Assembly: GCA_948468535.1 (NCBI GenBank)
Contig: CAOKIL010000008.1
Location: forward strand, 1-36,143
Length of the DNA stretch: 36,143 nucleotides
Direction: 5' to 3'
Source: an uncultured Eubacteriales bacterium
Lineage (GTDB): Bacteria; Bacillota; Clostridia; Monoglobales; Monoglobaceae
Made by a program: the position numbers and the translations under genes. The notes beneath the pieces were generated by a model. It was not told the origin of the DNA and did no database searches. It was given only the letters and a program-made list of their open reading frames with translations. The stretch's first letter is position 1. Every line of letters begins with the position of its first letter. Below are positions 1-36,143 of this stretch, piece by piece.

Positions 1-76
1 TTTTTATCCATAACGTTTATCTCACGGCATAACCCCTCTGCCGCATTATCCTTTCATTAAAGTATTTTGTCGTTCA

Positions 77-358
77 TCATCTGAAAAGCCGTCCCAAAAG
101 ACCGCTCGATCCACCTCTATCATCACGCGCTTCTTCCATGTATTCAACCTTGTCAACTTCACCGTCTATTACAAGCTGTCCATCTTCAACACTGAGACGG
201 CTCACCTTAAAGTCAAAACCTGTCACTACCATTACGCCCATGCTTGTGTACACTACCACTTTTTCCTCATTAAAGCTTTCTACATCCTCAACACAGTTGA
301 TTTTTATGCGGTTTCTGTTCTCAATTAAAACCGTATGCTTTGTTTCACTATTCTCCAT
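77..358 (-). CDS. yabP: Sporulation protein YabP
   Basis: A 93-residue protein of the YabP/YqfC sporulation family. The recognisable family features are an N-terminal stretch around 'IENRNRIKINCVEDVESF', then a short beta-rich core with 'GVMVVTGFDF', 'LSVEDGQLVIDGEVD' and a 'VEYMEE' end. YabP is made in the mother cell during sporulation and is needed for spore coat/cortex assembly in Bacillus; its molecular role is unknown. The ATG is preceded by AAAGGAGG at good spacing. In relatives yabQ follows yabP; here only 76 bases remain downstream before the window edge, with a possible ATG at 11-9, too short to confirm. A sigma-E promoter would be expected upstream but none is clear. The C-terminus (RDDRGGSSGLLGRLFR) is a basic, glycine-rich tail longer than in Bacillus YabP. 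Confidence 0.85.
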   Translation of the reverse strand: MENSETKHTVLIENRNRIKINCVEDVESFNEEKVVVYTSMGVMVVTGFDFKVSRLSVEDGQLVIDGEVDKVEYMEEARDDRGGSSGLLGRLFR

Positions 359-433
359 AATATTCGCCTCCTTTGCTTATTTATTTATATAATATTATTC
401 AGCCAGGCGAACAGATATTACTTACATTAACAA

Positions 434-474
434 AAAAGAGGCTTCAAAGGATATAGTCCTCCAAAACCTCTTTT
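434..474 (-). terminator. Intrinsic terminator of mecA
   Basis: An inverted repeat of AAAAGAGG (434-441) and CCTCTTTT (467-474) lies just downstream of the mecA stop codon. An inner AGGA/TCCT pairing extends the stem. On the minus strand the 3' arm ends in a T-run, and the A/T-rich ends could let it work in both directions. Confidence 0.65.
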
Positions 475-494
475 AATGATATGTAATATTCAGG

Positions 495-1121
495 CTATAC
501 GAAATACTTTGACAATACTTCAACCGCATCTTCTTTAATCATGATCTCCGCAAGCTCGTTTAAGCGTCCATGAGATATCAAAGTCTTTTCCTGACGGTCA
601 GAAAATTCAAGCATTACTTTCTCAATATCAAGCATTATCAGCCTGTCGCTTGGGATAAGCAACATGTAATATTCACCGCATAGTTTATATAAAGTGCTGA
701 TTCCGGAAAACTCTTTTGAAACAGCGTCTGCCGCATGACATACGTTTTCAAAGTCGTTAAACTTAAAAATCCGTTTGCCGATTATACTTTGAGCAATCTG
801 ACCTGCGCTCAGCTTCGTCTTTTTTATTTTGCCTCTATATGAACAATTATCTATGGCGCGGTTTAAGTCGCTGTCACTGAACACTTTTGTAATAAGCATA
901 CCGAATCCGTCAATCTTTCCCGGTATAGCTTCTACAAATAGTTTGGCACCGTCAACATAGAACTCCGCATCTCTTTCAGCCATCTTAATCGCAGTCCGAA
1001 ACATATCCTGTATCTCAGGAGTGTTTGACGAAATATTCTTTATATCTACATTCCACTCCCGTGCTTCAGCGGTATCCATCAATACCTTTATTTTATTTTC
1101 ATTAATTTTTTCAATCCTCAT
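495..1121 (-). CDS. mecA: Adaptor protein MecA
   Basis: A 208-residue MecA-family adaptor, close to the 210-220 residues of Bacillus MecA. The N-terminus 'MRIEKINENKIKVLMDTAE' is the typical target-recognition domain start. An acidic linker region with 'GFGMLITKVFSD' follows, then a C-terminal ClpC-binding domain from about residue 120 ('FKFNDFENVCHAADAV', 'LYKLCGEYYMLL'). MecA delivers substrates to the ClpC AAA+ unfoldase for ClpP degradation; in Bacillus it targets ComK and also influences sporulation and competence. No clpC is visible here. The gene is monocistronic, between a promoter at 1216-1243 and a terminator at 434-474. The family assignment is secure; the natural substrate in this organism is unknown. 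Confidence 0.9.
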   Translation of the reverse strand: MRIEKINENKIKVLMDTAEAREWNVDIKNISSNTPEIQDMFRTAIKMAERDAEFYVDGAKLFVEAIPGKIDGFGMLITKVFSDSDLNRAIDNCSYRGKIKKTKLSAGQIAQSIIGKRIFKFNDFENVCHAADAVSKEFSGISTLYKLCGEYYMLLIPSDRLIMLDIEKVMLEFSDRQEKTLISHGRLNELAEIMIKEDAVEVLSKYFV

Positions 1122-1164
1122 ACAATCTCCCCCGAAATATTACAAACAAAAAAAATTATTGTGC

Positions 1165-1190
1165 TTATAGCTTCTTTAATTTAGCTATAA
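1165..1190. repeat. 8-bp inverted repeat in the mecA leader
   Basis: Perfect arms TTATAGCT (1165-1172) and AGCTATAA (1183-1190) separated by 10 bases lie in the mecA 5' leader, downstream of the promoter. It could be an operator or an RNA hairpin; nothing else in the sequence decides between the two. Confidence 0.4.
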
Positions 1191-1215
1191 CAAAACATAT
1201 GTATCGTATAAAAAT

Positions 1216-1243
1216 ATTATAACTGAAATATTTAATAATTCAA
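1216..1243 (-). promoter_or_regulatory. Sigma-A promoter of mecA
   Basis: On the minus strand, -35 TTGAAT (1243-1238), a 16-bp spacer and -10 TATAAT (1221-1216), about 95 bp upstream of the mecA start. The rest of the 1122-1508 gap holds an inverted repeat and the terminator of the upstream operon, and no gene. Confidence 0.7.
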
Positions 1244-1341
1244 TGCTAAATAAATGGAAATAACAATTTGTTAATTGGCTGTAAAATTTGAGAAAAGCCC
1301 TGTAACATTTTAGAAATGAAATGTTACATTCAAAAAAAGAT

Positions 1342-1381
1342 AAAAAAAGACAAGTTCTCCCATAAACACGGAGGACTTGTC
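1342..1381 (-). terminator. Intrinsic terminator of the rsmD-coaD operon
   Basis: A 12-bp stem: GACAAGTTCTCC (1349-1360) pairs with GGAGGACTTGTC (1370-1381), with one G-T wobble. On the minus strand it is followed by a run of seven T (complement of 1342-1348). It closes the rsmD-coaD-coiled-coil operon, 130 bp beyond the last stop codon. Confidence 0.85.
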
Positions 1382-1508
1382 ACATAAACACAAAAATAAA
1401 TAAATTCAAAAAACAAAATAATGTTACACGGCAAAATTCAAATTAAATGTACATATTAATCAAAATTTTATATAAAAATCAAATATTCAACGAGATAATA
1501 TCTATTAG

Positions 1509-2027
1509 TTATTCAATAGTCTGTGAAGTATCACTCGGCATACTGTTCATAAGATTAAGTGCGCCGTTGCTTCTCATCTCATTTCTGTTATTTCTGACAA
1601 TATTTACGCACTGTTCAAGGTCTTTCATCGATGTCATGACTACTTTTTCAACAGTTTCAAGAAGATTATCAGCGTACTGATAAGAAGAATCAGAAACCTG
1701 CTGTGCATTTGCACGAGCGTTATCAATAATCTGATTCCCCTGAACAATAGCCTTTTTGGTAATCTCATTTTCGTTAACCATAGCTATAATTCTATCTTCA
1801 GCCGACTTAATAAGAGCATCCGCTTCAGCCTGAGCTTCCTGTAAAATTCTCTGTCTCTCTTCTTTTATCCATTTCGCCTGCTTCAAATCGTCAGGGAGCT
1901 TGAGCTTGATTTCCTGGAGAACATCAAGCAACTCATCCTTTTCAAGAATACAACGACCTGAAAAAGGAACAGACGCACCTTTATCAATTATATCCTCAAG
2001 TTCATCCAATAATTCTAATGCATCCAT
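1509..2027 (-). CDS. Coiled-coil ATPase-subunit-like protein of unknown role
   Basis: A 172-residue soluble protein with a long charged alpha-helical region (about residues 55-105, 'KWIKEERQRILQEAQAEADALI') that resembles the peripheral stalk coiled coil of V-type ATPase subunit H/E or F-type subunit b. This explains why relatives are often annotated 'ATPase'. There is no Walker motif and no membrane segment, so it is not an ATPase by itself. It follows coaD in the rsmD-coaD operon, a common clostridial arrangement. ATG preceded by AAGGAGGT. The N-terminal half starts 'MDALELLDELEDIIDKG' and contains 'PFSGRCILEKDELLDVLQEI', which looks like a short targeting or oligomerisation helix. A structural or cell-division-linked role has been guessed for such proteins; I see no direct evidence here. 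Confidence 0.6.
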   Translation of the reverse strand: MDALELLDELEDIIDKGASVPFSGRCILEKDELLDVLQEIKLKLPDDLKQAKWIKEERQRILQEAQAEADALIKSAEDRIIAMVNENEITKKAIVQGNQIIDNARANAQQVSDSSYQYADNLLETVEKVVMTSMKDLEQCVNIVRNNRNEMRSNGALNLMNSMPSDTSQTIE

Positions 2028-2058
2028 TATAAATACCTCCTTGAATATTAAGTTCGGC

Positions 2059-2547
2059 TTAATTTCCCAAATTTTTAAACCGTCTTTTTATAATAGGGAT
2101 TAAGCTGCTTGGAACCAAACCGTCCAAATAACCTCCATACTTTGCAATTTCCTTTACAATGCTGGAGCTTAAAAACATGTACTCTTTGCTGGTGTGTAAA
2201 AACAAGGTCTCTAACTCCTCATATAACGCCTGATTTGTAAGCGCCATCTGAAACTCATATTCAAAATCCGAGACCGCCCTAATTCCCTTAATAATTACCT
2301 GTGAATCAATTTCTTTCATAAAGTCAACCAATAACCCAGAAAATGAACAAATTTCAACATTTTTGATACCGTCAGTTGCGAGTTTTAACATCTCGACACG
2401 CTCTTTAGCTGAAAACAACGGAGTTTTAGAGTTATTAATAAGTACCGCTACAACAACCTTGTCAAACAGCTTGGACGCTCTTTTGATAACATCAAGATGC
2501 CCGTTTGTACAAGGGTCAAAACTGCCGGGATATACCGCAGTTCTCAT
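2059..2547 (-). CDS. coaD: Phosphopantetheine adenylyltransferase
   Basis: A nucleotidyltransferase that converts 4'-phosphopantetheine and ATP to dephospho-CoA, the penultimate step of coenzyme A synthesis. The start is placed at 2547 (ATG, protein '[12 protein letters not shown]'), with AGAGGTGA just upstream; an upstream in-frame start at 2586 would add 13 residues that do not belong to the family and would overlap rsmD. Motifs: '[14 protein letters not shown]' (the T/HxGH nucleotide-binding motif) near the N-terminus, '[17 protein letters not shown]' in the middle, and '[15 protein letters not shown]' (the SSS-V-[RK]E motif) near the C-terminus. About 162 residues, typical of the family. 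The gene starts 4 bp after the rsmD stop codon, so the two are probably translationally coupled. Confidence 0.96.
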
Positions 2548-2551
2548 ATTA

Positions 2552-3127
2552 TCACCTCTGCAAAATAGTGATGACTGTCTTGCCATACTTGGCTGATTTT
2601 ACAACATTAAACTTTGCACCTGTTATGTCCTCTCCGCCTGCTTCAGTTTCAACAACAATGATTCCATTGTCAGAAAGCAGATTATAGACATATATTTTTT
2701 CAAGTATAGGTAAAAGCATTCCTTTATTATACGGCGGATCAAGGAATATAATATCGAACTTAATATGCGCTTCGCCGCAGATACTTCTTCTTCCGCTTCC
2801 GATTTCATCCAAAAAATCAAATGAATCGGTTTTAAATAAAGACGAGCTTTCTGAGAAACCGCTGCCGCTTAAATTCTTGTTAATAATATCATAAGATTTT
2901 AAGTCATGATCAATAAACACAGCATGTCCTGCACCGCGGCTCAAAGCCTCTATACCGAGTGCGCCGCTGCCGGCAAACAAATCAAGAACATTGCCGCAGG
3001 GGAACCGCATTTGTATGATATTAAAGAGTGACTCCTTTACCCTGTCAGTGGTTGGACGAGTGTTATCTCCGACGGGCGGCAAAAGTTTATATCCGCGTTT
3101 TCTACCGGAAATAATGCGCACATCCAA
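2552..3127 (-). CDS. rsmD: 16S rRNA (guanine966-N2)-methyltransferase
   Basis: An S-adenosylmethionine-dependent methyltransferase of 191 residues. It begins '[15 protein letters not shown]' with the conserved '[15 protein letters not shown]' block. The SAM-binding motif I is '[19 protein letters not shown]' (about residues 47-65), and the catalytic motif is '[11 protein letters not shown]', the DPPY type used for exocyclic amino groups of bases. It modifies G966 of 16S rRNA on the assembled 30S subunit. The gene is first in the rsmD-coaD operon, with a sigma-A promoter at 3170-3198 and a GAGGAGG ribosome binding site. The recG gene, often upstream in other clostridia, is absent; a 6S RNA gene lies there instead. 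Confidence 0.95.
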
Positions 3128-3169
3128 TCCTCCTCTTTAGGAATTACTATCACAAACATACCTTATATA

Positions 3170-3198
3170 TTTATATATCAATTTTGAGCTTTTGTCAA
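3170..3198 (-). promoter_or_regulatory. Sigma-A promoter of rsmD
   Basis: On the minus strand, -35 TTGACA (3198-3193), a 17-bp spacer and -10 TATAAA (3175-3170), about 43 bp upstream of the rsmD start. It lies downstream of the 6S RNA gene on the same strand. Confidence 0.75.
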
Positions 3199-3227
3199 GT
3201 GTTTTGAATAAATTTGTCATTATTACT

Positions 3228-3245
3228 CAAAAAATGCGTTTTTTG
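3228..3245 (-). terminator. Weak terminator hairpin after 6S RNA
   Basis: Minus-strand CAAAAAA-CGCA-TTTTTTG hairpin immediately 3' of the 6S RNA gene. The stem is almost all A-T, with the T-run as its 3' arm, so it may only assist termination; 6S RNA 3' ends are also often made by trimming. Confidence 0.35.
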
Positions 3246-3253
3246 AATAAATA

Positions 3254-3456
3254 AATATACCCCGCGATAGCCGTAAGGTGGTTAAGGTAAAAACCTGGAA
3301 ACCAGGTGGGATTCGCTCAAAGGCTTTACAAGTCCACTGGACACCAAAAAGGTGTGAGGCATGTGCGCCACCTAATTGAAGAAAGAATCCCTTATAAAAT
3401 TTGTTGGTTTTACATTAATGCCACAAATACGTACAACGCAGGGATATATTCAATTT
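3254..3456 (-). ncRNA. ssrS: 6S RNA
   Basis: A rod-shaped RNA of about 200 nt on the minus strand. The ends pair: minus-strand ATATAtCCCtGCG (around 3449-3437) with CGCgGGGtATAT (3266-3255). Further in, the 3415-3424 side (GCCAC, TTAAT) pairs with ACC/TTAA/CCAC around 3278-3295, and GGGATTC (3391-3385) pairs with GAATCCC (3314-3308), leaving a central bubble with a small ACCTGG-AAA-CCAGGT-type hairpin (3293-3307). The apical part has an ACACC-TTTTT-GGTGT hairpin. This layout (closing stem, central bubble mimicking an open promoter, terminal stem-loop) and conserved strings such as TTTGAGCGA and CTATCGCGGGG match clostridial 6S RNA. 6S RNA binds the housekeeping RNA polymerase holoenzyme and modulates transcription in stationary phase. 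The assignment comes from structure and remembered consensus, not a covariance search. Confidence 0.78.
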
Positions 3457-3457
3457 A

Positions 3458-3490
3458 ATTATATTATATCATAAATTTTCAAAAATACAA
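3458..3490 (-). promoter_or_regulatory. Promoter of 6S RNA
   Basis: Minus strand: -35 TTGTAT (3490-3485), a 16-bp spacer and -10 TATAAT (3468-3463), with a second overlapping TATAAT at 3463-3458. It sets the RNA start at about 3456, just before the closing stem of the 6S RNA, which is what fixes the strand of that gene. Confidence 0.7.
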
Positions 3491-3585
3491 CCCCATTTTA
3501 TAATAAATTTGTTGAAATTTTTAACATTTCGACATTTTTATAAAATATGCTGATCTCAAAAGAATAATACACTATAAATTGGTAG

Positions 3586-3666
3586 AATTATAAAACAAAA
3601 ATTGTACAGACGGATTCAAACGAGATTATAACCGGCGGCAAGCTTGGCATCTGCTTCGGTGACTGA
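3586..3666 (+). pseudogene. Possible relic of a coding sequence
   Basis: In an otherwise AT-rich gap, 3607-3666 is GC-richer and reads in one frame as 'TDSNEIITGGKLGICFGD' followed by TGA, with an upstream TAG at 3583-3585 and no start codon. Codon use is like that of neighbouring genes. It looks like the last about 20 codons of a lost gene. I cannot name the protein. The remaining intergenic sequence (3491-3585) shows nothing recognisable. Confidence 0.25.
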
Positions 3667-3681
3667 AACTATAAAAAAGTA

Positions 3682-3710
3682 TTGCCATATTAGTGCAAAA
3701 GTGTTAAAAT
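3682..3710 (+). promoter_or_regulatory. Sigma-A promoter of the pectate lyase gene
   Basis: -35 TTGCCA (3682-3687), a 17-bp spacer and -10 TAAAAT (3705-3710), about 27 bp upstream of a GGAGGG ribosome binding site (3733-3738). No regulator site is obvious. Confidence 0.65.
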
Positions 3711-3743
3711 ATTTGTATATATTAATTTATTTGGAGGGATATT

Positions 3744-6700
3744 ATGAAAAAGATTTTTGCGTTATTAGTGGCAATATGTATGGTTGCTTCAATATGCTTT
3801 TCGGCAACCGTTATTGCTGAAGGCGCGGATACACCATCGGGCGGAAGCATGTATGACAACGGTGTGTTCTATGATGATACACCCGTATTTTTAGGCAATA
3901 CTGTCACTGCCAAAGTTTCAAATTTAAGCGGAAGCGAGGCTTTCTTTATTGCGGCAGCATATGAGAACGACGTACTCGCAGATGCGAAATTAGTTGAAAT
4001 CGCAAGCGGCAGCGAGGCATTTTCAGTTCATGAAGAATTTGACAAAACATATTCAAACGTTAGATTCTTCCTCTGGTCTGAAGGCTCTATTGAGCCATAT
4101 GAGGACGTCTTTGTCGGCAATCTTCTCGCTTTCCCCGGCGCGGAAGGCGGCGGCAAGTATACAAAGGGTGCAAGAGGCGCGCTTGATGCCGGCGGAACAG
4201 TTGAGGTATATCATGTTACAAACCTGAACTCAGACGGACCGGGATCATTCACCGAAGCAATAAGCGCTGACCCTGTTGACCCTGACGCTGCGGAAGGTAC
4301 GTCAGAAGAGAAACCGCCGGTCGGCAGAATTATTGTATTTGACGTAGGCGGAGTTATTGACTTTCCAAACGGACAGAAGATCAACCGGGATTACGTTACC
4401 ATACTCGGTCAGACTGCGCCGGGCGACGGTATCACACTCACCGGCGGAGACTTGCAGATTGGCAACGCCAGAAAAAACGTAATCATGAGATATCTGCGCG
4501 TTCGTCCGACTAACAAGAACGGAGCTGAAGTTGACGGTATCGGCGGTCAGTGGAATACTGACGTTATTATAGACCACTGCTCAACAAGCTGGTGTGTTGA
4601 CGAGGGTCTGACTCTCTATGCCGGCAATGTTGAGAACACAAGCGGCTATGAACAGGGTAAGCGTCTGACGGTTCAGAACTCTATTACGTCAGAGAGTATG
4701 AGGATGTCAGGTCACTTTAAGGGCGCGCACGGCTACGGTGCGATTATCGGCGGCACCAACGCTACATACTACCGCAATATATTCGCGCACCATGACAGCC
4801 GTTCTCCGCGGCTTGACAGAATTCTTAAAAATACAGACTTCAGAAACAATATAGTATATAATTGGGGTGTTACCAACTCGGCATACGGTGGCGAACCTAC
4901 GTCACCGCATCCGGGCAACGCACGAGGTCAGGTTCGTCCATCTCAGGTTAACTACTCAAACAACTACTACAAGTACGGTCCGAGTACTGTTTCGGGCAAA
5001 AGATTCCGTATTTATGACTTTGACAAGCTTGCAAAAGAAGTCGGAAATACTTACGAGAAAGAAATAAACGGCGAGAAAGTTGTATTCACTGTAGAAAAAA
5101 GTAAGTTCTATATGGAGGATAACTATGTTGCCGGCAGCAGTACGGTCACAAGCAACAACTGGGCAGATGACGCGACAAACAAAGCTCAGAATCAGGTAGA
5201 GAGAATGTCAAAGCCGTTCTCACTCGGCGATGAACTTTATCCCGATCTGAACATTTCTTCAGATAAGCTGCTTGCAGGAAAGGATGTTTTAGACAGCGTT
5301 ATTGCTGATGCAGGCGCAACCTTGCCGAGACGTGACTCAATCGATGCACGCGTTATTGCAGATGTTAAGAATCAGACCGGCAGGATTATAAATAATGAAG
5401 AAGAAGTCGGCGGACTTGTCGGAATCCAAAACTCTGAGAGGGTATTTGAAATCCCTGCCGACTGGAAGACAGCTCACGGCATGGAGAATGACGCAAAAGA
5501 CAATGACATAGTTCCGAGCGGAAAATGGGCAGGATACACATGGATTGAAGCATATGTTAATGACTGGACTGTACAGCAAAGTGCGGCTTCGCCTACCAAT
5601 CCTGAAGTTACGGTTATAAGTCCTGCGATTGCTTCGATTAACAAAACAGTGGACGGTCAGACGGTTGACAACGGAAACTGGCTGGTTATAAATGACAATC
5701 AAACCGTAAACTACAAGGCTTCAGCTTCACCGGTTGGCGATACAGCAATTGTCAAAATGGAGCTTTATGACGACGAGGCTTTGATTAAGACATACGATAA
5801 CGTGTCAGAAATTAATGACAGTATTTCTCTTGATTTGGGAACACACTACCTGTCCTGTGTTGCATACAACAACAAGGGCGAGAGTACCAGAAGCACTACA
5901 TCTATTGTATACGTTAACGGCTCTGCCGCACCTGAAAGCTGGACGCTCAAGCAAATCGGAACAAACTCGTTCCCCGGCAAGGGCGCAGTGTCTGTTGATA
6001 AAGACGGACTTTACACAATGGGCGGCAGCGGTAAAATAGGCGGTACAGCCGACAAATGCGACTTCTTATATAAAGAAGTAACCGGCGACTTTGACATATC
6101 GCTCAAACTTGAAAATATAATGGCAAACGAGAACGGACCGGCATTCGGACTTATGGTTCGCGAAGGTCTCGGCGGCGGTGACAGAATGGCAGCGCTTGTT
6201 GACGGCTGGATTAAGTTTGGACGTAATAACAGAATTGTGGCGCGCACAACCAAGAACAAGAATATAGCCACCGACATCAAGCAGACCAACTCGACAGACC
6301 AGAAAATCGGTATATTTATGACAGGCAAAGACAACGAGATTATATCAGGCAATGTTCTGGGCGAACGTCCGTACGATACCGAACCTACAGGAAAGTATCA
6401 TCTGCCAAACTATATGAGAATTCAAAGAACAGGCGACACACTTATATTCTCTGTATCTGACAGCGGAACTGACTGGATGGATAATGCAAGACAGCCTTAT
6501 ACAATGACAATAAGCGGTCTGGCAAACAAACTGTATGTTGGTACAGCGATTGATTCGCAGCAGGGACAGTCTGATGCTTCGCCTAAGTCATATTACTCTC
6601 AGGCGCAGTTCAGTGAACTTAAACTTGACAATAACTATACACCGATACCAACAGCTACACCCGGTCCTACTGTTGACCCGGACGCCTACGGCAAGTACAG

Positions 6701-7274
6701 CGGCTGGAAAGTCGGTGAGGCTACGCAGACAGGTTCGGACGGCGCGGCAGAGGTTGTGAACTACAATGGCAAAGACGCGTTCTATATATCAAAGAGAAAT
6801 GTGTACAAGATTTTTGATACCCCTGTTTCATCGGGAATATTAGACTTTGACTTTGATATTTATATTGATAAGACGGTCAAGAGAAACTTCCGCGTATATC
6901 TTGAAAACGCGGAGAGTAATTATACAGTGACTGACAATATCTTTGCTGAGGTTATAAATAATGACGGTGTAAGCAGCGGCGGAAACATGGTGAATTACGG
7001 ACCGGATATAAGCAAGAACAATGGCGAACCGCTGTTGTTTGCATATGACAAGTTAAGTGAAAGCCAGTGGGTACACTTTAAGATGACGCTTGATTACAGT
7101 AAAGCGCAAACTAATGAATTTATAACCCTGACTGCCGCAAGCGCAGACGGAACCGAACTGGCATCGATAAAGATGGGTTCGATTTCAGGAAAGAACAATT
7201 CTCTCAAATCAATACGTCTTGTACAGACTGCGGCGCCGGTGTATTTTGCAGATATGAGTATTAACGAACAATAA
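3744..7274 (+). CDS. Secreted multidomain pectate lyase (PL1 family)
   Basis: A 1176-residue exported pectate lyase. A signal peptide (about residues 1-26, 'KKIFALLVAICMVASICFS') leads to a small beta domain (about 30-128) and then a PL1-type right-handed beta-helix (about 130-540). Diagnostic strings are 'AFPGAEGGG', 'GRIIVFDVGGVI', 'ILGQTAPGDGI', 'VIIDHCSTSWCVDEG', 'HGYGAIIGG' and 'HHDSRSPRLD', the last with the likely catalytic arginine. An Ig-like domain (about 635-735), a concanavalin-like domain (about 735-975), a proline-threonine linker ('PTATPGPTVDP', about 980) and a C-terminal beta domain (to 1176) follow; the last ones probably bind carbohydrate. It would cleave polygalacturonate by beta-elimination outside the cell. 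No SLH, LPXTG or dockerin is seen, so it is probably released. It stands alone, far from the pectin locus at 21-36 kb. Confidence 0.85.
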   Translation: MKKIFALLVAICMVASICFSATVIAEGADTPSGGSMYDNGVFYDDTPVFLGNTVTAKVSNLSGSEAFFIAAAYENDVLADAKLVEIASGSEAFSVHEEFDKTYSNVRFFLWSEGSIEPYEDVFVGNLLAFPGAEGGGKYTKGARGALDAGGTVEVYHVTNLNSDGPGSFTEAISADPVDPDAAEGTSEEKPPVGRIIVFDVGGVIDFPNGQKINRDYVTILGQTAPGDGITLTGGDLQIGNARKNVIMRYLRVRPTNKNGAEVDGIGGQWNTDVIIDHCSTSWCVDEGLTLYAGNVENTSGYEQGKRLTVQNSITSESMRMSGHFKGAHGYGAIIGGTNATYYRNIFAHHDSRSPRLDRILKNTDFRNNIVYNWGVTNSAYGGEPTSPHPGNARGQVRPSQVNYSNNYYKYGPSTVSGKRFRIYDFDKLAKEVGNTYEKEINGEKVVFTVEKSKFYMEDNYVAGSSTVTSNNWADDATNKAQNQVERMSKPFSLGDELYPDLNISSDKLLAGKDVLDSVIADAGATLPRRDSIDARVIADVKNQTGRIINNEEEVGGLVGIQNSERVFEIPADWKTAHGMENDAKDNDIVPSGKWAGYTWIEAYVNDWTVQQSAASPTNPEVTVISPAIASINKTVDGQTVDNGNWLVINDNQTVNYKASASPVGDTAIVKMELYDDEALIKTYDNVSEINDSISLDLGTHYLSCVAYNNKGESTRSTTSIVYVNGSAAPESWTLKQIGTNSFPGKGAVSVDKDGLYTMGGSGKIGGTADKCDFLYKEVTGDFDISLKLENIMANENGPAFGLMVREGLGGGDRMAALVDGWIKFGRNNRIVARTTKNKNIATDIKQTNSTDQKIGIFMTGKDNEIISGNVLGERPYDTEPTGKYHLPNYMRIQRTGDTLIFSVSDSGTDWMDNARQPYTMTISGLANKLYVGTAIDSQQGQSDASPKSYYSQAQFSELKLDNNYTPIPTATPGPTVDPDAYGKYSGWKVGEATQTGSDGAAEVVNYNGKDAFYISKRNVYKIFDTPVSSGILDFDFDIYIDKTVKRNFRVYLENAESNYTVTDNIFAEVINNDGVSSGGNMVNYGPDISKNNGEPLLFAYDKLSESQWVHFKMTLDYSKAQTNEFITLTAASADGTELASIKMGSISGKNNSLKSIRLVQTAAPVYFADMSINEQ

Positions 7275-7283
7275 TTTTAAAAG

Positions 7284-7312
7284 AGGGGAGGCTATCTGCC
7301 TCCCCTGCTTTT
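7284..7312. terminator. Bidirectional terminator
   Basis: Stem AGGGGAGGC (7284-7292), loop TATCT, GCCTCCCCT (7298-7306), then GCTTTTTATT on the plus strand and TTTTAAAATT-like sequence on the minus. It lies between the convergent pectate lyase and spoVAE genes and can serve both. Confidence 0.85.
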
Positions 7313-7314
7313 TA

Positions 7315-7671
7315 TTATTTCTTAGCTTTTGGGTCGAAAATCAGCGCGACTAAGAATCCAAAGAACACTGCTGCTGCTATTCCGCCTGCCGCTGCTGCCG
7401 TTCCTCCTGTAATTATTCCGATAAATCCCGATTGGTCAACCGCCTTCATTACTCCGTCCGCAAGCACGTTTCCGAATCCCATCAGCGGAACGGTTGCTCC
7501 TGCTCCGGCAAAGTCAACCAGCTTGTCATATATTCCGATACCGCCGAGAATCGCACCTATGACTACATATAATACAAGTATCCGCGCCGGCGTCAGTTTC
7601 GTTTTATCTATCAGAATTTGCGCTATTACACATAACAATCCTCCAACCCAAAAGGCGTTTAAATAATCCAT
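7315..7671 (-). CDS. spoVAE: Stage V sporulation protein AE
   Basis: A 118-residue membrane protein with about four hydrophobic segments, beginning 'MDYLNAFWVGGLLCVIAQ', with the family strings 'DKTKLTPARILVLYVV' and 'FAGAGATVPLMGFGNVLA'. SpoVA proteins form the inner-membrane channel that moves dipicolinic acid with calcium into the forespore during sporulation and out during germination. SpoVAC and SpoVAE are related membrane subunits; SpoVAD is the soluble partner. It is the last gene of the spoIIA-spoVA operon, 24 bp after spoVAD, with a GGAGATG ribosome binding site. It corresponds to the SpoVAEb type of Bacillus, the form required for the channel. Confidence 0.93.
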   Translation of the reverse strand: MDYLNAFWVGGLLCVIAQILIDKTKLTPARILVLYVVIGAILGGIGIYDKLVDFAGAGATVPLMGFGNVLADGVMKAVDQSGFIGIITGGTAAAAGGIAAAVFFGFLVALIFDPKAKK

Positions 7672-7695
7672 ACTTATACATCTCCAATTACATAG

Positions 7696-8718
7696 TTATA
7701 ATTCATTTGAAATCGCAATGGCATGAGCGATTCCCGGTACAGATTCGCCCTGAAAACTTGAAGTCGGACTGAGCAGCGCCCCAGTACCGACAATCAGCAC
7801 ACGGTTTAGCTTGCGTTCTTTAAGCATCTTATACACGTATCCGCAGAAAGTCGCTGCCACACATCCGCAGCCGCTTCCTCCGGCATGCACATCCTGCTTG
7901 TCAAAATCGAACATCATACAGCCTGTATCATTATAGTTGTTTCTCATGTCATAATCCTCAGTTTCAAGAAGATTTATAAGAACCTCACGTCCGACCTTGC
8001 CCAAATCGCCGGTCAGGATTAAGTCATAATCTTCAGGCTTTCTGCCCGTGTCCGCAAAATGTGCAAGCAGTGTATCGCACGCAGCAGGAGCCATTGCTCC
8101 GCCCATGTTGTTTGTATCAGTAATACCAAAATCAACAACCTTACCGGTCGTAATATGTGTAATATACGGTCCGTCACCGCTCTCCATGCCGCATTTTAAA
8201 ACTGCGGCCCCTGCACCCGTTACCGTCCACTGTGCAGTCGGGGTTCTCTGACCGCCGTATTCGAGCGGGTTTCTGTACTGTCTTTCGGCTGTACAGAAAT
8301 GACTTGAAGCAACTGCAAGCGCCTTGTCTGCTCCGCCGCCGTCAATAATGGCCGCAGCCAGGCTTATTCCTTCAATCATAGTAGAACACGCTCCGTATAA
8401 TCCATAGAAAGGGATTCTTAGCTCTCTTGCACTGAATCCCGAACTGATACATTGATTGAGCAAATCACCTGCGAATATTATATCTATATCATCGCTTGTA
8501 TAACCTGATTTTTGCACTGCCAGCTTTGCTGCTTCGCGCTGCATCTTGCTTTCGCACTTCTCCCATGAGTCCTCGCCCCATTCCGCATCCTCCATGTGTA
8601 CGTCAAAATACGGCGACAAAGGACCTTCACTCTCTTTTGTTCCGACAATTGAAGCCGTACTTGAAATCGTAATCGGTTTTTCTGTTTTTATTGTCTGATT
8701 TCCGAGTCTGACCGCCAT
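7696..8718 (-). CDS. spoVAD: Stage V sporulation protein AD
   Basis: A 340-residue soluble protein with a thiolase-like fold, which in Bacillus binds dipicolinic acid directly and sits at the outer face of the SpoVA channel. Family strings are 'KTEKPITISSTASIVG', 'GPLSPYFD', 'GDLLNQCISSGFSAREL' and 'YGACSTMIEGISLAA'. The cysteine in 'GACSTM' is at the place of the thiolase nucleophile, but the family is not known to be enzymatic. The C-terminal region has 'HAGGSGCGCVAATFCG' and 'GTGALLSPTSSFQGESVPGIAHA'. Its GGAGGTTAA ribosome binding site includes the spoVAC stop codon and only 3 bp separate the two genes, so translation is probably coupled. Confidence 0.96.
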   Translation of the reverse strand: MAVRLGNQTIKTEKPITISSTASIVGTKESEGPLSPYFDVHMEDAEWGEDSWEKCESKMQREAAKLAVQKSGYTSDDIDIIFAGDLLNQCISSGFSARELRIPFYGLYGACSTMIEGISLAAAIIDGGGADKALAVASSHFCTAERQYRNPLEYGGQRTPTAQWTVTGAGAAVLKCGMESGDGPYITHITTGKVVDFGITDTNNMGGAMAPAACDTLLAHFADTGRKPEDYDLILTGDLGKVGREVLINLLETEDYDMRNNYNDTGCMMFDFDKQDVHAGGSGCGCVAATFCGYVYKMLKERKLNRVLIVGTGALLSPTSSFQGESVPGIAHAIAISNEL

Positions 8719-8721
8719 AAA

Positions 8722-9207
8722 TTAACCTCCAATCAAAATCTTATAAAGCCAATATATAAATCCGACAACAACAGAGCTTGTTATGCCGTATACAAGCACG
8801 GGACCTGCAACCACAAACATTTTTGCTGACATACCAAGAACAAGTCCCTCCCGCTTAAACTCCATCGCAGGCGACGCAACAGAGTTAGCAAAACCTGTTA
8901 TGGGAACTATGGTTCCTGCACCGGCATACTTTGCAATCTTAGGGTAAATATCAAGCCCTGTAAGCAGCGCACCGATAAACACCATTGTTACGCTGACCGC
9001 AATCTTTGCGTTTTCTGCGTCCATGTTAAGAACGTCTTTGTACAAGTTCATAAATGCCTGTCCGATAACGCAAATTGCACCGCCAAACAAGAACGCCATA
9101 ATCATATCCTTAAACAGAGGACTTTTAGGCGAGGTCTTTTCAATATAATCCTGATAATCTTTCTTGTAACCTGAATTGTCTTTATTTTGATTATTACCAC
9201 CCGGCAT
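8722..9207 (-). CDS. spoVAC: Stage V sporulation protein AC
   Basis: A 161-residue membrane protein. After a charged cytoplasmic N-terminus ('PGGNNQNKDNSGYKKDYQDYIEKTSPKS' region, about 40 residues) come about four membrane segments with 'AFLFGGAICVIGQAFMNLY', 'VFIGALLTGLDIYPKIAK', 'YAGAGTIVPITGFANSVASP' and a C-terminal helix. Bacillus SpoVAC behaves as a mechanosensitive channel for dipicolinic acid release in germination. It is the first spoVA gene after sigF; the 94-bp gap before it contains a long inverted repeat (9224-9285). Ribosome binding site AAGGGAAG. In Bacillus the spoVA operon is sigma-G dependent; I could not pick out a convincing sigma-G promoter in this gap, though AT-rich candidates exist. 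Confidence 0.93.
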   Translation of the reverse strand: MPGGNNQNKDNSGYKKDYQDYIEKTSPKSPLFKDMIMAFLFGGAICVIGQAFMNLYKDVLNMDAENAKIAVSVTMVFIGALLTGLDIYPKIAKYAGAGTIVPITGFANSVASPAMEFKREGLVLGMSAKMFVVAGPVLVYGITSSVVVGFIYWLYKILIGG

Positions 9208-9223
9208 ATTTTCACTTCCCTTA

Positions 9224-9285
9224 TTTTTGAATTTTCAGGATTATTGTTCCACTAAGTATTATATTTATTCCTTAAAATTCAAAAA
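9224..9285 (-). repeat. Long inverted repeat between sigF and spoVAC
   Basis: TTTTTGAATTTTCAGG (9224-9239) and CCTTAAAATTCAAAAA (9270-9285) match over 16 bp with one mismatch, separated by 30 bases. In the minus-strand transcript this forms a stem-loop between sigF and spoVAC. It could be a partial terminator, an RNA processing site, or an operator around a sigma-G promoter. Confidence 0.6.
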
Positions 9286-9301
9286 ATCGTGATAATATTG
9301 C

Positions 9302-10033
9302 CTATGACGTCAACTTCTCTCGCATTTTAAGCAAGACCTTTTTCTCTATTCGTGACACCTGCACCTGAGATATACCGAGTATTGACGCAATCTCACTTTG
9401 CGTTCGCTGTTTGAAATACCGCATATATATTATCAGCTTTTCACGTTCGTCAATCCCGGCAAACGCTTCGCTCAGCATGATTCTGTTTTCGATTTTTTCT
9501 TGATAATCTATCTTGCACTCAATTTTATCAACGGGCGCTCGGCTTTCGGATTTTCCGTCATCGGTTTTTGTATAGAGTGATTCCGGGCGCATGACCGCTT
9601 CAAGAGCGGTTGAAAGCTCTTGCGGTGTTATACTCAGTTCATCGGCAATCTGAGAGAGCGGCGGTTCATTTCCGCTCTCCGACATCAGTCTTTCACGCAC
9701 TGCCGCCGCTTTTGCTGAAATATCTTTATATGCACGGCTGACTTTTATTATTCCGTCATCGCGTATAAACCTCTTTATCTCGCCGATAATCATTGGCACT
9801 GCATATGTCGAAAACGCAACGCCGAAACTCCTGTCAAACTTATCGACTGCCTTGATAAGACCGATACATCCAATCTGAAACAAATCCTCAGCCTCGTGAC
9901 CTCTGCCCATAAATCGCTTAATCACAGAACGCACAAGACCGATATTGTTCTCAATAATTTCTTCTTTTGCGCGTTTGTCGCCGTTTTCAACCCGTATGAG
10001 CAATTCGTCATTCGTCTTTCGATGTTTGTTCAT
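9302..10033 (-). CDS. sigF: Forespore sigma factor SigF
   Basis: A 243-residue sigma-70 family factor, the first compartment-specific sigma factor of the forespore. Region 2 has '[30 protein letters not shown]' features (core binding) and '[20 protein letters not shown]' (-10 recognition); region 3 follows at about 115-150; region 4 has '[25 protein letters not shown]' (helix-turn-helix, -35 recognition). The adjacent spoIIAB and spoIIAA genes separate SigF from SigG, which usually stands by itself near spoIIG. The ATG overlaps the spoIIAB stop by 4 bp (ATGA), the usual coupling of anti-sigma and sigma genes. Activity is held by SpoIIAB and released by SpoIIAA in the forespore. Confidence 0.95.
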
Positions 10034-10464
10034 ATCCGGGTACCTATGCTTTTTGTCATTTTGACAACCGTTCCTTTGCCCGGCTCTGACTTTACATCAA
10101 GCTCGTCCATAAAGCTCTGCATAACAGTAAAGCCCATACCGCTCCGCTCGTCCTCCGGTGAAGTCGTATACAGCGGTTCCATTGCCTTTTCAATATCCTC
10201 TATTCCTCTGCCCTCATCGCTGACAACTATGTCAAAGCGGTCGGTATCACCGCATATAATTTCGCAATGGATTTTCACAGTTCCGCTACTATCACTGTAA
10301 CCGTGGATTATTGAGTTTGTCACTGCCTCGCTGACCGCCGTCTTTATATCCGCAAGCTCCTCAACAGTCAAATCAAGCTGAGCCGCAAAAGCTCCGACAG
10401 CCGCACGCGCAAACGCCTCGTTTGACGTCCGCGGCGGAATTTCAAGATTCATGTAATTATTCAT
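10030..10464 (-). CDS. spoIIAB: Anti-sigma F factor and SpoIIAA kinase
   Basis: A 144-residue GHKL-type serine kinase/anti-sigma factor. Motifs: N-box '[17 protein letters not shown]' (Mg-ATP binding), G1 '[13 protein letters not shown]', and G2 '[14 protein letters not shown]'. It binds SigF with ATP and keeps it inactive, or binds and phosphorylates SpoIIAA; dephosphorylated SpoIIAA releases SigF in the forespore. It lies between spoIIAA (16 bp gap) and sigF (4 bp overlap) in the canonical order. GGAGGT ribosome binding site. Length and motifs match Bacillus SpoIIAB (146 residues). Confidence 0.96.
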
Positions 10465-10480
10465 TTTATATTACCTCCGC

Positions 10481-10792
10481 TTAACCGCAATTTTTATCCA
10501 AAAGTTTTTTTATACCCGACAGTTCAAGAACCCTGTCAACCTGAGGGCGTGGTCTGACAAGCATCAGCTTTCCGCCCATTGCTTTGAGCTTTTTATATCT
10601 CCCCATAATCATTCCCAGTCCGGAACTGTCCATAAAAGTCACGTCACCCAAGTCAAATATAAGCGTGCTGACGTTCTTGATATCTACCTCTCTGTCTATC
10701 TCATCCCTGATTTCCGACGTACAGTGCTGGTCGATTTCACCGTTCAGCTTCACAACCAAGGTGTTTCCTATTTGTTCTGTATTAAACCCCAT
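10481..10792 (-). CDS. spoIIAA: Anti-sigma F factor antagonist
   Basis: A 103-residue STAS-domain protein. The phosphorylation site lies in '[14 protein letters not shown]'; by alignment with Bacillus the phosphorylated serine is Ser56. Unphosphorylated SpoIIAA attacks the SpoIIAB-SigF complex and frees SigF; SpoIIAB inactivates it by phosphorylation, and the SpoIIE phosphatase reactivates it. It is slightly shorter than Bacillus SpoIIAA (117 residues), with the C-terminal helix ending at '[12 protein letters not shown]'. First gene of the spoIIA-spoVA operon, behind a sigma-H-like promoter at 10816-10845. Confidence 0.95.
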
Positions 10793-10815
10793 ATTGTTCT
10801 GTCACTCCTCACTCA

Positions 10816-10851
10816 AAATTTTATGTATTCTACCTCATTTCCTATTTGACA
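10816..10851 (-). promoter_or_regulatory. Sigma-H-like promoter with a Spo0A-like box for spoIIA
   Basis: Minus strand: ATAGGAAAT (10845-10837) fits the sigma-H -35 consensus RNAGGAWWW; after 12 bp, ATAAAATTT (10824-10816) fits the -10 consensus RNNGAATWW with one mismatch. TGTCAAA (10851-10845), close to the Spo0A box TGTCGAA, touches the -35. In Bacillus spoIIA is transcribed by sigma-H RNA polymerase and activated by Spo0A~P, so the arrangement fits; it is a consensus match only. Confidence 0.5.
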
Positions 10852-10929
10852 CCAAGCATATTTCCGCCTTTATTTCCCAACGAAAACAACTCGTCAAATT
10901 TCAGCAAAAATTTGATAATAAATTCTGTC

Positions 10930-10958
10930 TTGCTATTCGTCACGATTTATGGTAACAT
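10930..10958 (+). promoter_or_regulatory. Candidate promoter of lepA
   Basis: -35 TTGCTA (10930-10935), 17 bp, -10 TAACAT (10953-10958), about 60 bp upstream of the lepA start. A moderate match in the spoIIAA-lepA divergent gap. Confidence 0.4.
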
Positions 10959-11016
10959 TATGATAAGAATACATTGTTTTGAAAAATCTCAATCTTCTTT
11001 ATGGAGGACTTTAAAA

Positions 11017-12822
11017 GTGAGTAATCAAGAAAATATAAGGAACTTTTCTATCATAGCACATATAGACCACGGAAAGAGTACGCTTGCCGACAGACTTCTT
11101 GAGCTGACAGGCGCTCTGACTGAACGTGAAATGCAGGCTCAGATTCTTGATAACATGGACCTTGAACGTGAACGCGGGATTACAATAAAAGCCCGTGCCG
11201 TTAAACTGATATACAAGGCAAAAGACGGAAATGAATATGAGCTTAACCTCATCGACACACCGGGACACGTGGATTTTAACTATGAGGTGTCGCGTTCTCT
11301 CGCCGCATGTGAGGGTGCTGTTTTGGTTGTTGACGCAGCGCAGGGAATTGAAGCGCAGACTCTTGCGAACACATATTTAGCGCTTGAACATGACCTTGAG
11401 ATTGTTCCTGTTATAAACAAAATCGACTTGCCGAGCGCACGCCCGGACGAAGTCAAGCAGGAAATCGAGGACGTAATCGGTATAGACGGTGAAAACGCCC
11501 CGTTGATTTCTGCCAAAAACGGCATTAATATTGAACAGGTGCTTGAAAAAATAGTCGAACTTATACCGCCGCCTGACGGCGATGAAAGCGCGCCGCTTAA
11601 AGCACTCATATTCGACTCGTATTATGACGCATACAAAGGCGTAATCGTATATGTACGCGTTATTGACGGAACGCTTAAAGCCGGACAGCGTATAAAGATG
11701 ATGGCGACAGGCAGTGAATTTGACGTGGTAGACGTTGGTTATCTGCATCCGAACGGTCTTGCGCCGTCAAAGGAAATCTCAGCCGGCGAAGTTGGGTTCA
11801 TTACAGCAAGCATTAAAAATGTTCAGGACGTACATGTAGGCGATACTGTTACAACTGCCGAACACGGAGCGGCAGAAGCTTTGCCGGGTTATAAAGAGGT
11901 TAAGTCAATGGTTTATAGCGGTATTTATCCGGCGGACGGAGCAAGGTATGATGACCTCAGAGAAGCTCTCGAAAAGCTGCAGCTTAATGATGCCGCGCTT
12001 AACTTTGAGGCGGAGACGTCAATAGCTCTGGGCTTTGGATTCAGATGCGGATTCCTGGGCCTTTTGCACATGGAGATAATTCAGGAACGCTTAGAACGCG
12101 AGTTTAACCTTGACTTAGTAACCACCGCTCCGTCAGTTGAGTATAAGGTAATCAAAACAGACGGCAGTGTTATCAAAATTGATAACCCGACAAACATGCC
12201 GGAACCGTCCGAAATTGACTATATGGAAGAACCTATTGTACGCGCCTCAATTCTTTCGCCCAAAGAATATGTTGGCAGCATAATGGAACTCTGCCAGGAC
12301 AGACGCGGTACTTATCTCGATATGGAATACCTTGACCAAAATAGAGTACAGCTCAACTATCTGCTGCCGCTTAATGAGATAATATATGACTTCTTTGACG
12401 CGCTTAAATCGCGCACCAGAGGTTATGCGTCTTTTGATTATGAATTTGAAAAATACGAGCGGTCAAGTCTTGTTAAGCTTGACATGCTGCTCAACGGTGA
12501 TATGGTCGATGCACTGTCGTTTATCGTACATTCTGACAGGGCATACAGCAGAGGCAGAAAAATGGCAGAAAAACTCAAAGAAGTAATACCGAGACAGCTG
12601 TTTGAAGTACCGATTCAGGCGGCGGTCGGCGGAAAGATTATCGCACGTGAGACTGTCAGAGCAATGCGCAAGGATGTGCTTGCAAAGTGCTACGGCGGTG
12701 ATATAACAAGAAAGAGAAAACTGCTTGAAAAACAAAAAGAAGGTAAAAAGCGTATGCGTCAGGTCGGAAGTGTAGAAGTTCCGCAGGAAGCGTTTATGTC
12801 AGTCCTTAAACTCGATGATTAA
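11017..12822 (+). CDS. lepA: Elongation factor 4 (LepA)
   Basis: A 601-residue translational GTPase. The start is a GTG at 11017 ('[21 protein letters not shown]' follows), with GGAGG at 11003-11007; an in-frame start at 10846 would add 57 residues foreign to the family and run through the promoter region. G motifs: '[10 protein letters not shown]' (P-loop), 'RERGIT', 'IDTPGHVDF', 'VINKIDLP' and 'SAKNG'. The EF-G-like domains and the LepA-specific C-terminal domain ('[20 protein letters not shown]', '[16 protein letters not shown]') are intact. LepA acts on the ribosome in initiation or back-translocation and contributes under stress. It forms the usual lepA-hemW pair, 58 bp apart. Confidence 0.97.
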
Positions 12823-12880
12823 ACGATTCAGTATTTTTAAACAAAATTCTTATGAAAAAATTTAGTTAATAGGTGATATA

Positions 12881-14011
12881 ATGCTTGGAATATATATCCA
12901 TATACCATTCTGCAAGCAAAAATGTAAATACTGCGATTTCAACTCATATTCCGGTCTTGAGAATATGAGTTCTTCGTATACAAAAATTTTGATACAAGAA
13001 ATTAAAAACCGCAGCCTAACAGGAAGAACAGCCGATACAGTCTATATTGGCGGCGGAACCCCTACCTATATAAACACAGAATATATTGAAGAAATAATGG
13101 ACGCTTTAATAAACGCTTTTGATATAACAATGGGTGCCGAAATCACAATTGAATGTAATCCCGGAACGGTGGATTTTGAAACTCTTTCACGACTGAAACA
13201 GTCCGGAATTAACAGACTCAGCATTGGTCTGCAATCGGATAACGATGCGATTTTAAAAACTCTGGGCAGAATACATACATATAAGGAATTCAAAGAATGT
13301 CTTAATAATGCACACAAAGCCGGATTTGATAACATCTCTGCTGATTTAATGTTTGGTCTACCCGGACAAACGCGTGAAATCTGGAAGAATACGCTTGATA
13401 ATATATCCGCACTGCCGCTCAACCATATTTCGGCGTATTCACTTAAAATTGAACAAGGCACGCCGTTTTATAATATGTATAACAGCGGCAGTCTTGACAT
13501 ACCAAACGATGACATGAACCGACTTATGTATGATGACTGTGCAGAGACTTTAGTTCAAAATGGATTTGAGCGGTATGAGATTTCAAATTTTGCGCGTGAT
13601 AAAAAAATTTCAAGACATAATATAAAGTACTGGCAGTGTGAGGATTATATCGGATTTGGCGCCGGAGCTTGTTCGTGCATAAGTGGCAAAAGAACGGCTA
13701 ATATACGAAACATATATAAGTATATAGAAGAAGTCGGGTCAAAAAATAATGCTGTTAACACGGATGAGACTGTTATAAACACGGCTTATGACATGATGTG
13801 CGAGTTTATGTTTCTGGGTCTGCGCCTTGATGAAGGCGTATCAAAATCAGAGTTCTTGCGCAGATTTAACAAAGACGTGTACGACGTGTTCAGCGATGCG
13901 CTGAACCGTCATATAAGCATAACGAAAACGATTACTGACAACGGTACGCATATAAAAATAAAACCCGAATATACATATGTGTCAAACTCAATCATGGCGG
14001 ACTTTATATAA
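12881..14011 (+). CDS. hemW: HemW-type radical SAM protein (heme chaperone)
   Basis: A 376-residue radical SAM protein with the cluster motif C-X3-C-X2-C at Cys11, Cys15 and Cys18 ('FCKQKCKYCDF'), then 'GGGTPTY' (SAM-binding GGE-type region), 'IECNPGTVD' and 'RLSIGLQS'. The C-terminal HemW domain is at about 295-376. HemW was long annotated as oxygen-independent coproporphyrinogen oxidase but binds and delivers heme; it lacks the extra N-terminal part of HemN. It sits downstream of lepA with AGGTGAT as ribosome binding site. The hrcA-grpE-dnaK genes that often follow in clostridia are not present. Confidence 0.93.
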   Translation: MLGIYIHIPFCKQKCKYCDFNSYSGLENMSSSYTKILIQEIKNRSLTGRTADTVYIGGGTPTYINTEYIEEIMDALINAFDITMGAEITIECNPGTVDFETLSRLKQSGINRLSIGLQSDNDAILKTLGRIHTYKEFKECLNNAHKAGFDNISADLMFGLPGQTREIWKNTLDNISALPLNHISAYSLKIEQGTPFYNMYNSGSLDIPNDDMNRLMYDDCAETLVQNGFERYEISNFARDKKISRHNIKYWQCEDYIGFGAGACSCISGKRTANIRNIYKYIEEVGSKNNAVNTDETVINTAYDMMCEFMFLGLRLDEGVSKSEFLRRFNKDVYDVFSDALNRHISITKTITDNGTHIKIKPEYTYVSNSIMADFI

Positions 14012-14016
14012 CAAAG

Positions 14017-14124
14017 AAAGTCGAATTCAGCAAAGGTTTTGGCGACATTACCGCCGCGGTAGGCAAGGCGGAATCAGGGGACGGCGTTTGATTCAAAGGC
14101 AAAGCCTTTGCTGAATTCGACTTT
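14017..14124. repeat. Palindromic MITE-like element with 20-bp perfect inverted termini
   Basis: A 108-bp element between hemW and the xre gene. AAAGTCGAATTCAGCAAAGG at 14017-14036 is repeated exactly in inverse at 14105-14124. The interior (14037-14104) is GC-rich, with CCGCCGCGG and GGACGGCG. No transposase or credible protein is encoded. It resembles small non-autonomous palindromic repeats of clostridial genomes; a target-site duplication is not evident. A further hairpin follows at 14139. The rest of the gap (14160-14400) holds two exact copies of CAACTTATCA (14341-14350, 14364-14373) and otherwise nothing. Confidence 0.75.
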
Positions 14125-14138
14125 ATCAAGAATCTGTT

Positions 14139-14158
14139 GGGACGGCTTTTGCCGTCCC
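14139..14158 (+). terminator. GC-rich hairpin, possible end of the lepA-hemW transcript
   Basis: GGGACGGC-TTTT-GCCGTCCC, a perfect 8-bp stem with a four-base loop. No T-run follows, so it is at best a weak terminator; it may be part of the repeat element beside it. Confidence 0.4.
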
Positions 14159-14419
14159 GTAAGATATAATGTGTGGCGCAAATAACAAAGCTGCGTTTTT
14201 TGTACTTTTCACCGTGCATGACATAATCTCAAATTTATGTACTGCACTATTCTCACCTCCAGTTTTAATAATATCGAATCAAAACTATTGCAAATTAAAA
14301 TAAATTGTTATATAATGTTTTTGTCGAAATAATTTAACAACAACTTATCACCCTTAAAAAGCGCAACTTATCATTAATTGGGGTGTTAATTCACAATAGC
14401 TTTTGATTTTATTAAGTTA

Positions 14420-14447
14420 TTGATTTATAACTTAGTTATATTATAAT
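14420..14447 (+). promoter_or_regulatory. Promoter and palindromic operator of the xre gene
   Basis: -35 TTGATT (14420-14425), 16 bp, -10 TATAAT (14442-14447). The spacer contains the palindrome TATAACT-T-AGTTATA (14426-14440), exactly between the two boxes, so a protein bound there would block RNA polymerase. ACAGT-AATA-ACTGT follows at about 14449. This fits autoregulation by the XRE protein encoded 80 bp downstream. Confidence 0.6.
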
Positions 14448-14527
14448 ACAGTAATAACTGTGTGTCAATAGAAAATTACAGTTTTTGCTGTAGTTTGTCA
14501 AATTGCACAAAAAAGAAAGGCTAATTT

Positions 14528-14761
14528 ATGCAAAATTCACAAGTGGCAGATAAAATTAGAGAACTCTGCAAAAAAGCAGGTATTACCGTCAAGGAACTGT
14601 TGGAACAATGCAGAATTAATCGTAACTTTATATATGATCTTGAAAAGAGAGGTCAAGCACCCTCGGCTGATAAACTTGAAAGAATTGCCGATTATCTTGA
14701 CTGCTCGGTTGACTATCTTTTGGGGCGCACCGATATTGTTGAAGTAAATAAATCAAAATAA
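14528..14761 (+). CDS. Small XRE-family DNA-binding regulator
   Basis: A 77-residue protein that is almost entirely a helix-turn-helix domain of the XRE/Cro type: 'VADKIRELCKKAGITVKELLEQCRINRNFIYDLEKRGQAPSADKL...' with the recognition helix around residues 28-40, ending in the common 'IADYLDCSVDYLLGRTD' tail. It is phage- or mobile-element-like. It probably represses its own promoter, which carries a palindromic site between -35 and -10. The ribosome binding site is AGAAAGG. It is followed by the decayed BrnT/BrnA module, and together with the palindromic repeat this stretch looks like an accessory insertion between hemW and spoVT. Targets beyond its own promoter are unknown. Confidence 0.85.
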   Translation: MQNSQVADKIRELCKKAGITVKELLEQCRINRNFIYDLEKRGQAPSADKLERIADYLDCSVDYLLGRTDIVEVNKSK

Positions 14762-14829
14762 TAGTATCTGAATGAATTTATTTATAAAAATTTTATATAA
14801 TAGTATTGACAAATAATTATTAAATAATT

Positions 14830-15019
14830 ATGGATATAATAAAATTTGAATGGGACGAAAATAAACATCAGATTAACAAGAAAAAACATAAAATATCCCT
14901 TGAGGAAGCTAAAACAGTATTTTACGACGAGAAAGCACTCATAATTAGTGATAAGGATTATATCTGCCAGAAAAGCAACCAGGTCAGAAACAAAACAATA
15001 CTATGAATGGGGTGAATAA
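14830..15019 (+). pseudogene. brnT: BrnT-type toxin gene with an internal deletion and frameshift
   Basis: From ATG 14830 the sequence reads 'MDIIKFEWDENKHQINKKK...ISLEEAKTVFYDEKALIISD', the N-terminal half of a BrnT ribonuclease toxin. At about 14957 the frame shifts by +1 and continues 'IISARKATRSETKQYYEWGE' to a TAA at 15017-15019, the BrnT C-terminus. The middle of the family (usually about 35-40 residues, with the 'ERFI...' strand and core beta-strands) is missing. In the original frame a 58-residue product would end at 15004-15006. The product is therefore almost certainly inactive. A TTGACA at 14806-14811 or a TATAAT at 14796-14801 could be part of its promoter. BrnT is the toxin of a type II pair; its antitoxin gene follows 1 bp after the relic's end. 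Confidence 0.8.
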
Positions 15020-15020
15020 T

Positions 15021-15230
15021 ATGAAAAATGAATATGATTTCTCAAATGCAGTAAAGAATCCTTATATAAAAAAGCTGAAAAAGCAAATAACGATAAAAAT
15101 TGATGGTGACACTATAGATTACTTCAAGGGACAGTCAGAAGTTTCGGGAATTCCATATCAAACCCTCATAAATCTATATTTAACTGATTGTGCAGTAAAT
15201 AAAAAACAGCTTCATGTTTCATGGAATTAA
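15021..15230 (+). CDS. brnA: BrnA-type antitoxin
   Basis: A 69-residue antitoxin of the BrnA/CopG-like ribbon-helix-helix group: 'MKNEYDFSNAVKNPYIKKLKKQITIKIDGDTIDYFKGQSE' followed by 'SGIPYQTLINLYLTDCAV'. The start is placed at 15021, preceded by GGGGTGA at 15009-15015; an earlier ATG at 15003 would add six residues derived from the overlapping toxin frame. BrnA binds and neutralises BrnT and, as a dimer, represses the operon. Here the partner toxin is broken, so this is an orphan antitoxin that may survive as a DNA-binding regulator or as protection against related toxins. Confidence 0.85.
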   Translation: MKNEYDFSNAVKNPYIKKLKKQITIKIDGDTIDYFKGQSEVSGIPYQTLINLYLTDCAVNKKQLHVSWN

Positions 15231-15251
15231 AAATTTTAATTTTATATTAAT

Positions 15252-15280
15252 AATGCAGGGGATCTATACTCCCCTGCATT
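15252..15280. terminator. Bidirectional terminator between brnA and spoVT
   Basis: AATGCAGGGG (15252-15261) and CCCCTGCATT (15271-15280) form a perfect 10-bp stem with a 9-base loop. It ends in AT-rich tails on both sides, between convergent genes. Confidence 0.8.
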
Positions 15281-15284
15281 AAAA

Positions 15285-15818
15285 TTATTCAAGCGCTTTG
15301 CCTAAGAACCCTGCTGCGGTTTCCGCCAGTTTTTGTTCAACTTCATTCATGTTCTTCTCCGGCTCAGCAATAAATATTACTGTTCCGACCGGGTCTCCAT
15401 CGTGCACAATCGGAGCGACTACTCCGGCTTTGAACTTATCGTTGTCATCTACTATCTTAATTCTGTCGCCATTTGATGAAAAGAACATTGTTTTCTTTTC
15501 CATTATCTTTTCAAGCTCATCTGACAGCTTCTTCTCTTTTAGTTCCTTGCGGCCGCTTCCGCTGGCTGCGATAACGCTGTCCTTGTCTGTTATACAGGTC
15601 AGGAGACCTGTTGACTTATTCAGTGTTTCGGCATACTGATTTGCAAACTCGCTCAGCTCGCCGATTGGTGAATATTTTTTAAATATAACAGTACCATCGC
15701 TCTCTGTATATATTTCAAGAGGATCTCCCTCATGTATTCTCAGTGTTCTGCGGATCTCCTTTGGGATTACTATTCTTCCCAAATCATCTATTCTTCTTAC
15801 TATTCCGGTTGCTTTCAT
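15285..15818 (-). CDS. spoVT: Stage V sporulation protein T
   Basis: A 177-residue transcription factor. The N-terminal AbrB-type swapped-hairpin DNA-binding domain (1-50) is 'MKATGIVRRIDDLGRIVIPKEIRRTLRI', and a GAF-like domain (about 60-177) includes 'LLTCITDKDSVIAASG' and 'GDPVGTVIFIAEP'. SpoVT is made in the forespore under sigma-G in Bacillus and tunes sigma-G-dependent genes; in clostridia it is important for spore maturation. AGGAGAG ribosome binding site. It is alone on the minus strand between the brnA terminator and a lipoprotein gene. The GAF domain distinguishes it from AbrB itself. Confidence 0.94.
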   Translation of the reverse strand: MKATGIVRRIDDLGRIVIPKEIRRTLRIHEGDPLEIYTESDGTVIFKKYSPIGELSEFANQYAETLNKSTGLLTCITDKDSVIAASGSGRKELKEKKLSDELEKIMEKKTMFFSSNGDRIKIVDDNDKFKAGVVAPIVHDGDPVGTVIFIAEPEKNMNEVEQKLAETAAGFLGKALE

Positions 15819-15943
15819 ATATTTACTCTCCTTTTGAATTCAAAATTTTGGATATTGCAGCTAAGCCGCAAAATAACTTGTAACAATATTATTTGTAACT
15901 TATGGGATAATATACTCGAAAAAAACAACTAATGATATTGTGG

Positions 15944-15972
15944 TTGACTTTTTTATAATGTACGTTTATAAT
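15944..15972 (+). promoter_or_regulatory. Sigma-A promoter of the lipoprotein gene
   Basis: -35 TTGACT (15944-15949), 17 bp, -10 TATAAT (15967-15972); a near-consensus promoter about 60 bp upstream of the start. It probably also supplies reading into the structured RNA and radical SAM gene beyond. Confidence 0.75.
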
Positions 15973-16033
15973 ATTATTTATAGAAGTTTTTTTACTTTAA
16001 AATCATATACGCCAAAAAACGGAGGTATAAGAA

Positions 16034-16780
16034 ATGAATTCCATAAAGCTCAAAACCGTATCAGTCATAATCTCAGCCGCTGTAATTACCGGCTGTCTCA
16101 CAGGCTGCGGCGGAATTTCACAGTCGGATTTTAAACGGCTTGAAGAAAGAGTTGAGCAGCTCGAAAGTAAAATCGGCAGCTCAGCAAACAGTTCTAAAAA
16201 TTCGCCGGCTGAAACACCGTCAAAAAGTTCAAATGCCTCAAATGAAGATTTTGATGAAAACAAGGTCTATGACGAAATCAAAGTTACACAACATGACTTT
16301 GTCGATAATGACGATAACAAATATTCGATTTTTGTTTTTAACAATACCTCCGACTTCAATGTTGACGCAATGATAAAAATCACAACCAATGATGAGGACG
16401 GCGAAATCCTGCAGGAAGAAGAAAAAACTATAAAAGGTTTGCCAAAGGGTAAAGAATCGTATGCGTCTTTTGCTCTTGATGAGGATACCGAGACCATCGT
16501 CCGCACAGTTACATATGAAGAAAATACTGAAAAAGAGAACCCGTTAGACAACCTATCGGCACGCGCTGCAAAAGCTGAAGGCGGAGCAAATGTAACTATA
16601 CGAAACAACGGTACAAGTGCGGTTAAAAATTTGAAGTACATGACTCTGTTCTTTAAGGGCAAAGAACTCGTAGGCTTTGACAACGGCAATGTTCCAAATA
16701 TCTCAGCAAGTTCGAGCGAAGTTATTCCGTCTGAATATTATGGCAGCTTTGACAAAGCAGAGGTCTACATTACCCGATAA
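16034..16780 (+). CDS. Putative lipoprotein of unknown function
   Basis: A 248-residue exported protein. The signal peptide has two overlapping lipobox candidates, 'VITGC' (Cys21) and 'CLTGC' (Cys25), so it should be anchored to the outer face of the membrane. A short coiled coil follows (about 33-46, 'FKRLEERVEQLESKIG'), then a serine-rich linker (47-68) and two beta-rich domains with acidic surfaces ('NTSDFNVDAMIKITTND' and 'GGANVTIRNNGTSAVKNLKYMTLFF'). The second half resembles surface proteins with paired immunoglobulin-like or FxLYD-like domains. I do not recognise a specific family. GGAGGT lies at 16021-16026. Its promoter is strong and there is no terminator before the structured RNA, so the two may be one transcript. 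Confidence 0.7.
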   Translation: MNSIKLKTVSVIISAAVITGCLTGCGGISQSDFKRLEERVEQLESKIGSSANSSKNSPAETPSKSSNASNEDFDENKVYDEIKVTQHDFVDNDDNKYSIFVFNNTSDFNVDAMIKITTNDEDGEILQEEEKTIKGLPKGKESYASFALDEDTETIVRTVTYEENTEKENPLDNLSARAAKAEGGANVTIRNNGTSAVKNLKYMTLFFKGKELVGFDNGNVPNISASSSEVIPSEYYGSFDKAEVYITR

Positions 16781-16791
16781 AAATTTATGAT

Positions 16792-16955
16792 AATTTGGGA
16801 ACTTTTCGGAGGCTACAGCGTCTAACAAAACAAGGAGAGGAAATCTGACCTATCCTTGTGAGAACATATGATTGAGAGACGAAAGTGCGTATTCGTTTCT
16901 GCAACCGATGTTCTTATCCAACACCCCTTTAATTTACCTCCCTTTGTTCCTAATT
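16792..16955 (+). ncRNA. Structured multi-branched RNA of unassigned class
   Basis: A 164-base stretch with nested pairings typical of a structured RNA. Closing stem: AATT and GGAAC (16792-16802) pair with GTTCC and AATT (16946-16955), and GGAGG (16808-16812) pairs with CCTCC (16937-16941). Inside are two hairpins: ACAAGGA (16830-16836) with TCCTTGT (16853-16859), extended by AGG/CCT, and AGAACAT (16861-16867) with ATGTTCT (16908-16914), whose interior pairs GAGACGAA with TTCGTTTC. The result is a three-way-junction layout. An 11-bp terminator follows 15 bases later, and then the start of the radical SAM gene. It is not a T-box (no specifier or antiterminator box), TPP, SAM, glycine, cobalamin or lysine riboswitch by motif. 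It could be a riboswitch-like leader or an independent small RNA (the clostridial raiA RNA class is one candidate), but I cannot name it. Confidence 0.6.
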
Positions 16956-16970
16956 TTAGGGCAAAACTCA

Positions 16971-17006
16971 AACCGTCTGTGACAAAGAAACACAGACGGT
17001 TTTCTA
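16971..17006 (+). terminator. Intrinsic terminator upstream of the radical SAM gene
   Basis: AACCGTCTGTG (16971-16981) and CACAGACGGTT (16991-17001) form an 11-bp perfect stem with a 9-base loop and end in TTTTC. Only 25 bp separate it from the ATG of the next gene. No promoter fits in that space, so the gene must depend on read-through, a hallmark of attenuation. Confidence 0.85.
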
Positions 17007-17030
17007 TATTTAACAGAAAGGTCTGATAAA

Positions 17031-18005
17031 ATGCGAAAGTATAACATACCTATTTTCATACCGCATGAGGGCTGTCCGCACGACTGCCTCTTCTGCAATC
17101 AAAGAAAAATCACCGGTATTGACAGCTCTGTTACTCCAAATGATGCCAAATGCCGAATTGCCGAATATCTTTCGACTGTGAAAAGTTATGAATGCGAAAT
17201 TGAAATCGCATATTTCGGCGGCAGTTTTACCGGTCTTGACATAGGTCTTCAGCGCGAATTTTTAAAAGCTGCCGCAAGTTTTGATGACCCTCGGATAACA
17301 GGTATCAGAATGTCAACCAGACCTGACTATATAGACACTGAGATTTTAGACATGTGTGCCGAATACAACGTGACCGCAATTGAACTCGGTGTACAGACCA
17401 CAAGCGACAATGTGCTTGAACTCAACAAACGCGGTCATTGCTTTGACGATGTAAAAACTGCCTCCAAGCTGATCAAGGATTATAATATTAGCCTGGGACT
17501 TCAGATGATGCTCGGAATGTACGGTTCTGACCCCGAAACAGACCTCAAAACATGTGATGACATAATATCGTTGTCACCGTCATGCACAAGAATATATCCG
17601 ACTATCGTGCTCAGCGGAACCGAACTCGAAACACTGTACAACTCAGGCAAATACACACCGTATACAATTGAAGCCGCTGCCGGTATTGCAGCCGAATGCC
17701 TTGAACGATTCAGAGAAAATAACATTGACGTTATCCGAATCGGCTTATACTCAAGCGACGACCTTCGATCAGACGGAAATATTATTGCCGGACCGTTTCA
17801 CCCTGCATTCGGCGAAATAGCCGAAAATATGGTCTACCGCCGCAAAATTGAGAAAACAATTATAGCCCAAGGTATCAAAGACTGCGAACTGAAGATACCG
17901 GCTAAACCGAGCGAAGTCTCAAAAATCATCGGTCAAAAGCGTTGCAATAAGATTTATTTTAAACAAAAATACGGTGTTGATATTAAAATTGTACAGATGA
18001 GCTGA
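17031..18005 (+). CDS. Elp3-like radical SAM protein
   Basis: A 324-residue radical SAM enzyme. The cluster motif is C-X3-C-X2-C at Cys15, Cys19 and Cys22 ('GCPHDCLFCNQRKITG'), followed by 'AYFGGSFTGLD' and 'GIRMSTRPDYID' and the 'AIELGVQTTSDNVL' strand. This matches the Elp3/COG1243 branch, but the GNAT acetyltransferase domain of true Elp3 is absent. A HisB-like or methylthiotransferase role is not indicated, since no TRAM domain or second cluster motif is visible. In many clostridia this gene sits near rnc and smc; here it is by itself behind a structured leader and a terminator. Its stop codon (18003-18005) directly touches the stop codon of gpr on the other strand. The reaction is unknown; tRNA modification is plausible from the family. 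Confidence 0.8.
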   Translation: MRKYNIPIFIPHEGCPHDCLFCNQRKITGIDSSVTPNDAKCRIAEYLSTVKSYECEIEIAYFGGSFTGLDIGLQREFLKAAASFDDPRITGIRMSTRPDYIDTEILDMCAEYNVTAIELGVQTTSDNVLELNKRGHCFDDVKTASKLIKDYNISLGLQMMLGMYGSDPETDLKTCDDIISLSPSCTRIYPTIVLSGTELETLYNSGKYTPYTIEAAAGIAAECLERFRENNIDVIRIGLYSSDDLRSDGNIIAGPFHPAFGEIAENMVYRRKIEKTIIAQGIKDCELKIPAKPSEVSKIIGQKRCNKIYFKQKYGVDIKIVQMS

Positions 18006-19016
18006 TTATCTGTACCTGTCAATGTCGGCAAGTGTTATACCCTCATTTACTGCAATATTAATGCCGTTTGCAACAACCGAAGATATATCGTCTATTATTG
18101 TATCAACATCCTTTGGCGCAACAATAAAGTTACCGAATTTGGGCATTATCACCTCACGGATAAGATCATACTTACTGTCCGCGGTGTTTCCGATTATCTT
18201 CAAAATACGGTGTGTCGGTTTGTCTTTAATTCTGTCCGCCTCACCGCGGCTTGCAGCGTCCACCAACATATCCAGTGTATCACTTGCTATTGTTGCCGCG
18301 TCAACTACTGTGGGGACCCCGATCGCGATTACCGGAACACCGAGAGTTTCTTTGTTCAGTGCGTTACGCTTGTTTCCTACGCCTTCACCAGGTGTGATTC
18401 CTGTGTCTGAAATCTGTATTGTTGTATTAACTCTTTCCATTTTTCTGCTGCACAGTGCGTCAATTGCTATCACCATTTTAGGCTTTACTTTTTCAACAAT
18501 TCCGCGTATAATCTCACCTGTTTCTATACCGGTCAGTCCAAGAACTCCGGGTACGATTCCGCAGATTGAGCGAACACCCTCATCTATTTCTTCCGGAACA
18601 TACTGTTTTAAATGCCTTGTTATCATAAGTGATGAAATAACCTTAGGTCCAAGTGCGTCAGCCGTAATGTTTTGATTGCCGAGACCAACAACCAAAATCA
18701 CATCATTATCCGAACTTATAAATTTATCGGTCACGGTTTTGAGTTCCTTTGCACATACGCGGCACATTTCTTCATAAATTCTCTGCTCGCCGTAGAATCT
18801 GTTTGGCATCTCTATCGTGATGTAATCACCCTTCGGCTTGCCGAGATTACGCTCGCCGTTATTGTTTAGGATTTTCACACGGGTTACCTTTATTAAATCA
18901 TGTATCGAATATTCATCAACACTTATTCCGCTTTCTTTTTCACTTTCCTCCGCCGCTGTCTCAGAATACAATTCCTGCGCCTCAAGCGCCAAATCACACC
19001 TTACTTGTTCAGACAT
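18006..19016 (-). CDS. gpr: Germination protease GPR
   Basis: A 336-residue spore endopeptidase of family A25, which degrades small acid-soluble spore proteins (SASPs) at germination. It begins 'MSEQVRCDLALEAQELY' with the prosequence region, and the conserved core has 'VVGLGNQNITADALGPK', 'GIVPGVLGLTGIETGEI' and 'VIAIDALCSRKMERVNTTIQISDTGI'. The zymogen is made in the forespore and activated by self-cleavage. Ribosome binding site AGAGGTGG. The gpr/rpsT divergent pair is the usual clostridial arrangement. A forespore (sigma-F/G) promoter is expected in 19017-19140 but none is clear. Confidence 0.95.
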   Translation of the reverse strand: MSEQVRCDLALEAQELYSETAAEESEKESGISVDEYSIHDLIKVTRVKILNNNGERNLGKPKGDYITIEMPNRFYGEQRIYEEMCRVCAKELKTVTDKFISSDNDVILVVGLGNQNITADALGPKVISSLMITRHLKQYVPEEIDEGVRSICGIVPGVLGLTGIETGEIIRGIVEKVKPKMVIAIDALCSRKMERVNTTIQISDTGITPGEGVGNKRNALNKETLGVPVIAIGVPTVVDAATIASDTLDMLVDAASRGEADRIKDKPTHRILKIIGNTADSKYDLIREVIMPKFGNFIVAPKDVDTIIDDISSVVANGINIAVNEGITLADIDRYR

Positions 19017-19145
19017 AATACCACCTCTTTGCTTAAAATTAAGTTTTATATAAACTTATGTTTTGACAAAACTCATTTTTTATACAGCAGAAATAACAGT
19101 ACATTCCATATATTACAGAAAATTAAAAATTTTTGAAAAAAACAC

Positions 19146-19174
19146 TTGCATTATTTAAAAGTTAGTGCTATAAT
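19146..19174 (+). promoter_or_regulatory. Sigma-A promoter of rpsT
   Basis: -35 TTGCAT (19146-19151), 17 bp, -10 TATAAT (19169-19174), about 45 bp before the rpsT start. Confidence 0.75.
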
Positions 19175-19225
19175 AAGTAGCACTGATGTAAAAATCAAAT
19201 TGTAATTTGTTTGGAGGTGAAATTT

Positions 19226-19486
19226 ATGCCTAACATTAAATCAGCTAAAAAGAGAGTTAAGGTTATCAAGAAAAAGACTCTCAGAAATAAGATGATTAAA
19301 TCTCAGCTTAAAACAGCCATCAAGAAGTTTGAGGCTTCTTTGAAGCAAGGACAGGCAGCTGCCTCCGACGCTTATAAGGTAGTTATTAAAAAGACTGACC
19401 AAGCTGTTGCTAAGGGTATTCTTCACAAGAATACTGCCGCTCGAAGAAAGAGCCAGTATACTAACATGCTGAATAAGCTTGCATAA
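19226..19486 (+). CDS. rpsT: 30S ribosomal protein S20
   Basis: An 86-residue, strongly basic protein that binds 16S rRNA early in 30S assembly. Family strings: 'MPNIKSAKKRVKVIKKKTL', 'IKKFEASLKQGQAAASDAY', and the end 'LHKNTAARRKSQYTNMLNKLA'. The start is ATG 19226, with GGAGGTGA at 19213-19220 exactly spaced; an earlier ATG at 19211 lies within the ribosome binding site region and would add five residues absent from the family. It has its own promoter and terminator (19566-19591). The 80-bp trailer between stop and terminator contains no gene. Confidence 0.97.
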   Translation: MPNIKSAKKRVKVIKKKTLRNKMIKSQLKTAIKKFEASLKQGQAAASDAYKVVIKKTDQAVAKGILHKNTAARRKSQYTNMLNKLA

Positions 19487-19565
19487 CAGCTTATAACAAA
19501 AATTGAATTCTTGGTCGTATAAAACGGCGTCTAACACTTGAATGTCAATTAAAATTCTACAATCC

Positions 19566-19591
19566 AAAGAGCCGAACGCGGCTCTTTTTTT
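19566..19591 (+). terminator. Terminator of rpsT
   Basis: AAAGAGCCG (19566-19574), loop AACG, CGGCTCTTT (19579-19587), ending in a T-run of seven. Strong intrinsic terminator. Confidence 0.9.
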
Positions 19592-19636
19592 ATTATCGCA
19601 AGATTATAAAATACAAAAACTAAAGAGATATTTTTC

Positions 19637-19665
19637 TTGACAATTAAAAATATATTTGATATAAT
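19637..19665 (+). promoter_or_regulatory. Promoter of tRNA-Leu
   Basis: -35 TTGACA (19637-19642), 17 bp, -10 TATAAT (19660-19665): full consensus in both boxes, as expected for a tRNA gene, ending about 11 bp upstream of the mature 5' end. Confidence 0.9.
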
Positions 19666-19676
19666 ACAAAAGTCTC

Positions 19677-19761
19677 GCGGGTATGGCGGAATTGGCAGAC
19701 GCGCCAGATTTAGGTTCTGGTGTCAGCAGACGTGAAGGTTCAAGTCCTTTTACCCGCACCA
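19677..19761 (+). tRNA. tRNA-Leu (anticodon TAG)
   Basis: An 85-nt gene with encoded CCA (19759-19761). The acceptor stem GCGGGTA (19677-19683) pairs with TACCCGC (19751-19757). The anticodon arm CCAGA-TTTAGGT-TCTGG (19704-19720) has TAG at 19711-19713, reading CUN codons. The D-arm has GGCGGAATTGGCAGACGCG, the variable arm is long as in leucine tRNAs (class II), and the T-arm is GGTTCAAGTCC. Flanked by a consensus promoter and a hairpin terminator. Confidence 0.97.
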
Positions 19762-19762
19762 T

Positions 19763-19812
19763 ACCGAGTGTTCTTACAGAACCTGAGAGGTTTTATAAGG
19801 CACTCGGTTTTT
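19763..19812 (+). terminator. Terminator of tRNA-Leu
   Basis: ACCGAGTG (19763-19770) pairs with CACTCGGT (19801-19808), followed by TTTTATT. A small inner AACCT/AGGTT hairpin sits in the loop. Confidence 0.75.
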
Positions 19813-19821
19813 ATTGTCTTT

Positions 19822-20067
19822 TCAGCTTGCACAGGCGGCATAATAAACATCTACGCCCTGTCTTGTATGTACTGATACATTATTTTCAGGTAACTTGTCA
19901 AGGTCAGGTATTTCAATCGCGCCTATACAGTTATAATGAATGGTAAGCCTTTGAACAGTTTTACCGTCAACCTTTTCAGATTGGTGTACTTCGATTTTTT
20001 CAATCAGTTCATTCAACATTCTTTGTGTCAGCTTCCTTGCCATCTTATATTTGCGAACGGAAGCCAT
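19822..20067 (-). pseudogene. C-terminal remnant of a large serine recombinase
   Basis: An 81-residue reading frame that matches only the last part of mobile-element serine recombinases (TndX/Tn4451-like, DUF4368 region): 'VRKYKMARKLTQRMLNELIEKIEVHQSEK' and 'RLTIHYNCIGAIEIPD', ending 'NVSVHTRQGVDVYYAACAS'. The catalytic resolvase domain, the recombinase domain and the zinc ribbon are missing; upstream in frame there is a stop codon within three codons of the ATG. It can have no recombinase activity. It lies directly downstream of the tRNA-Leu terminator and marks the end of a decayed integrated element that extends to about 20700. Confidence 0.8.
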
Positions 20068-20109
20068 AAATATATCACTTGTTACGGCTTTGCTTTTTTA
20101 TTATATTTA

Positions 20110-20376
20110 TTAATCATCTGCGGCAACTTCTGCAATGATTCTCGCTCCAAATTTAAAACCGCAAATGAAATTTTCAACTGCAATTTCGCCTGTTGCTTGA
20201 TCAAAAGCATTTATAATATCAACAAACAGTTTTCGCTCTTTTCCATTCAAAAACTTCATTAGGATATTCTCGTTTTCATCTATGACCTGCATGCTTTCAC
20301 TGATTTTTGAATCATTGATGCCATGAATATTCGGCTGAATCTCTCCAAAATATAAATCTTCCAATACTCTTTTCAT
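20110..20376 (-). CDS. Small mobile-element protein (DUF6809-like)
   Basis: An 88-residue protein, 'MKRVLEDLYFGEIQPN', then 'LMKFLNGKERKLFVDIINAFDQA' and 'FICGFKFGARIIAEVAADD'. The pattern 'LEDLYFGxIxPN' plus a 'FxxGFxxGAxxxxE' C-terminus is that of the DUF6809 family, found in clostridial conjugative and integrative elements, with no known function. The start follows AGGAGGAA at good spacing. It sits between the recombinase remnant and the small RNA/ribbon-helix-helix unit, so it is likely part of the same remnant island. Confidence 0.6.
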   Translation of the reverse strand: MKRVLEDLYFGEIQPNIHGINDSKISESMQVIDENENILMKFLNGKERKLFVDIINAFDQATGEIAVENFICGFKFGARIIAEVAADD

Positions 20377-20401
20377 AAAAAATTCCTCCTGTGTAAAATA
20401 G

Positions 20402-20454
20402 TTGACACCACAAGAGAAATGTTGTATAATAAATTTACAACATCACTTTGGTGT
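20402..20454 (+). promoter_or_regulatory. Consensus promoter inside a double dyad
   Basis: -35 TTGACA (20402-20407), 17 bp, -10 TATAAT (20425-20430) on the plus strand. The -10 is framed by perfect arms ATGTTGTA (20419-20426) and TACAACAT (20436-20443), and these by ACACCA (20405-20410) and TGGTGT (20449-20454), with centres within 2 bp. A dimeric or tetrameric repressor is the simplest explanation; the ribbon-helix-helix protein encoded at 20504-20686 is the natural candidate. Confidence 0.65.
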
Positions 20455-20515
20455 TGAACAAAATTTTGAGTTCCTAGTTGCTTAGTCGTTGCTATGGAAC
20501 TCTTTATTTTTGTTC
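20437..20515 (+). ncRNA. Predicted small RNA with terminator hairpin
   Basis: The promoter at 20402-20430 would start an RNA at about 20437 that has no open reading frame and ends in a long hairpin: GAACAAAA and GAGTTCC (20456-20474) pair with GGAACTC and TTTTGTTC (20496-20515), including the T-rich tail TTTATTTTT. Length about 75-80 nt. It lies between, and opposite to, the DUF6809-like and ribbon-helix-helix genes, and its 3' end overlaps the 3' end of the latter, so it may act as an antisense or termination element. This layout resembles plasmid copy-control or transposon antisense RNAs. Confidence 0.5.
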
Positions 20516-20686
20516 GATATCAGACTTTACCTTTTGAATTCCTAATCTAAGTACATCGCTTTTGTTTAGATTCAAAGATTTACAGCAATAATCAATATCT
20601 TCAATTAATTGCTTATCCGCTCTAAATTTAACTTGAATGTTTTTAGGATTAGCAATTCGAGGTCTGCCCTTATTTGCTGTACTCAT
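20504..20686 (-). CDS. Ribbon-helix-helix (CopG-like) protein
   Basis: A 60-residue protein with a basic N-terminal arm ('MSTANKGRPRIANPKN') and a ribbon-helix-helix fold ('IQVKFRADKQLIEDIDYCCKSLNLNKSDVLRLGIQKV'): one beta strand for DNA contact, then two helices. Such proteins are dimeric repressors in plasmids, transposons and toxin-antitoxin modules. The GAGGTGA ribosome binding site and a TGTACAC-rich region upstream (20700-20730, with two GTGTACAC-like sites) suggest autoregulation there as well. Probable target: the dyad at 20405-20454. No partner toxin is visible. Confidence 0.7.
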   Translation of the reverse strand: MSTANKGRPRIANPKNIQVKFRADKQLIEDIDYCCKSLNLNKSDVLRLGIQKVKSDIEQK

Positions 20687-20772
20687 CCCTCACCTCCTGT
20701 GTACACATAAATTATAAACCGTGTACACGATAATGTCAAGTAAATTTCAACTTTGTAACATAAATGTAATAA

Positions 20773-21309
20773 TTATGCTTTATACTCCATATAGTCTTTT
20801 CCGTCTAAGGTTTTCCATATGAACTTTCCGTTTTCATATATCATATATGAATGTTCACTGTTCTCTTTAGGGATAGAAACCGAGCCGGGGTTTAGGTACA
20901 CATATCCTGCCTTTTCTGTACACTTTGGAACATGTGTATGTCCGCACAGCAAAATATCAGAATGTGACGGCGGATTATCCTCGTCAAAATGATGACCGTG
21001 TGACGCATAGACAGTTATGCTGTCAATATATAAGACGGCATAATCTGCAAGAATCGGAAAGTCAAGCACCATTTGATCAACTTCTGTATCGCAGTTGCCG
21101 CGGACACATAGAATCTTATTTTTTAATGGATTAAGCATCTCGATAACCGACTTTGGCGCGTAGCTGCGCGGCAAATCGTTACGCGGTCCATGATATAATA
21201 TATCACCCAGAAGCAATAACTTATCCGGACTTTCACATTTAAATCTGTCGATTAACATTCTGCAATAATACTCCGAACCGTGAATATCGCTCGCTATCAT
21301 TAATTTCAT
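20773..21309 (-). CDS. yfcE: YfcE-type metallophosphoesterase
   Basis: A 178-residue calcineurin-like phosphoesterase. The start is set at 21309 ('MKLMIASDIHGSEY'), with AAGGTGA upstream; a start four codons earlier is possible. Metal-binding motifs in order: 'ASDIHG', 'LLGDILYHGPRN', 'VRGNCDTE', 'ASHGHHFD' and 'CGHTHVP'. Families like E. coli YfcE and MJ0936 hydrolyse phosphodiesters in vitro with manganese or nickel; the natural substrate is unknown. The gene is monocistronic, with a palindromic repeat element upstream (21348-21497) rather than a clear promoter. Confidence 0.9.
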   Translation of the reverse strand: MKLMIASDIHGSEYYCRMLIDRFKCESPDKLLLLGDILYHGPRNDLPRSYAPKSVIEMLNPLKNKILCVRGNCDTEVDQMVLDFPILADYAVLYIDSITVYASHGHHFDEDNPPSHSDILLCGHTHVPKCTEKAGYVYLNPGSVSIPKENSEHSYMIYENGKFIWKTLDGKDYMEYKA

Positions 21310-21347
21310 TTCAAACATCACCTTTCTGCTAATTTATTAAAAAAATA

Positions 21348-21497
21348 GCTGTTGCGTTAAAAGCAATTTATACAATAAAACGACTAATCGTAGGGGCAGA
21401 TATTATCTGCCCGATAGTCACAGCGGGCGGCTATTAGCCGCCCCTACAATTAAAATTGTCGTTTATTTGCATAACCGCCTAAACTTAACGCAACAGC
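21348..21497. repeat. Composite palindromic repeat element
   Basis: A 150-bp element between the yfcE and GH43 genes. The outer termini GCTGTTGCGTTAA (21348-21360) and TTAACGCAACAGC (21485-21497) are exact inverse copies. Inside, AAACGAC (21378-21384) and GTCGTTT (21458-21464) form a second inverted pair, and within that are two GC-rich hairpins, GGGCAGATA/TTATCTGCCC (21394-21412) and GGGCGGCTA/TTAGCCGCCC (21425-21443). This looks like a small hairpin repeat inserted in a larger palindromic one, without coding capacity. It separates yfcE from the pectin operon and could act as a 3' end for both sides. Confidence 0.75.
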
Positions 21498-21520
21498 CAA
21501 GTTTTAATATTAATCTCAAA

Positions 21521-23059
21521 TTATACAACCAAGAAATCAGAGAAGTCCGCATAGCCGCCCTTTTCACCAACACAGCCGATTGCAAACTTTGCGCCAACCC
21601 ATTTGCCCTGCATACAGTCAAATTGTCCGAGATTGATAAAGTCACTGCCATCAACACTGTATGATACACGGCAATATGCTTCCTTGCTGTTTGTGCATGA
21701 AATAACTTCAAGTCTAAGATACGCTTCTGTTGTTCCGACACACTTATCCGTAGTCATCCATTCTCTGTTATCGGTCTTAAAGTTACCTTCACAGAATTCA
21801 ACAATTCCCTCATCAGTGAGTGCAACATAGCCGTACTTCTGTCCTATTACGGCAAGAACAGCCTTATTCTTTCCCGTGCCATTTGGCATAGAAACCTTAA
21901 CCGTTGCAACCATAGACGGAGCCTGCCAAAGCTGAGTTAAGAGATTCGGCAGATTCCACAGATACTTATCCTCTTTTGTTTTTAAATCTTCGCTGTAGAG
22001 TCTCAGGCTACCCTTATTCTCTGTGAGTGAATACCATTCGTCTTTCGGGTTTGCCTGCCACTGCCACTGTAGACCAAGTTTATCTGATGAGAAGTCGTCA
22101 GATGTTGGGATTGTAGTAATCGGATATTCCTTGCCTACATTAGGCTTTTTATGACGCATAACCGGCTGTCCGCAAAGACCTGTATCAACATTCTCACCCA
22201 TAACCGGCCAGCCGTCAATCCATTCAACAGGCTGGAGATGTGAGATTCTGCCAATAACCTCAAGGTCTTGGAAGTGGATAAACCAGCTCTCGCCGTTTTC
22301 AAGCTCAACCAAGCCGCCCTGATGCGGTCCGTTAATCTCAGTCAGACCCTGACGCAGGACAATATGATCTTCATACGGTCCGTAGATGTTCTTTGAACGC
22401 AATGCTACCTGCCAGCCTGTCGGAACACCGCCCGCAGGCGATAACACATAGTACATTCCGTCACGCTTATAGAACTTGGGTCCCTCAATTGTAGGCTGGC
22501 TTACTGTGCCATTGAAGATAATTGTATCTTCACTTATAGCCTTTGTACCGTCCCATGTCATTTCACAAATTGCAAGATGGCTCTTTATACCGCAGCGGCT
22601 GTTTGCATAACCGTGAACGATATATGCCTTGCCGTCCTCATCCCAAAACGGACATGTATCTATAATACCAACAGCCTCTTTGACCAGAACCAAATCCGAC
22701 CACTCGCCATACGGATCATCTGTCCATGTCATAAAAATACCAATATCCGGGTCACCATAGTAGATATAAAACTTGCCGTCATTATATCTAATCGCCGGAG
22801 CCCATACTCCGCAGCCGTGCATCGGCTTGTTATATCTATCAGGGAGTTTTTTAACCGCATAATTGATAAGCTCCCAGTTAACCAAATCCTTTGAGTGAAG
22901 AACCGGGAGTCCCGGAACATATGTAAAGGTTGAAGCCGTCATATAAAAATCATCGCCGACTCTGATTACGTCAGGGTCAGAATAATCTGCATACAATATA
23001 GGATTTTTATATGTACCGTCACCCAAATCGGCAATCCATTTTCCTTCTGTTCTATTCAT
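21521..23059 (-). CDS. GH43 family glycosidase (arabinofuranosidase/xylosidase type)
   Basis: A 512-residue protein without signal peptide, so probably cytoplasmic. The five-bladed beta-propeller (about 15-320) carries the GH43 triad: base Asp28 in 'YSDPDVIR', the pKa-modulating Asp134 in 'IIDTCPFWDEDG' and the acid Glu192 in 'TIEGPKFY'. A C-terminal concanavalin-like domain (about 325-512, 'SSDKLGLQWQWQANP' onwards) is the beta-xylosidase C-terminal type. Such enzymes remove alpha-L-arabinofuranosyl or beta-D-xylosyl side groups; in a pectin locus, arabinose branches of rhamnogalacturonan or xylose of xylogalacturonan are the natural targets. Last gene of the pectin operon, 58 bp after uxaA with a hairpin between. 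AAAGGAGA ribosome binding site. The exact substrate cannot be told. Confidence 0.9.
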   Translation of the reverse strand: MNRTEGKWIADLGDGTYKNPILYADYSDPDVIRVGDDFYMTASTFTYVPGLPVLHSKDLVNWELINYAVKKLPDRYNKPMHGCGVWAPAIRYNDGKFYIYYGDPDIGIFMTWTDDPYGEWSDLVLVKEAVGIIDTCPFWDEDGKAYIVHGYANSRCGIKSHLAICEMTWDGTKAISEDTIIFNGTVSQPTIEGPKFYKRDGMYYVLSPAGGVPTGWQVALRSKNIYGPYEDHIVLRQGLTEINGPHQGGLVELENGESWFIHFQDLEVIGRISHLQPVEWIDGWPVMGENVDTGLCGQPVMRHKKPNVGKEYPITTIPTSDDFSSDKLGLQWQWQANPKDEWYSLTENKGSLRLYSEDLKTKEDKYLWNLPNLLTQLWQAPSMVATVKVSMPNGTGKNKAVLAVIGQKYGYVALTDEGIVEFCEGNFKTDNREWMTTDKCVGTTEAYLRLEVISCTNSKEAYCRVSYSVDGSDFINLGQFDCMQGKWVGAKFAIGCVGEKGGYADFSDFLVV

Positions 23060-23090
23060 AAGAAATCTCCTTTTATTAATATTTAAAATA

Positions 23091-23112
23091 AGGCGGATAT
23101 ATTTATCCGCCT
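23091..23112 (-). terminator. Hairpin between uxaA and GH43
   Basis: AGGCGGATA (23091-23099) and TATCCGCCT (23104-23112), a 9-bp perfect stem with a four-base loop, followed on the minus strand by TATTTT. It is a partial terminator or mRNA-stabilising hairpin within the operon, and may lower GH43 expression. Confidence 0.65.
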
Positions 23113-23117
23113 GATTA

Positions 23118-24542
23118 TTAAAGCACTACACCGTCTTTAAAGATAGAAATTTCACGATAGCCGTTCTTTTCATTATTCGTCTGCTTGCCGCTTGCAACTT
23201 CAACAACATAGCTGAACAAATCCGAAGCAAGCGCCTCGCCGTCAACCATAGGTCCTGCGTTGAAATCAATCCAATGCGGCTTTCTTTCAGCCAAACCTGA
23301 ATTTGACGCAATCTTAACCGTCGGAACAGGTGCGCCGACAGGTGTACCTCTACCGGTTGTAAACAATATCAAATGACAGCCCGCTGCAGTCAGATTGGTT
23401 ACTGCAACGATATCATTTCCGGGACCTGTAAGAAGGTTTAAGCCCTGCTTCTTAACATGCTCACCTATCTGGATTACGTCAACCACATCACTGGTTCCGC
23501 TCTTTTGAACACAGCCAAGCGACTTATCCTCAAGAGTTGTTATACCACCCTTCTTATTACCCGGAGATGGGTTTTCATAAACCACCTGATTGTGACGCAT
23601 GAAGTATTCTTTAAAATTATTAATCAAATCGACCGTTTTTCCAAATGTTTCCTCGTCACGGCATCTGTTCATAAGCAAAGTTTCTGCACCGAACATTTCA
23701 GGAACTTCTGTCAGGATTGTGCTGCCGCCGTGAGCAATAAGCAAATCTGAGAACTGACCAACCAAAGGATTGGCAGTAAGACCTGAAAATCCATCACTTC
23801 CGCCGCACTTAAGTCCTACAACAAGTTTTGAAATATCGCACTTTTCACGCTTAAACTTTTGAGCATACTCAACAAGTTCACCGATAAGCTCAAGACCGCG
23901 TTCAACCTCATCATCATACTCCTGTGTTGACATAAACTTAACGCGCTCAGGATTATAGTCGCCGAGAACCTCTTTGAACACCGGGATGTTATTGTTTTCA
24001 CAGCCAAGACCGAGAACAAGAACGCCTGCTGCATTCGGGTGATTAACAAGTCCTTTTAAAATTGCCTGTGTCGTCTTTTGATCATCACCGAGCTGCGAAC
24101 AGCCGAACGGATGAACAAAATTGAATATACCATCCGTTTTGCCTTCAAACTTCTTGTTTGCCTCACGTGCAAGAGCCTCAGAAGTCTTGTTGATACAGCC
24201 GACTGTATTTACAATCCAGATTTCGTTTCTGATACCAACACTGCCGTCCTCACGGACAAATCCATCAAAGCATACCTCACTGTCAGCCTTCTGCTCGCCT
24301 TTGGCAACGGACTCATACTTATATTCAAGAATACCGCTGAGATTTGTCTTTACATTATCTGTGTGGACATGTTCGCCAGCCTTGATGTCGCGCGTAGCAT
24401 GACCTATCGGATAACCGTACTTGATTATATCTTCGCCCTCTTTAATATCGCGGATTGCGGTCTTGTGACCGTCAAACTCACCGCCGACATTGACAACAAC
24501 GTTGTCAAGAGGACTGATTCTTATTGTCTTTGTATCTCCCAC
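23118..24542 (-). CDS. uxaA: Altronate dehydratase
   Basis: A 474-residue enzyme that converts D-altronate to 2-keto-3-deoxygluconate in the galacturonate (Ashwell) pathway. The N-terminal SAF-like domain (about 1-85) has 'NVGGEFDGHKTAIRDIKEGEDIIKYGYPIGHA' features; the core follows with 'GFVREDGSVGIRNEIWIVNTVGC', 'FVHPFGCSQLGDDQ' and 'KCGGSDGFSGLTANPLVG'. The conserved cysteines and histidines fit an iron-dependent dehydratase. A GTG start at 24542 is preceded by AGGTGG with 9-base spacing. 31 bp follow the uxaB stop. The order uxaB-uxaA within the locus and near-family length support the call strongly. Confidence 0.95.
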   Translation of the reverse strand: MGDTKTIRISPLDNVVVNVGGEFDGHKTAIRDIKEGEDIIKYGYPIGHATRDIKAGEHVHTDNVKTNLSGILEYKYESVAKGEQKADSEVCFDGFVREDGSVGIRNEIWIVNTVGCINKTSEALAREANKKFEGKTDGIFNFVHPFGCSQLGDDQKTTQAILKGLVNHPNAAGVLVLGLGCENNNIPVFKEVLGDYNPERVKFMSTQEYDDEVERGLELIGELVEYAQKFKREKCDISKLVVGLKCGGSDGFSGLTANPLVGQFSDLLIAHGGSTILTEVPEMFGAETLLMNRCRDEETFGKTVDLINNFKEYFMRHNQVVYENPSPGNKKGGITTLEDKSLGCVQKSGTSDVVDVIQIGEHVKKQGLNLLTGPGNDIVAVTNLTAAGCHLILFTTGRGTPVGAPVPTVKIASNSGLAERKPHWIDFNAGPMVDGEALASDLFSYVVEVASGKQTNNEKNGYREISIFKDGVVL

Positions 24543-24573
24543 TGCACTAAACCACCTTTTTTGAGTTTTGTTT

Positions 24574-25947
24574 TTATGCGTTAACTACTTCTTCCATTAC
24601 GGCTCTGATGCCCTTTTCGTCAATAGCCTTGAGGTGTCCGTCAATAGAGTTTTTAAGCATTGTGAGGTCTGTTCCCCAATATTCGGTCTTTGCAAGAATT
24701 TCATCCACACTTGCGGTTTTCATGAACTCCATAACATCCGGGTTATCATTAGCCGCATCTGTTCTGTAGAAAGCAATAAGCGCAGCAAGTGAGAACACAA
24801 GGCACTTAGGCTCAGCATTGTTTGCCTTAATATATTCAAGCACTGACGGCAGAACTCTAACCTGATACTTAGATACTGAATTAAGCGCAATGCTCAAAAG
24901 ATAATGCTTGATAAACGGGTTCTGGAAACGCTCGATAACATCGTTTGCGAATTGTACAAGTTCCTCCTTCGGCAAGTCAAGCGTAGGAATTATCTCATCA
25001 AAAATGCCCTGCTTCATGAAGCTGAATACCAACTCATCGTCCATTGCCTCTTTTACAGTCTCAAGACCTGCCAGATGAGCAGCAAGAACCATCATTGTAT
25101 GTGCGCCGTTTAATATTCTAACCTTTCTCTTCTTGTACGGAGTAACATCATCTGTCCAGAGAACGTTAAGTCCAATCTTGTCAAACGGAAGTTCTTCTGC
25201 GTACTTCTTATCACCCTGAATAACCCAGAGATGGAAAATCTCAGCAGTATTGATTACATTGTCAAGATGACCATACTCTTTCTCCATTTCAGCAGCGGTA
25301 TCTCGCGGATACCCCGTAACAATACGGTCAACAAGCGTGCTTGTAAAATAGTTCTCTTCTTCAACCCACTTCTTAAAATCTGCGCCGTAGCCGAAATCAT
25401 CAGCATACTTCATAACGCAGTCTTTAAGTACCGCACCGTTATTATCAATAAGCTCACACGGCAAAAGAAGGAATCCGGGAAGTCCCGCGTCAAATCTCTT
25501 TTTAAGGAACATAGTAAGTCTGCCGGGGAAGGTGTTATCCTCAAAATTATCAGCACTCTGACCCGGTTTATATTCTATACCTGCCTCTGTTGTATTAGAT
25601 ACTATATATCTGAGATCAGGATTAAGAGCACACTTGAAAAACTCGTCGTTATTAGTATAGGGATTAATTCCTCTTGTAATACACTCAACAACACGAGTTT
25701 CTTCAACTTTCTCTCCATTTTGCAAACCTCTCAGATAGAGGTCGTAAAGTCCGTCCTGCTCGTTTAAGAAGTCAACAACCGGTCCCATGTTAATCGGCTG
25801 CACAACTACAACACCAAAGTCACCGCCGGCTTCTTTGTTCAGTCTGTCAAACATCCAATCAACAAAACCTCTTAAAAAGTTACCCTCGCCAAACTGGAGC
25901 ACCCTTTCTTTGAGATTACACTTCTCTTTTCTTTTAAGTCTTTCCAT
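24574..25947 (-). CDS. uxaB: Tagaturonate reductase (altronate oxidoreductase)
   Basis: A 457-residue NAD-dependent polyol dehydrogenase-family enzyme (mannitol dehydrogenase group) that reduces D-tagaturonate to D-altronate. The nucleotide-binding start is 'VLQFGEGNFLRGFVDWM', with 'YIVSNTTEAGIEY' and 'LPCELIDNNGAVLKD' in the N-terminal half and the C-terminal catalytic part containing 'KVRILNGAHTMMVLAAHLAG'. UxaB rather than mannonate-oxidising UxuB is favoured by its strings and by the uxaA next to it. It is a middle gene of the GH28-uxaB-uxaA-GH43 operon, with GGAGGAA as ribosome binding site. UxaC, which would supply tagaturonate from galacturonate, is not in this window. Confidence 0.93.
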   Translation of the reverse strand: MERLKRKEKCNLKERVLQFGEGNFLRGFVDWMFDRLNKEAGGDFGVVVVQPINMGPVVDFLNEQDGLYDLYLRGLQNGEKVEETRVVECITRGINPYTNNDEFFKCALNPDLRYIVSNTTEAGIEYKPGQSADNFEDNTFPGRLTMFLKKRFDAGLPGFLLLPCELIDNNGAVLKDCVMKYADDFGYGADFKKWVEEENYFTSTLVDRIVTGYPRDTAAEMEKEYGHLDNVINTAEIFHLWVIQGDKKYAEELPFDKIGLNVLWTDDVTPYKKRKVRILNGAHTMMVLAAHLAGLETVKEAMDDELVFSFMKQGIFDEIIPTLDLPKEELVQFANDVIERFQNPFIKHYLLSIALNSVSKYQVRVLPSVLEYIKANNAEPKCLVFSLAALIAFYRTDAANDNPDVMEFMKTASVDEILAKTEYWGTDLTMLKNSIDGHLKAIDEKGIRAVMEEVVNA

Positions 25948-26028
25948 TGCTAATTCCTCCTCATTTTAGTCTCAATTTTCATTGGTTTGCATACGTACAA
26001 ATTATTAAGTAATTTAATAATTCAAAAA

Positions 26029-27507
26029 TTAGTCCTTGATTTTAACGATTTCCTGATCGTCCTTACTCTTTGCAACACCGCTGACTGCAAGAGTCTTGTT
26101 TGATTCAGAATCTGCCTCAATGAAGTCTGACGCTGTGGGTGATACCATTGAGTTGCTTATCATAATATCTTTTGATTTCTTAATCTCAACGGCTGTATTG
26201 CTGCCCTCAGATGTGAGGCCGCTTACCTTAACAAGTTCAGACTGCTCGATTATGATTGAGGGCGACTTCTCAACATCCAGATGAACGTTATTAAAGCTTA
26301 CATCCTTCATGTTTGCACAGTAAAAGCCATAGCCGCTCTTTGGCTCAATATGCCAAGCCATAATCGGCGGGCTTGCGACATTGTGATCGCCCTTTGTCAT
26401 TGAGCACACAAAGTTATCAACATGCAGACTTGTGACAGGCATTTCGGGGATTCCGTAAATAAATCCTGCGGCACACTTAACTTCACGCGCTGTAACGTTG
26501 CTTATGTATATATTCTTGAACACGGGGGTACTGTCCTCAACAGGATTCTTTTCAAGGTTAAACAGCTCCATATCATTCGGATCTGTTCCGCCGCACTGAT
26601 AGTATCCGTTGATTGTAAGCGGAGAGAATACATTTGTCATCATGATGTTATCAATTCTGATATCCTCAACGCTTCCGCCTCTCTTACGGCGTGTCTTAAT
26701 TCTAATTCCTCTGTCGGTACCATTAAACACACAATTAGAAATAGTGACATTTCTAACACCGCCCGACATCTCGCTGCCGATAACAACACCGCCATGACCG
26801 TTGTTCATGGTACAATTTGTTATAGTGATATTCTCGCACGGATACTGCTTCTGGAACACATCGTCCTCGGTACCTGATTTTAATGTAACACAATCATCAC
26901 CCACATCAACTTGACAGTTTGAAACATGTACGTTTGAACAGCTCTCAGGGTTGATTCCGTCGGTATTCGGTGAGTTAGCCGGATTCTTAATTGAAATACC
27001 ATCTATAGTAACATTACGGCAGCACATCGGATGAACAGTCCACATAGCCGAATTTATTATGCTTATTCCGTCAAGTCTGACATTCTCACACATAATCGGC
27101 TGAAACGCTCTCGGTCTGTGCTCATTCTTTGGATTATCCCACCAGTTATAACCGCGTCCGTCCAGAGTACCACGTCCTGTAACAGTGATGTTCTTTGCAT
27201 TAAGCGCCGCAACAAGACCGGTATGACCCCCTCGATTATAACCCTCGATATCCTTGTTGGTTATCAACGGATAGTCGTCAGGGTCAGCGCTGCCAAGAAT
27301 TGTTGCACCTCCGTCAAGATATAGCGTCATGTTATCTTTTAATATAATAGAACCAGTAATATACTCACCGGGGGGAAAGTAAATTGTTCCACCCTTAATC
27401 TCTTCAAGTTTTGAAATTACTTCTGCAATCTTTTTGGTATTGTTTGTGACACCGTCACCTACAACGCCATAGTTTGTTACATCAAAAACAGATGATATTG
27501 TGTTCAT
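26029..27507 (-). CDS. GH28 family polygalacturonase, probably cytoplasmic
   Basis: A 492-residue right-handed beta-helix enzyme without signal peptide. GH28 motifs are complete: 'NTDG' (181-184, Asp183), 'GDDC' (203-206, Asp204/Asp205), 'GHGG' (237-240, His238) and 'RIK' (269-271). These supply the inverting catalytic acid/base and substrate contacts. A cytoplasmic GH28 most likely acts as an exo-enzyme, releasing galacturonate from imported oligogalacturonides; rhamnogalacturonan or unsaturated products are also possible. First gene after its own promoter (27586-27614) in the GH28-uxaB-uxaA-GH43 unit. A GGAGGT ribosome binding site is present. Operator-like inverted and direct repeats surround the promoter. 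Confidence 0.92.
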   Translation of the reverse strand: MNTISSVFDVTNYGVVGDGVTNNTKKIAEVISKLEEIKGGTIYFPPGEYITGSIILKDNMTLYLDGGATILGSADPDDYPLITNKDIEGYNRGGHTGLVAALNAKNITVTGRGTLDGRGYNWWDNPKNEHRPRAFQPIMCENVRLDGISIINSAMWTVHPMCCRNVTIDGISIKNPANSPNTDGINPESCSNVHVSNCQVDVGDDCVTLKSGTEDDVFQKQYPCENITITNCTMNNGHGGVVIGSEMSGGVRNVTISNCVFNGTDRGIRIKTRRKRGGSVEDIRIDNIMMTNVFSPLTINGYYQCGGTDPNDMELFNLEKNPVEDSTPVFKNIYISNVTAREVKCAAGFIYGIPEMPVTSLHVDNFVCSMTKGDHNVASPPIMAWHIEPKSGYGFYCANMKDVSFNNVHLDVEKSPSIIIEQSELVKVSGLTSEGSNTAVEIKKSKDIMISNSMVSPTASDFIEADSESNKTLAVSGVAKSKDDQEIVKIKD

Positions 27508-27521
27508 TTGTTGTACCTCCG

Positions 27522-27551
27522 TTATATAAACACTTAGATTTTTATATAAAC
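27522..27551. repeat. 10-bp direct repeat in the GH28 leader
   Basis: TTATATAAAC occurs exactly twice, at 27522-27531 and 27542-27551, 20 bp apart (two helical turns). Each copy contains the palindrome TTATATAA. It lies between the promoter and the GH28 start, where a repressor could bind. Confidence 0.4.
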
Positions 27552-27585
27552 CAAGTTCATTTTTTCCAAATTCATTTATACTCTA

Positions 27586-27640
27586 ATTTTATTATATTTT
27601 TATAAAATAGTCAAGTAAAATTACTATTAATTTGACTATT
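27586..27640 (-). promoter_or_regulatory. Promoter of GH28-uxaB-uxaA-GH43 with an operator-like dyad
   Basis: Minus strand: -35 TTGACT (27614-27609), 17 bp, -10 TAAAAT (27591-27586). The -35 lies inside a 9-bp inverted repeat, AATAGTCAA (27606-27614) and TTGACTATT (27632-27640), with arm centres 26 bp apart. A dimeric regulator (GntR, LacI or AraC families often control uronate genes) would fit; none is encoded in the window. Confidence 0.65.
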
Positions 27641-27644
27641 TATA

Positions 27645-27770
27645 TTAACTTTTAGAAGCGACAAAACTCATTAGCTTTTCAGCCTCATCATGCGTCAGTT
27701 GTTTGCTCCACGTCGCACGTCCGGAAACTTCTACTAAATGACCGTGTGTGTCAATATTTATGTATTCAAT
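27645..27770 (-). pseudogene. CE8 C-terminal tail cut off by an in-frame stop
   Basis: Directly after the CE8 stop codon (27773-27771, TAA) the same frame continues for 41 codons to a second TAA (27647-27645): 'IEYINIDTHGHLVEVSGRA' and then 'TWSKQLTHDEAEKLMSFVA'. This is the typical pectin methylesterase C-terminus ('...W.KQLT..EA.K'). The stop is therefore either a recent nonsense change, a sequencing error, or a recoding site. Confidence 0.75.
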
Positions 27771-28538
27771 TTATCTGTTTTTGTCAGCTTCCGTTCCGGG
27801 CTCAAGATGCCACGGCAGCCAGCCCTCGGCTGCACAGTCAAAATTATATGTACATTCAATAAAGGCAGTATGTGAATTTATACCGTCTGTATGCGCTCGC
27901 CATGGTCTGCCAAGGTATATGTTACCGCAATTCTCACAAGCGCTGATATAACAGTGATAAAAAACAAAACCTGCCTCAGAAGTTTCAGCAGTGCTTGCCG
28001 CAGTAATGTACGACTTTTCACGGACACAGTTAATATCACAGTCCTCAAAAAGAACCGTCGCATCTCCGAAAATGAAATCAACACTGCCTTCTATATAACA
28101 ATCATTCACATACTGGCGGCACGAGCTACCCCAAAGATACAGGGTATCCTGCCAGCCCAAAAAGTTGCAGTGATCAAACACTGTTCCGTCAGCGCCGCAG
28201 CTTACAGCAAGCGCCTGTGTTACCTTGATATCAGAATCAATCCTGTTATAGCTGTTCTCAAAAGTGATGTTTTCAGCTCTGAAACCTGCTGCGCTCTCGT
28301 CAACTGTAACAGTCGCGGAGCTAAATGTATCATACTTATTGCCGTCGGGATCCAAATTGCCCGATGCGGCATCAAATGTAATTGTAACAAATCCATCTCC
28401 GATAAGAGAAATATTCTTTTTTGTAATATTGATCTTTTCTTTATAGACACCTGACGGAATTATAATTTTATCTCCGTCACTTGCGTTAAATATAGCTTCG
28501 TTTACTGTTTTATAGTCATATCTTACATATATATTCAT
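27771..28538 (-). CDS. CE8 pectin methylesterase, cytoplasmic, C-terminally shortened
   Basis: A 255-residue right-handed beta-helix esterase that removes methyl groups from pectin, giving galacturonate carboxylates and methanol. Catalytic residues are present: 'GWQDTLY' (130-134, Asp131), 'VDFIFGD' (154-158, Asp154, nucleophile) and 'LGRPWR' (210-213, Arg211). There is no signal peptide, so it should act on imported oligomers. It ends soon after 'EGWLPWHLEPGTEADKNR', while the conserved C-terminal helix region continues in the same frame beyond the TAA (27645-27770). The active site is intact but stability of the shortened form is doubtful. It is located between the solute-binding protein gene and GH28; the ribosome binding site (AGGAC) is weak. 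Confidence 0.85.
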   Translation of the reverse strand: MNIYVRYDYKTVNEAIFNASDGDKIIIPSGVYKEKINITKKNISLIGDGFVTITFDAASGNLDPDGNKYDTFSSATVTVDESAAGFRAENITFENSYNRIDSDIKVTQALAVSCGADGTVFDHCNFLGWQDTLYLWGSSCRQYVNDCYIEGSVDFIFGDATVLFEDCDINCVREKSYITAASTAETSEAGFVFYHCYISACENCGNIYLGRPWRAHTDGINSHTAFIECTYNFDCAAEGWLPWHLEPGTEADKNR

Positions 28539-28558
28539 TATTTTTCGTCCTAATATGC

Positions 28559-28594
28559 AAGACGACTGCCAAATACAAGATTTGGCAGCGTCTT
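28559..28594 (-). terminator. Strong hairpin after the solute-binding protein gene
   Basis: AAGACG and CTGCCAAAT (28559-28574) pair with ATTTGGCAG and CGTCTT (28580-28594), a stem of about 15 bp with one bulge and a five-base loop. On the minus strand no T-run follows. Such hairpins after solute-binding protein genes usually protect the upstream mRNA segment and limit downstream expression. Confidence 0.65.
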
Positions 28595-28640
28595 AACGTA
28601 TTTTTAATCTTTAATTCAAATGTGCGGTAATACGCTTGTA

Positions 28641-30395
28641 TTACTCAGCAGCTACTTCTGCAGCTTCACCATTTGCTTCAGCTTCAGCTTCAGCTTTTGC
28701 AAGTTCAGCTTCTTCCTCTTCAACCTGCTTCTTGGTTCTCTCATATACAGTTTTCTGAAGTTCAATGAACTCGCTAAGACCTACTTTGTTCATATCTGAA
28801 ATATACATATTCCAATCAGAATCCTTGTTCGGGTCAACATCACCTGAGAAGAATCTCTGAATATACTCATCTCTCTTAGCATTAAGAGCGATTTCAAGGT
28901 CAGCATACCTCTGCTCCTCTTCTGTTGTATATCTCATAGGAATCTGGTCAAAGTAGTAGTAATTATCCTGAGCATTGAATGCTTCATAAAGAGCTTCCAC
29001 TTTCTTACCGCGGATATTATCAAACATGTACTGCTGTTTTGCAAACTGTGAACCGAGTACTCCATACTCATGAGACAAAGTCTTATCCTTTTTCTTGTCG
29101 GTCTTTGGATTACTCTCATCGTACCAACCCGGCAAGAATTGAGGATTACCATCTACCATCTCATAGCTGTAGTTATTATCAGTGATACCTTTTCTCATTA
29201 CCTCAGGATCATCAGCCTTAACGCCATAAGTAGTATAGAGCTGACCATCCTCGGTTGCAAACCAGTTAAACATCTTAAGCAGAGCATTGTATCTGTCCAT
29301 ATCCTCATTGATGCCTGCACTGAATGCAGGACCCCAGTTAGAATACAGCGGATCTCTCTTATAGATAGTACCCTTTTCAGGGAAAGCAGTTATCATATTT
29401 GCAGACCATGCCCAATCGCTATTCTTATCAGCGTTTGTTCCCTTTGTCTTTTTGTTAAAATCATCAAGGTTATAAACATAGTTGTAAGTAATAAAGCAGT
29501 TATCCTGTGCAAGTCTTGTTGAAAATGTATCCTTATCAACTGTGAAGATTTCCTTATCAATAAAACCTGCATCGTTAAACTTCTTGATTGTCTTATACAT
29601 TTCTCTTGCATTATCAGTTGTAAGTGCATATGGAACGTATTCCTGTGTAACCGGATCTACGTATGAATGCTGAGTCATGATAAGCTCAGGCATCCAGTAT
29701 GCCTGACAGAAACCTGTAATAGCGCTGCCCGGTGATGTAGTACCCATACCGTTACAAGAAATAATAATCTTGTCAGGATATGCAGCCTTGATCTTTGCAC
29801 AAACATCATAGAGTTCATCAATAGTCTTAGGGAACTCAGTAATATTTAACTGGTCAAATATGTCTTTTCTGTAATCCCAGCACATCTGTGCCTTTTCCTG
29901 TCTGAGTGTCGGCAAATAGTAAAGCTCACCGTCTGAACTCTTTGCAAGAGCAAGAACCTTATTAAATTCGTCTTCAGACCAAAGAGCTTTCCAATCCTTT
30001 AATATACAGTCATCTCCTGTATATGCCTCTTCAGGAATCGGGTCAAGATACTGGTCTGACGCCCATTTCTTATACTGCGGCTCCTTACCACCGGTAGTTA
30101 CATCGGCTTCATTACCAACCGCATAAGAAAGATTCGTCTTTGTTTCCCAGTCACCTCTCGGAATTCTGTCATATTCAAGCTCAACATTGAACTTATCTCT
30201 AATAATATTAGCAAAATTAGTGTCCTGACCTTCTGCATACTCAACGCTGTCCTGAGTATACATATTCAGATAATATGTGTAAATTGTTTTTCCGTCCTTC
30301 TCATAAGACTTACGATTCGCAGCACCGCAAGATGCGAGAAGTGATGAAGCTAAAGCTACGGATGTTGCAAATGCAACAATCTTTTTAACTTTCAT
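28641..30395 (-). CDS. Extracellular oligosaccharide-binding lipoprotein (LplA/YtcQ type)
   Basis: A 584-residue solute-binding protein of an ABC importer. The signal peptide ends in lipobox 'LLASC' (Cys23). The mature part has the two-lobed family 1 layout with 'GNEADVTTGG', 'CWDYRKDIFDQLNITEFPKTIDELYDVC' features and 'TFSTRLAQDNCFITYNYVYN', and is large, as usual for the LplA/YtcQ group that binds complex sugars. The last 30 residues are an unusual glutamate/alanine-rich helix ('VEEEEAELAKAEAEAEA...'). It is encoded with two permeases and no ATPase, typical for these systems, which share an MsmK-like ATPase encoded elsewhere. Probable ligand: oligogalacturonides, inferred from neighbours. 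Confidence 0.92.
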   Translation of the reverse strand: MKVKKIVAFATSVALASSLLASCGAANRKSYEKDGKTIYTYYLNMYTQDSVEYAEGQDTNFANIIRDKFNVELEYDRIPRGDWETKTNLSYAVGNEADVTTGGKEPQYKKWASDQYLDPIPEEAYTGDDCILKDWKALWSEDEFNKVLALAKSSDGELYYLPTLRQEKAQMCWDYRKDIFDQLNITEFPKTIDELYDVCAKIKAAYPDKIIISCNGMGTTSPGSAITGFCQAYWMPELIMTQHSYVDPVTQEYVPYALTTDNAREMYKTIKKFNDAGFIDKEIFTVDKDTFSTRLAQDNCFITYNYVYNLDDFNKKTKGTNADKNSDWAWSANMITAFPEKGTIYKRDPLYSNWGPAFSAGINEDMDRYNALLKMFNWFATEDGQLYTTYGVKADDPEVMRKGITDNNYSYEMVDGNPQFLPGWYDESNPKTDKKKDKTLSHEYGVLGSQFAKQQYMFDNIRGKKVEALYEAFNAQDNYYYFDQIPMRYTTEEEQRYADLEIALNAKRDEYIQRFFSGDVDPNKDSDWNMYISDMNKVGLSEFIELQKTVYERTKKQVEEEEAELAKAEAEAEANGEAAEVAAE

Positions 30396-30441
30396 AAAAA
30401 TATCCTCCTATCATAATTTGAACAAATCAATCCAAAAAAGA

Positions 30442-31335
30442 TTAACCCTTAACAGAACCTACCATAACACCTTTTACAAAGTACTTCTGAATAAATGGAT
30501 ATACGCAGAGCATTGGCACGATAGAAATGAACAGTGTAGCGTACTTCAGTGAAACTGTGCTGACAGTAACTGTGTTAAGCTCACCGGCAGCAGCAGCCTC
30601 AGCCGCAAGCTGATTCTCCATAACTATCTGTCTTATAATGTACTGCAGAGGATACAAATTCTTAACTCTGTCACTCAAGTAAAGCATTGCACTGAACCAC
30701 TGGTTCCACATATATACTCCGTAGAAAAGACCAACTGTTGCAAGAGCAGCCTTTGAAAGAGGAAGTATAATCTTTACAAAAATTGTAAGCTCGTTTGCAC
30801 CATCGATAAAAGCTGCTTCTTCAAGCTCAACCGGTACGCTTTCAAAAAATGAACGCATAACAACAAGGTTGTATGTAGAAATAGCGGCAGGAAGAATCAT
30901 TGACCATCTTGTGTTGAGAAGACCGAGCTTCTGAACAATCAAGTATACAGGAATCATACCTGCTGTAAAGAACATTGTAAATACAACGAGTTTTGTAATA
31001 GCACCGTGGAACGGAACTCTCTCCTTTGCACGAGACAGAGGATATGCAAGAGTTGTTGTAAATGCAAGCGAGATTACTGTATACAAAATTGTATTGATAA
31101 CAGCCTGCAGAAACGACATTGGCACTGTCTTACCGGTAATAATTTCTTTATAAGCATCAAGATTCGGCTGAACAGGCCATAACATAACCTTGCCGGCTTC
31201 AAAAGCCTCTGTGCTGGAAAGCGATACCGAGAAGATATAGATAATAGGATAGAGAGTTATAATCATAAGTAAGATTAAAAATATGTATATAACTATATCC
31301 AATATAATTGATGATACTGAATTATCTTTTACCAT
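30442..31335 (-). CDS. ABC transporter permease (YtcP/LplC type)
   Basis: A 297-residue membrane protein with six predicted transmembrane segments (first at about 10-30, 'ILDIVIYIFLILLMIITLY'). The ATPase-contacting loop is 'EAAFIDGANELTIFVKIILPLSKAALATVG' like (EAA motif, about 185-205). The C-terminus 'FIQKYFVKGVMVGSVKG' is typical of the YtcP/LplC group. It pairs with the upstream permease to form the membrane channel for oligosaccharides. The ribosome binding site AGGGGGA is 22 bp downstream of the partner gene, and its stop is 46 bp before the solute-binding protein gene. Confidence 0.92.
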   Translation of the reverse strand: MVKDNSVSSIILDIVIYIFLILLMIITLYPIIYIFSVSLSSTEAFEAGKVMLWPVQPNLDAYKEIITGKTVPMSFLQAVINTILYTVISLAFTTTLAYPLSRAKERVPFHGAITKLVVFTMFFTAGMIPVYLIVQKLGLLNTRWSMILPAAISTYNLVVMRSFFESVPVELEEAAFIDGANELTIFVKIILPLSKAALATVGLFYGVYMWNQWFSAMLYLSDRVKNLYPLQYIIRQIVMENQLAAEAAAAGELNTVTVSTVSLKYATLFISIVPMLCVYPFIQKYFVKGVMVGSVKG

Positions 31336-31357
31336 TATTAATTAATCCCCCTCTCTC

Positions 31358-32392
31358 TTAGAACAAGCCTGTATCTGTAAGTTTTCTTGACAGGAAGTTT
31401 GCAAAAATAACAAGAATTACGTTGATTATCGAATTAAACAAACCAACTGCTGTCGAGAACGAAAGCTCACCCTGTGTAAGACCTTGGTTGTAAATGTATG
31501 TACTGAGTATCTGTGATTTTGTGTATGTAGCAGGTCTTTGCAAAAGCAACGCCTTATCAGCACCGAGTGACATAATCTTACCAATCTGCATAACAAGCAG
31601 GATAACGATTGTCGGCTTGATGAGCTGAATAGAAATGTGCCACATCTTCTGAATTCTGCTTGCACCATCGATTGTAGCAGCTTCGTAAAGCTCCTGGTCA
31701 ACTGCTGAAAGAGCAGCGATGTAGATAATAGCACTCCAACCAATGCTCTGCCATACATCAGATGCAATATATACCGTTCTGAACCATGACGATCTGTCAA
31801 GGAACGGTATACCTTCTTTTATCAAACCAAGCTTCAAGAGGAACTGGTTGATAATACCTTCATTTGCGTAGTTGCCTGCATCAATAGATGTCTGCTGCGA
31901 TGATAGGAACAATGTCAGCATACCGCAGACAGCGGCAACTGATACAAAGTGAGGCAAGTAAGAAATTGTCTGTACAATCTTCTTAAACTTAGCCGATCTA
32001 AGCTCGTTGATAAACAGAGCCAAGATAATCGCCAGCGGGAACAACCATATAATGTGAAGAATACTAAGCACAATAGTGTTCCATACATAGCTCCATACGT
32101 CCGGAATTGTGAAGAATCTGATAAATTCAGCAAATCCGAAACTGTCAGCCCAGGGGCTTCCCAAAATACCAAGTTTTGGCTTGTAATCCTTAAACGCTGC
32201 CAACAAACCATAGAACGGCCAATAGTGGAACAGTGCAAAGTATACAATACCGGGAATCATGAGGATTAACAAGAACTTTCCTTTGCTGAACTTGGAACAT
32301 TCTCTTTTGAAATATCCAACGACGCCCTTACTTTCTTTTTCGCCGCTGTTTGCGGCAACCGCAGCTGATGCTGCTTTCTCCTTTTTACTCAA
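31358..32392 (-). CDS. ABC transporter permease (YtcO/LplB type)
   Basis: A 344-residue membrane protein, partner of the YtcP-type permease. The start is set at a TTG (32392-32390, 'SKKEKAASAAVAANSGEKE' follows), because GGGAGG stands 8 bases upstream; an in-frame GTG at 32431 would add 13 residues, has no ribosome binding site and lies about 20 bases after the predicted transcription start. About 30 charged residues precede the first membrane segment ('GKFLLILMIPGIVYFALFHYWPFYGLL'). The EAA loop is 'LYEAATIDGASRIQKMWHISIQ', and the end 'NFLSRKLTDTGLF' is typical of the LplB group. First gene after the promoter at 32458-32486. Confidence 0.9.
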   Translation of the reverse strand: MSKKEKAASAAVAANSGEKESKGVVGYFKRECSKFSKGKFLLILMIPGIVYFALFHYWPFYGLLAAFKDYKPKLGILGSPWADSFGFAEFIRFFTIPDVWSYVWNTIVLSILHIIWLFPLAIILALFINELRSAKFKKIVQTISYLPHFVSVAAVCGMLTLFLSSQQTSIDAGNYANEGIINQFLLKLGLIKEGIPFLDRSSWFRTVYIASDVWQSIGWSAIIYIAALSAVDQELYEAATIDGASRIQKMWHISIQLIKPTIVILLVMQIGKIMSLGADKALLLQRPATYTKSQILSTYIYNQGLTQGELSFSTAVGLFNSIINVILVIFANFLSRKLTDTGLF

Positions 32393-32457
32393 AGCATTTT
32401 CCTCCCATTCTTCAAGAATTTGGGTTTTCACCCAGATAATATATTTTTGATGTTTCT

Positions 32458-32486
32458 ATTATATAAGATTTGCACAAATAAATCAA
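32458..32486 (-). promoter_or_regulatory. Promoter of the permease-binding protein-CE8 unit
   Basis: Minus strand: -35 TTGATT (32486-32481), 17 bp, -10 TATAAT (32463-32458). The short leader contains a GGGT/ACCC hairpin at about 32422-32433. It gives the transporter genes their own start, independent of the pectate lyase. Confidence 0.75.
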
Positions 32487-32597
32487 GATTTTTTATAACA
32501 TTTTTGCAAAAATCACAATAAAACTTTAATCTTTAGGCATTTTACAATTTTTTTGTACTTTTTACATAAAAATCCTGACATAAACTCATTAAATTTG

Positions 32598-35500
32598 CTA
32601 TTTTTGTTGCAAAAAGTTATATATCACCTGAGCCGCTTCAGCTCTATCGGCAAAATTCTGAGGATTAAAGCAATTATTTTGGTCACCTTGCATAATACCG
32701 CACGCTTTAACAGATGCAACATACGGAAGAGCCCAGTCTGAAATATACGGCGTATCCACAAACAACGAACCTGCCTCACTGATTGTACCAACACTACTTT
32801 CCGGCATTGCACGGCTCACCATTGCCGCCATTTCCTCACGGGTTATTATTCCGCCGGGTGCGAATACACGAATCGCCTTGTCATTTTCATAATAGTATGT
32901 GCCGTCAATTAAACCGTACGCATACGCATCATGAATATATGGTATATACCACGCCGAATCAGCTACCGATATGTCAGCAAACACAGCTGATGTACTCAAT
33001 CGCACTGGCTGTACGCCGGGGTTCTTTACCTTGTATGCCTCAACAATCATTTTGGCAAACTCTGCGCGGTTTACATTGTACTGAGGGTAAAAATATCTGT
33101 TGCCGTACGGGTCAACATCGCCTTCTATTATTCCCTGAGCTGTCAGGCTGTTAACCGCTTTTGCCGCCCAGTCATATCCATACATATCAACATAACCGGT
33201 TGACGGATAAGCTGCAAATTTAAACTCGCTCAAGTTAAACTCTGAAATCTTGTATTCCTCATTTGATGCGGCAAAGATACCAAAGTAGTAGTTATCATTA
33301 AGTTTATCGAGTGTTTCGGTGCCTACTTCAATCCACTCACTGCCGTTATGAGAATACTTCATAGTCATTGTATTGCCCGACTTTTCAAGTGAAATCCATA
33401 CGGGCATCTTCTTATACTTCTGCTGACCGATAAACGAGTAAGTTTTTCCGTACTCATCGGTCTTTCTGAAAAGCTCACCGTTATAAGGCTGGAAGTATGC
33501 AGCATAAGAAGTTCCGTCAGCACTGCCGTCAACCGATGTCTCAAGTGAATTTCTTACAACAAAGCCCACCTGATCATACTCTTCAAGCTCCTGCGAGTCA
33601 ACCTTGAATGATACAGTGAAATCACCGCTCATTTCGGTGAACATATACGGATATTCTTCGTTTTCAACGCCTTCTATGCCATAACCTGTACCGTAAACCT
33701 TGATATTGCTTCCACTCTGAACAAATGCGCCGTGTCTTATTGTGTTTCCGTTCTCCTGAACGTCCTTAGGATAATGAATCTCAGAGATATCCCAATCAGC
33801 TTCAAAGCTCGAAACACCAACATTCTGCGTTGCACTATTCTTTGCGCCGCCTGCGTCGTAAATCACTGCTGTTATATAGTGGTTACCGGGCTGCATCGGC
33901 TCAAGAGTCACATATTCCTGCGGTGTATCAAAGGTCTTGTTTAATACGCCGTCAACATACACTTCCATCTTATTTGATGTATTAAGCTCACTTGATTCTA
34001 TTTTCAGCTCGACAGGCTCATTTACAAAGAACTGCCCCTTCTTTATAAGCGGCACACCGCTTTCCTGCACACCTGTATACAATTTTATATCCGGAATAGT
34101 ATTTGTGCCGTAGTTTTCAAGGCTTAAATCGCTGAATCTACCCCATGAATATGTTGATATTTGATTTGTCTCTTTGTTACCGTCCTGTGCAATTCCTGCG
34201 TAATCATTGCCGGTAAAGTTCATTTCAACTTCGCTGATATACTCCCAATCAACTCCGTTTGGACTGTGAAATCCTGTTATTGTATTACCGATTTTCACAA
34301 GTTCAACATATCTCGGCAGTTCAGCAAGTCTCAGGAACTTCCTGTTATACTCGCCGTTTAGCCTGTAAACAAAACCAAGACCTGCGCCGCCCTTCTCATG
34401 CTCATAGTTAACCATAACAAAGTCTGATGTGTTTGTCAGCTCATCTCTCATCATAATACCGCTCACACAATTGTTGTTTAGCTTTGATACAGAATCAATC
34501 TTCGTTGAAATTACTGAATTTGTATCAGCTTCTTTATACATAAAGCTAAAATCATCAGTCTTTGGATCGCAGTCCATAACATTGAACTCATTTCCCGCGC
34601 CGATAAGACCGCTGCTCTTTACAGTATACTGTCCGTCATGATACGAATAGCTGCCCTTCATCGTGGAATTTCCTATATCAAGAGTTTTCCAGTCGCCAAC
34701 CGAATCTGTGTAGTTCACGTTTATAACTTTAATTTCAGACAGAGTTGCTTCACCCTCGCTGTCAACTGTTCTTGCGGACATATACGAAATACCCTCCGGA
34801 GCGTTTTTGTACTCAATCGAATACGGAGCAAATGTATCTGTTCCGATAAGCTCATCATTTCTGAAGAACTGAACTTCTTTAATACTTCTGCCACTCTTTG
34901 CGCTTGCTGAGGCCGCAAGGCTGATTGTCTTGCCGTATTCATATATTGCGTTGTTTTCAATATTAAGAGTCACATCTGGGTTCTGCGGTTCGCTTGCTGT
35001 TTCTACTATGCTATTGAGATAGTTTTCAAGATTTGTATACCCGTTTGAAGCAAAAGCCTTGCCGTCATCTGCATTGTTTTTGTCAAGACCGTTTCTGTCC
35101 TCATAGTCGTCAGGCATACCGTCACGGTCTGTGTCCTTTGGAGCTTCTGCCGAATTGAGTTCAGGCCAGCCGGCAACTTCGTTCTCGTTATTGATTGAGC
35201 GGCCTGTGCCGTTTTTGGTATCGTTTATTATCTTTGCATCATAGCTGTCACGCTTTGGAATTGTTGCGCCTGCACCTGCAAGGATTTTTGTATAAGCGAC
35301 CTCGGCAGTGTCGATATTATCCATTGGAATCAAGTAATCATATGTCGGCTTATCATTAAATATAGGATTTACGCCCTCGTTATAATGTACACCCTTTATA
35401 TTGTCGTTTGTAACCTCATCATTTCCCTCAAGAACATTGCCTGAGAAATAAAATACACCACCGTTTGAAGGATTCCAAATTCTGTCAAGTACATAATTAT

Positions 35501-36143
35501 TAGTGATAGGACCTGACTTGTAGTAATTGTTAATCACGTTAACCGTTGCTTTCTCGCCGCCGTATGCGTTGTTAAATCCCCAGTTATAGATAACATTGTT
35601 AACCATGTCATTATCGGCTGAATCCTTAAAGTCCGGATGTGAGTTATTAGCCGAATAATATCTCGGCAAACGGCTTGTGTGGGTCGCAACAAGATTATGA
35701 TGATACGTTGTATTCGCACCGCCCCAAATACCGCCGTAACCGTGGCGACCTTTTGCGTGGACTGCCATCGCCAAACTCTCGGAAATCACACACCACTGCA
35801 CCGTGGTGTTAGCAACACCGTAAAGTGACATTGTTTCGTCAGTAGACCAGCTTGTAGAACAATGGTCAAGGATTATGTCCTTATTATATCTCGCGAAAAT
35901 TGCGTCGTTCTCAGCGTGAGAAATATCACCCGGACGGAAGCGCACATAACGGATTATAACATTATCTGTCGCAATTACTATATTATAGTCACCGACACAT
36001 ATACCGTCGCCGGGTGCTGTCTGACCTGAAATAGTAATATTCGGCTGCTCCATTCTAAGCGCTGACTTTAAGTGAATGGTACCCGAAACATCAAACACAA
36101 CCGTTCTGTTCGGCTGACTTATTGCATCGCGCAGCGAACCTTC
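32598..36143 (-). CDS. Surface-anchored pectate lyase with SLH domains (5' end missing)
   Basis: A reading frame open at the right edge, at least 1181 residues; the true start with signal peptide lies outside the window (the sequence reads 'EGSLRDAISQPNRTV' before the first possible start). A PL1-type beta-helix (first about 310 residues) shows 'VFDVSGTIHLKSALR', 'TISGQTAPGDGICVGD', 'IILDHCSTSWSTDE', 'HGYGGIWGGANTTYHHNLVATHTSRLPR'. A calcium-binding 'DTDRDGMPDDYEDRNGL' motif, Ig-like domains and two concanavalin-like domains follow, then three SLH repeats in the last about 185 residues ('YVDMYGYDWAAKAVNSL', 'FADISVADSAWYIPYIHDA', 'FVDTPYISDWALPYVASV'). SLH domains bind pyruvylated wall polysaccharide, so the enzyme stays on the cell surface, where it would cleave pectin and supply oligogalacturonides to the transporter encoded downstream. 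Confidence 0.92.
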   Translation of the reverse strand, partial: EGSLRDAISQPNRTVVFDVSGTIHLKSALRMEQPNITISGQTAPGDGICVGDYNIVIATDNVIIRYVRFRPGDISHAENDAIFARYNKDIILDHCSTSWSTDETMSLYGVANTTVQWCVISESLAMAVHAKGRHGYGGIWGGANTTYHHNLVATHTSRLPRYYSANNSHPDFKDSADNDMVNNVIYNWGFNNAYGGEKATVNVINNYYKSGPITNNYVLDRIWNPSNGGVFYFSGNVLEGNDEVTNDNIKGVHYNEGVNPIFNDKPTYDYLIPMDNIDTAEVAYTKILAGAGATIPKRDSYDAKIINDTKNGTGRSINNENEVAGWPELNSAEAPKDTDRDGMPDDYEDRNGLDKNNADDGKAFASNGYTNLENYLNSIVETASEPQNPDVTLNIENNAIYEYGKTISLAASASAKSGRSIKEVQFFRNDELIGTDTFAPYSIEYKNAPEGISYMSARTVDSEGEATLSEIKVINVNYTDSVGDWKTLDIGNSTMKGSYSYHDGQYTVKSSGLIGAGNEFNVMDCDPKTDDFSFMYKEADTNSVISTKIDSVSKLNNNCVSGIMMRDELTNTSDFVMVNYEHEKGGAGLGFVYRLNGEYNRKFLRLAELPRYVELVKIGNTITGFHSPNGVDWEYISEVEMNFTGNDYAGIAQDGNKETNQISTYSWGRFSDLSLENYGTNTIPDIKLYTGVQESGVPLIKKGQFFVNEPVELKIESSELNTSNKMEVYVDGVLNKTFDTPQEYVTLEPMQPGNHYITAVIYDAGGAKNSATQNVGVSSFEADWDISEIHYPKDVQENGNTIRHGAFVQSGSNIKVYGTGYGIEGVENEEYPYMFTEMSGDFTVSFKVDSQELEEYDQVGFVVRNSLETSVDGSADGTSYAAYFQPYNGELFRKTDEYGKTYSFIGQQKYKKMPVWISLEKSGNTMTMKYSHNGSEWIEVGTETLDKLNDNYYFGIFAASNEEYKISEFNLSEFKFAAYPSTGYVDMYGYDWAAKAVNSLTAQGIIEGDVDPYGNRYFYPQYNVNRAEFAKMIVEAYKVKNPGVQPVRLSTSAVFADISVADSAWYIPYIHDAYAYGLIDGTYYYENDKAIRVFAPGGIITREEMAAMVSRAMPESSVGTISEAGSLFVDTPYISDWALPYVASVKACGIMQGDQNNCFNPQNFADRAEAAQVIYNFLQQK

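What the first reader, a model, noticed from the sequence alone, without database searches (positions are those of the whole stretch)
16792..17030. Unassigned three-way-junction RNA plus terminator directly in front of a radical SAM gene
The sequence shows a closing stem (16792-16812 with 16937-16955), two internal hairpins (16830-16859 and 16861-16914) and an 11-bp terminator (16971-17001) 25 bp before the ATG of an Elp3-like radical SAM gene. No promoter fits between terminator and gene, so transcription of that gene must pass the terminator. That is the architecture of a riboswitch or attenuator. Known riboswitch motifs I can recall are absent. The alternative is a stand-alone abundant small RNA, such as the raiA RNA class of clostridia, with leaky termination.
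Basis: partly seen in the sequence, partly recalled or inferred. Interest (0 to 1): 0.72.

Follow-up and report, generated by a model that had tools for sequence, protein, structure and literature searches.

The report
Envelope-stress sigma factor small RNA gene
In front of a radical SAM gene of a Monoglobus gut bacterium lies a separate small-RNA gene, not a riboswitch of that gene, and it is probably switched on by a cell-envelope stress sigma factor, much like the stress small RNAs of E. coli and Fusobacterium.

Summary
The two hairpins and the terminator are real. The reading as a leader of the radical SAM gene is not. In 11 other genomes of the genus (Monoglobus) the radical SAM gene has no such leader. 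Full-length RNA homologs occur in the two other deepest lineages, directly downstream of a lipoprotein gene, and in both the next gene is convergent, so there is nothing in cis to regulate. The block read as the 5' closing strand (GGGAACTT...CGTC) is a promoter: GGGAACTT-N14-CGTC is kept in all three RNAs with exact spacing. It also lies at the ECF sigma / anti-sigma junction in all 12 genomes and in front of exported-protein genes (30 hits against 4 for the reversed pattern). The transcript would start near 16828-16831 and contain P2, a long hairpin P3 kept by compensatory changes with an invariant apical GAA-AGUGCGYA-UUC, and a terminator. No Rfam family matches. Best explanation: a new ECF-sigma-dependent small RNA in the 3' flank of a lipoprotein gene, acting in trans, with the radical SAM gene in this species read by leaky termination. 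Its targets are unknown; the one plausible pairing (anti-sigma start codon) was not significant. No transcript has been shown.

The parts
16034..16780 (+). Lipoprotein gene (248 aa, signal sequence with lipobox-like LTGC) whose 3' flank holds the RNA gene; no terminator seen between its stop and the RNA
   Evidence: Translation; orthologs in all 12 genus genomes, no Pfam family
16797..16804 (+). -35 element GGGAACTT of the predicted ECF-sigma promoter
   Evidence: Exact GGGAACTT-N14-CGTC in all three RNA loci and at sigma/anti-sigma junctions and exported-protein genes of the genus, 30 hits vs 4 reversed control; 1 in 20000 shuffles of each intergenic region has GGAACTT-N14-CGTC
16819..16822 (+). 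-10 element CGTC of the predicted ECF-sigma promoter (followed by TAA in most promoters of the set)
   Evidence: Same as the -35 element
16828..17005 (+). Predicted small RNA, about 175 nt; start inferred 6-9 nt after CGTC, end at the terminator
   Evidence: Inferred from promoter and terminator; homologs in two relatives found with a covariance model and by synteny. No transcript data
16830..16859 (+). Hairpin P2, loop and 3' side with conserved UCUGACC
   Evidence: Folds; UCUGACC identical in three homologs
16860..16915 (+). Long hairpin P3; stem sequence changes between genomes, pairing kept
   Evidence: z about -5 in each genome; 4 pairs with changes on both sides on a sequence-only alignment, 0-1 with slid partners
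16881..16894 (+). Conserved apex of P3: GAA-AGUGCGUA-UUC (AGUGCGCA in one homolog)
16970..17002 (+). Terminator hairpin, 12 bp, 9-nt loop, weak U tract
   Evidence: Sequence and fold, -17.0 kcal/mol
17031..18005 (+). Elp3-like radical SAM gene downstream; a neighbour of the RNA only in this genome
   Evidence: PF04055 and PF16199; orthologs elsewhere lack the RNA

Best explanation
16797-17005 is a stand-alone small-RNA gene in the 3' flank of a lipoprotein gene. It is transcribed by the ECF sigma factor of the genus from a GGGAACTT-N14-CGTC promoter when the zinc-finger anti-sigma factor releases that sigma (as in SigW/RsiW and RpoE/RseA systems), and it ends at the intrinsic terminator. The RNA is two hairpins: P2, carrying UCUGACC, and a long P3 that presents the loop AGUGCGYA. 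It most likely acts in trans by base pairing, as the noncoding arm of the envelope-stress response. In this species the radical SAM gene has come to lie behind the RNA and is read by leakage through the weak terminator. Shown by sequence: promoter motif with its sigma/anti-sigma partners, synteny with the lipoprotein gene, P3 pair conservation, absence of the leader in relatives. Inferred: transcription, sigma dependence, trans action, readthrough.
For: Full-length homologs in two relatives, both after the lipoprotein ortholog, with a convergent gene behind them. Promoter motif with exact spacing at all three loci while the spacer has diverged; 1 of 20000 shuffles each. The same motif at the end of an ECF sigma gene (PF04542 + PF08281) in front of a zf-HC2 anti-sigma-like gene with a hydrophobic segment, in all 12 genomes, and before exported-protein genes. 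All three RNAs fold at z about -5; compensatory changes in P3. The three carriers are the deepest lineages of a 12-genome tree, so the conserved blocks have survived long divergence. No Rfam family in window or homologs.
Against: No transcript or TSS data. Only three homologs; none in the other nine genus genomes or the rest of the order, and none outside the genus in a pattern scan of about 85,000 species. No target found: pairing to the anti-sigma start was not better than shuffles (0.09-0.45 for P2), and sites complementary to the P3 loop fall at no shared gene. G002 has only a weak terminator candidate. At the sigma/anti-sigma junction the motif also encodes conserved residues (RELF...FV), so those hits are not independent promoters. 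A sigma-70-type -10 (TATGAT 16786-16791) lies next to it, so housekeeping transcription is not excluded.
Confidence: 0.68

Rival explanations
1. The element is a cis-acting riboswitch or attenuator of the radical SAM gene: ligand or translation controls whether the terminator at 16970-17002 forms.
For: Structured RNA plus terminator 28 bp before the ATG, no promoter between them.
Against: Orthologs of the gene lack the leader; two RNA homologs have no co-directional gene behind them; no obvious anti-terminator pairing; no Rfam riboswitch.
Confidence: 0.05
2. The element is mainly the structured 3' UTR of the lipoprotein mRNA, a stability or termination element or a processed 3'-UTR fragment, with no ECF-driven primary transcript.
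For: Always directly after the lipoprotein gene, with no terminator between.
Against: Conserved promoter motif shared with the sigma/anti-sigma operon and exported-protein genes; orthologs in the other genomes manage with a plain terminator hairpin; sequence conservation of an apical loop is not needed for stability.
Confidence: 0.15
3. The conserved promoter drives a small protein rather than a functional RNA.
For: An ORF of about 51 codons can be read from the ATG near 16868 to about 17026.
Against: The frame is not kept: reading from the same place gives unrelated lengths and sequences in the homologs, and paired changes sit in the stem. No well-placed Shine-Dalgarno sequence.
Confidence: 0.05

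Closest known systems
FoxJ and FoxI of Fusobacterium nucleatum (PMC11005410)
   Same: ECF-sigma-dependent sRNAs in bacteria far from Enterobacteria; FoxJ is about 156 nt, had been misannotated as the 5' UTR of ylmH, and ends at a terminator in front of that gene, the same architecture as here.
   Different: No synteny (der/ylmH there). FoxJ uses a C-stretch seed; the C-rich stretch here (CACCCC/CCUCCC) is missing in one homolog and the conserved part is the P3 loop. No expression or target data here.
MicA, RybB and MicL of Escherichia coli (RpoE regulon; PMC8103513)
   Same: An envelope-stress ECF sigma with a GGAAC-type -35 drives sRNAs that form its noncoding arm (sRNA arm; promoter type and MicL's position in the 3' part of the cutC transcript: own knowledge).
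   Different: No sequence or Rfam relation. Hfq dependence, seed and targets untested. A Clostridia genus instead of a Gram-negative.
raiA RNA (RF03072)
   Different: No match in the window or in 12 genus genomes.

Membership tests
ECF-sigma-dependent small RNA (MicA/RybB/MicL, FoxI/FoxJ kind) | ECF-type promoter shared with the sigma's own regulon | tested here: met
   GGGAACTT-N14-CGTC at the RNA and in the sigma/anti-sigma operon and exported-protein genes, 30 vs 4 control hits
ECF-sigma-dependent small RNA (MicA/RybB/MicL, FoxI/FoxJ kind) | Discrete short RNA ending at an intrinsic terminator | tested here: inconclusive
   Terminator hairpins in G000 and G001, weak in G002; no RNA data
ECF-sigma-dependent small RNA (MicA/RybB/MicL, FoxI/FoxJ kind) | Expression depends on the sigma factor | not testable with these tools
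   Needs RNA-seq or Northern blot with sigma overexpression or deletion
ECF-sigma-dependent small RNA (MicA/RybB/MicL, FoxI/FoxJ kind) | Base pairs with envelope or regulon mRNAs | tested here: inconclusive
   Anti-sigma start pairing not significant; no shared site for the P3 loop
Riboswitch or attenuator of the radical SAM gene | Conserved leader of orthologous target genes | tested here: not met
   No such leader in orthologs; homologs have convergent neighbours
Riboswitch or attenuator of the radical SAM gene | Match to a known riboswitch model | tested here: not met
   Rfam 15, gathering and E-value mode
raiA RNA (RF03072) | Match to the covariance model | tested here: not met
   (no control genome rang)
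6S RNA (RF00013) | Match to the covariance model | tested here: not met
   The 6S gene of this genome is at 3255-3447 minus; this element has no 6S match

The most novel reading that the evidence does not exclude
A noncoding arm of an ECF envelope-stress response in Clostridia, whose RNA works through a deeply conserved hairpin apex. The loop AGUGCGYA holds a self-complementary UGCGYA that keeps its self-pairing through the U/C change, so it could form kissing dimers or be a protein site, rather than act through a linear antisense seed.
Probability: 0.15. Interest if true: 0.72.

Novelty: new member of a known kind. Interest (0 to 1): 0.5.

Why it matters
ECF-sigma-dependent sRNAs are well known in Enterobacteria and were recently found in Fusobacterium. 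I found no such report for Clostridia in the library searched, and the C. difficile promoter map states that consensus sequences for its ECF sigmas were not yet identified (PMC7438776). Here comparative genomics gives an ECF promoter consensus, a small regulon and an RNA member for a gut genus, one of whose genomes (G002) is complete. Whether the noncoding arm of envelope stress also exists in Gram-positive-type bacteria thus becomes directly testable. It also shows how an sRNA gene with a terminator can be mistaken for a riboswitch leader.

Tried and rejected
Rfam in gathering and E-value mode on the window and homologs: only chance matches. DNA similarity search in genus and family: no homolog at nucleotide level; a structure model was needed. 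Model R2 hits outside the three loci match the promoter part only where I looked, so I do not count G207 or others as RNA homologs. Scan of genome contigs with the lipoprotein found nothing; with the RNA pattern it found one homolog and nine unrelated matches that look coding. One-mismatch promoter scan is at noise level. Pairing of the P2 loop (AAAUCUGAC) with the anti-sigma start (AUGUCRGAUUU) looked attractive by eye but was not significant. Sites complementary to the P3 loop: no shared gene.

Full report
Observation. The segment holds two stable hairpins (16830-16859, 16860-16915) and a terminator hairpin (16970-17002); the fold is far more stable than shuffles (z -4.85; z -5.6 for the two hairpins). 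Nothing in Rfam matches it. The radical SAM gene 17031-18005 is Elp3-like (PF04055, PF16199). No promoter fits in the 28 bp between terminator and ATG.

It is not a leader of the radical SAM gene. All 12 genomes of the genus hold that gene. In the orthologs read in the sense orientation it follows directly on an RNase III-like coding sequence (named from its sequence, not tested), with no room for a leader (loci of minus-strand matches were printed unturned there). A single-sequence covariance model (R1) found one full-length homolog in a relative, G002 (E 2.9e-4; alignment). It lies right behind the ortholog of the upstream lipoprotein gene 16034-16780. That lipoprotein is present in all 12 genomes. 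Its downstream regions show the RNA in a third genome, G001, and a plain terminator-like hairpin in the others. In G002 and G001 the next gene is convergent. The RNA therefore travels with the lipoprotein gene and has no cis target in two of three cases. In the window genome the radical SAM gene behind it is a lineage-specific neighbour.

Taxonomy. The G001 contig is identical over the stretch compared to DXIJ01000121.1, Candidatus Monoglobus merdigallinarum, so the genus is Monoglobus (Clostridia, Monoglobales). In a tree of radical SAM plus lipoprotein, the RNA carriers G000, G001 and G002 are the three deepest lineages; the nine without it form a clade with 100% support. The simplest history is an ancestral RNA lost once.

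The 5' block is a promoter. GGGAACTT-N14-CGTC is identical in the three loci although the spacer has diverged. Over the genus this exact pattern gives 30 hits against 4 for the reversed control. By my reading, 12 are at the 3' end of an ECF sigma gene in front of the next gene, one is a tandem copy there, 13 are in front of exported-protein genes, 3 are the RNAs and 1 is chance. The sigma gene carries Sigma70_r2 and Sigma70_r4_2; the gene behind it has a zf-HC2 zinc finger and a hydrophobic stretch, as anti-sigma factors do. At the sigma/anti-sigma junction the motif also encodes the last residues of sigma (RELF..FV), so those hits alone would not prove a promoter; the intergenic ones do not have this problem. 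GGAACTT-N14-CGTC appears in 1 of 20000 shuffles of each RNA-bearing intergenic region, and the motif occurs once in the window. It is strong in this genome only and not significant in the homologs.

The RNA. From the promoter the start is inferred at about 16828-16831, giving about 175 nt. Conserved parts are UCUGACC in P2 and the apex of P3, GAA-AGUGCGYA-UUC. On a sequence-only alignment P3 shows 4 pairs changed on both sides and 91% paired cells, against 0-1 such pairs and 35-50% with slid partners (three sequences, so this is modest evidence). A better model (R2) over 51 genomes of the order gives only the three loci with the full RNA; weaker hits that I examined match the promoter part. 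A pattern scan of about 85,000 species adds no homolog outside the genus.

Mechanism. The parts match ECF-dependent sRNAs: an envelope-stress type sigma, its anti-sigma, exported-protein genes and an sRNA under one promoter type. FoxJ of Fusobacterium is a close architectural parallel: a sigma-E-dependent RNA of about 156 nt that had been annotated as a 5' UTR (PMC11005410). For RpoE, MicA, RybB and MicL form the noncoding arm (PMC8103513). The targets here are open. The P2 loop can pair with the anti-sigma start (10 pairs in G000) but no better than shuffles, and sites complementary to the P3 loop lie at no shared gene. Transcription, sigma dependence and trans action are inferences.

Verdict. 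A known kind of object, a stress-sigma sRNA, in an unexpected lineage, with a clear promoter, a small regulon and testable predictions. The riboswitch reading is rejected.

Noticed in passing
window 3255-3447 (-): 6S RNA gene (RF00013, 66 bits), so the element studied here is not the genome's 6S RNA.
   Followed up: partly
window 14830-15230 (+): BrnT/BrnA toxin-antitoxin pair in which the BrnT toxin is cut short: only the first half of the Pfam profile is matched (58 aa), while the BrnA antitoxin is matched over most of its profile. An XRE-type regulator lies just upstream (14528-14761).
   Followed up: partly
window 14017-14124: Two 25-nt arms in inverted orientation, 96% complementary and 58 nt apart, right behind the HemW-like gene: a terminator or a MITE-like element; no further copy in the window or at other places among the fetched loci.
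   Followed up: partly
L057, L058, L060, L073-L076, L082, L083: The nine genus genomes without the RNA all carry the ECF promoter in front of an exported protein MKKLKL..GSIYSTDILAYVNNRPIPSY; the exact promoter was not found before such a gene in the three RNA-bearing genomes. RNA and this regulon member are thus complementary in distribution.
   Followed up: no
L078 1500-1525, L062 1500-1525 and orthologs: The promoter of the anti-sigma gene overlaps the last codons of the ECF sigma gene, so the sigma's C-terminal residues (RELF..FV) and a promoter of its own type are encoded by the same bases; G001 has a second tandem copy outside the gene.
   Followed up: partly
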